DNA of 64,000 nucleotides from Taxawa tesnikishii (nom. ined.). Lineage: Eukaryota > Ascomycota > Dothideomycetes > Dothideales. Each line of letters opens with the position of its first letter. Positions within the stretch are counted from its first letter, which is position 1. The notes beneath the pieces were generated by a model. That model searched no databases. It was not told the DNA's origin and saw nothing but the letters and a program-made list of their open reading frames with translations. Below are positions 1 through 64,000 of this stretch, one piece after another. The DNA lies in contig JAPDRO010000016.1 in assembly GCA_030247885.1 (NCBI GenBank), positions 310,001 to 374,000 on the forward strand, read 5' to 3'. Position numbers and translations under genes: made by a program.

Positions 1-78
1 GTTCAAACTACGGAAGAGTCTCGGCTTATCCTTACATCACAGCTGCCAACTGCCCCACCATCGACCAACGACCCCGCG

Positions 79-1165
79 ATGCCTGCACTTCTGAAATCTT
101 CATTCCCCTCCTTCTTCCTCAAACAATCCATCTCTCCTCGCTTCACCGCAACATCCACCTCCAGACCTTTTAGCTCAACATCTGCAAACATGGTTGTCAA
201 GGCTTACTTCGACGTAAGTTTACCCATTGATCCATCCGCACGCCGTTGGCAGATATCAAGGCTTGCAGCTGGGCTGAGCCCACCAAAACACCTCAGCTCA
301 ACCTGATGACTGCCCGCATCTCTCATCTATCAATCACCATCACACAACGTGCTAACGTCTCTCTAGTGCACGTGGACTGGTCCACAGGTTCGTTGTCGCA
401 GGCTCCTGTCCGCTGCGCTGCGTGTTCACTGACTGCGTAATCAGGTCAACGTTGACGCCAACGGCCGCAAGACCCAGGGCGACGACACCGTCAAGGGTAC
501 GTCAGCAACACGGTGCTCAGTTTCACTTCACACGGCTAATTAATACCTCTGTCAGAGCGCTCTGGCCGCATCACCTTCAAGCTGTTCGACGAAGTCGTCC
601 CCAAGACCGTTGAGAACTTCCGTGCTCTCTGCACCGGTGAGAAGGGCTTCGGTTATGAGGGCTCTACCTTCCACCGTGTCATCCCCAACTTCATGATCCA
701 GGGTGGTGACTTCACCCGTGGCAACGTACGTCCAAGAATACCTCGATGCCGTTGGCGGCACAGAAACAAACCTTGTTGGGAAGGACATTGCGTGCTGACG
801 AGGCGTAGGGCACTGGTGGCAAGTCCATCTACGGTGACAGGTTCCCGGATGAGAACTTCAAGCTCACCCACAACAAGCCTTTCCTTCTCTCCATGGCCAA
901 CGCTGGTCCTAACACGTAAGTACTTTCCGCTTGTTCGTCGCCGCATCTGATTCTAACGGGAAAATCTAGCAACGGCTCCCAGTTCTTCATCACCACCGTC
1001 GTTACCAGCTGGCTTGACGGCGCTCACGTCGTCTTCGGCCAGGTTGTTCCAGGTGATGCTGCCTCTATGAGCGTCGTCAAGTCCATCGAGGCTTGCGGTA
1101 GCAGCTCCGGCGCCATCAAGCACCGTGGCTCCCCACCAACCATCGTGGGCTCCGGCGCCCAGTAA
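79..1165 (+). CDS. Cyclophilin A-type peptidyl-prolyl isomerase, mitochondrial/cytosolic
   Basis: Peptidyl-prolyl cis-trans isomerase of the cyclophilin A type, a protein-folding enzyme. Six exons: 79-213, 367-387, 445-496, 556-725, 809-915 and 970-1165, giving 226 residues with all phases consistent. Exon 2 is only 21 nt and encodes CTWTGPQ. Core motifs [25 protein letters not shown] and the Trp-containing [11 protein letters not shown] are present, so the active site looks complete. The first ATG adds 37 basic, Ser-rich residues that resemble a mitochondrial presequence. A second ATG at 190 would give the short cytosolic form. A single gene making both forms by alternative start is known from the Neurospora cyclophilin gene; that it happens here is inference. 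No frame breaks. Confidence 0.95.
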
Positions 1166-2425
1166 ATGTATCAACAAAATTGCGCGAGCGGGTGAAGGGG
1201 ACGGTTTACAGAATGGCATTGCGACCAGAACGTGGACGATAATGCATCTGCCGGCTGGATAGCGTAGTCATAGCTGTTGCATGTCGAAAAGGACTAATCA
1301 TGACCCAAGCTGTTTTTCCTCTCCACTCGCTGTCGTGAAACGTGTATGCGCGCAAGATCTCAAGAACCCGACGTAGATGCTCCCGAATCTACGTTTCTTC
1401 CCAGAACGGAAAAAAGCCAATACAGACCCCGCTTTGTTGTGATGCTGCACTCTACTGCAAACCTCCATCTCTTCAAACGCAAGACGACGATCTGCTAGCA
1501 CACGCCAAATATGGTTCTACGTTTACGATCCAGGACAAATCATTTCTGCAACTATGCGTCTTGGTAGCGTTCTCCTGCCGTCGTCAACAGCAGTAAACCT
1601 AAACTCCAGGTTCGGTTAAGGTGTTTCTCATGTATGCGTATCGTCGAAACCATCGGTGGTCTATGGGTGTCCGATGGAGAGTTCGCTTCCAGCCCCCGAT
1701 TTTGTCCGAACTGTCTCGGTGGACACCTATCCAGCGCGCAATAAGCGCTAGTGGAACACTTGGAATGCTTCGTTGGCAAGATGAAACGCAACCTCGGCAG
1801 CCTGTAGGAGGAGCCTGATCTAAGCAATCTGTACAGAACGCGGCTTCGATGCGTGGTGGAAAAAGGTGCGGCCAGTTCCTCTGCCTTATATACGAAAGTT
1901 GCAGATGCTGAGCTCACGTTCATGTCGCGCGTCATCCGACACGCGCCCTATCATACCGGTGAGCCCGTCACTGATCATGTGTTTTCGGCGACGATATACA
2001 ATGTGCATGCGTAGCAGAGTGCTGCGATGGTTGCGAAGACGACTAGGGAAACGGCTCACGATATATAACAATTTCCCGACTGTCGCGTTAGCAATATACG
2101 CCTTCTTCACAAGCACGCGGCGCCGTTCCTCCCTTCCGGATCTAAACACGCTATATTTGGAGCGGCAGGGTCTCAGGGTCCAGTGATCCTTGGCTGTACT
2201 CCATGGTATGGAGAGTGCCGCGCCGCCTGCTGTGCCTTGACTCACGTTCGATCTTCGACCGTCATCTTTCGTCGACACACTGTTTGGTTCACACTGTTCA
2301 ACCGAGAGCCCCGAAGCTTCTGTTTACCCAATTGCTGGCATCGCGGACATGCGGCGTTAACGAAGCAACAAACACGCCCAACCCGCTTCCTTCGTCCCCC
2401 ACACTTGCTTACACCCCACCGCATC
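1166..2425. other. Intergenic, no gene seen
   Basis: Between the cyclophilin stop and the next gene. Overlapping open frames of about 130 codons occur on the minus strand around 1552-2278, but they have no recognisable domain, no splice logic and an Arg/Ser-rich shadow composition. Presumably it holds the cyclophilin 3' UTR and the promoter of the next gene. Confidence 0.5.
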
Positions 2426-5400
2426 ATGTCCGTCGAGGGAACAGCCGCCGCCAGCAAGAGCAAGTTCAAGAGTAAATGGGGAAGGTCTTCGCCAAAGATG
2501 GCACAATTTCTCCGGAGATCAAGAGCAAGGCTGGAGGATTCAATGAGGATGTCGTCGACTTCCTTAAGCCGTCAACAGAGAAGTACTCCGGAGCAGGCAC
2601 GCGACAATTCCCCGCGCCCAAGATAGACGTCGCTATAGCCCAAAGGTGGCCTGACGCTGCCGATGTGAGAAGAGCCGCGGATGGAGGAAACATACTGCCG
2701 GTTGGGGCAAGAGCCAATGGCCGACCCAAGTTGAAGAAGAACCTCACTGTTGGCTTCGCCAAGGCACCGCCCGAGATCATCGGAGAAGGAGGAGATGAGG
2801 CAGAGACACCGTCCATTGAGGTATCGCGGGCGAGGGCCAAAATGTCTCGGTCGCAGTCAGACAGGCGGCCGGATGCTGTCTTCCAAGCGCTTGTCGCGCA
2901 GGCTACGCAGGAGGCTCAGGCTCAGAGAGGCCCGGCACCACCACCACCTGTGCCGGAGCACGACTTCAGACCCAGACCACTACAACGAGCGCAGACGTCT
3001 CATGGCGAGTCTTCACCTCATTTCAATAGCAAGCCTATACAGCAGCCGCTGAGACCACTCCATGAACTCTTACGCGACCAGCCGCCGGAACCACCAGAAC
3101 CTCGTCCGGGCCTTCTCAAGCGTGCGCCTACCGGATTCAGTTCAGATGATTCCTTATCAGTAGACGATGATCAGTCCCCGCCTCCAATGCCTCGTTCTCC
3201 TTTTCGATATCCATCATTGCAATCTGGAAAGGGTCCGATAGGTCCCCGGTCTCCCAGCTCGCTCAGTGGCGAGTCGCCGATGATCGACAATCCGGAGTTA
3301 CGCGATGATCTTGGACCATCACCCACCAAGAGTTCGTCTCTCGCAGCAAGGGCAAAACACCAGTTGCGCGTAGAAGAAGGAGCAGCGTTTCGGCGAGCTT
3401 CTCAGAACCTCACCGGCAGGACGGACGATGTACCGAGACCGTCTAGTTCGAGCTCTACTACGGATCCCGCTTCTCCGCCCATGAGCCATCGTTCTCCACA
3501 GACATCCCCTCCTCAGTCTCCTCCGCATCCTACGCATTCTACGCATTCTAGACTCGGACACTATGAAAACACATCTTTTGAGAGAATGCCGTCTGAAAGA
3601 CCGTCTCTTGACAGACCTTCTCTTGACAGACCTTCAAGTTCCCGGTCCGTTCAACACCACCCATATGCCCCTAGCGGGCACGTTCAAGATCCAAGGTTTA
3701 TGTCAACACAATCCACCGGCTTGCGGGAAAGATCAAGATCACCGCTTCATCAAGAATACAGACAACCGATGGCCACAATGGATCGTTTGGCAATGCCTAT
3801 TGATGACCGTAGACCTTCATCGGCTAGCTCACACTCCAGTCAACCGCCTTTCTCACCCCAAATGCCTTCACCGATGTTCGGATCGCCGAGGTCTCCCTAC
3901 ATGTCACATAACCTACACCCAACGAACAGTGGTAACCAACCGCCTCCTTCACCTCGTAGTTTTACCAGACCCATGCCGTCCCCCAACATGCGCGGGCCCA
4001 GCCCGAACTACTTTCCACCTCAAAGAGCGAGCCCTCAACACACGTCACCAGCAACCATCACTCATCTGCAAACTGAAAGCAGTCGTCCTCCCTCAAGTGG
4101 CTCGCAAGGCTTGGCAACGCCAATGACGCCGGCAGACGAATTCCACGCTGCAGGCCTCGCAGCGCTAGATGATTTCGGAGCTCGTGTGGCTCATATGAAA
4201 GGCGTCTTCAGACTGACGGCTGAGCGTGAACAGAACATGGGCCACGTCTCACTGGAACAATGGCTGCAAGCTTGTCTGTGGTGGTTCTTCAAGGGCCGCG
4301 CCGGACTTGAAGGTGCCACTAAGCAACGTCCTCGTTCTTCCGACGGACAGCCTAGGGAGCTGTTGACGCAAGCACACGTGGACCTGGCCAAAGCATGGTG
4401 GATAACAACTGACGTCCTTGACAACGCTCACTCATCGCCAACTCCAGGAGAAGGTCATGATTCCGGTTCTTTGGCAACAAGGAGATCGATTCTGTTCGTG
4501 CGCACCTCCGCGCTCTCACCCTGTCAATGAGCCGCAACAACGTCATGCCGCCTTATCAATCTCTCATTCAAGGCCAAGATACCACGATTTGGGTAGAATA
4601 TCCTCGCTTTGCTCCCGACGTCGCTTCAGTCCTTCGCGGAAACACGTCCAAATCATCATTAGTGATGGAGTCGGATCACCGACACGCAGCGCCTCTCGAG
4701 GCAATGCCACTGTCGGACACGCGTGATAGCTTCTGCTACAACAGAATGTTCGTCAACGTGTCTGTCAATACTGAAGATGCGGACACGGACCGGGTGGTCC
4801 TGCCCTGCGTGCTCAGTGTAACGAGAAGCAGATCGGACTACCTCACGACAGTACTTGTCGCAAGCCAAAACGACCTGGTCAACATCACCATCAATCCCGG
4901 AAGTAGCGGTACAGGGAAGGGACCGACTTGGCATGATGTATCGTGGAAAGCACGCTCTCACGGGATTTACGTTCGTCTCCCACGTGGATTCACACTCAAC
5001 ATTGAGTTTCAAGAGCATGATTTCCGAGGCTTGTGGAACATGGTCGAGTACACCAAAAAGGTTGCGACCGGCCTCAAGCCTGGGGGTGATGAGAAGCTGC
5101 TCCACGAAGCCCAGCTGGTCGAGCTGCAGTACTCCGACGCTGCCAATCCCCGCGCCTTCCCTGCAGACAAGCTCAAGCGTTGCAGCGCTCTGATCTTCGA
5201 GAAACACGTTGCGCAAAACGAGGGCTCCGGAGTGCGGAAACTACATCGTGGATACCGCTTGCTTATAATCACCAACCCCGCTAGCAAGACGCTCTGCAGC
5301 GCCAGCCACGACCTGGGCAAGCATTCGGTCATAATGTGCGATTCTGTGGATGACTCGGGAGGGTACGCTACACTCGTTGTGCGCGTGCGCGAAGAACAAC

Positions 5401-6583
5401 GCCAATGTCGGATACTGCTCGTTTTCAAGCACGCGGCTCAAAGGCAAGAGTTTCACGATATGCTCAAAGGTTGCCATGTCGGACCAGACGAGGTTGTCGA
5501 TGCACAGGCATCCCTACAGAACCTCACCATCGAGCCTACCGCGCAAGCTGAAGCGATGTCGCAATCTGGCCACGGACTTTTTCAGAGTCTGCGGTGGCGT
5601 GACGCCCGTGTCATCAACCGGGACGCGACCGATGCGGGCCAGGATCAATCCAACACGGTGTTGTCCGAAAGCCTTCGGATTGCCGCTAGCCATGCCTGCG
5701 GTGCTTTCACGGATCGCTTGAATCTGGGCAAGTCTCCCAACCTCAAATTCGTCTTGCAGTTACTGATGTGTGCCACACAGGTGCCGGGGAGCTCTTAATC
5801 CGCCTTCCTGTGTCAGACTCGCCGATGCTTCAGATGCTCAGGGCACCACAAGAAGACATGACCATATCAGTGGACACCCGTCAAGCACAACCGCCCATCC
5901 CTGACGGCTTGGCCGAACTGCTACGAACGATCAACAGCTCGCCGACCATCCGCACCTACACCCTCAAATCCCTTCCGGATCTACACGCCTTCCAGAAAGC
6001 AATCACCGGTCATGACGTCCGCTATGACGGGGCTGCCTCTCTCTTCGCAATCTCTCGCCGCCGCATGGTCGTTCCGATTTACAAGAAATGGGAAGCCACG
6101 AGCGTGCGACTGCAGATTGTCTCCCACGGCACCGTGGTGCAGATTCTGGCTTTCTTCGAAGACTTCAGCCACGCAGACGCAATGGCATTCCAGGTCAAGA
6201 CCACCGATGTCTTCGAAAAGGTCAAGGGCGACAAGGGCGCAAAGTACCGTGTCAAACTGGTGGATGCAAAGTTCAGCCTGCCCAAAAGGGAGAAGGATAG
6301 CGATGCAGACGCGGAGGGCGGGCTTGGAACGGACAGTACGGCGGCCTGGGGCAAGGGTGTCAGGAGGCGTTTTGTTAACCTGGAGAGACTGGACTATACC
6401 GAGGAGCACGACGACATTACGATTGGGTTCGAGAATGAAGAAGGTGTGTTCTTTCGCTCTCTCCTCGGGCTTTCAGTTGAGCTGCAGTACTGACACGGAT
6501 GCACAGATCGAGACCGCTTCTGTGAAGCGCTGCCGGCAGCGACGACGAGTGGACGAGGCATCCAATTCAAGCGCCGCATATAG
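2426..6583 (+). CDS. Large fungal-specific Ser/Pro-rich conserved protein
   Basis: A protein of about 1,370 residues, function unknown. The N-terminus (KSKWG, then VVDFLKPSTEK and IDVAIAQRWPDAADVR) and the C-terminal half (an LPRGFTLNIEFQEHDFRGLW block, then a beta-rich part ending near FCEALPAA) look like a conserved fungal family I recall but cannot name. Residues from about 100 to 560 are low-complexity Ser/Pro/Arg. I chose ATG 2426 because KSKWG continues into KVFAKDGT if one G is missing from the G run at 2478-2481; the fallback start is ATG 2476. A second one-base break lies near 4440-4480. The frame change near 5700-5780 may be an 80-nt intron (5701-5780) or another break. A clear intron at 6444-6506 leads to the last exon, stopping at 6581-6583. 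Confidence 0.75.
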
Positions 6584-6701
6584 CCATGTTGACGACTCGC
6601 AAAAGTCCAGCGAAGGGATTCTTCGGCGCAGGGGATAGAGCGTTTGTTGTTTGTTGCACCACCTGCTGGATTTAGGCAGGTGCTTCCGCCGGCATGTGAA
6701 A

Positions 6702-6746
6702 GTGGGGTGGGGTGGGGTGGGGTGGGGAGGGGAGGGGAGGAGGGGT
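6702..6746 (+). repeat. G-rich GGGGT/GGGGA tract
   Basis: About eight runs of four G separated by single T or A, on the plus strand between the large Ser/Pro-rich gene and the PLP enzyme gene. The pattern fits a potential G-quadruplex; formation is inference. Confidence 0.85.
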
Positions 6747-6800
6747 CGGGCACCGCTCCGCAACTACAGACGACGCGATACCTGACAGGCATTTCACGTG

Positions 6801-6845
6801 TTCCTGCATTCCTGCATTCCTGCATTCCTGCATTCCTGCATTTCC
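6801..6845 (+). repeat. 8-bp tandem repeat (TTCCTGCA)x5
   Basis: Five near-perfect copies of TTCCTGCA with a partial sixth, about 140 bp upstream of the PLP enzyme start, so inside its probable promoter or 5' UTR. A simple-sequence minisatellite; copy number may vary between strains. Confidence 0.9.
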
Positions 6846-6983
6846 TCTTGATCGGCGCAGAATACCCAAAATCCTCTTTGCCTTTTGATATATACAAAAG
6901 TTGCTCAATCCGTTGCATTGTCCGCTTGTCACTCGTGTCTTTCTTATCTTGCGAACACAGTCAGTCGTTCGACACCTGCCATC

Positions 6984-8399
6984 ATGAACGGCAACACCGT
7001 GGAAGCGCGTCCCGACATCCCTGACTCCAAACCGTCCGCATACTCTGCTTCCACTCTGGCAGTACACGCAGATGACCCCTGAACGACTCTACTGATGTAG
7101 CCCCCGCCGTGCACGTCTCTACCACGTTCCGCTACAAGCGCGATCCTGATGACTTGATACCGACCAGCGACTGGGATGTGAGTGAGCCCGCTCCGGTCCA
7201 CCCGGCCTCCTATGCCGTCCATCCATTCATTTTTACCAACAAGAGCGATACCTCGAGTCCTCACACGATCCTGCAACCCAATGTCTTACAACCACTAACA
7301 AATGATGATTCCATGACAGATCTCCTCCCGCGACCCGCACGCCCCAACCCCTCGGACGCGCACATCTACTCCCGCCTCTCCGCACCCAACACGTCGCGCC
7401 TCGAGCACATCCTCTCGCAACTCCTGCACGCGCCCTCGTTGACCTACGCCTCGGGCCTCGCCGCCTTCCACGCCCTGCTCGTGCACCTGCACCCGCGCGT
7501 CGTCGCCATCGGCGCCGGCTACCACGGCTGCCACGGCGTGCTGCAAATATATCAGAAGCTGACCCACTGCAAGATCGTCGACCTCTTCGCCACTCACGAA
7601 TGGGACGCGGCCGGCCTGGGCGAGGGCGACGTCGTGCACCTCGAGACGCCGCTGAACCCGACGGGGAGGCGTACGAGATCGCCAGGTTTGCGGAGGCGGC
7701 GCACGCGAGGGGCGCCGTCTTGACTGTCGATGCCACGTTCGCGCCGCCCCCGCTGCAGGATCCGTTCGCGACCGGTGCCGATTTCGTCATGCATAGCGGC
7801 ACAAAGTACATCGGCGGCCACTCGGATATGCTGTGCGGGGTCGTGAGCGTGGGCAAGAGGAGGCGCGATTGGGAGAGGGACTACTGGGGCCTGTTCCAGG
7901 ACCGCCTGTTCCTGGGTGCCGTCATGGGCAGTCTGGAGGGCTGGCTCGGCGTGAGGAGTCTCAGGACGTTGGAGCTGAGGGTGGTGAGGCAGAGCAGGAA
8001 CACCGAGAGCCTGGTGCAATGGCTGCACGGGCTGGTGAGCGGAGAGGACGGGGGGACGAGGGGGATGCTGAGGTGGTCAGGAAGACGGTGGAGAGGGTCC
8101 AGCATGCGAGTTTGCAGAAGGATGACATGGCTTGGTTGAAGAAGCAGATGCCGAACGGATACGGCCCCGTCTTCGCCATCTGCATGAAGGAGCCCGATTA
8201 CGCAAAGAGGCTGCCGAGTAAGCTTCATCTGTTCCACCACGCCACGAGTCTGGGCGGCGTGGAGAGCTTGATCGAGTGGAGGAGAATGAGCGACGACACG
8301 GTCGATCCGAGGTTGCTTAGGGTCAGTGTCGGCGTCGAGGACTGGGAGGATCTGAAAGAGGACTTCCGGAACGCATTCAGGGCCCTCTTGCACAAGTAG
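6984..8399 (+). CDS. Cys/Met metabolism PLP-dependent enzyme (cystathionine gamma-synthase-like)
   Basis: Fold-type I PLP enzyme of the Cys/Met metabolism family, probably a trans-sulfuration synthase or lyase in the cytosol. The PLP-binding lysine lies in HSGTKYIGGHSDMLCG. Other family blocks are VSTTFRY, YSRLSAPNTSRLE, ATFAPPPLQDPF, FLGAVMGSLEGWLG and the C-terminal LHLFHHATSLGGVESLIEWR. An intron at 7178-7319 is likely. The frame shifts by one base at four places, each beside a C or G run: 7076-7079, about 7340-7352, 7663-7666 and about 8049-8054. All family blocks are in order and undamaged apart from these. Substrate specificity cannot be settled between gamma-synthase and beta- or gamma-lyase types. 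Confidence 0.85.
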
Positions 8400-9099
8400 A
8401 AGACGAGTTGTATGAAAGCCGTCTTCGCAAGGCGCCATTGAAGCGGCCACCGGTGTGCTGTAGCAGGAACGTGATCGAGTTCGGGCGGGCCCTTCCAACG
8501 ACCAGCCTAGTACGACCTGATGCAATGAATGGCCCAGCCCGTTCACGGGTGCGCCCGCATCCTTCGTCGCATCATGGTCCGACGCGAAGCAGTAGGGACT
8601 GTCTTCGGTGATAGGGAAACGGGGCGCAAGAAGACAACGAGGGGAGTCACGATAGATTCAGGTGAGCTACGCCAAAACGAGAGCGGTGGGTCGACAGCGT
8701 GATGAAGTGCCTGCCCTACCGCGACAAAAGTTACCGAGAGCGCCTCGAAACGAAGTACTAGAATTCCCGGCCTCTATGCCCGGGAAAGATACGAAAAGTC
8801 CGGGTGCGGGTGGAAACTGCAGCTGTGTGCTGAAAGTGCCTGCTCGCTCACGACGGGAGGCAAACAAGTCCGTCGTAGACTGTCGACGTCCAACGTGCAC
8901 GTTTAAAAGTCTCAGCGCAGGTCGCAGACAAGCTGAAGGGAAGGAGATGAAGGCCACCAGAAAGGCTTGAACGCCTTCCGGCACAGAAAACGTAGTATAT
9001 ATATATAGGGACGGCAAAGTGCCGGGACTTCATCTGCGTGATTTCTGGTATACATTCTCTGTACCGCATCGGTTTCCCACAATGAGCATCATCTCCATC
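8400..9099. other. Convergent intergenic region
   Basis: Lies between the 3' ends of the PLP enzyme and GH30 genes, so it holds two 3' UTRs. A short TA run sits near 8994-9007. I see no gene. Confidence 0.5.
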
Positions 9100-10707
9100 C
9101 TACCTCTTCGCAGGAATAACAAAGGATACCATACTGCGCGCGGGGACCTTGGCCTGGTACCCTGCTTGTGCGTTGTTCGCGTGGACCGCCGTCAAGTTGT
9201 TCGCGTTGTTCGACAGGTACGTCTGGACGTAGGCGCCCTTTGACACGCCCTCGACGACGACCGTCTTGTCGGTGTCCGAGTTGTTGATGACCTGCACAGC
9301 GGTGCTCTTGTCCGCGTTCACAAAGGCACTGACGGCCAAGGTTGAGTTGGTTGATGTAGCGCCGACACGCTTGGCACCGGGCCTGACGAAGCGCGAGTAC
9401 TGCGCGAACGCCCAGAGACGAGGGGAGACGAGGTAGTCATCGCCGACGACTTCGATCAAAGCGTCGTTGGAGGCGAAGCTGCCAGTGGTCCCGACCCAGC
9501 CGAGGAAGGCGCTCACGTTGCTGACGGTGAAGGCGTGTTGGATGTTGTTGGCCCAGGTGAGGGCCTCGGCTGACCCGCTGTTGTTGTACCTGAGAATGGG
9601 ACAAGTATCAGCATGTGCTACAAGAAAGGCACCAATCTTCGGAGGAACACTCACCAAGGCCGTTGACCCATGGTGGAGAGGTCAGCCCACTCCGTTTCCC
9701 AGACTTTCTTGCCCTTCGTGGGCAACGGAGTGGTTGGCGGAGAAGAGCTACGGGAGAATTAGCAAGGTAGAGGATCGGTCAAAACTACGGAACACTCACT
9801 ATCCGTGTGAAGTAACGAGGCCAAGGTCGTTGTAGGCGCCACTGGCAGCACCGGTAGCGTTCTGAAGCTGCCCGATCATGTTGCGGGTGTTCTCCCAGCC
9901 GTCATTGTCGCAGCAAGCGATCTGGGTCTTGAAGCCGGATCTCTTCAGGATGGGGCTGAAGACCTCGATGAAGTCGGCGGCTTGTTGGCCGTCAGAAAGC
10001 ATGGACGAGTATGTGACACTGTGACATGGTTAGAGTGGGTTACTCGACAAGTGCCTGCGGACGTGCAATACTTTTCCTCGGGCTCGTTCAGGAAGCCGAT
10101 GTAATCGTATGTGATACCGGCAGACGCGTAGTCTTTGAGGTACTGGACCAAGTAGTTCTACGCCAAGTCAGTCGAATAATTCCATGTCACATACGCAAAG
10201 GCTACTTACGGCATAGGCCTTTCTCCAGTCGCCGGTGGCGCAGTCAGTGCCAGTCACACCACAGAGGTATCCGCCATTGTTCGTGTTGTTATTGGTCTTC
10301 ATGTAGTGGGGAGCGCTCCAGGCATCCGCATAGAACTTTCTCAGACCACGACTGTAAGCCTGCTGGGACAGCCACAGCTGGCCATCATCATAGCCGTCCC
10401 ATGTGAAATTTCCAGGGTTAGGCTCAATGGCTTCGGTGATGTCGTTTCTCAAAATGGTCAAGGCGGCGCCCTTGTCGCTGAAGAGAAAGTCCAAAATCTC
10501 AGTGGAATGGTTCGCGGACAGTCCGCTGTCTCCATGCAGCACGGCGGCATGGCCGAATGCTTCTGAAATACCGATGCCGTCGAAATCCTGGAAGACCTGA
10601 CCAGGGCTCACGGTCACGGTCTCGGTAGTAGCCTTGGCATTATGAGGGACTGCGGCTACAGAGGCGATGGCGCCGACAAGACCGAAGGAAATGATTCTGG
10701 AAGCCAT
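9100..10707 (-). CDS. Secreted GH30 glycoside hydrolase (xylanase-type, GH30_7-like)
   Basis: Endo-acting glycoside hydrolase of family GH30, most like the fungal subfamily 7 xylanases/glucuronoxylanases. Five exons (10210-10707, 10072-10157, 9800-10018, 9655-9747, 9100-9589) give 461 residues with clean phases and introns of 52, 53, 52 and 65 nt. The protein starts with a signal peptide (MASRIISFGLVGAIASVAA). The probable acid/base Glu is in GFLNEPEEN and the nucleophile Glu in KVWETEWADLS. YADAWSAPHYMKTNN is a family hallmark. The C-terminal beta domain ends at VPARSMVSFVIPAKR. There is no carbohydrate-binding module. An upstream in-frame ATG at 10755 would bury the signal peptide, so ATG 10707 is preferred. 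Beta-1,6-glucanase activity is the main alternative. Confidence 0.92.
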
Positions 10708-10786
10708 CTTACTGGTGTGTCGGTTCGAATCGAAAGCGACTTGTCGACTAAGCAAGAGACCTTGCCCGACGTCCAGGGACGGTGCC

Positions 10787-10793
10787 TTTTATA
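10787..10793 (-). promoter_or_regulatory. TATA box for the GH30 gene
   Basis: TATAAAA read on the minus strand, about 80 bp upstream of the GH30 start codon. Position and sequence fit a core promoter. Confidence 0.55.
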
Positions 10794-10857
10794 GGCTTTC
10801 TGCATGCTGAGAATTGGCTGATTAGCAGTTCCACTGGTCTGTCCAGCGACCTCCAGG

Positions 10858-10863
10858 GCGGGG
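10858..10863 (+). promoter_or_regulatory. Possible CreA/CRE1 carbon-repression site
   Basis: GCGGGG, matching the CreA consensus SYGGRG, about 150 bp upstream of the GH30 start. Further matches lie near 11347 and 11358. Such sites are common by chance; the clustering upstream of a plant-polymer hydrolase makes repression by glucose plausible. Confidence 0.3.
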
Positions 10864-11382
10864 CTTGGTCATCCTCAAGCAATGGCAAGCATACAGAAGA
10901 ACTTGGCCAGGTTGCAAGCCGATATAGGCTATGCCGGTTGGATCAATCATGCGGGCGTCGTGCATGTTGAATGCAGGCCGCTCAGGTACTAGACTGCTCA
11001 GGTACCAATCTTGTGGGCCAGGATGCAGTAGGATGCACGAAGATGGTAAGACGTGGCAACATGAACAGGGATGAACGGTGGTGCACGCGGAGAAATGCTT
11101 CCGTCCCTGTTCTGGTGAAAGTTGATCCTGTGTCTGTTTTTGGCCAATCTCTTGCGAGATGTTACTTCTTACGCTTCATGTCGTCCACTTCGCCTAGACT
11201 GTGAAGGGCTGGAAGCCAAGCAACGCTCAAGCTTCGCCAAATTCTTGGGTTTGATCACCCCGGCAATGGTTATGCAAGGAACCAAGGATTCTTCCGCAGA
11301 GCGAAGAATAGCAATGTACTGGGAGGCGTGGGGAGACGGGAGAGAGGCGGGGATATGCGGGGGCTAGAGCCGTCGCATCACC

Positions 11383-11389
11383 TTTAGCC
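11383..11389 (-). promoter_or_regulatory. Possible XlnR/XYR1 xylanase activator site
   Basis: GGCTAAA read on the minus strand, about 680 bp upstream of the GH30 start. It is the core site of the fungal xylanase regulator. A 7-bp match is weak evidence alone. Confidence 0.25.
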
Positions 11390-11850
11390 GACGATCAAGG
11401 CGGGAAGATGTGGGCAGAGTACTCCGGCTATGGTCTGGTTAGAGTATCGACGAAATGACACGAGCGAGACGAGAGTACTGCATATCGATTTACATGACGT
11501 ACGCGAGTTATCCTCCTACGCTTCGTCAAACCACCAGTATTGCACTAGCAAGCCTTCCTTGAACACAACGTGATCGTTTCCCAGATCTGTGTGAGTGAGA
11601 GGTGGCGTAAAACGTGGCGTGGCGTGCTCATGAAGAGAAGAAACCGCGTGCAGGGCCGTGCGGTGCTGCTACTTCCAGATGCGGAAACTATAAATGATGG
11701 TGCGCTAAGCCGTTGGGAGTCACTCTGTCACGCACACTCTAATTAAGACTGAGGATGATGGCCTGACGAGCTAATTACTTTGGATTGTTTGTAGCTGTTT
11801 AGTATAATAGGACGCGGCCCTATTAGTATAGCGGAGGACAAACAATACTA
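11390..11850. other. Upstream intergenic, no gene seen
   Basis: Remaining distal upstream DNA of the GH30 gene, leading into the decayed GIY-YIG gene. From about 11720 to 11830 it is more AT-rich than its surroundings. No domain or splice structure found. Confidence 0.4.
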
Positions 11851-11859
11851 AAGCGGGCC

Positions 11860-12225
11860 GTGAGCAGGCGTACTGGGCCAGCCTTTCTGTCATGCCATCT
11901 GCGCTTGTACCTGATCCAATGTAGTGATAGTAAGTACCGGTAGCCGGGTCGTGGATGAGGTCGAGATAGACTCCATGGATTTTCCCAAGCGGCGCCGGAT
12001 GTTCTGGGATCTGTAACAAGTCGTCGACACAGAGATTGGGGCAGCCGAGTATCTAGACAGCCTCAGGCAGGATGAACTTCCGCAGGTTTCTGAGGTAGTC
12101 GTTCTTTTTCTGTAAGGTCATGAACGCGAACATTCTCCGGTTCCTTCGAGTCATGGTGAGCGGCCTGTTTTCCCAATCATCTTTTGCAACCGCTGAGATG
12201 ACATCGATCAACTTGGACATCCGCG
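11860..12225 (-). pseudogene. Decayed GIY-YIG domain gene
   Basis: Minus-strand translation reads a helical stretch (RRMFAFMTLQKKNDYLRNLR, then KFILPEAV), one in-frame stop, then DDLLQIPEHPAPLGKIHGVYL followed by DLIHDPATGTYYHYIGSGT. The HGVYL and YHYIG pair is the GIY-YIG signature. Proteins with this form are scattered and multicopy in fungal genomes; their role is unknown. Stops both inside and just upstream of this stretch, and the missing C-terminal part, make it a remnant. The open frame at 12242-12619 on the same strand could be a fragment of the same gene in another frame, but I cannot support that. Confidence 0.55.
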
Positions 12226-13599
12226 TAAAAAGGACTCGCGGTTACGGCGGGCAACATGCTCTGGTACGGGCGGCGCGTGAACCTGGATATTCGGTCGTTG
12301 AGCCTCCTACTCGTTCGATCATACCGCCGTACAAATCGAATGAGGGAGCTGGGAACTCCGGGGTCCGTGAAAAGACCGCGATCACTGGACGGCGGAAGTA
12401 CGCATGAGAGGGGTGAATGAGTACCTCGTCCAAAATTGTGCCAGGTACGTCGATTAATGGAAGAACGGCGTCCGAGGACAATTGGCTAGGCTCGGATGCT
12501 GTATGGTCTCGCGGGAGCTGGACATGAGAAGATGTCCGTAATGCTTGACGGACAGCAACCAGATGCCCCTGGAATGTTCTCAAACGCATCATGCCGACAG
12601 TGACTAGTGGTTGTTGCAAAGCCAGCGGCTATTTTTGGAGGCGATGTTTTAACGCTCAAATAATGGATTCTTGTATCAACACGGGGTTGGAGCGGTAGGT
12701 GGCCAGTGACAGACAGGACCGTTCTCAAAAGTTACTCATCAACGTATCCATCGGAGAAACATTCTCGAATTGTGATAACAGTATGAGTAGCGTAGGAGGA
12801 CTAGTCAGGTCGATGAGCTCAGTGACGATAGTAAGTTACTGATCATGGGTTGGCGTTTGGACAGTTGCGTTGGAGGGCTGGCGCGATCAGCACGGGCTGG
12901 GAACGGTGCTGAAGGCTCTTACCCTATCTTCACACTCGACTCTCGCTCTTTTTGCTGGTGGGGCAAAAACCCGCTAATCTTCTGTTGCTGCATTGCATGG
13001 CAACGGTATCTCTCTCGATAGTAGGGGCAAGCAATGATCGCAGTGTAACCGTACAATACGCAAACGGGAAGAGTGGTAGAGGTAGAAGGAGAAGAGTAGT
13101 AAAGGTGGAAGGAGAAGAGGAAGAACGGTTCTTAATTGAGAGGAGACGTACTCGACAAGCGCATACCGAAAGGGAAAGTACGACACACGCCTTTCCACGT
13201 GAGCCGCCATCGACCGAGACTGAGGTCTACGCTGGTTTCGACCTAGGCAAGCGAACCCGAATCCTGTCAATCCGTTTAGTTGTATACATGATCGATTTGC
13301 ACGACGTCCTGAGGAAGGAAGAGAGGATATGCAGAGGGCACCTCGATCGCATAACGCATGCTGTGCTTTCGGTACGTTCCAGGGTACGGATGGCAAGAAA
13401 CATGTCGGCTTTGATGTGTCTCAGCTCAGCACGCCGAACGGTTCTGTCGTGCCGCTTGTTGAAATCCTGCGATCTGAACAACGCCGGTTGCCTTTCCGGT
13501 TCAGTCGAAGACGCAGGCAATCCAAGCAGGCAAACGACGTGGCAGGTTAAGTCCAGATCATCAAACGACGTTCGTCACGATTGAATCCCGTCACTCTTG
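12226..13599. other. Long stretch without a supported gene
   Basis: Contains a 210-codon plus-strand open frame (12952-13584) rich in Arg and Ser, without domains or coherent context, which I do not accept as a gene. A purine-rich tract runs from about 13060 to 13160. Nothing else recognised. Confidence 0.4.
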
Positions 13600-14541
13600 C
13601 TATACCCTGATCAACATCTGTCCGTGCATGATTGCCAGCCATCCATCCTCATCTTCAATCCACTGCGCCCACGCATCCGCAATCTCCCTCAATACCTCTC
13701 TGGTGGCCAGTCCCTTCTCCACCGCCCCCGTCGCGTACTGGCTCTCTAGAACCCTTTGGATCCATGGACCGCCCCACGCAACCCGATCCTCGAAGCTGCT
13801 GTAACACCAGGTCCCGGCGCTTGCGGTCATTTTCGAACTGTCAACGCCTGCAGCCCGACACCAGCTTTTGAGCTTCCGGCCTGCGTCGTATTCTCCAGTG
13901 AGCTTTCGCATAATCTCATGCCAGCGCGTCAAGGCCTGTGAAGGCGGGTACCAGGCCGTGGTCGGCACGTCGCCTTCGCGGAGGGCAACCAAGCCGCCGG
14001 GCTTGGCAACGCGGAGCATCTCTTTAATGGCGCTGGGGCGGTCTTCGAGGTGGCCCAGCACTTGGTGCGCGTGTACGATATCGAAAGAGGCATCTGAGAA
14101 TGGCAGGGCATATGCGTCGCCGGTTGTGAAGGTGGTGTTGTGGACGTCTAACGCCTCGGCGTGCTGTCTCGCAGTGGCGAGGGTCCTTCGGAGACGTCCA
14201 GACCAGTGACTTTGCCAGAGGGCATCAGCTGTGCTAGTGAAACGGTGATGGAGCCGGGACCGCAGCCGATGTCGAGAAGTGAAAGGTTCGGATTCTCTGT
14301 GTGGAACAGGTCAACGGGCTGAGGGCTATATACTATGAATATGTTCGCGGTGGAAAGAAAATGCTTCGGAGTGCAACAGAATTGAGAGAGACCAACCTGA
14401 AGCCATCTGTTTCAACGTCGGCACCAGATACTGGCAGGAGTTGTCCGCTGTACGCCACATGTGGCTTTTCAGAACGGAGTCATGGTGACCCCATTTGTTT
14501 ATGTACTGGTCTGTATCGTAGTTTTGTGTATCGGTCGCCAT
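13600..14541 (-). CDS. Class I SAM-dependent methyltransferase (UbiE-like)
   Basis: Small-molecule methyltransferase of the UbiE/COQ5-like class. Exons 14397-14541 and 13600-14296 with a 100-nt intron, about 280 residues. Motif I is SLLDIGCGPGSITV, the acidic residue after beta-2 is in VTGLDVSEG, and motif III-like text is LRVAKPGGLVALREGDV. The C-terminal half contains GTWCYSSFEDRVAWGGPW. The frame shifts by one missing base just after GLDVSEG (near 14180-14190); the protein otherwise continues naturally (TLATARQHAEALD). Substrate unknown. No neighbouring biosynthetic genes point to a cluster. Confidence 0.85.
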
Positions 14542-15132
14542 AGCCGGAGACGTCTATGGTATGGTTCGACGGAACGACAAGAAAGAAGTTGTCGGTCGAG
14601 ATCAGATATGGAATGAAGTGCCAATGTATTCTTGCCCCGAGGATAGCTGAATCTTCACTCGTCGGTCAAGAAAGTATCCGATCTTGACGCAAAAGATGTC
14701 CAAGCCCTACTCAGCTGCACCCAGGTGGAGAACAAATACAAAGATTTGGATGTAGGTGAGTTATTCATACGGGCAGTGAGGGGTTCAACGGACAATCATG
14801 TGACGTTCGTATTTCAGAATCGACCCTTCATTCCCATCAGTAACGAAGAATACCGCCTTCTGGGCATCTCTACAGCTCTACAGTATATCATGCTCTCGAC
14901 TGGCGGTTTCTTGTACTGTTATCCAAGTTGCAGCGAGAGCAAGTGAGATCCAAGAGTAATCGTGAGCCTTCGGAGTCCAAGCCAAAGGGTTGCCGCCAGC
15001 ACGGAATCTTCCCGAAGCGAAACGGTGACGTGAATCTGTGCCACCTGCGAGCGCTGCGAGCTTCATAGAGCCGTGTTTCCCTCTTCCTCTCCCTCTCTCT
15101 GTCCATCGTCAACACACACAACAACAGGCACC
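14542..15132. other. Shared upstream region of divergent genes
   Basis: Separates the divergent methyltransferase and Bax-inhibitor gene starts, so it should carry both promoters. A pyrimidine-rich stretch (15076-15105) precedes the plus-strand gene. No gene seen. Confidence 0.45.
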
Positions 15133-16208
15133 ATGGCTTTCCTATTACGGCGGCCTTTCGCCGTCACGCAGGCGCTCAAGCAAACCCCATCCATCTCGCA
15201 ATCCGTCATCCGGAGCTTCCACCAGGCCTCGCCCAAGCAATCCGCCTTCCAGAGCTTCAAGCCAGCTACCGTCAGCCGCCTTTCTGCATCTCGCAATGTC
15301 TTCCAGCAGACCTTCCGCCGCAGCTACCAGCAGCAAGCCTACAACCCCGTGGCTCAGGCTGGCGACCTCCGCCAGCGTCTTCTCTACGGCGCCGGTATCT
15401 TCGGTGGCACCCTGCTCGCCATCAACCTGATCTTCAACCGCGAAACCCGTGAGGATGGCGGCATGCCACCATTCGAGCGCAGCTACCTTAACGAGACGTT
15501 CATGCACACCGGACTCGGTATTGGTATCATCGGTGTCGCTGCTCGCGCGCTGCACATGAACGGCTGGAGCTACAGACTCATGGCTGCGAACCCATGGCTC
15601 GTTCTCGGTGTCGGCCTTGTCGGTTCTATTGGCTTCATGTACGGCTGCCGCGCTACTCGTCCTGAGAAGTGAGTATTCCCTCTTGACCCAAGTGTCCTCG
15701 GAGCTCAATACTGACGGACCGCAGCTACGTCGCCAAGTACGCCCTTTGGACCGGCTTCAACCTGACCCAGGCCGCCCTGCTCTCGCCAATGATGTTCTTC
15801 GCCCCTGCCATCCTCGCTCGTGCCGGTCTTTACACTGTTGGCATGATGGGTTCGATTGCGTTCGTCGGTGCCACCGCGAAGCAGGAGAAGTACCTCTACC
15901 TAGGAGGTCCTCTCCTCGCTGGTGTGACCATCGTTGCCCTTTCCGGCTTGGCTCCCCTCGTTATTCCCGCCACTGCCGCTCGTGCTCTGATGTGGTCCGA
16001 GAAGATCTGGTTGTACGGTGGTCTTGCTGTCTTTGGTGGCTTCACCCTTTACGACGTCCAGAAGATCCTGCACCACGCCCGCATGTCTGAGCGCGGTTTC
16101 ATGAGGAGGGATGCGGTCAACGAGTCGATCGCCCTCGAGCTCGACTTCATCAACATCTTCGTTCGTATGGTGCAGATCTTGGCCATGCAGCAGAACAGGA
16201 GGAGGTAA
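15133..16208 (+). CDS. Mitochondrial Bax inhibitor-1/GHITM family membrane protein
   Basis: Inner-membrane protein of the TMBIM/Bax-inhibitor family, of the GHITM branch. In animals GHITM affects cristae shape and ion exchange; the fungal role is inferred. Exons 15133-15668 and 15725-16208 give 339 residues with a 56-nt intron. The N-terminal 70 residues (MAFLLRRPFAV, SVIRSFHQAS) are basic and Ser/Gln-rich like a presequence. About seven hydrophobic segments follow, including IGIIGVAARALHMN, LVLGVGLVGSIGFMYG and the C-terminal family block LYDVQKILHHAR with SIALELDFINIFVRMVQIL. No frame breaks. Confidence 0.92.
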
Positions 16209-17129
16209 TGTGTAGGATCATGTGGAGGGTTGGATCACATAGGCGTGTGATGCATTGCCATGGAGTTAATGATGCTGTAAGAAACAGTCGTTTTTGGCAG
16301 GGTTTGTTTGGTCGTATTCTCTACTACCCAGAATGCTAGTGTACAAGATGGAGATTGGAAGGAAAAAAAATCCAACATGAAACCTAATTCTCAGTCGTAC
16401 ATGCACATCCCTCCTGGCCGTGCATGTGTAACACCTTAACGTTAGTACGTGACACGTCCAAACAATGTTCTGTTTTTGCGTGCTCACAACTTTACCCACT
16501 CTTCTCCACAAGTAGAGCCTCTATGCCGAAGGACGACGACGATCTACCAACGATCAAACTCCGCTGAACTTTCCAGTAGGTTCCTTGAGGACAAAGCTCT
16601 GTCTCGGAATCGTCGAAGAAGTGTTACGGTTCCCTGTGATGAGTGGTCACTTGCTGCGCCCAAGTGTGTGCTTGCCGCCGAACCTGAAAGTCGACTCTAA
16701 CTAGCGTTCGGGCGGATGAGCAGACTCGAAGGACACATATCATGCTCTACAGCCACTACATGGGACTACACGGCCGCCTCGATACTAAAGTTTCAAGGCT
16801 AATTGAAAGTCGAGGTCGAGTCTTCATATGCTTTGTTCAGTTCAGGAACATGTAGCGCTGGCGTTTCAGCCTCGTTTCCATTCGTCATTTCCGTTCGTAC
16901 GATAAAGAAGTCCAGCCTCAGCATATCCGGCTACATGTCGTCTTTGAGCTGTTTCGGACCGCCATATCAGACAAAGAGGACGAAATTGCACATCTGCGAC
17001 AAAGAGAAAAATACACCCATCTCCCGTGCTAAGGCTGCCGAGTCTCTCTCTTCCCAGTCTCCAAACATTCACACTATACACTCGCTCAATGCTTCGCTTG
17101 CTGGTAAAGCGGTCCTGCTAAGAAGCACA
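16209..17129. other. Intergenic, no gene seen
   Basis: Presumed 3' UTR of the Bax-inhibitor gene and promoter of the RTA1 gene, which lie in tandem. No coding signal found. Confidence 0.45.
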
Positions 17130-18241
17130 ATGTCCAACAACAGCACCACGACCGATGCGGTAAATCCGTACGACTACACCCCTCTGCTCCGGCGGCCGGT
17201 ATTGCGGCCACGGCGTTCATGCTCTTCACCGCGCTCCACACATACCAGCTCTTTCGGACGCGCACTTGGTTCTTCATTCCCTTCATCATTGGCGGATATT
17301 GTAAGTCCTCACTCGCCATACACCCCTCTACGCCCTCATCGGAGTCAAATGCTGATCTGTCGTAGTCGAAGTGGTGGCTTACATCTCCGTACGTACCTCC
17401 ATCCCACTCCCTTGACCCAGCCAGCTTGTCGTCGGGAGGAAGTGTGAACTGATGAAATATACAGCGCGCGGATTCCGCGAACGAGGATCCAAACTACACC
17501 CTCGCGCCCTTCGCAATCCAACCCATCCTCGCACTTGTTGCACCCGCACTGTTCGCTGCCAGCATATACATGGGACTCGGTCGTCTGATCCTGCTCACCG
17601 ACGGCGAGCGCTTCACCCCAATACGCCGGACCTGGCTCACCAAGATCTTCGTCCTGGGCGACGTGCTGTCTTTTCTTGCGCAGGTCATGGGTATGTATTT
17701 CCCCCTCCCTCTCCCTCGACTCCCGCCTCCTTTGCGCAGTTGTAGTGGTTGCGGTCGCACGACACGCTAACGAACGACAAACCCAGGCGGCGCAATCCTC
17801 GCCAACGCGACCAAAGACCCCAGCGCCTTCGACCGGGGCAAGAAGATCATAAACCTCGGCCTGATCCTCCAGATCCTCTTCTTCACCCTCTTCCTCTTCG
17901 TCGCCTTCGTCTTTCACTTTCGCCTGCTGCGCTCGCCCCAACTCGTCCCGCGAACCCCGGATCAGCGTCCCGTGCCCTGGCAGCGTCATCTCCGCGCGCT
18001 CTACCTCGCGAGTTTGTTCATTTTGATCAGGAGCGTGTATAGGCTGGTGGAGTATGTGCAGGCGAGTGGGAGCGGTGATGGGTACCTGTTGAGCCATGAG
18101 TGGGTTGCGTATGTTTTTGATGCCCTGTTGATGGTTGTTGTTATGACTGTCTTCGTTTGGTGGCATCCGAGCGAGGTCGCGGCGTTGTTGAGGAAAGGGG
18201 GCTTGGTGGCTTGGGGTGTACAGATGGAGAGGTTGGCGTAG
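17130..18241 (+). CDS. RTA1-like lipid-translocating/resistance membrane protein
   Basis: RTA1-family fungal protein with seven membrane spans; relatives in yeast affect resistance to 7-aminocholesterol and sphingoid-base traffic. Exons 17130-17300, 17366-17388 (23 nt), 17465-17690 and 17787-18241. Visible segments include AFMLFTALHTYQLF, WFFIPFIIGGYFEVVAYISR, the family block NYTLAPFAIQPILALVAPA then SIYMGLGRLILL, and LGLILQILFFTLFLFVAFVF. The C-terminus carries LFILIRSVYRLVEYVQ and the typical HEWVAYVFDALLM. The total length is one base short of a codon multiple. The loss is in the C run at 17179-17182, before which YDYTP would continue as SAPAAGIAATAF. Confidence 0.9.
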
Positions 18242-18855
18242 GGGTTCGTTGCGGATTGCTAGATGTGGCGAAAGGGAGAGGGAAGTGAATGTTTGGAAGA
18301 TGTGCGGTACAACGCAATGGAATTTTTCCGGATCAGCTGAGACTTATGATACGTTTACAGAAACGAAGGATGGTTGAAAATGGAAATGGAGACTGAGAGT
18401 GTGTCATTTTGCTGTACAGGCCTGCTAATGAATTGGTTCACCTTGGGTCATCTGTTGCTGCAAAGCAATGGGTATACATGAATGAAGTCATGATCGAAAC
18501 GCCCTGAACGCCTTTTGCTTCTCCACTCTTTCTTCGGGCTTCCGTAACCTTTTGACCCGCAGTTGTCTCTGACCCTTCTCTCACAGCCCCGTCTCAAACG
18601 GCTTATGCTTGGTCTCTGAGGCCTCTTTCGTCTTGCTTCAGCGACCATTGGTGGACGAGAACGGGTAAGCTTGGTCGAGTGCGGTCGCGATGGCGCTTTC
18701 CGAGACATGCGCTGCTGCATCGCTGAAGCCACGATTCCCATAAGGACAAGGATCCAGGGTCGAGGAGCTGGAGGGTGGATCCGACACAAAGTAGACGAGT
18801 CTTCAACCAGCGGCATCGTCGGTTCCGGTGCCCGTCGGTGAGTGGAACCCCTACT
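18242..18855. other. Convergent intergenic region
   Basis: Holds the 3' UTRs of the RTA1 gene and the U2AF gene. Minus-strand open frames here are read-through of the U2AF 3' end. No gene seen. Confidence 0.5.
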
Positions 18856-19555
18856 CTATCGGCGACCACCCAGCGGCCGAGCCGGCTCTGGAGTCGGGCT
18901 TCCCTCACTCCTCGCGTCTCTTCCCCTCATCTTCAACCACTTCTTCGTCGAGAGCTCCAGATCGCGCTCGAGTTCCGGACTCGGCTCTTTCCGGTGAATG
19001 AAATTGCAGAATCCGCCTCGTACACATCCTTCGCCGCTGTTGAGACGACAACAGGCTTCTCGGAAATCGGTAACGGGTGAGAGTTCGCAATAGATGGGTC
19101 GCGCGGCGTACCAACGCGAGTTGAGCGCGTCACAAGCGGCTTGTGCGCTGTCTTCATACTTGAATCGTGCGTAGACGTTGCCGATGAGATCTGCATGATT
19201 CCGTCAGTATGATCATTCTCGACGGTGGGGGAGAATGAAGATTGGTTGACTTACGGTCATTGTTGTTGTCGCAGACAACCAATTCCTCCAACTCGCCGTA
19301 CTTGCACATCTCACACCACACATCCTCATAGAATGCATCGAAGTGGTTTTGCAGCTGGCTGGGGTTCATCTTGTTCTTGGGGTCGTAGGCTGGGTTCTGG
19401 TACATGTTGGGCATCAGGATCGTTTGGGAGTATGATGGCTTGACATGCTTGCGGGAGCATCTGTCGCCGTGTCTGCAGGCGCCAATCTTGTAGTAAAAGG
19501 AGCAATTGACCTTGTCCTGCTCTGTACCGAAAATGGAGGCTAAGTAGTTCGCCAT
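18856..19555 (-). CDS. U2 snRNP auxiliary factor small subunit (U2AF35/U2AF23)
   Basis: Splicing factor that recognises the 3' splice-site AG with the U2AF large subunit. Exons 19255-19555 and 18856-19190, intron 64 nt, 211 residues. It starts MANYLASIFGTEQDKVNCSF. The first CCCH zinc finger is in CSFYYKIGACRHGDRCSRKH, the atypical RRM carries FYEDVWCEMCKYGELEELVV and GNVYARFKYEDSAQAA, and the second CCCH finger is in CCRLNSGEGCVRGGFCNFIH. The large-subunit contact region SRWYAARPIYCELSPV is present. The C-terminal tail is short (ending RPLGGRR) with no RS domain, like the S. pombe protein. No frame breaks. Confidence 0.97.
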
Positions 19556-21188
19556 GGTTTGCGAAGGATGTTCGAAAGAGGTTCGGTGGTGGTTGTGAGA
19601 GGCGCGCGAGTAAGAATGTTTGTGTGTGCACGGTTGTCGCACACTCCAGTATCACGTAAAGATGTTGGTGGTGAAGGGCGATTGAGTGTTGTCGGTTGAT
19701 GACAGGGTGTGGTGGGTTCTGTAGCGGTAGAGTACAGTACCCTACAAGAGAGAGAATATGGCAGTCGCGACAGCTTTGTCACGCCAAGAAGCTTCGAGAA
19801 CCGAGACGAGAATCCGCGTGTTGCTGCTGTCTCTCCTCTCCTCACACATTCATCTTCCATTCTATTCGCGTGTTCGCAGGCTCGAGTATGGAACAACGTA
19901 CGAGACGAGCAATCCGATTTACGGATGCATGTTTGCGAGGCGAGAACGCGTTTCGGCTCTCTACCGCCGTATCTCGCATCTTTGTCACTCAGTCGGATCA
20001 TTCCTCCCGCTCAGCAGGACAGTAGGACCCTGCACTCTACGAACAGTCTCAACACCTCTCACCACTCCAACGCACCTGTCTCCACTCATCTCTGTGCAGC
20101 ATACCACAATTTGCTACTGAGCTTCAAAAGACCGATCAGTAGAGGACTCGTTCGATAGATGACACGGCCAGTTTCGTTGTCGTCTGGCATACTCCAGCCA
20201 CGCGCTCATAACGCGCTTTTGTTCAGACGCGTCACCTCTTCGATGCGAACCGAAACCTGCTATTTCTCGAGACACAGCCGCCCCTTTGCTCCTGTTCAAA
20301 CCTGATGCTGTAGATGTCGCAACCTATACACATTGATGTGGCTGACCAGACACCCGTACCGCACCGTACCGTATCGAGAAACGCGACCGTTGGAACTCCT
20401 TGGCCCCCTTCGTTTCCTTACAGTTGTCCCTTTGTGCATACGGCTGGCAGTATGCTTTCGGCTCCTCAGTCCGTCAAAAACACTCCTTTCAGCTGCAGCA
20501 GTCATTCAGCTACAGCTACAGTCAGGCTGTAGGAAAACTAGGTGGATACCGATGAGCCAAGACAGCGCACAGACCGAGGTTTCAGGAGAAAAGTTCTGGC
20601 CGAATGGAGGGGCGCATGGTAAAGCTCTCACTACCGCACCTATCCCGATAAACACGTGGCCCGGCCTCATATCGAGGCACTCTCGGTGGTTGTAGAGACA
20701 ACGGCCCACACTCAAGGACCACATCTCCAACGGGTTTGCAGTCCGGTAGGACCAGCTTCGTGCGGGCTATACCATTGATATTCCCCGAGAACATATCATT
20801 ACGCCTCATCCTCGACGATCAAACACATCCAGAGCGCTCGGGACTGGCGCTCAAAGACAGGACTGCGCGCGGCCTTTCGAATTCAGTAAGACAGAACATC
20901 GTTGCGAGGCTCTGGCTTACAGTTAATTTCCTCTTCTGTCGGAGCTGTTCCAACGTCTACTATAACGGCCTGTAGCGCTTCGATAACCCTGCCATCAGAG
21001 CCTGCAAGCCACAAAACGTCGCCCGCCATTACCATGCGAACATTCGAACATTGGAAGGGTACCTGCATTCAAATAGGATGCACCCTACCCGCCATGGAGA
21101 AGTACACTGTGTCTGCATCTCATTCGCTTCCATCTACGTCTTCTCCAGTCCATTTCTCTAGTTGAAGTCGTTGACTTGAAGCGTTACA
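19556..21188. other. Long intergenic region, no gene seen
   Basis: Between the divergent U2AF and GH128 genes. Several open frames of 75-153 codons occur on both strands but none has a recognisable motif. It should carry two promoters. The GH128 start is preceded by a pyrimidine-rich stretch near 21120-21160. Confidence 0.4.
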
Positions 21189-23705
21189 ATGCGCTTCACC
21201 GACTCCTTTCTCGTCCTTGCTTTGGCTGCGCAGGATGTTGCCGGCACTGGTATGTCAAGCACAGATCTGCCATCCTGCAAGGTCTTCCAAACGACACTAA
21301 CCATTTCCAGCTGTCAAGTCCTCGAGCAGTGCAGCCGCACAAACGTCTGCTGCCACTTTCTGTCTGCAGGGGCAGTCCATATACAGCACCGCAGCATCCT
21401 ACCAGCAGCAGTGTGACCGCCGTCTGAGCGGCAAAGTCATTGCCAAACTGCGCAACCTGCGTGACACCAAGGCTGCCTCGACTCAGACTCCATTCCAGAC
21501 TTGCTTGTCTAACTGCGATGTCACCGAAGGATGCGTTTCAGCCGCATACATCGGTGACCTGTGCGTCTTGTTATCCTCCGTCGAGGCAGCCGATGTGTAT
21601 ACCGGTGCTCAGGCGGCAGTCCGCTCGACATATGCCGCGCAAGTACGGTCAATCCTCGACAACCCAGCCAAGGCCGTCCGTGTCAGGGTGGCGGCTGTGA
21701 CTACAAGCTCAGCGAAGGCTTCGTCTGCAGCTCCTTCCGCCAGCAAGGCCTCGTCTTCGACAGCTCTTGCGTCCGTCCCGTCCGGTTTCTCCAGCCTTGG
21801 CTGCTACATCGACTCCTCCACCAGCCGGGCCTTGAGTTATCAGCAGAACTCCAGCTCCACAACTAACACTCCTTCAGACTGTGCCCTGAAGTGTCAGAAG
21901 TTGAACTACAAGTACTCCGGTACCGAATATGGCAAGGAGTGCTACTGTGGCAATGTCCTGCCTGCCAGCAAACTCCTCACGGCCGATTCGGACTGTAACA
22001 TGACCTGCACGGGCAACAAGACCCAGACCTGCGGTGCTGGTAGCCGCTTGTCTCTCGTTGCGGACAACAACTGGAAGCAGAGCAGCTCGAGCAGCTCCAC
22101 GACTTCCACCAGTTCCGCAAAGCTCAGCACATCGACCAAGCCAGTGTCGTCATCCGTCAAGTCTTCCACCACGTTAGCGAAGTCTTCTTCGGCCACTAGC
22201 TCGCTCAAGGCCAGCTCTACAACGCGCGCTGCGTCCTCGTCCTCGTCCTCGTCCTCGGTGGTCAAGTCCTCCGTTACCAGCAGGTTGGTGCCCCCATCAT
22301 CCTCCCATGCCTCTGTGACCTCCGCCGCCCATTCTTCGTCGAAAGCTTCCTCCAAGGCCTCTTCGACCACCACGAAGCACATGAGCAGCTCCTCTGTCAA
22401 GCCTAGCAGTTCCATCAAGACCAGCAGCTCCGTCAGGCCGATCCCCTCCAGCAAAACGAGCACTGTCGTCAAGTCTAACTCCAGCGCAAAGGCGAGCTCC
22501 TCCGTCAAGCTCAGCTCTTCGGTGAAGCCGTCCACCAAATTCAGCACCTCCACTCGGCACAGCTCTAACACGGCAAAGTCATCCGCTCACAGCACCTCGT
22601 CTTCTCGCGCTTCGTCTCGGGCCTCAAGCATGCTGAAGTCGTCCACCACTCTCGCTACCCTGCACCCCGCCAAGGATCTGGCCGCCAGCACCTCCACAAA
22701 ATCTTCGAGCTCATCGGTTCGCAGCACTTCGTCAAGCAAAGCTAACTCATCTTCGCGGAGTAGTGTACGCCCAAGCAGCAGCAGCACCGTTTCCTCCAAG
22801 CCAGCCAGCAGCACTGTTTCCTCCAAGCCAGCCAGCAGCACTGTCTCTTCAAAGCCTGCCTCCTCGAGCTCGGTGAAAGCGTCCAGCTCTACCGTCAAGG
22901 CCAGCAGCAGCAGCACCAAGACCTCCTCTACGACTGCGACCTACACAGGTGTGGCCTACACTAGCAAGAAGCGTGGTCTTGCCTTCAACGCCGCCAGCCT
23001 GACTGCGCCATTCACCGGTGGCCAAGTCTCCTGGGCCTACAACTGGTACAACCAGGCCGGTTCTGGCTTCAACTCCGCCCTCAAGTTTATCCCTCTGCTC
23101 TTCAACAACGACCCCTCCCTCACCGACGTCTGGTCTTCCCGTGCTTCCGCCGCCATCGCCGCCGGCGCCGACGCCCTCATGTCTTTCAACGAGCCCGACG
23201 CCTGCTTCTCCGGCTCCTCATGCATGAACGTCACCGCCGCTGCAGCCGCCTACAAGCAATACATGCAGCCATTCGCGGGCAAGGCACTCCTCGGCGCGCC
23301 TTCCGTCACCAACGGAGACGCCCCTACGGTCTCACCTGGCTCCAGAGCTTCCTGGGTGCGTGCACAAACTGCCAGATCGACTTTATCAACCTGCACTGGT
23401 ACTCCAACAAGTACGCCGGCGCGTCGTACTTTGAAAGCTACATCAACAGCGCGCGTAAAATCGCCAACGGCAAGCCAATCTGGATCACCGAGTTCGGTCT
23501 CACGGACGACTACACCGATGCCGACGTCATCGCATTCCTGAAGCAGGTCCTGCCTTGGTTGGATCAGCAGAAGGATATTGCCCGCTACGCCTACTTCATG
23601 GACTCTCCAGGCATCCTGATCAGCAGTGACGGAACGGCTATGAGTGATATTGGTAGCGTGTACAACACCTACACGAACTCGACCACGCAGCCGAACTTGT
23701 ACTAG
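21189..23705 (+). CDS. WSC-domain GH128 beta-1,3-glucanase-like wall protein
   Basis: Secreted or wall-bound protein of about 818 residues. Exon 1 is 21189-21249 (signal peptide MRFTDSFLVLALAAQDVAG); exon 2 is 21311-23705 after a 61-nt intron with a clear CACTAAC branch site. A Cys-containing region (CLSNCDVTEGC) is followed by a WSC domain (GCYIDSSTSRALSYQ to CNMTCTGNKTQTCGAG), about 280 residues of Ser/Thr/Lys stalk, and a C-terminal GH128 catalytic core. The probable acid/base is in SFNEPD and the nucleophile in PIWITEFG. GH128 enzymes cut beta-1,3-glucan. The C run at 23321-23324 is one base short, which splits the catalytic domain; GDAPYGLTWLQSFLG would read through. Confidence 0.9.
22780..22860 (+). 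repeat. 27-bp tandem repeat x3 in the Ser-rich stalk
   Basis: Three copies coding for SSTVSSKPA inside the GH128 protein stalk, differing by a few bases. Such in-frame repeats can vary in number and change stalk length. Confidence 0.85.
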
Positions 23706-24153
23706 GCTGGACCTAGTATCGAGCGATATTGAGGTTTGGCGTTGGGATTCGACAAGGGAAACCGATAGACGATCTGGTCCGAGAAAAGAGAGCACGGCCT
23801 CGCGGGATTTAATGTATATAGAGTAATTAGAAATCCACCGATACGGTTACAACAGACCTGCACCGAGTGCTTCTCAAAGCGAAGCGAATACCGGACACCC
23901 GACAGTACGATACGAAACATGTAATTGCTCGGACTCTTCGAGCAGAAAAACCAATCCCCAATCTCGCTGCGCTGTATGCAGTGGTGATGGCAATGCAACA
24001 TACCCGAAAACGCCCATCTGTCGCCGCTCGCCATGCCGGAAACGTACACACAGAAATCAAGAGAACCACAATCTTGACATAGCAGATTCGTTAGACCTTT
24101 TCTTCCCTCCTTGAGCGCTCTCCTCCAACATCCAACCCCCCACGTCCCCCTTC
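23706..24153. other. Convergent intergenic region
   Basis: 3' ends of the GH128 and IQGAP genes face each other here. No gene seen. Confidence 0.5.
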
Positions 24154-27100
24154 TCACTCCTCCCTGTAAAACTTCTTAAACACCAGATGCAAGAACAGGT
24201 TGACGTTCAACCTCAAGCCCTCGCCCCTCGCATCCTTGAACAGATTCATGAACTGGTGGTTATCAAACTGCGCCTGTAGCAAATCGTCGAGGGGCACACT
24301 GGCGCTGGCGCCGGGGATCATCAGACTGCCCATACTGCCCTCGATGTGGAACACGCCGACCTCGTCGCTGCTGATGGTGACGTTGATGCGGTTCCACTGG
24401 GCCTCTGGGTACCCGGCCCAGCTGACCAGGACGCCCTTCTCGGCCAACGAGCGGGCCGAGTACTTGAAGCTGCCGAACCTGGGCGTGCGTCCGGAGCGGG
24501 CGAGCTCGCGCTCGTGGTTGTACTGCTTGGTGAAGGGCAAAAGGAAGCGCTTCTTGCCCTTTTTGTTCTGCAGCGTGACCATCGCTTGCTCGACGTAGTC
24601 GTTGTAGCTGGCCAGCTGCTCGTCCAGGAACGCGGCTTTTGCGTCGAGCTGGGCGAGCGTGGCGCGCACGCCCTCGAGCTCGCGCGCGCTGCACGCGCCG
24701 CCGGTGCTTGGTGCGGATGTCCAGCGCGATCGCGTTCAGCAGGTCCTGGTACTGGTTGTGCCGGCTCAGGCGTCCGGCTTGCTCCAGGTGGAGGATGTTC
24801 TCGAGCGCGGCGCGTTTGAGCTCGGCGTAGCTCATCGAGGTGATGTCGAGCAGGGTTGACGAGGGTTTTCGGCAATGGAAGCCGCGTAGGCGGGACGTGT
24901 TCGAGAATGTTGGTGTTGTTGGTGCATGATTTCCTCGTCGAGCAGTGCTAGCCATTTGTCCTCGTCCTCGGTGCTGATCGGTCGGACGAGAATGTCGAGG
25001 AGGTTGGCGCCGGACTGGATGCGGATAATGTACAGGATCAGACGCTTGGTTTCCATGAACAAAGACTTGACCTCGGCGTCAGGATCTACGGGAACGATCA
25101 GTAGCTGCAGGAACGCATCGAACAAAGATCGCACGTACCGTGTTCTTCATGGAACTTGGGAGTAAGCTGCAGGCTGATCTCGTTTGAGCTGACACCCATC
25201 ATCTCGTTCTCGTTGTTCTTCGCGCTGCCGAGCTCTCGGACCACATCTCGCAGCATGTCATCCTGGGCCGGGCAGATCGAGGGCAAATCGTTGGCTACAA
25301 GCTGGTGGATAGCAAAGATGTCGGCCATCTTGATGTACAGAGTCGGCTTGGTACGTGCAAACAGATCGTTGAATTCGTCAATGTCGAACTGCCTCTCGGC
25401 ATCCCGGACGTTGATCACTGTCACACACGTCAGCACGTTCGCTTTCAGAGAGGTGGCTGAGCAGAACTTACGGTTGGACAAAAGCTCCTCCGATCGTTCG
25501 ATCGCTTCGCTGACCCACGTGTTCAACGGTTGGAGATAGACGTTTTCGCCGCCGAACAGCCTGCCAGCATATACCTGTCCAAGTACCTTGCCGACCTCGC
25601 CCAGATTCCTCCTGTGTAATGGACTAAGGCCTCTATCAATCACACCCCACATCTCAGGTTGCGTAAGCGCGGGAAGCAGATACATCTTCCATATCCAGTT
25701 GCCGACCACCTGGAGGAGATGCTGCTTGTTCTCCTGTGGGAACCTAGCACAGAGGATGTGGAATGTTTGCTGCGCAATGTAGCGAACGCCGTATGGCATG
25801 CGTGGAAGCGTTTCTTCCAACAAGGCGAAGAAGTGATCGGCGATATCGCGAAGGTCCTGCAAGTGTGCGATGAAGAGCTCCCTCGTCTCTGGGTCACGGA
25901 TGGCTTCTTCTCTCGGGATGTCCGGGTTTCTTCTGCTCCTCTGTCCCGTCCGGAGTTCTTCATCGTTGATGGAAGCCCTGTAGATCTGCAAAGGGTCGCT
26001 CTCGAGATCAAGCTCCTTGTTCTCGAAAATGCTTTCGCGAACCAAGGGTCCGAGGAGATCCTTCATATACTTCCTGTCGCGGGGAGACCTTACGTAGGCA
26101 TTGAAAATCTTGGTCCAGAAAAAGTTGCCACGGAGGTAGTCTTGCAACGAAGGAGAGGCATCGGCTTCTTCGCTGATGGACCGAGCAACAAGCTTCAGCA
26201 GGTAGTACTCTTCACGTCTCTTCTGCGCGAATCCGAAGAGAGTCATCATCAGCATCTCTAGACGTTTGCCCTCTTTCTCTGGCATGCCTTGATCCTTGAG
26301 CTTCTTGAAGAGGCGGGCGAGATATTGCGATTGGGTCTGCAGGACGAAAAAGAGCTCCTGGTAGTGTTCGAGCTTCTTGCGGGAGTTCTTGTTGAGTGCC
26401 TTCAAGTCGAACGGATCCTTGGAAGCAATCTCTTTGTTGTTGAGGAGGCTGCCAACGTGGCCGCCGAAGTGCTTCTGGTGCTTCACGACTTCATCCAGAG
26501 TAATCTTGTTCTTGACGAGCAAAGCAATCTTGATGTCCAATTGGTCAATGTACTGCTCGGCCATCTCGTTCTGGCGAACATGCTGGACAACAGTCTTTCG
26601 CAATCTTTCAAATTCTGCCGACAATTAGCACACAACGTTTTTGAGTCGCCACATTCCCCGTCTTACCGAGCTCCTCGTCGAAGTCGAAGTCGCTGTCGTT
26701 CAGCAGATGCACAAAGTTCTTGACGGTACCGACGGGTGGGTTCTTTCCGCTTGTGAGGCTCTTGTAAGCTTGACCTTGCTGCTTGCCTCTAACGAAGCTC
26801 TGGATCTTGACGACCTTTTCCATATTTTGCTTGTAGAACCGTTGCTTCTCAGCGAATTTGTGCCTGACAATCTTTCCACGTACAGCAGCTTGAAGGGCAG
26901 CAATTCCGTCCTCCTCCACCTCAAGATCGCTGAGAAGTATTCCAACATCGCGCCGGAGAAGCATCGCTCGAGCCAAGCTTTGAAGAGCAACAGTCTGATC
27001 CTCGTGTTCGTTCATCTCGCACAGCAAGTCGAACGTTCTTTGTCGTTGATTGGCCGCCCGGGCAAGAGCTTGTAATTCGGTAATGGCAGGTACCGTTGCG

Positions 27101-29489
27101 TAGAGTGCGTTCATGTCGGCTTTATGCTCGCGACGTTTGAGATGACCTCTCAACGCGGATTGCGTGAGTTGGATGGCGTCTTCTTGCTCGGTCAGAGCAG
27201 CCTTGGTCGCCAGCACGTCCGCCCGTACTTGGGATCCTCTAGCAACAGCCTGCAAGGCCCGGAACAGAGGCGTTTGTCCGTGCAGCGCTCGATTGGTCGA
27301 TTGCAGTAACGACCTCTGGGTTTTGCTGCGAACAATGGATTGCAGGCGAGTCCAGAGCGGCGATTTGGCGCTCAACGACTGCAAAAGCCGGCTCTGGTTC
27401 TGCCTCGCCAGAAGCGCTCTTATACAACCCTGGAGAGCAACGACTGGTTTAGCGCAACGGTGCAACGAGTCGAGATCTGTCTCTACAACCTGCCTCTGCA
27501 GCATGCCACGAACGGCCGCTTGCAATTTAGTAACTTCGCTGGCTGCTTCCTGCGCTCGATGATGTTGGTCGTCCGCCTTCTGTCTGCTGAGTGCACCTCG
27601 GATGGCGGCTTGTAGAAGTCGAGTAGGTTGCTCCGCTTCACGTGTGGCAACGACTTGATCTTCCACTGCTTTGCGCAACAACGCTCCGCGGACGGCAGCC
27701 TGGAATTCCGCCACGCCAGCTTCTGCCTCGCGCGCCTCGTGGTATTGATCGCCGACGTTCCAACGCGCCAATGCTCCTCTAATGGCGGCCTGTAGGCTCT
27801 TGATCCCGTGGTTGTGACGCTGCATCTTGGAGCGGGTATGCTGAACTTCTGCTCTGGCTTTCCGTGCTCGAACCAAGCTCTGAAGGGTGACCACCTGCTT
27901 TTCCCGGTCCTTCCAGTGCTGTTCCCTGGCTTTCCCCTCGAGCGGATCAAGTGACCTCTCGCAGCACTCTGCAGCTCCACGGCGAACCGCCTCATGTCCA
28001 TCCGGTATTGAGCCACTTGCCGCGAGAAATCTCCCTGATCATAGACTGAAGCTCGACTATCCCGTCTTCGACGTCCCAAAGGTCTTGCATCGTATCGCCG
28101 AGATGAATTCTGACCATGGCTCCTCGAATCTGGGATTGCAACTCTTCGACAGCCGCCTCGTTCTCGGCCAGTTCTCTGTCAATGCGTTCTTCCTCGGTTT
28201 CCACAGGTTCCGGTTCCGGCTCAGGCTCTCCAAAGTTTGCGCTCATGCCAGAGAAGTTCGGCATGGCCACACCAGCCTTGTCCAAACCTTTCTGCATTGC
28301 TTCCAGCTCGTGATGCTCGAATTGGAGTTGACCCACGAGGTTGCCGATTCTGAAGTCCACGATGCCTTTCCGGAAAAGCAGCCATGACAACGCATGTATA
28401 CAGTATATGACCTTGGGGATGTTTTTCTTCTCGTAGAGATCCACCAACTCGAAACGAAACAACTCCGGCAATTCTACCTCGGCCAGGAAGCGGAAGAAGA
28501 GCGCGATGTTGTCCGAGTGCCGGAACTGTAGTTTCGGATGCCTGAATATTCGCAACGGTTTCTCGGGATGCAGCGCTTGAACGACTTCGGCCAACGTGAC
28601 GCCATCTCGCATCGCCTCTTCCAGCTCCACGATTGGCGGGATCTCCTGATGTATGATATCCTCAATCCACTCCTTAGCTTCACCGATGTGACAGAGGTAC
28701 TCGTAGGCCTGGAGAAACTGCCGTTGCTGGTCCATCCATTTACTAGCTTGCCACCCGCTTGCGAACTTGCTCATGTTTCCAGGGCTCTTTTTGTCCTTGG
28801 TCGACATCGAGCGCTGCAACCTTCTTCGTCCGTGCAGACCGACTACCTCTTGCTCCTTGGACTTGATGGCGAAATCTTCCTCGCTGCCATTTTCCGCATA
28901 CTTGGACAATGTTCGCAGATGGCTGGTGGAAGACTTCTGTAGCCCCTCGAGGTCGGTGTTGTCGAGCGACGGGGACGCGAAATGTACACTCTTCCTGTTG
29001 GGCCGATCGTGAACAGGTGCTCTGACGCTGTCGGAGCGCGATATGGCTATTGAGTATGGCCGGTCTTTAGGAGGGGCGAGACGGCGCCATCATCTGTCAT
29101 CTTGTGGTCGTAGCTCTGGGTACGAACATGTGAGGATGCCGGCGAAGACTTGGGTGAGCCGTTCGGCGCCTGCTGCAAAGGACGTAAGGCGCTGCGGAAG
29201 TTGTCCGGTGTGAGCTGTGGGCTTGTTTCCCTATGCGAAACGAAGGGATCGTTCTCCTTGGAGAATATGCTAGACAATTCGCTCACTCCGCGCTTGTGCC
29301 CCCTCTTGAGTAACCGCTCTCGCTGGATGAGTTGGACAGGACCGTGTTTGCGCGACTCGGCGAGTAAGTGCTAGGGCTTTGGGTAAATCCAGAGAAACCA
29401 GAAGCGTTGGATGATTGGCGCAGGGGGCTCGGCGGCAGGTGGTTGTTTCCCAGATGGGAGGGCCGTGATGTGTGTGAAGAGTAGGCCAT
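24154..29489 (-). CDS. IQGAP-family Ras GTPase-activating-like protein
   Basis: Cytokinesis scaffold of the IQGAP/Rng2 type, about 1,700 residues. After a Ser-rich N-terminus comes a calponin-homology domain (YLCHIGEAKEWIEDII to IYCIHALSWLLFRKGI). A long row of IQ motifs follows (LQAAIRGALAR, LQAAVRGMLQR, LQSLARAMLLRR, IQSFVRGKQQG), then a RasGAP-related domain and the RasGAP C-terminal domain ending VFKKFYREE. Introns at 26615-26666 and 25086-25138 are clear. It needs about six one-base corrections, mostly at G or C runs (29299-29303, 29073-29076, 28033-28035, 27934-27937, near 24858-24870, near 24690-24715). The protein is otherwise complete. It binds calmodulin and actin at the division ring by family knowledge. 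Confidence 0.92.
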
Positions 29490-30161
29490 GTTGTCGCGCG
29501 TGTGGTTCTCCTCACGACCGCAGTCGTCGGAGTGGTAGAGATGATTTTAGGGGATACAGGGCGATGCCCCTTCCGCTCACTGTCCCGAAACGAATGAGTG
29601 TGTCTTCTCTTGGCTAGTGTTGTGGTCGCATATAAGGTCAATTACAGGGAGGACGTTTGCAAACGGCTCCTTCCTTCCATTAAACAGTGAACAGCGACTA
29701 CTCCAGGGTCCGTCCCGCGGCTTGGGCTGGAATGCAAGCGAGTGAACGAGTGAGATGCGTACGGCAGAGTGGAAATGGGAGATGGGAATTGGGAACTGGT
29801 GATGCTGACGGTCTATGCCAACGCCATGAGCAGGCCAGAGTTGACAAGGGCTCTGGTGAAGTTTTGCCGGCCTTGTTTACTTTGTTCCTTGCGATAAACA
29901 GCACTAAAGCCTGTTAAGCCGCTCGATCCCTGTTCAGCTCGGTCAGATAAAAGCCGGCCCCACAGAGCGCTAGAAAAACCCTACGCACGTGAGTCTTGGC
30001 GCCGCCCTGCCCTCTTTATCGCCTCGAACTTTTTTCGTAATCTTCTTCTCTTCGGAAAACTGGAAAAAGCTCCCCGGCAACTGGAATTGTCGTATAATCT
30101 CTGCTTTGTTACAAGATACCCAAGAACCGACTCTCTTTTCTGCTACGCTCATATCTCCGCA
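29490..30161. promoter_or_regulatory. Divergent promoter region, IQGAP/IMPDH
   Basis: 672 bp between the start codons of IQGAP (minus) and IMP dehydrogenase (plus). It must hold both promoters. No gene seen. Confidence 0.5.
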
Positions 30162-32071
30162 ATGCCCATTCTGAACGGCGACAGCATGGAGGGCAGCGTC
30201 CCCGTCCTCGAGAAGGCCAAGATCCTCGACTTTCACACGGCCGCTGAGGTCTTGCACAAGGAGTACCCCCAGCGCGACGGCATCGATGTCAGGACGCTGC
30301 TCGACTCCAAGATCAACGGAGGCCTCACCTACAACGACTTCCTCATCCTCCCCGGCTACATTGGTAGGCAGCTCCGAAAGCCCGGCGCATTGCTGCTTGC
30401 GGCTTGCTTACTCCCTCTACAGGCTTCCCAGCCAATGCCGTTCAGACCGACACCCCAATCACCAAGCGCATCACCCTCAAGACTCCCTTCGTCTCCTCTC
30501 CCATGGACACTGTCACTGAGCACAACATGGCTATTCACATGGCTCTTCTGGGCGGTCTGGGTGTCATCCACCATAATTGTTCCCCTGAGGATCAGGCCGA
30601 GATGGTCAGAAAGGTCAAGAGATACGAGAACGGTTTCATCCTGGACCCTGTCGTCATTGGACCAAACACCACCGTTGCCGAGGCTAGGGCGCTGAAGGAG
30701 AAGTGTGGATTCGGAGGCTTCCCGGTGACTGGTAAGCCAACTCCTCTCTTTGCACGCGCAGGCAGGGAGATTCTACTCTGAGGATGAATAAAAATCTAAA
30801 TAACTTTCGTTCATCCGCAACGAGCAATCGTGCTGTGGAGAAAGGTTGAAACTCTGAAACAGACGGAGATACACGCGCCGGCGCAGCATGCTCGCAATTG
30901 CACAGACTGACCGCTGCACAGAGGAGGGCAAGCTTCGCTCTAAGCTGATCGGTATCATCACCCCCGTGATGTTCAGTTCCACGACAACCCCAACGACCCG
31001 GTCACCAAGGCCATGTCCACCGACCTGGTCACCGCAAAGACCGGCATTGACCTCCTCGAGGCCAACTCCATCCTCCAGAAGTCAAAGAAGGGCAAGCTTC
31101 CCATCGTCGACGAAAACGGCAACCTCGTCTCCCTCCTGTCCCGCTCCGATCTGATGAAGAACGTAAACTACCCTCTGGCTTCCAAGCTTCCACACTCCAA
31201 GCAGCTGATCTCCGCTGCCGCCATCGGAACGCGTCCGGACGACAAGCGCCGTCTGCAGAAACTCGTCGATGCCGGCCTCGACATTGTCATTCTCGACTCC
31301 AGCCAGGGCAACTCCCTGTACCAGATCGAGATGGTCAAGTACATCAAGGAGACCTTCCCCAACCTCGACGTCATCGGTGGCAACGTCGTCACCCGCGAGC
31401 AAGCCGCGAACCTGATCGCTGCCGGTGTCGACGGTCTCCGTATCGGCATGGGTTCCGGCTCTGCCTGCATTACCCAGGAAGTCATGGCTGTCGGTCGTCC
31501 GCAGGCCGTTGCCGTTCGCAGCGTTGCTTCCTTTGCTGCTCGATTCGGTGTTCCTTGCATCGCCGACGGTGGTATCCAGAACGTCGGACACATCGTCAAG
31601 GGTCTTGCCATGGGGGCCTCTACCGTCATGATGGGAGGTCTCCTCGCCGGTACCACTGAGTCCCCAGGTCAGTACTACGTCAGCAACACCGGCCAGCTGG
31701 TCAAGGCCTACCGTGGTATGGGCTCCATCGACGCCATGGAGGACAAGAAGGCAGGCGTCGGCTCCACCAACCCCAGCGACCCCAAGGCCTCGAACGCCGG
31801 CACCGCCCGCTACTTCTCCGAGGGCGACAAGATGCTCGTCGCGCAGGGCGTCAGTGGTAGCGTGCTCGACCGCGGCAGCGTGACAAAGTTCGTTCCCTAC
31901 CTTATGGCCGGTGTCCAGCACAGTCTGCAGGACATTGGCTGCAAGAGCTTGACCGAGCTGAGACAGGGTGTCGTCGATGGCTCCGTCAGGTTCGAGCTCA
32001 GGACCGTCAGCGCCCAGGCCGAGGGCAACGTGCACGGCCTGCACAGCTTTGACAAGAAGCTGTACTCGTAG
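30162..32071 (+). CDS. Inosine-5'-monophosphate dehydrogenase
   Basis: NAD-dependent IMP to XMP oxidation, the committed step of GTP synthesis, and the target of mycophenolic acid. Exons 30162-30363, 30423-30731 and 30922-32071, introns 59 and 190 nt, about 553 residues. The N-terminal catalytic block is [16 protein letters not shown] and [20 protein letters not shown] pair is inserted between FILDPVVIG and [10 protein letters not shown]. Then come [10 protein letters not shown], the catalytic cysteine loop [28 protein letters not shown] and the flap [11 protein letters not shown]. The C run at 30961-30965 is one base short (IGIITP should run into [13 protein letters not shown]). The codon use is strongly biased, as in highly expressed genes. 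Confidence 0.95.
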
Positions 32072-32239
32072 GTGACCCGTCCTCGCGTGGGCCGGTCATG
32101 GTCTGTAGAGGATGATGGCGTTCACGGTTCGAAAAAGAAACAAAAGTCACGAATGGAGTGTTTCATGCGAAAGCACCTATAGGCGTTTGAGGAAGAAGGG
32201 GTCTGGAGAATGGGGAAACGGCTGTCTCGTCTATGTCTT

Positions 32240-32370
32240 TACGAAATATCAACTCTATACTTAACTTCGCATCTCCTTCTACTTTGGGCGTTGACGTGCA
32301 CATTGTTCTTTGTTTTTGGAAGGTAGACGTTGCCAAGTACACGAAGGGGTATCTTTGTGCATGAAAGAAG
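32240..32370 (+). repeat. Direct repeat R1 downstream of the zinc gene
   Basis: About 110 bp sharing roughly four bases in five with 34310-34420 in the same orientation. Shared core: GGGCGTTGA then GTGCACATTGTT and GGAAGGTAGA. The weaker similarity may extend to about 32600. R1 lies 3' of the zinc gene; its mate lies 5' of it. Confidence 0.75.
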
Positions 32371-32651
32371 CGACCGCCATTGTCTCACAGCAACGCTGTG
32401 GAGGTGGTATAGCCATGTCCAGATCTCACAGATATCTGTAGAGATGTGACGACTACGAATCTCACCACTACTGGTAGACACGGTAAATCTCACTGCGAAG
32501 GGCGGACTCATGATCGCACCATTGCTGGCGGATCTAGAAACAAGAGAGAAGCGAAGAAGAACGCAACAAGAAAACCACCATCTCTCTCCATCCACCACGA
32601 CCCTCATCACTCCAAAGTCTTATTTACACTTTGGGAAGCTCAGGACAAGCC

Positions 32652-34132
32652 TTACCCGGCAATGGCTCTCTGCACATATTCTGCGTCATACGTTAGCTGA
32701 AGTCTGTATGCGACTGCTACTTCACTCACCAGGAAGTCTGCGATGTTCCTCATCTTCTGCCTGGGCAGCTCCTCCTCATCAGCCCAGTTATCCGCGATCT
32801 TGAGGCGTTTCATGGCGTATCGGACGTTGTCATACCCGAAGGCCGTCTCCCACTCCAAGAGGAATTCGAGTGTCGGCGTCATCTTCTGGACGGAGGGCTT
32901 TGACGATGGCTCGACCGGAGGTTCTGATTGAGGTGGCACAGCCGTCACCATCGCAGCGTTCTCTTCTCTCTTCTTCCCTCCTTGGCTCTCCTTCCCTCTG
33001 GTTTCGACAGCCGCAGCTGCTTCCCGCTCACGCTGTGCTGCCATCTCGTCGATCATGCGTTGCACTCCCGGCAGACGCCTCTTGTTGTAGCCTTCCGGCC
33101 ACTTTCCTGACTTCTTTCCATACTTCCTTTGCTTCTCCAATCTGTATGTTTCTTCATCTTCCCTCAGCCACCTGTCAAGGTCCCAAGGATTGGACAATCT
33201 AATCTCGAAATCTAGTGGGACGGTGAATCCGTCTCTGAGGCGTTCGCTTGGGATCGAAACCTCATCTGTACCCTTGCCAGGAAACCTGGAAGGATGGTCG
33301 TCAGTCACATGGAAACGTGAAGATACTTCTCTGTCAGAACAAACTTACCGCAAGAACTGGGGGATTATTCCCATCGTGTAGAGCATCTCTAATTGCCATT
33401 TGTGCAAGTAGTGGCACTTGCCATCAGCAATGGGACACGGTTCTGACAGCCAGTTCTTGCATGGCACGTCGGTGCACATGTCCTTCTCATCCTGGCCCGT
33501 TAAGTCGTGGATGGTGATCTCGTATTGGCAGTTGCCGCAAGGGGTCTCGTGGTTGCAAACCAGGTGGGACCAGATGCAACGGACGCAGCGTAGATACCAA
33601 CGCTGGTTTTCGTGCTTCCTTCTTCTTGCATTTGCCTGATCGCGGAGGATTTGGGCGGTCTGTTGTGTTTCCCAGTCAGCCATGCCGCGGATGTGGCCTC
33701 CTCCGGTGACCGCAGGAATGGTTCGTGGCGCCGGCTCGACTGCCGCTCGTGCGTAAGAGCCGCCCAAGACAGCAACCGACGCGAGCGCAGGGAAACCCGG
33801 CATGGGTGTTGTTGTCGGCGCGGTTTGGGTTGTCATTGGTTGTGGCAGTGGTTGTGATTGTTGCGTCTGACCCGAAGCTCCCGAATTCTAGCATCTGGTT
33901 AGCACAGTACAGGCAGAGGCGGACTGGAAAAGCTTACAGCGTTGAGCTCCGTTATGGATCTAAGAGTTCTGCGCTGTAACGGCGCCCGACCGTGCTGCTG
34001 CGATGGCAGCGCATTCGGTGCTGGTTGTGGCGGGTTCTGGTATTGCTGCTGTTGCAGCTGCATAGCTTGTAGTTGTTGATTTAATTGTGCTAACTGCCTG
34101 CGGAGGCTATCCATATCTGGCAGTTCTGCCAT
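32652..34132 (-). CDS. Composite zinc-binding protein, copy A (Zn2Cys6-like plus CCCH)
   Basis: 455 residues in exons 33938-34132, 33349-33887 and 32652-33285 (introns 50 and 63 nt), no frame breaks. It starts MAELPDMDSLRRQLAQLNQQ, a coiled coil rich in Gln. Then comes a compact cysteine region: CVRCIWSHLVCNHETPCGNC (C-x2-C-x6-C-x5-C-x2-C, like half of a fungal Zn2Cys6 cluster), an x17 spacer, then CTDVPC and a CCCH-type finger CKNWLSEPCPIADGKCHYLH. A C-terminal helical part follows (LEFLLEWETAFGYDNVRYAM). I do not recognise the family. A paralogue lies on the other strand at 41566-43160. Nucleic-acid binding is a guess from the fingers. The last codons overlap a donor-like GGTAAGG, so another exon is possible. 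Confidence 0.8.
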
Positions 34133-34280
34133 GTTGGTAGAATTGGTTGTGAATTGGAATGATTTGGGAAGAGACGTGTGGAGAGACACGAACTCTTCAC
34201 CTACCGCCCGCTACAGACACGAATTCTTCACCTGACGTGAAGAGAGACGCAGGTTCTTCACCTACCGCCTGCTACGCTGT
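34133..34280 (-). promoter_or_regulatory. Conserved 5' leader of copy A
   Basis: Read on the minus strand it contains GTAGCAGGCGGTAGGTGAAG and CGTCTCTTCCCAAA just before the ATG. Copy B carries the same elements in the same order at 41485-41540. GGTGAAGA occurs three times here. It is either a shared regulatory region or recent common descent. Confidence 0.6.
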
Positions 34281-34309
34281 CTTGTTTATGCCTTTGTGAA
34301 AGGTCAAAT

Positions 34310-34420
34310 CCATACTTATCTCCATATCTACTTCTACTTCTACTCTGGGCGTTGAAGTGCACATTGTTTTTGTTTCTGGAAGGTAGATGTTACTAAATAC
34401 ATGAAAGGGTATCTGCCTAT
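34310..34420 (+). repeat. Direct repeat R2 upstream of the zinc gene
   Basis: Mate of the repeat near 32250-32370, same orientation, about 2.05 kb apart, so the pair brackets copy A. Confidence 0.75.
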
Positions 34421-34599
34421 TGAAACAAAAGGCGATGTGGTATATACGGCGCGAAGACTTGCAAGAGGTAAGCTTTACTCCGATTTTTCCGGATACGGAG
34501 GGGCACGAGTGCCTCAAAGAGAAACAAAGAAAGGGGAAAAAAAGCAAGACGCCAACTAACAAAGGAACCCACTTCCTCAAATCCTGACAGATAGAGCTG

Positions 34600-34830
34600 G
34601 CATTACAACGCTACATACTTAGTATGCTACACGCTACATTACATAGATATCATATATAGTACTACTATATGCCTTCTAATTTCTATGTAGTATATAGTAT
34701 ATGTAGTACCGAGTTTGTACTCTTCTTATATACTATTCGAAGTGCCTTGTTATGCTAAATACCGTAGTATAGCCCACATAGCGGATATAGTGGGTAGTTG
34801 AACTGTTATAGTAAATTCAAAATTTAGCTA
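34600..34830. other. AT-rich, TA-dinucleotide-rich island
   Basis: About 230 bp dominated by TATA, TAGTA and CATA words, quite unlike the GC-rich surroundings. It could be an old repeat mutated by RIP or a lost gene copy. No coding signal. Confidence 0.7.
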
Positions 34831-35247
34831 TAGTTGATCAGCTTCGGAGGTGCTAGAGCCGTAGCGATCTACTGGTCCGACCAGATAAGATATCGGTAAG
34901 ATAAGATTTAGACCTGATAAAGACCTCCAGGTAATAACATGGCTCTTGTGCAACATCTTGAAGCATCCCATACAACAATGTGCTCCCGATCCAGCTACCT
35001 TCCCAGACATGTCTTCGGATGATCCGTTCAGATTCCCAGCAAGCTCTTCCCTCCCCAAATGTACCTCGAGCATCGATGCAGACTTCATGTGAGACAGAAG
35101 CAGCAAAAAAGAGACAAGAAAAACTCAGAGGCCAAATTCGGGAAAGTGACAGACGATATACGTCATGTTCTGAGGTTCTAGCGCGTCGACCGTGAAGTCT
35201 GGTTCGCGGACAGAGAGGTCGAGGGTCGACAAGCGGGAGGACAGAAT
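34831..35247. other. Intergenic, no gene seen
   Basis: Contains a 92-codon minus-strand open frame (34828-35106) without recognisable features. It otherwise holds the 3' flank of the next gene. Confidence 0.4.
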
Positions 35248-38025
35248 TCAGATCTTCTCAGGCCAACTTCTCTCACATGTGAACTCATCAGCTGCATAAT
35301 ACCAGATGGTGTTACTGCTCGACTGGAGGAGAACCGCGAACCGTTCGTCCCTCTTCACAGTACGATCAGTGTTGTCGACCTCACATAATGCCTCCGTTGG
35401 TTCTGCATTGTAGGAGGTGAACAGATTGTCAGTGGTGGGCGTGGAAAGGATACGCTCCAACCAATGCACGTAACAGTGGACCAGAGCGATGGAACCCTCG
35501 GTGTCACGCTGGTCTTTCCATTTTTGAAGCACATTCCATACCATGGACCGTGGAAATCCAGGTGCCGTGCGAAGAAGTGCTTCGAGAGATCTGACAACGA
35601 CCAGGTTATGCAGCACTCGGTCTGTCGTTTGTTGCATGTGTCCAGATGCGAACACGTCCGCTGCTCTATAGAGGTCACGAACCGGACGTGACCGAATGTC
35701 AAAGGTTTGGCGACCGACACCGCAAACGATCAGCTCCAGGAGTTCCAGGCTGGTTTTGTCATTGTACGGTGCGCACAAAGAGTGCAGCAGAACCTGGCGA
35801 CTTAGAGCCCCGACATCGCGTCCGTATCGGACTTCTGCCGTTGTCACGTCGAGGAGACGTACATTCCAATTGAAAGCTTGTGGGTTTATCGGATCTTGAA
35901 GTGGTTCGTCGAGGACAAGGTCCCACATCGCAACGAGTATACTGTCAGCGGCGGCACCCTCGTCCTGCATGTTGTGATTCTGCAAAACCAGAATGGAGTC
36001 CAGGAGTTCGCGTATGTCTTCGTCACGTTGGACTGTTGCGGCTTTGGCAGCAGTCATCTGCGCGGCCATGTCGGCGAGCTTCTGGTCTTTCTCGGACGCC
36101 GAAGATGCGTGTTTTGAGGTTTCTTGGTTCAAGACGTTCGTGTAAATCTCCATCACATTCCACAAGGCGCCCTTTGTCTCGTCTGCCTGTCTGCGGGCTT
36201 CCTCGCACAATCGTTCTTTCTCTGCCTCCAAGTTGGCAAGATTAATCAGCTTCTCGTCAAGCTCGGCGTTGAGCGCTGGTATGACGTCGTCTCGGTATCT
36301 TGTGAGGTCCTCGATCGAGGCTTCCTGTTCTTCGAGTCTCTTCCTGTCCGCATCGAGATCTGATCTCAACTGTGCTTCGAGGGCTTTTTGTGTCTTTGCG
36401 TTGTCTTCGAGCTCCTTGACACGTTCTCTGAGCCATCTGACTGTGTTTTCGCGGTTTGCGGCTTCGGTTTGCTTGGCGACGAGTTGACCGCGCAGGTCCT
36501 CGAGACGTTGGTCGATGGTGTTGTTCATCTGCGCTTGCAGGTCTTGGTACTTCTGCATGGCCTGCTCTGATTCTCTCCGCGACGTTGCCAGTTTCTGTTG
36601 CAAGTCCAGGATCTCGCGCTCTTTGTCATCTTGCATGGACATCTGAGGCCGCGTTAGCCGTCTTCCCAGTATTGTGAAAGGCAGTCAGTCGGACAGATTG
36701 CCCCGACGCATAGTAGTTAGAATCTTACCTCTTGTACTTTATGTAATGCTTCCAGTTCCGTGAGCTTGTTGTCCTTTTCTGTGGACAAAGCATCCAGGTT
36801 TTCCTTCCACGCTTGATGCTGCTGCTCGATCTGGTTGCGGAATACCTGCGCTTGCTCTTCCCTCTTGCGCTCGGATTCTGCAAGTTTTTTCCTCAACTCG
36901 GTATCCACTGATTGCTGAGAGCTCTTCACAATTGTGAGGGTTTGCACAACGCCTTCCAGCTCGGCCTGTTTTTCGGCCAGCCGATCGGATTGTTCTTTGC
37001 AGAGACCATGGAGCTCTTTGACTCGGTGATACAGTTCGAGCAAGGTCCACTCTTCAGTCGTGGCGGTGCCTGGTAGAAATCAGTATGCAGTTGACAACAC
37101 ATAGCCCGCCGCCCTCAACAACGACAGACGCCCCTCGACCCGGTCGGCAACCCATGAGAGCACCGGCATTAAACTCTGTTTTGTTGGGCTGCTGGGCGCG
37201 AACGTACCATTCATGACAGTTTGCATATCTTCTTTTGATCGAGATCTGTCCGGCTTGAGTGTCTCAGGTATGATCGTTTGCACGCCACCGCTCGTGCCCA
37301 TGAGCTCGGATCGGTTGTAGAACTGCACCGTAGACACCAGAAACACGCGACACAACCGTCTTGTATTGGCCATTGTTTCTCGATTGCGACTACCGGTGGA
37401 AAACTTGTGAAATTGGTTTTCGATACCTGGCAGAATCAGCACAAACTGCCATCAAGACACACAACTCTGGGCAGAAAAGAAATATGCGCCGGTGTTTCGG
37501 TACAGGCAGTGCGGCGGGTGGGAGACCCTTCGAAGAGGCGGCCCGTAGAGAGTGGTTACTCGAGCCATTCGTCGACCGGACGCCTCGGACAACTGCCGCC
37601 AGTTCTCGCAAGCAGCCAGCCGTCCACCGAACGGCCTGTTAGGGGCACCGGAGTCTGATCATGTTTTGCGAAGCAGTACGTACGGTCTTGCAGGCGCTGT
37701 GCATGCGTCCTCCACGTATCGACATCCTTGGCCACGTGTTTCACGACAGGCTGTTGTTCGTTTTCAGTCCGCAATTGCTCGCGCGCTGAATTTTCATTTT
37801 TGATGAAAGCATCGGATCTCATATCCGGGTTTGATTTCCGGAAATCGTCTCTGTACCAGAATCAGCACCACTCCTCCTTTCGACAATGGGATATGGACGT
37901 TACTCTATGTCTTTGGCGCTGACGAGCGACGCCCTTGACTGTATCATGCGCAAGATCTGATTTGTGACTAGACCGTTGTTTTCGGCTTTCCGCAACTCGG
38001 CGGAATACTGGTCTATAGAGGCCAT
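35248..38025 (-). CDS. Unknown coiled-coil protein
   Basis: 747 residues in five exons: 37904-38025, 37850-37684, 37426-37208, 37069-36729 and 36642-35248, with all phases consistent and no frame breaks. It starts MASIDQYSAELRKAENNG. Residues from about 190 to 480 form a long coiled coil rich in Glu, Lys, Gln and Arg (VRWLRERVKELEDNAKTQ, LRSDLDADRKRLEEQEA). The last 250 residues look globular and mostly helical (QVLLHSLCAPYNDKTSLELL, ending NTIWYYAADEFTCERSWPE). No domain recognised. It is divergent from the next gene with only 234 bp between start codons. The 257-nt third-exon intron is long for this window. Confidence 0.75.
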
Positions 38026-38259
38026 GGCGGGATTGATCTTGACGGAGAGAGTTTTAGAAAGAAATAAGGAGTGGGAAGAGATACGACCGCTTTCGCTCGC
38101 ACCCTGAAGCGAGCCACGCGAGCCACGCGAGTCTGATGCGGCTATCGCGTCTCGGCAAGATCGCGTGCCAGATCAGGAAAGCGCGCGTACGCCTAAATGC
38201 CGTCCCTTACGCTTCCAAGTCCGCTCAGCGAACGAACACACAAGCACACTACAGCAAAC
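38026..38259. promoter_or_regulatory. Compact divergent promoter between the two coiled-coil genes
   Basis: 234 bp between two start codons. It contains a 9-bp tandem repeat (GCGAGCCAC) at about 38109-38131, within this shared promoter. Confidence 0.55.
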
Positions 38260-39757
38260 ATGGCACAAAACACTCGTGTCATTCATCACATGGGCTACAC
38301 CCCGACAGGTGGTGATATGGGCGGTGAGATAATCCCGTCGGTAAAAAACAGGTCGGTGTCTCCAAGGATTGGGCAGTCAGTGCCTCGACTGACGGGTTTG
38401 CAAGATCCAACAATCCAGAAAGAAGAGATGTCCTCATGGACATAAGGCAACAATGGATGCAAGAAGCATACAACGAAAGCTTGGACGACTTCATGGTCGA
38501 GATGCACCAAGCCGAATGCGCGCACGCAATAAGATGGGTACAATCTCGACTGCTCGGGACGCGTGAATGGGGGTTCATGCGCGTGCTCTCCTAGCCCAGC
38601 TGCTACCGGAGGTTGTGTCGGCAATACTCGATAACACCCTTCCCGAGAAATGGGTGAAGAATGAGAACAATTTCAGAAGCAAAGTCCGAGCGACATACGT
38701 TCCAACAACACCGGGTCCAGACTTGGACGCTGGGCACTATGTCAACTACCTCGCCAAGGAGGATGGAACAGGACTCACCGTGAAAGAATACAACACATTC
38801 ATCTGCGGCATGGATTGGGCCTGCAAGACAATCATGGGAGTGGGCAACCTTGCCCGAAGAAACCAAGACGTAGCACAAAAGATGCAGGCGTTCGCGGACG
38901 GCATAACCGCGGAATACGCACAACTCACCAATGGTCGAAACATTTCCGAGTTGGTGACGGACAGTTCCCGCAAGAATCTCGAGCAGTTCGTCCAAGTCAA
39001 CAGAAATCGAGTTCTGTACTGGGCAAAGCTTCGCAACACGCACATCATGCTCCCCGGGAGGTCGGTGAGAGCAAAAACGTGAGAGAGTGTTGCAAAGAGC
39101 ACCAGCAAACGGGTGAAGGTTCTCCAAAGATCTTCCGCCTGGCTCAGTGCGTGTTGCACTATCTTGGAATGGAGTGGAAGTGCAAGTTCCAGATGTTCGC
39201 GTTCCGGATCTTCAAAAGTCTCAAACCGGAACACGCATCCATCGGAGAATCACTGCTGAGCCAGATGTGTGCGTCGTACGCGAGTTACGGTGGCTTCAAC
39301 TTTGTCCAGGCCGGCATCTCCGTCGCGGCCGTGGAGGAGATGACAGTGGACGAGTGGTACACCACATGCGACCAGGCCCGCGCCGAAGGCATCGTGGACG
39401 TTATGTCGGCAAACATCTCCGAGATAGAGAAGATGTACAAAGACAGGATTGCGAAAGCCAAGGTAAGCTGACATACCGCGATGGTGATTGTTGCGTGAGC
39501 ATGCATTAACGATCGCTCAGGAAGGCATCAGGCTAAACCAGTTGAACAAAGAAGTCCAGGAGGCCAGAGCCGAGACCAAGAGGTTGGAGGAGGACCTCGT
39601 TCGCAAAGTCGACCTATTCGAAAAGCAAAGCGAGAAAGTCATGCAGTCGGCGTTGAAGCTGAAAGAAGCCAAGACCCAGCGAGACGCTGAAGACGAAGAA
39701 GTGTGCTCGCTCTTGGAAAACTTCCTCGCAGAACTGGAAAAGCTACCGGACGAATAG
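38260..39757 (+). CDS. Unknown protein with C-terminal coiled coil
   Basis: About 480 residues. It starts MAQNTRVIHHMGYTPTGG. The central part reads VLMDIRQQWMQEAYNESLDD, LLPEVVSAILDNTLPEKWVK, NYLAKEDGTGLTVKEYNTF and YLGMEWKCKFQMFAFRIFKS. A coiled coil (LNKEVQEARAETKRLEEDL) ends the protein at FLAELEKLPDE. An intron at 39463-39520 is clear. Reading it through needs three one-base corrections, at an A run (38345-38350), a G run (38570-38574) and a C/G run (39052-39058). No domain recognised. It is paired head-to-head with the 747-residue coiled-coil gene, so co-expression is plausible. Confidence 0.65.
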
Positions 39758-39892
39758 CTTCGGTACAGCACACAAGCATCGACACAACCGGCAGCCCTTG
39801 AGCGTACAGCATTTCGACTTTACTTGATCAGTTGGAAGACTCGTCGGAGCAGGACGTAGGAGTGCAGGAAGTGTCGCATTTTGTCTTTCGTC

Positions 39893-39960
39893 TTTTTGCT
39901 GTCACCTTTTTGCTGTCGCCTTTTTGCTGTCGCCTTTTTGCTGTCGCCTTTTTGCTGTCG
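39893..39960 (+). repeat. 14-bp tandem repeat (TTTTTGCTGTCGCC)x5
   Basis: Five copies in a row, the first with a single change, in the 3' flank of the preceding gene. Confidence 0.95.
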
Positions 39961-41484
39961 TTTCAAATGAGGCTTTCTTGAAAGGATCCTCTTAGGTTAC
40001 CTATCAAAAGGTGCTTGCGAGTGTACACCGTCCGCCGCGACGAGTGCATCACCGCCGTCAGGGTACCATATAGGGTCTTTCTCTTTCCATTCCGTTGACG
40101 ATCATGAGATGGCTGAGCTACGGGCTACCTGTTATTCAGAGTACTCCGCTGCGTTTGCCGTTTGGCTGTCTACAACAGTAGATGTGATGTTTTTCTCTTT
40201 AAATATGCAGAGGTGGCTGTACGGTGACAATTCGGTCTGTCAAATAGGAGCATGAATAAATGGATGTTTACGTTCTGTTCGATCGTCAGTACACCACTAC
40301 ACTAGCAGAGTTTCGTGAGGCAGGTGATAGGAAAGGGGTGAACGATAAGCTACGCCTCAACAGCTGAGCCCGAACGGTAGAATGTGTTGTGCGCCTGTCT
40401 TCAAGCATATACTGTGCCGCTTTGTCGAGGGGACATACGGCTGTGGGAAAGCAGGGCTAGTGGTGTAGGGTGCCAGACAGCGGGACAGAACTTGGCAGAC
40501 AGTAGGTCTCACTCTCGACCGAATATATCCACAACAAACGGTCTGAACGGTTGTAGATTGGTATCAATTGGGAGACAAGAGTTTCTATGCTCGAGAATGA
40601 TGTAAATTGGTATGGTATCGCATCCCAGGACCGAGGAAACATGGGAAAACGAAAGGCCTTTGTCCGTCGACTTCTGGCACCGTGTCTGGGCAAGCTTGTT
40701 CCAACTTCAACCCAGACAACGTGCCGCAAGAACACATCAAATGGGACACTGTCTGGGTGTTCGTACGCCTCTACGCCCTCCTCGACACTGCCAACAGTAG
40801 ACTTTTGTGGTGGTGAGAGTTCTGTCTCTTGAAAGAGTAGGATGTTTGATAAAGGACGGTACATCTGTTTGCTATATAACCAGGTGAAGAGTGGTGTATT
40901 GAAGAGCTTGTTGTGGACGAGATCACGACCCGATTGGCCTTTGAAAACGACAAGAGGTAGTTCTCCAAGGCGCAGGTAAAGACTTTCTTTCCAATCGTGA
41001 CTGGAAGAATGGTTAACGGCGGATCAGATCTATAGCCAAATGAGAACGAGCGACGCGTTTATCGGCGTTTTGATGACGGGCATTCAGGACGAGTGCTCGG
41101 TTCGTTCGGGCATAAACGCGTAGTTGTAAGAGACAAAGGAGATCCACGAGCAAACTGACTCAGTCTGGTCTGCAATAATTGAGTCAAGGTTAGGGATAGA
41201 AGAAACAAGGACCAAAGAAAGCTTCCATGAGGCCCAACTTACACGGTGGGGAGACAGGGAGTTCGCAGGAGCTTTTATAGTCAAAGAACGGTCTGGGAAA
41301 TGTTCAATGGTTGCGTTGACCTCAAGAGACGATCAAGGAAAGTCCTTAAAACGGGTCGCCAGTAGTAAGATCCTTTCGCTGTTCTCTTCGCTTTGCCTGC
41401 ATTGGTCAAGCACATCATACATACTGTACGACTAAGAGCATGCCTTCTTAAGTGATCGGCATTGCTTCGGCCTTGGCAGCCACG
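39961..41484. other. Intergenic, no gene supported
   Basis: Upstream DNA of zinc copy B. Open frames up to 135 codons (40457-40864, minus) have no features. A clean direct or inverted duplication with the region around copy A is not visible beyond the leader at 41485-41565. Confidence 0.4.
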
Positions 41485-41565
41485 TGTAGCAGGCAGTAGG
41501 TGAAGAACTCGTCTCTCTTCACCCGCGTCTCTTCCCAAACCATTCTTTTCAAAAACCATATCAAG

Positions 41566-43160
41566 ATGGCACAACAACCATTGGATATGGACGCCTTTTA
41601 AGGCATCTAGCACAAATAGATCAAAACCTGCAAGCCCTGGAGCGGCCCTCGCAGCCGAATCGCAATCCACCGCAATCTAGGCCAGACGTGTCGCAATCGC
41701 AGCAACGCGGTCAGCCACAAGCAGAAATCGAAGAGCTCCCAGACTTCCGGCCGCGTGCTCAGGCTAGAACTGCAAGTCTATCCATTTCATCTTTGTTGGT
41801 GTCAGACTGACCAAATGCCAGGTTCGAAACTATACACAAACAAGGTCGCAACTCGCAACCCAACCAGCAACACCTGGACTGAGCTCACTCGAGTTTCCGT
41901 CCACCACAACAGCAACAACAACACAAGGTATGTTTGCGTTTCCATCTGAGTGGCAGGGTCCTTCGAGCAGCACTTACACGTTTACAGGAACGGCACGCTG
42001 GGACGCATACAGCAACGCCACGCATGTGGCTGCGCAGAGCGGCCCTTCAAGTAGCTCATACGCTCACAGGGCGGTCGCGCCTCCGCCGATCATTAATACT
42101 GCCATCAGTAGGGAGGTCAAGTTTCCGACACGCCTGACCGCCTGACGCGGCAACAGGCTGAAATCCAGTTCTCCCTATCAAGAAAGATGAGGCATGACAA
42201 TGAGAAGCGCGGATGGTGGCTGCGTTGCGTGCGCTGCGTCTACCTCCGCCACTGGGATTGCAATCACGAATCTCCATGCGGGAGATGTCAAGAAAAAATA
42301 ACCCTGCACGGGCTGACAGGCCAGCAAAGGGACAGCATGTGCACATACGTGGTGTGTTCGAAGTACTTCAATGCCAAGTCCTGCCCATTGGGAAAAGGCA
42401 AATGTCACTACTTGCACAAATGGCAACTAGAAGAACTCATAAAGAGTGGAAAAGTCTTTGAGTTGTTCGAGTAAGTTCATCCAAGCAGGAACACCATTTG
42501 TGCTTTCCATCTTTCATGTAACTGATGGGCTTGTGTTCAGGTTGCCCGCAGTGAAAATCCTCGCCACACACATCCCAGTACTCCCAGAGGAGGAGTGGAG
42601 AAGACGACATAGAGCCATGGGCGGTTCAGTTATTTCAACCCTGGGTCTGGAACAAGATGTCCCAGCTGGACCGAGGATACCTGATCGACGAGCAGTTCGT
42701 CAAATGGTGCAAGCCTCCTACCAATAAGATGTCAGAAAGTCACAATCGGCCAATGACGCGAGAGGCCGACGTCCAGATGCGCGAGCAGAGGACGCAAAGC
42801 CAAAACGAGGCCGACAAGGCCGCGGAAGCAGCCGCTGCTGCCACAATCCCACCGAAAGGAAAGCAAAAGGCGGCAGCACCCCGTCCAAGAGCGAGCTTTT
42901 CATACAAGAATACAAGGGCGTCTATGGCCTCGCCGCCATCCTGGACGCCATGGACTTACTCAATATCAAGACCGGCTGGTCTGAAGAAGACTCGTCGATA
43001 GACGACTTGTCTGACAAGGACATAGTGAAGCTTGGGTGGTACCTGGTAAGTACAGCGGCCGTGACTGCGTACGAATCACAACTGACATGTAATACAGAGG
43101 GATTGGGTTGACCCGTTGGAAGGCAAGACTCGTCCAGAGTCTCCTGAGCCTGAGGAGTAG
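41566..43160 (+). CDS. Composite zinc-binding protein, copy B (several frame breaks)
   Basis: Paralogue of the gene at 32652-34132. Start MAQQPLDMDAF matches MAELPDMDS of copy A, and HLAQIDQNLQAL matches QLAQLNQQLQAM. The cysteine region is CVRCVYLRHWDCNHESPCGRC, then CTYVVC and the CCCH part ending KSCPLGKGKCHYLHKW, with the same spacing as copy A. The C-terminal block FIQEYKGVYGLAAILDAMDL matches copy A. Introns near 41776-41821, 42473-42540 and about 43046-43098 are likely. At least four single-base breaks are needed: a T run at 41596-41599, near 42124-42130, near 42595 and a C run near 42878. It is either a decaying copy or the same base-loss errors seen elsewhere; the exact protein is uncertain. 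Confidence 0.6.
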
Positions 43161-43217
43161 ACAAGGAGGAGTTTGCGGGAGGGAGGATTGGGTAAGGGAG
43201 CGCTGGAGATGTGGTGG

Positions 43218-43340
43218 TTGTTCTTGTTCTTGTTTCCGTTCCTGTTCTTGTTTCTGTCCTTGTTCTTGTTTTTGTTCTTCTTCGTGTTCTTTCCTTGTTC
43301 TTGTTTCTGTTCTTCCTCATGTTCTTTTCTTATTCATGTT
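43218..43340 (+). repeat. TTCTTG-rich pyrimidine repeat
   Basis: About 120 bp of imperfect TTCTTG/TTCTTGTTTC units, just 3' of copy B. Confidence 0.85.
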
Positions 43341-43365
43341 AGTCGGTTTCCGTTTCGAAAAGGTT

Positions 43366-43391
43366 GATGGAGTCTTCGTGACCCACAGCTT
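43366..43391 (+). repeat. Direct repeat, first copy
   Basis: A 26-27 bp unit with core GATGGAGTCTTCGTGACCCA, repeated at 43457-43483 with one mismatch. Function unknown. Confidence 0.85.
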
Positions 43392-43456
43392 TTCATGGAA
43401 AAGTCAAACGATTCACGGTTTCGTGATTCTTTGCTTTCCACTTTTTTCGAGAAGTC

Positions 43457-43483
43457 GATGGAGTCTTCGTGACCCACGGCTTT
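43457..43483 (+). repeat. Direct repeat, second copy
   Basis: Second copy of the unit at 43366-43391, about 91 bp downstream, same orientation. Surrounding bases (TTTCGA-rich) are also alike. Confidence 0.85.
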
Positions 43484-43705
43484 CCGTTTCCTTTTAACAC
43501 GTTGGTTTTTGTCATATCACATGTAAGTTAGTCTGCAGAGAATCATGGTGGCTTGAGTTACCTCAACAAATCGCATGCATGAAATAATGGTATAGTCCCA
43601 TAAGTGTCCCCAAAAGCGGCAAGGGCGTTGCTGCTGCTCTCACCGTCTATTCAATCGGTTCGTTGCGCAGTCGCGTTGCCCCAGGGTCCAGCAGCCCAGT
43701 AGATG

Positions 43706-45994
43706 CTATACACCATTTACGTCCGCCATCGGCACATCTCCCCCATCCTCCCTCCGCGTCTCGAATGCCACCGTGATGATGGCTACCTTCCTCCCAACGG
43801 CGAAGACCAAACTCCTCCCCTCGGCATCCCAACTCAAGCTAGGCTCGTTTGGCGGCGGCTCCTCTCCATCGACCATCTCTTCATCATTGCCCCACTGCGC
43901 ACTCGCCGCCCGCCACCTCATCACCAACACGCATCCCAACCCTTCTCCATGGCCCGCGAATTCATCGGGTGGGTTAGTGTTCATGTCCCAAACCTTAACG
44001 CTCTTGTCGCTGCTCACGGCGAGGTACGTGCCGTCGGGGCTCCAAGCAAGCGCGAACGCCTCTTCCCTATCCATTTCTAGGGTTTGGATTTGATCCGAAA
44101 AACATCTCTCGTTGTTCACAGGATAGACGCAAGCGGCGCCCGTGGAGTAGGCGACGGCAAGGCGGGACGGTTCGTTGGTTGTAGATGCGGAAGGTGTGGG
44201 TTTGAAAGCGATGGCGTTGATTCCATTGTGCTCTGGATCCGAGACCAGGAAGTCCGGGAGTGGTCGTAAGGAATCGGATGTCCGAGTGAAGACGGCTATG
44301 ACTCTTTCCTGTTGTTGTGCGAGGACAGCAACGAGCGGGTGAGATGAGTCGTACCGAATCTTGTCCCAGTTTTTGTCGGTCGGATGAGATAGTCGTGGGA
44401 TCAGGTTGCGAATACCGTTGGATGCGATTGTGTCTTCTGCTGCATCATCTACGCCGGATACTGAGAGGTCCAAGTCGTGGAACTCGATGCGGTTGTTGCC
44501 GCATATGACGAAGGACGTTTCCGTCACCCAGACTGCGTCGTACACCGGCGAGTCAAAGATTCTGAATGCAAAGGGAGTGGAGTGTCCGGTACTGTGAGGA
44601 GTCAGTGCACGCATTGCAGATGGGCTGCGCCGGACAAGGTCAAGGATGCTCTGACAGTCCTCTGCTCGTTGCTTGACGGCCCTAATCTCCCCTGAGAGTT
44701 TGGCCGTAGAGAGTGCAATAGCGTGGCAGAGAAAGGCAAACAGAACGGGGTAGAGCAGGCGACTGCAGGCGAACAAGGAGAATCGAAAAGAGTAGCTCAC
44801 CTGCTCCTTACATCCCAGACCTCGACAAACCCCTCCTAAGGTCAGCCGACACGCTCACGCTGAGAAGATACTTCCCAGATGAATCGTATCGAAGTGCCAT
44901 GATCATGCCACCGGGCTTTAAGAGATACGGGTGAAGGTCGTAGAACCGTTTCACGCCCTTCCCGTACCAGTCGAACATGCGGTGCGTGGGTTCGCGACTC
45001 CCGTTGATTTGGCGGGGCATCTGCAGCGCGCAGGTGACGTACCGACCGGTAGGATGCCAGCACGCCGCGCTCACCACGGTGTTGTCGGGGAGGATCTTTT
45101 CCGCATCATCGTGGGTAACCTGCACCACCTTGTCAGTTGCACGATGGTTTGATGGTCTGGTGAAGGAGACAAGGGGACGAGGAAATGAGTCAGATGCTCA
45201 CATCTTGACCGCCACTCTGCTCCGATGTGGGCACGTTGTAGAAGCGGCATATCGACTCACCGACAGTGAGCAGTGCAGGTGTCATTGCGGGTTGCGGATT
45301 CCACGCTGCGTTGAATATCGCGCTTTCCGGCTGTTCCATTGTCCAGTACATGGTTTTGGTTTTGGGCTTGGCTTTCTTCTCCGTCTGCGTACCGGAAGAC
45401 GCGGTTTCGATCCTGGGCGCATCTTCCACCTGTGCCGTCTCGACTTCGGACTGTCCGGGCTCAGTTTCGGCCTGCGCTGTGCTTTCCGCGTCGTCTTGGA
45501 CCTTGTCAACGTCCATTGCATCGCCGTTGACCTGAGCTCCGTCGCCATGACTCCTCCTTGCACGCTTGGCGGCGGGTGTAGGGAAATCGTCGTTGTCTGC
45601 AGCCTGTGCTATGCTGGCTCTGCTTCGCGCGGGTGCCTGGTTGTTGGTGATCTGCGTAGAGGCGCGTCTGTCCACGTTGGCGTCCAACACATGGTAGCGC
45701 TTGACTTGGCTTGTGACGGAGGACGTTAGGCGATCGTGATACAAGCCGTCTTGGATTATGTTGACGAGATCGTGCTGTCTGACTTGCGGCGCGAAAGGCA
45801 GGCTTTCGGGGTCGCGGTACTCAATCGGACGGTGCCAGTCATTGTACAAGGCCTTTGCAGCGTTCTCATGGCCGGCTTCCTGCAAGTAGCGTACTGCGCG
45901 AGATGTCAGTGTCACAAAGACTGTTGTTGTCGGCTAGCTCGGGACACATACAGACGAGGTAGTTGATATGATCGGAACCGAGAGCCTCTCCCAT
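43706..45994 (-). CDS. LisH-WD40 protein (TBL1/Sif2-like)
   Basis: About 649 residues in four exons: 45952-45994, 45202-45893, 44801-45128 and 43706-44591. The N-terminus carries a LisH motif (GSDHINYLVLRYLQEAGHEN). An acidic, low-complexity region with a basic KRARRS stretch follows, then WD40 repeats (SAIFNAAWNPQPAMTPALL, VSAACWHPTGRYVTCAL, AFALAWSPDGTYLAVSS then KSVKVWDMNTNP). LisH-WD40 proteins of the TBL1/Sif2 type sit in histone-deacetylase complexes such as SET3; assignment here rests on architecture. One base is missing at the run 44830-44833, after which GFVEVWDVRSR reads correctly. The intron at 44592-44800 is 209 nt. Confidence 0.8.
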
Positions 45995-46341
45995 CGCGCT
46001 ATACCAAGAGATGAAATGACAGACGCGAGAAAGCGGGCGTGGATTTGCAGCGAATGCGCAATGTGGAATGGAGTTGGGCGGTAATGGAGCGAGTAATGTG
46101 TGGTATGGGTGTCTTTGTGCCGGTACCTTTGCAGACGGACGACTTGAGATTGCGCTAGATCTGCAACAGCGCCAGGCCCGTCCACGCCGGTGCGCGATTC
46201 CTGGGGAAAGGGAAAGGGACATGTGCGGCTGAAACTACGGTGGGTAAATTAGGCCAATGACATACGACCAAGGGACACCCCAGCAAACAACAGCTCTATA
46301 CAACGACTACACAACACCAAAAACATCCAGGATACGCGCAG
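45995..46341. promoter_or_regulatory. Divergent promoter, LisH-WD40/TMEM115-like
   Basis: 347 bp between start codons of two divergent genes. Confidence 0.5.
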
Positions 46342-47507
46342 ATGGCTCGGATAAACGTGCCTCCCCTCACTCGAGCCTTGCTGGCTCTGCTGTTCACGTT
46401 CAGCTCCCTCAACTTCGCTTTCCGCTACCGCCAATGGGCTCCCTCCGACCATACAGGCTCCTTCCACAGCAGTCTATACAACGTACCTTATCTCACTATA
46501 GTCCCCAACCAGTCCATCAAATACCCCTGGACTGAAGCCACCGCGTTTTTCGTCGAAGAGAATATCTTCAGCTTCGTCGCGTCTGGCCTGACGCTGTTCT
46601 ACGGAGGCCGCTACCTCGAACGTGCATGGGGCTCTTCCGAGTTTGCCAAGTTCGTCGCGTTTGTCACTGCGATACCCAACTTGTTCACCTTCTTCGTTTA
46701 CGCCGTCTGGTATTCTGTTACCCGAAATGCGAATGTCGGGTACGTCCGCCGTCAACTGTTGTATGGACGCAAACAGACTTACACCTTGCTGCTAGCTCCA
46801 CTACGATCAACGGCGCCGTCGCCCTCGAAGCCGCCTTCCTTGTCGCATTCAAGCAACTCGTCCCCGAGCATACCGTCTCTCTCTTCCGTTCCATTATCCG
46901 TATCAGGGTGAAGCACTTTCCTGCAATCTTCGTCCTGGCCAACTCGCTGTCCGGTCCTCTCCTTGGAACTGACACCGCCTTCTTCCTGTCCTGGTCCGGC
47001 TTCTTGACCGCCTGGATATACCTACGATTCTTCCGTGCTGCGCCTTCGTTAGCCACTAGCGCGACCGGCGAAGGCGCCGTGATGAAGGGAGATGCAAGCG
47101 ATACGTTCGCGTTTGCGCACTTCTTTCCGGAGCCCATCGAAAAACTCTTGTCACCCGTATGTGATTCGATATATGATGTTCTGGTTCAGGCGAAGGTTTG
47201 CACACCTTTCTCGACCGAGGACGTAGAAGCGGGCAACGAACAGGCGAATGCCAGGGCAGAAGGTGGATTGCCGAGCTTGATGAATGGTGGTGGTGGAGGA
47301 GGAGGAGGAGGAGGGAAAGCTGGCGGAAGACGGGAGGAGGCAGAACGAAGGAGAGCGTTGGCGTTGAGAGCGCTGGATCAGAGGCTGAATGCTGCAGCGG
47401 CAAGCAGAGCTACTTCAGCGCCCAATATGCCGGATACAGCGGCCAGTGAAGTTGTCGCATCACAAACGGCAGGTCAGGATCTGAATGAGAGGCCTGCTCG
47501 GGCGTAA
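46342..47507 (+). CDS. TMEM115/DUF1751-family Golgi membrane protein
   Basis: Rhomboid-like integral membrane protein of the TMEM115 (DUF1751) family; the human protein is in the Golgi and affects retrograde traffic. Exons 46342-46739 and 46796-47507, intron 56 nt, 369 residues, no frame breaks. Segments: ALLALLFTFSSLNFAFRY, the family block IFSFVASGLTLFYGGRYLER, FVAFVTAIPNLFTFFVYAVW, NGAVALEAAFLVAFKQLVPE and FFLSWSGFLTAWIYLRFF. The cytosolic tail contains a run of about ten Gly coded mainly by GGT and GGA, then an Arg/Glu/Ala helix. The HFFPEPI sequence after the last span is typical of the family. Confidence 0.9.
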
Positions 47508-47930
47508 GGTTATTCAATGAGCTTTACGACTTGAATCCAGTGTTGTTGTTGATTTCGCTTGAGAACTCTTTTGGGCTCATACGCAATGCGCTGCCCTGAC
47601 TGTTGTTACATGAAGTTGTCATCTTTATTACATGCCCGGCCTCCGCGGTTCCCTACCCGTACAGCCAGCCTGGGCTGTCCCGTACGCTCCTCCATGTAAT
47701 AGCATATGCAGCACGTATGTCGAAGGTCCTCCGCGACTGCATCGGTCGTATCGTGGGTATCTCGGCAGCAATGCACTCTTCCATCCAGAATGTCGGTACT
47801 CTTCCCACGACGAGCCTTCCATTATCACCACCTTTCTCGTGATGATCTCCTCACACGTCATTTCCGCTCCCCCAGTCCTCCAGCCCTCGCACCAAAAATC
47901 CGTCCTTACATCTGACTTCAGGTCGCCCTC
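47508..47930. other. Convergent intergenic region
   Basis: 3' flanks of the TMEM115-like gene and the mitochondrial ribosomal protein gene. No gene seen. Confidence 0.5.
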
Positions 47931-48200
47931 TCACGCAGTATTCTGTCCAGCCCTGCTCTCAACAAAGAATCCAGAATCCGGTCTCCTCAATTCTTTCATC
48001 TCGTCTTTACTCAACATCTGATCAACCTCCTGCACGTCGACGAGTTCCTTGACGGCAAAAATCTGACCGGCGACCTGAGGTGAGACCGGGTGGTAGACCG
48101 TGCGCAGGCGTTTTCGGAGACCGAGAGCTTTAAGGACTCCTGAGGTGGCTTTTGGCAATCCGATGGAGGAGCGGAGGAGAGTTATGCGGAAGTACGGCAT
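47931..48200 (-). CDS. MRPL33: Mitochondrial large-subunit ribosomal protein uL30m
   Basis: Mitochondrial ribosomal protein of the L30/L7e family, equivalent to yeast Mrpl33, 89 residues without introns. It starts [17 protein letters not shown], the hallmark of the family, and continues [19 protein letters not shown] and [18 protein letters not shown]. Length fits. The N-terminus itself probably acts as targeting signal. It is divergent from Sec6 with 334 bp between starts. Confidence 0.93.
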
Positions 48201-48534
48201 CCCGGCGTGATTGGGGGTTGTACAAATGGGACGGGTATGGCTGGAGGCGCACAGTGTATCGAGTATGAGGTCGGTCGCCTTCTTTTGGTGTCAAACTCCG
48301 AAGTATATGTCTTGTTGGTATTGCAAGTACGTACCTTCGCACTCTGGGAAGTGAGATTGTGGTAGAGTAGTGTGATGGCGATGGTAGAGTTGAATGAAAG
48401 ACTTCCGTCTTCCGCTCGGCTTCTCCGTCTCCGCAAACCGCTCCCGCATCCACCTCAGCTTCCCTGCCACTGCATATGCATACAACTCCAACCACAACAA
48501 CTACACACTACAACATTCCAAACCACCGATTACA

Positions 48535-50841
48535 ATGAACGATGCCGAAGACGTCACATCCAAGCTCGCCGAGCTCCTCCGGCACCCGGATGACCTGGAC
48601 AAGATCCCCTCCCTCAAGGCCGAATTCACGCGCAAGAAGGCCGCCGTCGACAGCCAATTGAAGCTCGGTCTCAAAGAGCAGCTGGAGATTACCCAAGCGG
48701 GCATGACCAGCATCTCGGAAGGCCAGCGTGCGGTCAATCTGATCAAGGAGGAGATGATGAAAATCGACAAGCTTTGCGCAGAGGCTCAGAACATGATCAA
48801 GGATTTCCCCTTCGTGGACAAGATCGCGCAGACGCACCGGAACTTTGCTCAAGTCGAGGAGATGAGAGAGCATATCGAAGAGTTCGGGCAGAAGTTGGAC
48901 GAGCTCGAGCAGTTGTTACGAGAGGATGATGATGATATGGAGAATCAGAACAATCTTCTTGCGGTGCATTACGGGTTGACGAGATTGAGGGACGTGAGGG
49001 ACATGGCTATGGACCAGATCAAGAATTCCGAGGATGCGAGTATGGAGCTGATCAACAACTTGCAGCTGGAGAGTGCGAGCGGTGGAACGTTGCAGGATTA
49101 CTTCTCCAAGCTGGACGAGGTTATCGAGTGGTTCGATGAGCATGTGGGACAGGCGTGCATGAACCTGATACCTTTGGTGCAGTCTGGGAACAACGGCATG
49201 GTGGTGCGGCTCGCACTTATAATTGATGAAGAAGAGAAGAAGGATAGGCAGGTCAAGGCGCTGCAGGACGCGCAGCGCGAGTACAAGGACCTGGCATCCC
49301 GCTTCAAATCGATGAACACCGGACAGAGGGAACTGCGGGGCTACAAGGAGAAGTTCCTCAAGGCCATCAAACTCAGCGCGCAAGGGCAATTCGAGCAATC
49401 CGGCCAGGCCTTCCTCGAAGACCCGGACAAGCTAGAGAGGAGCGTACGGTGGTACTTCAACGACCTCAACACGGTCAAATTGGGCATGACGAATCTGATG
49501 CCTCGCAAGTGGCGCATCTTCAAAACCTACGTCGACATCTACCACCGCCTCATGCACGACTTCCTGATCTCATGTGTGCAGGATCCGGAACTCAACCCGC
49601 CACACATGCTCGCCATCCTGCACTGGGTCAGCAAATACTACGCCAAGATGAACAAATTGGGCGTGCCGGAAGAGCAGCTCACACCGCATGTCATCGACGA
49701 CCGCGAGGCGGATCTGGTGCGTGAGTACCGCACCCTGATCACCAAAGCTGTGGAAGAATGGATGGACCGCATGGCCAAAACGGACAGCCAGACCTTCCTG
49801 GCACGTGCCGAGGGCTCACTCGATACCGACTACAACGGCTGTTTCCGCACCAAGACGCTCGGCGACATGTGGAGCATGCTGCGCGAACAACTGTCCGTCG
49901 CCGCCAATTCCTCGCGACCAGACGTCGTCGAAGGCGTCATTGACGCCATGCTCCTTGCGCTAAAGTCGCGGCAGGCCATGTGGCAGCGGCTCTGTGACAC
50001 CGAAACCGCCAAATACGGCAATCCGAATACGCAACTCACGCAGGCGGACCAGGAGGGCCTACAACCGCTACAAGACTGGCTCGTCGCCATCGCAAACGAC
50101 CAAATCGCCTGCATCGACGATCCCGACTCATCAGAGGGCGGGCAGTCGTACCTGACGCGCTTCCGCCACGACTACGAACCCCTCGTGACTCCCGCCTACG
50201 CCGTATCCTCCGCCAGCGACCTCGACTCCCTGCGCGACGGATACGTCGATCTGGGCACTCACTGCATCTCGCTCTTCGTAGGCTTAATCTTCAATGTCGA
50301 CTTCCGCGGCATCATTCCCGAGTTCTTCACGCCGGCGTGGTACGGCAGGAAAGGTATGGCACAGATCATCACTACCTTCGAAGACTACCTCGGCGACTAT
50401 CGGGACGTGCTGCATCCGAGTTTGCGGGACATTCTGGTCGAGGAACTCGCGGATGAGTTGCTGGTCCGCTACCTCTCCGCCGTCCGCAACAAGAACGTCA
50501 AGTTCCGCCGCGCGGACCCCTTCACGGATAAGATCAAAGACGACGTCGTTACGGTGTTCAACTTCTTCTCCCAGTTCGAAGCAAGTTTCCAGGAGATCAA
50601 GAACAAGTGGCGCGCAGTCAACAGCTTTGTCGAGTTGTTGAGTAGCGACAAGGGCGAGGCTGTGGCGGGCGCGTACGAGAGATTCAAAACAGAGAACTGG
50701 GACGTCCAGATGGGTTGGGTTGAGGCCGTGTTGAGGGCTCGAGACGATTTTGATAGAGGCATGCTGGGCAGTGTCAAGGCGAGGGCGGCGGAGGTGTATG
50801 TGGAGAGGGGATTGGAGACTGTGATGGGCAAGATAAGGTGA
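48535..50841 (+). CDS. SEC6: Exocyst complex subunit Sec6
   Basis: Core exocyst subunit tethering secretory vesicles at the plasma membrane during tip growth. A single exon of 768 residues without any frame break, the longest clean frame in the window. I start at MNDAEDVTSKLAELLRHPDD; the frame stays open 47 codons further upstream, but that part is Ser/His-rich 5' leader. The N-terminal coiled coil (AQTHRNFAQVEEMREHIEEF) and the all-helical C-terminal half (KWRIFKTYVDIYHRLMHDFL, MLAILHWVSKYYAKM, FNFFSQFEASFQEIKNKW) match the family. It pairs functionally with IQGAP in polarised growth and septation. Confidence 0.95.
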   Translation: MNDAEDVTSKLAELLRHPDDLDKIPSLKAEFTRKKAAVDSQLKLGLKEQLEITQAGMTSISEGQRAVNLIKEEMMKIDKLCAEAQNMIKDFPFVDKIAQTHRNFAQVEEMREHIEEFGQKLDELEQLLREDDDDMENQNNLLAVHYGLTRLRDVRDMAMDQIKNSEDASMELINNLQLESASGGTLQDYFSKLDEVIEWFDEHVGQACMNLIPLVQSGNNGMVVRLALIIDEEEKKDRQVKALQDAQREYKDLASRFKSMNTGQRELRGYKEKFLKAIKLSAQGQFEQSGQAFLEDPDKLERSVRWYFNDLNTVKLGMTNLMPRKWRIFKTYVDIYHRLMHDFLISCVQDPELNPPHMLAILHWVSKYYAKMNKLGVPEEQLTPHVIDDREADLVREYRTLITKAVEEWMDRMAKTDSQTFLARAEGSLDTDYNGCFRTKTLGDMWSMLREQLSVAANSSRPDVVEGVIDAMLLALKSRQAMWQRLCDTETAKYGNPNTQLTQADQEGLQPLQDWLVAIANDQIACIDDPDSSEGGQSYLTRFRHDYEPLVTPAYAVSSASDLDSLRDGYVDLGTHCISLFVGLIFNVDFRGIIPEFFTPAWYGRKGMAQIITTFEDYLGDYRDVLHPSLRDILVEELADELLVRYLSAVRNKNVKFRRADPFTDKIKDDVVTVFNFFSQFEASFQEIKNKWRAVNSFVELLSSDKGEAVAGAYERFKTENWDVQMGWVEAVLRARDDFDRGMLGSVKARAAEVYVERGLETVMGKIR

Positions 50842-51658
50842 AAGAAGAAATGTATCGCTCACGTTGCATGCGAGATGGGACGGAGAGGATTCGTGTTAGC
50901 GGTTTGGATTTAGCAGGGCGTTGTGTGGCGTATCAGATACCCGTTTCGGATGTGCTATGAGAAGTCAAAGGCCTGTTTCCAGAAAGGCAAATGGACGAGA
51001 CACAAACCACGGCAGGCGACACTTGGCCGGCCGGGAACATCTACCGGCCCCTTAACATCCCATCTCCTCTTTGTTCCCTTGCCCCTCCGCATCTCCTAAA
51101 GTTCATTATCGAAAGGCAGTAACTATCCGGAGGGGTGGATGTCCAATTACAGACCTAGAAGACCGTGGAGTGTAGCCTGTCCGCAGCGGTCGCGGACCCG
51201 GATTTGAGTGTCTCGGACAGATGAACCAAATGCTACAGACATTCAATACATCTGTTCGAGTCCAAAAGCGTTCCAAATGTTTGCTTTGAAAATGTTTGGG
51301 CGGGAATATAGTTCACGTGCCATGGCTGGCAACCAAACTTCACGGAAACCGCCTCTGTTTTTCTTCCCTTGCCGCTCCTCTCGACTGGAACACGCATCGT
51401 TCGTTGCCCCAACACCACCGACCGAAACACCACAGGTTTGGGTCGAACCTCGAAGGATTGCGATAGTGCAAGAACAAGCGACCTTGCAGCATGCTTGATG
51501 GTTCGTGCCTCTCGACCAGAGGATGTCCCGGGCCAGTACAAGCACATCGACAAAGGCATAGGGTTCTCTTTGCAGCAGGTTGAGATATACATATATGAGA
51601 GGAAGCTTTTCTCCCAGCCCTGCCTCTCCCTCACGATATCCGTCCACTTTAGCTTGCT
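50842..51658. other. Convergent intergenic region
   Basis: Between the 3' ends of Sec6 and the metallo-hydrolase. Open frames of 96-141 codons on both strands near 51208-51668 overlap each other and carry no motif. No gene supported. Confidence 0.4.
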
Positions 51659-53276
51659 CTAGCCCCACCTCTCAAAATGTTTCCGTGCCTCCTCGCACAA
51701 CCGCCTCGGCGCTCTTACAGAAAACTTGACCTCCCCGTCCTCTTTCCAAGAATCGTAAACTTCGCCCCTGATCTCTCTGCTATTGACAACTGGGACCTTG
51801 CCCTCGATGATCCTCTCGAACAGCGCAATCACTTCCTCGAGGATTTCTTCCCCGTCTACGGACGCGGTTTGGTGTGCGCAGCCCACTTTCACTCTCGGAA
51901 GCACGACCTGCCAATCCTCATTGTCTGCGTCGGACTGGTCGCACTCTTCGTCCGACGGAGATGGCAACGGCGCAGGAGGAGAGAAAAGGATCGCGTTCTT
52001 GTCACGGACGAACTCGAGTAATTTGTGCAACGAGGCCATGTACTGGATCCAGTTCCCGTCTCTGGGAAAGATGATCGGCATGTCATCAGCACCTCTTTCG
52101 TACAACGTGTCGCCAACATACAGATGCCGTTCTCCGTGATCGTACCATGCCAACTCATCTGGTGTATGACCTGGAGTTTGCAGGATCGTGATCCCCGGAT
52201 CCGCAGATAGCGTGCGGAGGGATGGGTTGCTTGCATCTTGTACGGGCACGGTAGGGACGTTACGCGGCCAGCGAAAATGCTGCACGTCTTCCGCCCAGTG
52301 GCTGACGGAGTATGTTGGCGTTTTCATGCCCACGTATCTGCACAATGAGTGAGTGGGGAGATCCTTTTGTATAAAGTCCTTGCCGGCTGCGGAGGCTATG
52401 ATCATTGTTGCATGCCGTGCAGGATTGTAGTTCCTGGGCAAAAATTGCTCTATACCGCCTATATGATCGTAGTGGCAATGTGTGCCTTTTCGCACGCGTC
52501 AGCTGGTACTTCACGAGGCGACAGGACGGTGACCTACATATGATCACGTACGATCTATGGTTGGGACCAGGGTTTAAAGGTTTGCCATCGTTGGCTGCGA
52601 CAGGACTTTCTTCTAGAAATTGGCGCAGGTGCGTTACTTGTTCTACGCACTGTGTCAGATGGTACTGGTGGACCTAGCGATACAGATCTGGCAAAGGCGA
52701 TGTTCTGTTACAACGGGAAGTGCCTCCGCGTTTCGGTAGGATGAGGCCTCCCGACCCTTGGGTGACTAGCTTCGAAGACCATGGAATAGAAAGGGTACAG
52801 AGTTCACGACACAGAGAAGAAGCACAATCGCTCCTTCAGAGACAGCTGGATAGGATCCTCAAGCACATGGCATTCTTCGGCGGAGAAGAAGGAGAAGATT
52901 TTGATGAAGGAGTTTTTGATAAACAAGATTCCGATGAAGGAGATTCGATAAACGAGATTCTGATTCTGATAAACGAGATGTTTGGCTTACTGTTCTTATC
53001 TCTTGGCGAATTGCACCCAGTATCAGAAAGAACCAAAACAGGCTCCGTCGGATGCAGTTTGACGTAGATGTATGGATGTTCCCCATAGCTGTCGTCTTCG
53101 ATGATGACGAATGTGGTTTTGTTTACACGTCTAGCACTGAAAGACGTAGTTGGAGGGTCCGACACGTCAGAAACTCTCACAGCCCGGGAAGTCGGTATTG
53201 TCGTGTAACGCGACGGTCTGGTGTACATTGTACGTGCATGTATAAACCAGGAAAATGGAGGGAGAAAAGTCATGGG
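51659..53276 (-). CDS. Metallo-beta-lactamase-fold hydrolase
   Basis: Binuclear-metal hydrolase of the metallo-beta-lactamase superfamily, about 400 residues. The first exon (from about 53276 to about 53000) reads NKTTFVIIEDDSYGEHPYIY and VLVLSDTGCNSPR. The middle exon (about 52673-52538) reads FLEESPVAANDGKPLNPGPN and ends SYVIIC. The last exon (52485-51659) completes THCHYDHIGGIEQFLPRN, the HxHxDH metal site, then ILQTPGHTPDELAWYDHGER and YVGDTLYERGADDMP. The 52-nt intron 52486-52537 is well supported. The intron between the first and middle exons is long and contains imperfect GATGAAGGAG repeats (about 52895-52985), so that boundary and the start codon are uncertain. Substrate unknown. Confidence 0.8.
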
Positions 53277-53601
53277 ACGGGAAGCAGAGCGGAGAAGTGG
53301 ATTGGATGTTTGAATCACGTGAATATCTAAAGTATGATGGGGAGCAAAAATGTTCAGATACTAAGACTGTCATCTCTATTGGTCCGTATCACACAAACGA
53401 ATGCATCAGAAATGGCCACACTTCTGTACACCGCGCTACATTCCATCCGTAGAGCATCGTTGTCATCATGCTGGATCTGAGCACGTGTTTGTATTCTGAC
53501 CTCGGTCCAACTTCTCGATACATTTTCCATGACTATTTTTTATATACAGGAAGCGGAGTAATTGTGCACTCCGGTTTGCAACGCTTCATTCCACGCGGCA
53601 T
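53277..53601. other. Intergenic, no gene seen
   Basis: Between the aldo-keto reductase 3' end and the hydrolase gene, both on the minus strand. It should hold the hydrolase promoter. Confidence 0.4.
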
Positions 53602-54969
53602 CTAACCCTCGGTCCTGGGTCTAACAGGCATTGGCTTAGGTGGGACGTCGATCAGAGCAGAAGCCTGCGTGAGTGCGACGTCTGCAGCGGTATAGCTAGT
53701 GTGGTAAGACTCCTTGCCTCTGAAGATAAAGTTCATGGGGAAGCCGACGTCGAAGGGGATTGCATCGTCGATCTCGTGGACGTCTGACTCGCTCAATGCG
53801 ATACCGAGCGCCTCGATGTTGGCTTGGAGGTGCTCGACCTTCCGTTGGCCGACAATGGGGAAGACGTTGGGGGTCTTGTGCATGACCCATGCGAGGGCCT
53901 GGAGAAGTCGGATGCGTTAGTAGATCACTCTTGGATGAAGACGCGAAACGGGGCAAAATGGGAAAGACGCCGAACGGGGCAGGGCAGGAGACGACGTACC
54001 ACACCATGCAAGGAAGCATTCTTGCGCTTCGCGACCTTCTCCAGCGCCTCGGAGATCTTGATATCCGACTCCGCCAGCTGTGCAGCTCTTGCGGAACCCT
54101 CGTGGTCCTTGGATCTGGCCTCGGCCGTCTTGAATTTGCCCTGTCCAAGAGGGCCCCATGGAGCGAGAGCCATGCCCTGATCCTCGCACATCGGAACAAT
54201 CTCGCGCTCCATGTCTCTGTACGCCGCGTTCCACTTGCCCTGGTAAACGGAGAAGGGTCGCAAGCCGTGAGCGCGGGCGTAATCGTTGGCCTTGACGACA
54301 ACCCACGCTGGGGTATCGGATACACCAAGATATAGCACCTTGCCGGCGGTGACGAGTGCATTCAGACCGTGCATGACCTCTTCCACGGATGTTGTAAAGT
54401 CCCACCAATGCACATACAGCAGATCAATGTAGTCCGTCTTGAGCTTTTTCAGAGACCTGTTGACACTGATGTGCATGCTCTTGAAGGAGTTCCCGACAAA
54501 GTTGGACTGGAGGGGCTCGGAGTTGCGATCGTAGGAGCGGTAGCCGGTCGTGTACTTGGTCGCGATGCTGCATGGATGTGTCAAACAGGCTGCACGTCGA
54601 CGCATGAGGCCAGAAGCTAGGCTTACACCATCTGATCGCGGTTCCCGCGCTTCTCCATCCACTCGCCGAGCCAGATTTCGGATTCCTCGGATTGGTATGC
54701 ATTGGCGGTATCGACAAAGTTTCCACCAGCGTCAAAGAACGCGTCGAGAATCTGAAACGAGGTGTCCTTGTCGCACTCCCCATGAACTCCTTCCTGAAAG
54801 CTTGTCAGTGCCTGGCCCCCTGCCAAAAGGGAGGTTTGACTTACCAGCCAGTGCCAAAGTTCATTGCTCCCAGGCACAGCGGAGAGACCTTGACACCGGC
54901 TGTAGGAGCAAGCACTCTGTGGTAGCCAAGAAGGCTCTTGGGCTTGGGAGTTGGAGCGAAGACGGACAT
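53602..54969 (-). CDS. Aldo-keto reductase (aryl-alcohol dehydrogenase/NorB-like)
   Basis: NADPH-dependent aldo-keto reductase of the fungal aryl-alcohol dehydrogenase and norsolorinic-acid-reductase type, about 385 residues. Exons 54845-54969, 54627-54793, 54000-54567 and 53602-53898. It starts [35 protein letters not shown] precedes the catalytic Asp and Tyr in [17 protein letters not shown]; Lys follows in [11 protein letters not shown] and His in [10 protein letters not shown]. The cofactor end reads [20 protein letters not shown]. One base is missing from the run at 54778-54781, inside KEFMGECDKD. Substrate unknown; no secondary-metabolite cluster surrounds it. Confidence 0.92.
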
Positions 54970-55663
54970 GGCGTAGACTTTGTTGATGAGTTTGCTGTGG
55001 TTGATGGCGTGGGGAGAGTTCGAGGGTCGATTCAATGAAGACGGTAGAGGGGAACGGATGGGAGGGGTACTTAACTATTGACGCTTTCTTCCCTACCTGA
55101 CCCTGATGGGCAATGATATAACCACCAGAGCTAAAACGGGCGGGGTTTCGCTGGGATTGCGGATCTGAATCGGAAATAGAGTCGGAGATAGGAGCTAGCT
55201 GTCTTGGTGCACCTGCTGGATATAGAATTGTTGTCAATCAAAGGCTAGCGTGAGCGCGAGCGTGAGCGTGGACGTGGACGTGAGCGTGAGCGTGAACGTG
55301 GACCTGCCACGACGCGTCGAACAGCACAGCGCACCGTCTGTTTGGGGGTTTTCGGCCGAAAGTCCAAACGACGCATTTCCGGCGAGAAAGCAGGGACGGC
55401 GTTAAAGGCACAAAGACCGTGTCAGGCCACGTCCGGTTGCTGCAGTGCCATGGGTCAGATCTAGACGTGTACAGCGACGTTCAACTCCTGAACCTTCAAG
55501 CTTGGCAACATGGTATAGCGGCTCCGATTACTAAGCTTCCGGGCATTTCATCGTGACGTGTGCTCTCTTTCGCCGACCGCATTCCAATCAGAATGCCTAA
55601 ACAAGAACGACCATACAGGGTATCAGTACTCGAACAACAGCCCTCATATCTCATCCCCAAAGC
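54970..55663. other. Intergenic with minisatellite
   Basis: Upstream DNA of the aldo-keto reductase and 3' flank of Rtc1. It contains the 6-bp repeat described separately. No gene seen. Confidence 0.45.
55248..55302 (+). repeat. 6-bp tandem repeat (GTGAGC/GTGGAC)n
   Basis: About nine hexamer units alternating between GTGAGC, GCGAGC, GTGGAC and GTGAAC, roughly 280 bp upstream of the aldo-keto reductase start. Confidence 0.9.
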
Positions 55664-58600
55664 TCAATGCATTAGCCCGGCCCGCCTTCCATGCGCCTCA
55701 CCACCCCTCACCACCTCCACCGCCCGACTGGGTCGTGCCTTCAGTTCATCCTCCCTGACCCTCTCACGCGCCGCCTCGCTCTTCCGTCTCGTCGTCTTTT
55801 CAACTCTCCACGGTCCCTCCACGCAATCGCAAAGGCATCCAGGCGTGGGACACGCGCCATCACTCACCATACCCGTCTCATGCTTCGAGTCCGCGCTGTG
55901 CCACGCACGCATACACGCGGCGTGCGAGCTGTGGTTGCACAACAGACATGTCGAATACAGGTTCGGTTTCGTGGTCGTGGTTTCGGGACCACCGATCGAG
56001 TCGGTAACGGTGTCGGTGTTGGTGTGTGACGGAGCTTGATTGTGTTTTTCTTCTTCTTAGGTGCACTTTCAAACGGACTCTCCTCGCACCAGCAGACGGG
56101 ACACGAGGCCTGGCGCGCTCCGCACGTTTCGCAGCGCAGCTTGTTGTTCGGGTTATTGATCGCTTTGTGGCAATTGCCGCACATGAGCGACATCTGGTTG
56201 TCTTTCAGGCCCTGTTCGTACACGGCCGGATACGTGGGATATGACAACCTCCTCAGGTAACTCGCGTTGTTGAGCAGGCCCATGGCCTGTAGTTGCTCGT
56301 GGTAGGTCGACAAAACGCTCTCCGCCAGCAGGGGCTGGAGGCCGATTTTGAGCATGTGTTCGAATGAGTTTTGGATGATGGCGTAGCTTTCCTCGCTCGT
56401 ATAGCCCAGGTTCGCGAGACAGTCCGAGTATGTTGCTAGCGTGGCATTGATTTCGTGTTGGGGCAGTGAATGAGTCTCCGGAAGTAGTGGGGTGAGGAGC
56501 AAGAGGAAATACGAGGCCGTCTGCGCGTCGGATAGAACGGTGGTATGGTACTTTAGGAGCTCCCGAAGCATTGATATGAGGGCAAAGGGACGCCCAGGTG
56601 CAACATCTTCGGAAGGATGCGTGACCAGGAAGTCAAGGGGTAAGAATGGCTCCTTGGCCGGATCGAGCCTGTGGTGATCACGCTTGTCTTTCGACGGCAG
56701 TGCCGCAGGCGCACTCTCAACAGCATGTTGCAGGGTAGGCGGATGAGTGGTGGAAGTCCCCTGGATCTGTTGCCTCTGCGGGGAGCTTCCGGTACAATCG
56801 TCCCGCTTGTTTCCATGTTCTCGGCATCTTGACCGTGTTCCAGGCCGCTCTCCAGGCTGCCTTTACCGGATGTGTATACTTCCGAATCGGAGCTGAAGCT
56901 TTGCTGATTGTTGATAGCCAGAGTTTCCATCTGCCGGCTCAAGTCTCGCTTAGCTCCAATAGGTTCCACCATGTGAGGCACGTCCATCGCCGCATTCATC
57001 ACGTCCCGTCCTTCTCTGGTGTCCGTGGGTGATCGTACTGAGACGTTTGAGCCAGCAGAGCCACTTGAAGAGCGTTGGGTGACGCGAGGGGCTGGGGACC
57101 GTATATATGCAGCTTCATTGTTACTGCTGATGAAGCCTGAAGAAGACTGGGTGTCGAATGAAGACGGTTGTCCCGTCAATTCTTCTCGAACCACATCCAT
57201 CAGTTGCGACCTGTTACCTGCGTATGATCTCGGCAGTGAGGCCCCCGAGTATCCGAAACAGAAGGAAACATTTCAAAACTCTCGGAAGAATCGTGTTTGA
57301 CCAGCCGTGGAGGCATTGGTACGGCATCGGAGCTGACTGATTCAAGGTTCAAGGGTTCCTTGGGTTGTTCGCGCCAGTTGCTGATCATGGCCCGCCGTTC
57401 ATCGAAGTACTGAGCCGAGTCATGCCATGAGGGCCCTTCGAGCGACAATTTGCCATTTGAGCGTACTCTCTCATCTCCCAAAGCTTGGATACGGATGTAC
57501 GGGGCTGGAGTAAGGGACGGCGGCAGTGCAAGGGTGTCGTCGTGATCAGGGTCGAGCAACGCCGTGCCGTTGTTGTGCGCATGCCCCGTGGTGTCTGGCA
57601 GTGGCCGGGCAAGTGGTGTTGGGACGTTGGAGGAGCTCTCCTGCCAACCGTGCGGCTGAGTGTCCTGGTTCCGCAATGGTCGGAACATGGGCGTGGCAGG
57701 CTTGGAACTGCCTCTACGTTCGTCCATCAAGAACTCCCTTGCCTTCTTCATTATCGGCGAATCGCTGGGGACGTTGGTAGAAAAGTGCTTTCCCTCCAGG
57801 ACACGTGCAGCGCGGTTTCGCAGCGCCCTCTGATGCAACTGTGATTTCACGGCTAGGCCGGCGATCCTCCACGACTGAGCCATGCGGTACATGGAAGCTT
57901 GTTGAGCGAGCCAGGCGTTCTTCTCGAATGTTTCGTTTATGTTCGACAGGTCTTCGACGGAGGGAGGCTCCGGATATGATCGGGACTTGTATTTCTGTGC
58001 AAAGTAAGTAAACAAGAGAGCGTTCGTGGTTCCGGGTACGGGACCGCGTGCAGCCGCTTGGCCGGGCGTGAAAGTTTTCCTCCTCTTCAGCACTACTTCG
58101 AGATCCAGTATAGGACTGTCAGCACCATCATGGGACGGAGGCGTATCTCCCAACGACTGATGTGCTCTGGTGCTACCCGTGCGCGTGTGGTGACGCTTCT
58201 TGTTGAACGAAGTGCTTAGGAACGTTTCATCGAGATTGTCATCAGCGGACCCTCGGCTCATGCGCTCCGTGTCAACGTTCCGCAGCCTGTCCGATGTCAG
58301 GGAACGAGGGGTAAAGGCTGATTCCCGAAACGATCGGGGGCAGCTCCTGGCCGGAATGTACGCTTCTGGAAGACCATGGCGAGCTCTCCGCTCGGAGATA
58401 CAGAAAACGCTTGCATGTGGCGCTTGTCGACAACTTTCTGTGTATACTTCAGGTCGCTCTGAAGAAAGGTACCTTCTCGCCCAACGGTCCACAGGAGATC
58501 CTGGGAGTGCCAGAGCAAGTCCGTGGGCGCGCTGTTGTAGCATTCGATCTCTCTGAACGGCAGCAACGGTCGGCGAAAATCCCATATATGTACGATGGGG

Positions 58601-59741
58601 TTGTCGCGGTCGTAAACAGTTGCCAGCTGTGTAGCTTGCCTTTTGCCTTGGTCACCAGGCATTGAAGACTGGCATGGAGGTCGCCACCTGGCGATACGTA
58701 CGGGATGCGGGGTCTTGATCTCCCATCGAGCAACCTTCTGCTGCGTGTGGTCTGCGGTGAAATCCCACACCTTGACCGTCTTGTCAGCACTGGCGCTGAC
58801 GAGATGTTTGCCGTCCGGATGCCAATCGATGGTATGGCATGTCGTCGAGTGCGCGGCAATCTTGATCAAGGGTGCCTTCATGTTGTACCAATCCCACTTC
58901 TGTATGTAACCGCTATCCGTGCTAATGGCAAATTGCACGCCATTTTCAGGAGACCATTTGACGTCCCTGACACCATCGCTTCGGCCGGAGAAGGTTCCAC
59001 GGGAAGTGAAGGTGCCTGTGGTTCGGGTCAAGTCGCGCAGATCCCACATCCTGACGGTTCCGTCTTGGCTGGCAGAGAGCAGCTGATACCCAGCGTGTGG
59101 GTTGAACGTGACATTGTGGACCTGGCGGTTGTGCTCTCGAGTTGCAAAGATTTCAATGTCAGGGCGGTTGAGATCGTAGAATGCAATGCTTCCGTTGGCG
59201 GTGGCAGCAGCCATGTAGTTCCCGTAATTGCCTTTCGCCCAAGCAACATCATGGATATCTATACGTGGCGGCTGCTTCTTTTGAGTCGCCGCACGACTTC
59301 GGATGATTGCCTGCAGGTTAAGATCTTCCGAGCATGTGTTTTGACTGTCGGGTCCACCCACCCGGACGGTCTTGAAGATCTCGCGGCCAGCAAGCACGGC
59401 ATGAGACCCCTGTTCGTTTATTGAGAGAGAATTGATCTCCAGCCCAGTCTTGTGGCTGCAAGTCGCGTCGTGTCCAGAGAGACTAGTCACGAGTTAGGAC
59501 CGGGCTGCGCTTGGTTGTGGTGGGCATGGGGCGACTCCAGCAAGTCATCCTACCTTGGGAATCGGTGAATGTTCCTGTTCCCTCGGCCTTGATTGAGATG
59601 CGTCTCTGCTGCGCGGAAGCCGAATACCCTGCTGAAGGCATTCCTGGCTTGCGTGTACCTAGCCGGCAAAGGTGGTGCGGGCGGCGGTTGCTGACCTGGC
59701 ACTACAGGCGTAGTCGCGCGCCGTCCGTAATCGAAACTCAT
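55664..59741 (-). CDS. RTC1: SEA complex protein Rtc1 (WDR24-like)
   Basis: WD40/RING-type subunit of the SEACAT/GATOR2 complex, which promotes TORC1 activity at the vacuole. About 1,290 residues. The N-terminal propeller has MWDLRDLTRTTGTFTSRG, IDWHPDGKHLVSASADKTVK and VWDF. A Ser-rich middle part follows, then a helical region (ASYFLLLLTPLLPETHS, YHEQLQAMGLLNNASYLRRL). The C-terminal zinc finger has LMCGNCHKAINNP, LRCETCGARQASCPVCW and CLLCNHSSHAACMRAW. An intron near 59484-59555 joins the short first exon (MSFDYGRRATTPVVPGQ). About five single-base corrections are needed, at G runs near 58340, 57240 and 56755, an A run near 56050 and possibly in the first exon. Confidence 0.9.
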
Positions 59742-60193
59742 CTTCTCAGTTCAACCCGATCCCTTTTGAACTCATTGAACTGAGACGCGCCCAACATCTT
59801 CTCCGAGTATGCGGAAGAAAAGGGGGGAGCCGGAACCGATGATTCAGATACGACCATACGTTCGAGAACGACCGTCTGTTATGAGCATGAACTGGAGGAA
59901 GGCTTCGTATCATCTGTTATTTCGCCCAAGGATATATCTCGTGTATGTCGGATGTGGTTCGCTGTATAGACACTCGAGGTGTAGTATCGATAGCACGTGC
60001 CACAGCTCCTCACACTTCGATGAAGTCAGTCGCCCGGGATCACACCAAAACTCCTCAACAGACAACCATGTCGTTCTGCGCACCCGCCATTCTTACACGA
60101 ACAACACACATCTGCTCGTCTGGTGGGGATTGCGTTGTGCCTACGGACGTCTACAGCTGATCCAAGAGGAGGTCGGCATCAGCTACAACACCA
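59742..60193. promoter_or_regulatory. Divergent promoter, Rtc1/clamp gene
   Basis: 452 bp between the Rtc1 start and ATG 60194. An open frame from ATG 60068 hits a stop at the end of QLI-like text before 60160, so the first exon of the clamp gene might begin here with an intron; I could not settle it. Confidence 0.4.
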
Positions 60194-61191
60194 ATGCCGC
60201 TGCACTTGGGCCTGCCGCACAGCCACCAGCGCGGTGGGCAGCAAGACGCCATGAGAGAAGCACGCAGGCAACTAGCAGAGCGCCTGCGAAACGATTGGAA
60301 CTACCCCAGCCTGCCGCAACCCCAGCAGCCAGAGTCCGCTTCCGAAGATGTAGCCTCCATTCGCGCACTCGCCGAAGCGCACTTGACCGTCTCAGGACCT
60401 GCGCAAACAGTTTCGCCAGCGCACCTCGAGGAGCTTGACTTCGAACCTGTGGGCTGGTGTGAACGTACGTACAGCTCCGTCGATTCGGCCGAGAGCGAGC
60501 AGTCTGCGAGCGAATCGAAAGCCGCCGTGACCTCGTCGAGCTACAAATACGAGTCGCCGGACGATATTGGCGCCGTGCTCGCGGCGCGCGGCACGCAGAG
60601 GAAACAGCAAAGACAGCAGCGGCTGCAGGAGGAGATGGAGTGGAACGCGGGATTGGCGCACTTTGTCGCGCGACGGAACGCATGGACGGGTGCGAGGGTC
60701 GCGGAGACGGATACGGACACCCACGAGGGTGCTGTGAGTGCCGTGCAAAACGGAGACATGCTTTCGAGAACGTCAGAACAGGCGCGAACGCAAGACGGTA
60801 CGGGAGAGAACCTCTCCTGCCCATCCCTCCACCACTGCTTCCGTCCCATCCGATCCGAACGCGCATCAATCCGAATACGTACGGGGAGATCTACTCTAAG
60901 ATCATTATACAATCGCGGACGCCATCTGTCCCTATCAACCTGTCGGATGTGACGGGCGCGCTTGTCGCGGGATGGAAGGAGAGCGGAGAGTGGCCGCCCA
61001 AGCCCAGCTTACCGGAGCCTGCGATCGCGGGAAGGAGGAAGAACGCCGAGGGAGAGATTGGTGGCAAGCATCCGCATCTGAGAAAGGGGTGCAGGCTGTG
61101 GGGAGGGTGTTGGGATTGTCTGGATCGAGCAGTGTGGGGACGCCGGAGACGGCCGGTGGACAAAGAGAGAAAGGGTGAAGGGACAGGCGGC
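60194..61191 (+). CDS. Gag1-like clamp domain protein (DUF4050 type)
   Basis: Fungal protein of about 330 residues with the C-terminal block LLPIPPPLLPSHPIRTRINP then NTYGEIYSKIIIQSRTPSVP and INLSDVTGALVAGWKESGEW. I recognise this as the Gag1-like clamp (formerly DUF4050) family by its proline-rich lead-in and the final GEWPPKP. The N-terminal half has GQQDAMREARRQLAERLRND and the helix GTQRKQQRQQRLQEEMEW. Two one-base breaks: a G run near 60800 before REPLLPIPPP, and a G run near 61085, after which GVQAVGRVLGLSGSSSVGTP ends the protein. Exact start uncertain. It shares a promoter region with Rtc1. Confidence 0.75.
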
Positions 61192-61229
61192 GTAGGAAGG
61201 TGCGATGAGAGGAGATGCTTGCTTTGAGC

Positions 61230-62196
61230 GATGCGCAACCACAGCTTCCCAGAGAGCGTGCAGCACGAGCGAACGCGCTCGTCTGACGGCTGCCTCTTCG
61301 CCATGGCTTGGAGTGCGGGTGTGGGAGACGACAGTAAGAGCCACGGTGAGACTTTGACAACTTGGTCCGGCAATGACCATGGAAATGCTGTATGGATGAA
61401 AGGCGTCGCAGTGCGCAGAGGGTCGACCGTTGTCAACGCATTCACGGGAGACGGACATGGAAAAAAAGACTGCCACTTGTCCAAACGAGATCTAATGTAG
61501 AGACACAGTCAACTGCAACGGTTCAAGCATCAAGATACGAGAACGACCCCGCCACAAACTTGGTGCATCTTCTGCTCGGCTTGACGACATCCATCTGGAT
61601 GTTCTCAACCCAATATCCGTGTCGTATCCTCACAATGAAGCAAGCTATTCAATGTAGATGTACGATCTGCCGTTCGTACCTTTCCAGGTCTACCCGTTCC
61701 TGCGCCAACATGTCGTCGATAGCGTCATGAGACAGTGTAGCTGGACATTCAGGCCGGTCCCGTCTGCGGATCGAGACCCAGACGAAACGAGCCCTCGTCA
61801 TCCCCGACTCTTCTGTTCTCCCAGCCCCGCACGCAGTAGCCCCACCGTCCATTCGGCCTGATCAACTCTATCCTCGAACTTGCCTCCCTTCCCTCTCACT
61901 CTTTCCAAAGGATCCCGGCCCGGCCAATTGCTTTATTCAGTCATCTGCTGGAAAAGCATCTTCTCCCATCGTGTTCATACTCCCGGCCGAGAATATCTCT
62001 CGCGCTCGCGCATCCGTCGAAGGTACGCAGCGGAAGGTTGGTCTGGACCGGGCAAGGGTGCGGTAGGATTACTGCCATGTAGTCATTCCGGTTTTCGGGC
62101 ATAAACAACGCGCCTGCCACAACGAAATCAGATACGGATTCACAGTTTGGGCCGAGATGGAGAAGGAGAAGATGGGGGGCCGTGGGGCGCAACGAC
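61230..62196. other. Convergent intergenic region
   Basis: Between the clamp gene and the LaeA-like methyltransferase, whose 3' ends face each other. Short open frames on both strands have no motif. No gene supported. Confidence 0.4.
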
Positions 62197-63854
62197 TTAC
62201 ACTTCGTGGTAAACGTGGTGTTTACGATCTCTGAGCACCTTGCGTATGTCTTTCATCCACTGTACGACTTCGGCGTAGGATTTCTGTTCACGTCACCAAA
62301 GGTCACGCCATATCCCCATCTCCCACTCGCGTCTTCCCGTCCTAGTGCGTAGAAAAGAGAAGAAAAAGGAGCAAGATGCACTCACCCCGAGCACCCTCGT
62401 GTAGACGGCCAGCAACCACCCTTCCATGCCCTCCTCCCAATTGAGCAGATTCCACCTCCCTAGCTCCTTCAGCTTCGGATCCGCACTCCAGGGGCCGATG
62501 GGCCACTTGTAAACCCTTTCCACGACATCTACAAACCCGGCTGATCGGATCAGATCGGCCATTGTTTCGGCGATTGCCCATGTTTTGCCGGATCGCCGCG
62601 AGATTTCCGACGCGTTGGCGGACCATTGGGAAAGGATGGGCGGCAAGGGAACGGAAGGTTCGGCGGGACGATTGACACAAGAGACTTCCAGTTGTTCGAT
62701 GTAACCGCCTGGTTTCGTGTGTCTGGGACATGTCAGTCTTGTTCCGCTTGGTGCACTTCCCCCCGGACGATAACGGGCAGGGTGAGAGATTGGTTACGAA
62801 GTCCAGGGGAAATGTCATGCTATATGGCAGACGCGCAACGACAGAGAGATAGGTGAGCGTACTTGAAGGCTTCTCGATACAGAGCAGGCCAATCCGCTAT
62901 GCTCCCGAACAAGCCACGGAGGTGCACAAAGTCGAAGTGGTCCTGAGGATACACCCACGGACTGCAGCAGTCGTCGATTTCAAATGAGAGATTCGGCGGC
63001 ATGAACGAGGCTGCGGTCGGCGAGAGGTCAGTCGCTGCGAAGCACACTGTGTGTCAGCAGATGCGCTCTGTCAGATCCAGAACGACGGATTGGAGGCTTG
63101 ATGGACCCCGGTTGAGGGACTTTGAGGGGAAGCGATGGGGAATGAGGGAGTAGGTACCTATGACTTCTGCGTTGGGGAATTTGTCTGCGACATCGCTGGG
63201 GCGAGGATGTCATGTCAGCAACATAAGCGACGAAAGAGGTGGTGGGATGAAAATGAGTGCACTCACATTGCCCAGATGCCAGTGCCTGTTCCTACGTCTA
63301 ATATCCGCTGTGGGTTCTCTACGGGAGCGAGGAAAAGCTTGTCTTCTAGTGTCAATATGCAGAGATGGTGCACAATTCCTTCATGGTTGTTGTTCTGTGT
63401 ATCGTTCGGGCCCTATTGTGTCTCGAATTAGGACAGGTCTTCTTCGCTCGAATACGCAACGATGGCTCTGTGCTGCCACGTTGATGGGCTCTCCGTAGCC
63501 TTACCCAATATTCTCCATCTCCTGTCCCACTGTCAGAGTGTGTTTTCTCTCGGATACGGTGCTGCCGCCGCAGAAAGAAAGGATTTCCGACTCACTGTAA
63601 GCATGGTATCGTCTGCCATTCTCATACCGGTACATGGTTATAGTCGAAGCCAGGGTCCGACCACTATGCACCATTAACGGGAGTTCAGGCTACCAGTACC
63701 ACGGTGTTGGACTTACGAGGATATGGACTGGACATCATCGTCGCTGTCGTGGCCGGCATACTCGGCATCCTACGTCTCGTGAGCGCTCAAACTGTGTAGC
63801 ACATCGATACGTGTTCCAACATACAATCGGAATGCGCTCGTGTTCGCTCGCCAT
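62197..63854 (-). CDS. LaeA-like SAM-dependent methyltransferase
   Basis: Fungal methyltransferase of the Methyltransf_23/LaeA-like group, about 340 residues in nine exons, the most finely split gene here: 63825-63854, 63717-63769, 63596-63663, 63505-63529, 63266-63412, 63158-63195, 62863-63034, 62386-62722 and 62197-62283. It starts MASEHERIPI. Family blocks in order: YRYENGRRYHAY, GEYWGPND, LTLEDKLFLAPVENPQRILD then VGTGTGIWAID (SAM motif I), DKFPNAEVI, ATDLSP, VPPN-like MPPNLSFEIDDC, FDFVHLRGLFGSI, KPGGYIEQLE, and the tail GWLLAVYTRVLG. One G seems missing in the 25-nt fourth exon. Relatives range from the regulator LaeA to small-molecule enzymes; I cannot say which. The minus-strand start codon is close to the window edge but complete. 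Confidence 0.87.
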
Positions 63855-64000
63855 GTTCTTGGTATGACAAGGAACGGTATGTGAGGAAGTAAGAAGTGAG
63901 ACAAAGAACGACGGGAGTTACCAATGAGATGGTTCGACCGTTCTTTAAAACCGCAAGGCTCGGCCCGTTTATTTGATACCAATGCCTCGGAACCAGGAGA

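Follow-up and report, generated by a model that had tools for sequence, protein, structure and literature searches.

The window analysed here is a stretch of 64,000 nucleotides from Taxawa tesnikishii (contig JAPDRO010000016.1, positions 310,001 to 374,000). It holds an island in which two related zinc-finger genes, ZF-A and ZF-B, face outward on either side of two further genes, C and D. ZF-A (32624..34132, minus strand) is an intact-looking gene of 448 aa that reads open across three GT-AG introns (exons 34132-33938, 33887-33349, 33285-32730 and 32680-32624). A model with two introns and 455 aa can also be drawn, but the three-intron model appears the better reading, because the third intron is also found in ZF-B and the peptides beyond it match (7 of 13 residues identical). 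The same intron and shared C-terminal peptide move the end of the gene from 32652, where the initial annotation had placed it, to 32624.

Frame comparison with ZF-A identifies ZF-B (41566..43160, plus strand) as a broken copy. The start peptide, proposed as common to both, loses its reading frame in ZF-B some ten codons in, near 41.6 kb. A frame-mapping script and reading of the frames place further breaks near 42.1 and 42.9 kb, and a fourth is probable near 42.6 kb, at a site that the script modelled as an intron absent from ZF-A; two events that it placed at A residues 73 and 244 were taken to be introns one and two and do not enter this count. With three certain breaks and one probable, the pair does not represent two working copies of a zinc-finger gene, contrary to the initial annotation. 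The C-terminal helical block ascribed to both copies fares little better: a pairwise BLAST does align the blocks, but weakly (34.3 bits) and partly through translated intron, and a genome-wide search with the ZF-A block did not find ZF-B at E<=1. A match of this block at C19 (E 0.26) was taken as chance.

Genes C and D lie head to head. Gene C (35248..38025, minus strand) combines a coiled-coil part, judged by eye, with a C-terminal, mainly helical domain. Its main exon (35248-36684, minus) is open over 478 aa; the exons upstream of it (36717-37079, 37080-37451 and a first one starting at 38025, minus) are approximate, and the first codon is tentative. Gene D (38260..39756, plus strand) has a conserved central domain and, again by eye, a coiled-coil-like tail. 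Its frame is clearly broken within a run of G and interrupted a second time by what could be a short intron, so that the gene looks broken in the window. Between the probable start codons of the two genes lie 234 bp (38026..38259), the D start being backed by alignment and the C start being without such backing.

No Pfam family scored above cut-off on the 6 + 7 pieces of ZF, C and D that were searched, and several coiled-coil models below cut-off were taken as chance. Sequence searches against solved structures covered the cysteine module, the C domain and the N-terminal piece of D. For the C domain they returned a CheC-like protein (E 0.066), which was rejected, and the predicted structure of this domain was too poor for use (mean pLDDT 42.1). 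For the D piece they returned two TPR-repeat entries (E 0.00045 and 0.0016), which were rejected since their score adds up the same stretch of the query against four near-identical repeats; taken singly, the best stretch has an i-Evalue of 9.4. Among IMG/VR viral contigs, 40 pattern matches held no relative of the C domain, a result uninformative for other fungi. Three pattern matches for the D piece yielded one locus, L023, which by eye looks like a tailed-phage contig; this was taken as chance, because the 29 matching residues fall in an ORF that runs antisense to a longer frame of the phage.

The ZF, C and D families recur as a unit at two places in the genome, C8, which holds the window, and the unlinked C14:574.6-582.9 kb. 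Order and orientation are identical, with C and D head to head and ZF adjoining D, and the C-D gap between likely first codons measures 234 bp in the window and 254 bp at C14. Genome-wide, the ZF module matched only ZF-B and C14 besides itself, gene C had a single relative, recovered whichever of the two served as query (E 9.6e-26 and 1.1e-24), and the gene D pieces likewise had one, at C14. By simple arithmetic, the chance of all three families falling within this interval of a 29.37-Mb genome is of the order of 1e-7. The flanks differ: an IMPDH and a WD40 gene in the window, and thiolase, DAO, MFS and complex I 30 kDa genes at C14. A C31 match of the C14 C protein (E 0.07) and, in one search, three matches outside the family (E 0.008-0.009) were taken as chance.

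The two islands have diverged far, with protein identities between loci as low as 28-29%. The gene C main ORF shares 29% identity with its C14 homologue and is open at both loci (478 aa in the window, 549 aa at C14); the window gene may itself be shortened, for it stops about 90 residues before the end of its relative. This counts against our preferred explanation, as does the N-terminal piece of gene C, which reaches C14 at only E 0.027 genome-wide. Gene D retains 43-49% identity, and the C14 gene D carries two in-frame stops at aligned positions. Among the ZF copies, ZF-A and ZF-B are closer to each other (34/62 identical) than either is to the C14 copy (19/61 and 17/60). The A-C14 alignment scores 85, whereas none of 300 shuffles exceeds 5; for the B-C14 alignment the figures are 55 and 30. 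Eight of nine cysteines are invariant across the three copies. At C14 the script found a single frame break in ZF, upstream of the module, and the last CCCH ligands lie outside the open frame, a further point against the preferred explanation.

Might the frame breaks simply be assembly errors, leaving ZF-B and D intact? The clear D break in the window does fall in a run of G, and the second interruption could be intronic. However, other genes in the window read unbroken, with IMPDH aligned to a solved IMPDH over residues 8-374 of a 375-aa ORF and Sec6 spanning all 537 profile positions in an 815-aa ORF, whereas the 1.6 kb of ZF-B contain three or four breaks and the D gene at C14 has its two in-frame stops. 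We regard assembly error as a very improbable source of the breaks.

The cysteine modules are real and sit where the initial annotation had them. That of ZF-A lies at 33402..33587 (minus) and that of ZF-B, located by genome-wide search and alignment, at 42226..42417 (plus), where it remains open despite the broken gene. The claim that they are outward-facing and homologous is borne out: the ZF-A module as query recovered ZF-B, its residues 12-100 being matched with 54% identity (E 2.8e-30). Of the 99 columns without gaps in the module alignment, 49 are identical, including all nine cysteine columns (P about 0.001 given overall identity), and over 87 codons dN is 0.35 and dS 2.25, the latter nearly saturated. 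Successive cysteines are separated by 2,6,5,2,17,4,7,6 residues in ZF-A and by 2,7,5,2,17,4,8,6 in ZF-B, so that the spacing C-x2-C-x6-C-x5-C-x2-C reported for both holds in copy A, whereas the second gap is 7 in copy B. We parse the ten ligands as a single Zn2Cys6-like cluster whose final loop is long (2,6,5,2,17 in ZF-A), followed by one CCCH finger, whose first cysteine stands 4 behind the sixth and is common to the C-x4-C motif and the finger. Both copies fit the pattern C-x(7-8)-C-x(5-6)-C-x3-H (7,6,3 in ZF-A; 8,6,3 in ZF-B).

The description of the module as a composite of Zn2Cys6-like and CCCH-like parts is supported, and the strong match to an annotated domain family that would have told against it did not appear in Pfam: no family exceeded threshold, and two of seven module pieces had any match, each to one half of one copy. 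Zn_clus (PF00172) reached 15.8 bits (E 0.016) on a short ZF-A piece and 11.2 bits on whole ZF-A, below the curated cut-off of 21 bits. On a ZF-B piece, the Nab2-type zf-CCCH_2-like_3 (PF21457) reached 16.1 bits (E 0.009; cut-off 27), zf-CCCH (PF00642) 12.2 bits (E 0.18; cut-off 20.5) and zf-CCCH_4 E 0.61, also below its curated cut-off. The likeness to PF21457 and PF00642 lies in the C-x7/8-C-x6-C-x3-H spacing, but these scores are sub-threshold and come from the B piece alone, the ZF-A module piece giving no CCCH match. A profile of the module found fibrinogen alone among solved structures (E 0.75), which was rejected. Pattern matches in IMG/VR viral contigs (22) and in GTDB bacterial and archaeal genomes (124) contained no relatives of the module; both results are uninformative for other fungi.

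Alternatively, the five- or six-cysteine part may be another zinc fold that resembles Zn2Cys6 by chance spacing. Zn2Cys6 clusters are typically spaced C-x2-C-x6-C-x5..-C-x2-C-x6..-C, and a last gap of 17 is longer than is usual for them, which weighs against our preferred explanation. In the same direction, the sub-threshold Zn_clus match covers profile positions 3-24 of 39 only, and the Pfam search gave no Zn_clus match to the ZF-B or C14 module pieces. Conversely, the first five cysteine positions fit the Zn2Cys6 spacing in ZF-A and the C14 copy, with ZF-B one residue longer at one gap, and the sixth cysteine sits at a gap of 17-18 in all three copies. The predicted module structure, poor (mean pLDDT 56.7) and free of metals, is uninformative on the zinc sites and to that extent also counts against the preferred explanation. 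We consider a different fold doubtful.

Composites of a Zn cluster and CCCH-type fingers already appear as a fungal class in a survey (PMC5415576), which gives Cmr1p/Pig1p as C2H2 examples. The family described here resembles this dual-specificity class in placing a Zn2Cys6-like cluster near another kind of zinc finger within one fungal protein, and in that such families duplicate and lose one finger type, as seemingly at C14. In the A. nidulans examples given there, a lone Zn cluster comes after a pair of C2H2 fingers and is N-terminal in all but one, whereas here the cluster comes first, the CCCH finger follows and both lie mid-protein; moreover, both parts are below Pfam threshold, each matched in one copy only. 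A literature search of titles and abstract openings found neither cassette nor module described among the matches listed. The cassette and the degenerate mid-protein composite form look new, while the class itself is known.

How might these genes have come to lie together? We favour, with moderate confidence, an old three-gene cassette present in two unlinked copies, whose ZF gene underwent inverted duplication and decay in the window and whose remaining ZF-A works with C and D. In the ancestral cassette the genes for two coiled-coil proteins, C and D, would have stood head to head, and ZF would have adjoined D, reading in the same direction as D. From the similarities, ZF was probably duplicated later in the window and inverted to the other side of C; ZF-B, in the ancestral place, would then have decayed while ZF-A stayed open, producing the apparent symmetry. 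The symmetric four-gene layout of the initial annotation is not supported as the meaningful unit, since the C14 island has one recognisable ZF, beside D; its best reading is that ZF was duplicated in inverted orientation at a later time, and that the copy next to D then decayed. Neat symmetry of this kind can be what duplication and decay leave behind, and need not be a design.

Fungal genomes carry many orphan genes that give no clue to what they do. Here three such families, unrelated to one another, are kept adjacent in order and orientation at two unlinked places despite such low identity; they are likely to work together, and offer a concrete gene set for testing. We envision ZF-A as a putative nucleic-acid-binding regulator acting with C and D: it would hold three zinc ions, two in the Zn2Cys6-like cluster and one in the CCCH finger, bind DNA or RNA through these fingers, meet partners via its Q-rich N-terminus and C-terminal helices, and share a pathway or complex with C and D.

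Pathway-specific Zn2Cys6 regulators drive their own clusters. Conceivably, then, ZF plays this part for the cassette, acting on the shared C/D promoter as a cluster-specific transcription factor: it adjoins the head-to-head pair at both loci, it has a Zn_clus-like part, and the survey (PMC5415576) treats composites of Zn cluster and finger as transcription factors. The 10-mer TCTCTTCCCA is present in the window C/D promoter as well as in the DNA upstream of ZF-A and of ZF-B, but shuffles match its count. CGG/CCG triplets are fewer than the shuffled mean in the two C/D promoters (7 vs 8.8 and 8 vs 9.5) and upstream of ZF-B (6 vs 7.7), about equal to it upstream of ZF-A (8 vs 7.5), and in excess of it in one place only, upstream of the ZF gene at C14 (18 vs 13.5). 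Both C/D promoters have four 8-mers in common, against a shuffle average of 6.25, and Pfam gave no fungal_trans match. We judge this reading unlikely, although the want of a shared word or CGG excess in the two C/D promoters relative to shuffles also tells against the cassette explanation that we prefer.

Promoter words clearly exceed shuffles for the A/B pair only, whose upstream DNA is duplicated: an element upstream of ZF-A (34170..34215, minus) is an inverted repeat, at 80%, of one upstream of ZF-B (41485..41530, plus). Downstream of ZF-A, 32221..32354 (plus) copies its upstream sequence 34276-34414 in three pieces at 78-90%, probably the trace of a further local duplication; the genome search for shared upstream DNA overlooked this known copy.

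Repeated local duplication, unlinked sites with different flanks and the decay of ZF-B and of D at both loci would also suit a selfish or conflict unit, be it mobile, driving or involved in self-recognition, that reaches new places and decays once useless. Yet the scanned ZF, C and D pieces contain no transposase-like or other domain above cut-off, the repeats found around the window island are those of ZF-A/ZF-B and their upstream DNA plus a few short arrays, only two cassette copies exist, and the gene C main exon is still open at both loci despite 29% identity; we hold this origin to be quite improbable. Similarly speculative is the idea that ZF, C and D form an undescribed fungal system that is copied or relocated as a whole: the composite protein would recognise nucleic acid and C and D would carry out the response, with unneeded copies decaying. 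Self-recognition, genome defence and drive are examples of the response roles that such a system might serve.

The zinc-finger family (ZF) and the two coiled-coil genes that lie between its copies in the window, C (minus strand, 35248..38025) and D (plus strand, 38260..39756), recur within 8.3 kb on another contig of the same genome, C14 (574.6-582.9 kb), as matches to all three are found there. Searched against the whole genome (29.37 Mb, 34 contigs; the window is C8:310001-374000), pieces of C matched C14:581208-582440 (29% identity, E 9.6e-26), a match that contains a single TGA, at its upstream edge, and the reverse search with the C14 protein returned the C gene of the window (28%, E 1.1e-24) together with an additional match on C31 (E 0.07). 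The N-terminal piece of C reached C14 at E 0.027 genome-wide and at 30% over 63 residues in direct comparison. Pieces of D matched C14:578641-579510 at 43-49% genome-wide (46% in reverse), and the ZF match sits in an ORF at C14:574604-575575. In the orientation of the window, C14 carries C(-), D(+) and ZF(+), and the window C(-), D(+) and ZF-B(+); the probable start codons of C and D lie 254 bp apart at C14 and 234 bp apart in the window, the start of D being backed by alignment and that of C tentative. The flanks of C14 (thiolase, DAO, MFS, complex I 30 kDa) are unlike those of the window, where the island, somewhat lower in G+C than the surrounding DNA, is bordered on one side by a gene for IMPDH (exon 30944-32068) and on the other by one for a WD40 protein (scanned over 43709-44854). 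When window ORFs from 30-46 kb were compared with C14:566-602 kb at E<=0.01, the only rows beyond the three families and antisense frames had E values of 0.008-0.009.

The cysteine module of ZF-A (minus strand, 32624..34132) gave three matches in a genome-wide six-frame search: itself, ZF-B (plus strand, 41566..43160; 54%, E 2.8e-30) and C14:575213-575410 (29%, E 1.0e-5). A and B are identical in 49 of 99 gap-free columns, including all nine cysteine columns, and eight of the nine cysteines stay invariant once C14 is added. Over 87 codons, dN between A and B is 0.35 and dS 2.25 (near saturation), so the module has evolved under purifying selection through a large part of its history. The gaps between cysteines are 2,6,5,2,17,4,7,6 in A and 2,7,5,2,17,4,8,6 in B, each followed by a terminal C-x3-H; the spacing of the initial annotation thus describes the second gap of A, but not that of B. 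Judging from this pattern, each of the ten ligands can be assigned exactly once: the first six would form a Zn2Cys6-like cluster whose last loop is long, and the remaining C, C, C and H would form a CCCH finger. No family exceeded the Pfam threshold for the module, and below threshold Zn_clus matched whole ZF-A at E 0.43. A later scan of seven module pieces gave matches in two, again below threshold: the A cluster piece (Zn_clus, E 0.016) and the B finger piece (PF21457, E 0.009; PF00642, E 0.18; PF18044, E 0.61); no match came from the A finger piece, the B cluster piece or any of the three whole modules. The composite is treated as a putative variant of a known composite class rather than a proven member of it, and among the matches listed in literature searches nothing concerned a ZF-C-D cassette.

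With two introns, ZF-A encodes 455 aa. A 448-aa model ending at 32624 is better, because B has a third intron at the same place, with matching peptides 3' of it. ZF-B retains the module as well as introns two and three, and its first intron seemingly has a GC donor (by eye). Scripted comparison with A places frame breaks near 41.6, 42.1 and 42.9 kb, so that ZF-B can no longer be regarded as the second working copy it had been taken for. A frame change near 42.6 kb, which the script modelled as an intron absent from A, is probably a fourth break; two further events, which it placed at A residues 73 and 244, correspond to the first and second introns and were left out of the count. Of the C-terminal helical block said to unite the copies, there remains a weak pairwise match that is partly translated intron, and a genome-wide search with the block of A did not find B; at C14, one comparison gave E 0.20 and another no match. 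A and C14 have in common an NPWD-like stretch 3' of the module (25% over 44 residues, E 0.002).

The main exon of C in the window is open (478 aa) and the gene ends about 90 residues short of its C14 relative. In gene D the frame is clearly broken once, within a run of G, and interrupted a second time near 39.06-39.10 kb, perhaps by a short intron. Elsewhere in the window, IMPDH and Sec6 have unbroken reading frames, which argues against a general assembly error. The C14 relative of C keeps an open main frame of 549 aa, and D at C14 has two in-frame stops at aligned positions and one more inside an insertion, which may be an intron. The C14 ZF has an open cluster, with the last CCCH ligands outside that frame and a C-x3-H visible by eye in a neighbouring one; the script found a single break, 5' of the module. 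Its N-terminal part (L013:1630-2011, in a C14 excerpt) carries three tandem units of 126-151 bp, with copies 72% and 86% identical over 57 bp to the reference copy; by eye, the units resemble a repeated exon plus intron. Beside this island, a major-facilitator gene (L014:3796-5099; C14:585.8-587.1 kb) is split over two overlapping frames, and either is broken too or has an intron that was missed.

What might these genes do? We infer the proposed function from the ligand pattern, the Q-rich N-terminus and linkage, the strongest argument being linkage: three unrelated families are neighbours at both loci. Regulation of C and D by ZF is supported by promoter words and CGG counts at neither of the two C/D promoters, that of the window or that of C14. 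Predicted structure models of the module and the C domain were poor and gave no fold assignment, and a search of solved structures with these two and the N-terminal piece of D found no relative. A candidate D relative on a phage-like IMG/VR contig (L023:5001-5087) was dismissed as chance, its ORF being antisense to a longer frame.

A and B are closer to each other than either is to C14 and have upstream DNA in common, and the ZF duplication in the window therefore probably postdates the split between the two islands. When the upstream stretch was searched as DNA against the whole genome, A and B alone were returned, a result that leaves its uniqueness unproven, as the known weaker copy at 32221 was missed. 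We envision that an ancestral C-D-ZF cassette came to be present at two unlinked places, that ZF was then duplicated in the window, inverted, to the far side of C, and that the copy beside D decayed; this order would be the simplest, because ZF adjoins D at C14. ZF-A is flanked by a direct repeat (32221-32354 and 34276-34414), which suggests one more local duplication. Short tandem arrays, with repeat units of 14 bp and about 18 bp, lie directly 3' of D and ZF-B in the window (39872-39969 and 43198-43326), and arrays with units of 40 and 43 bp likewise lie behind ZF and behind D at C14 (L013:339-546 and 4074-4262).
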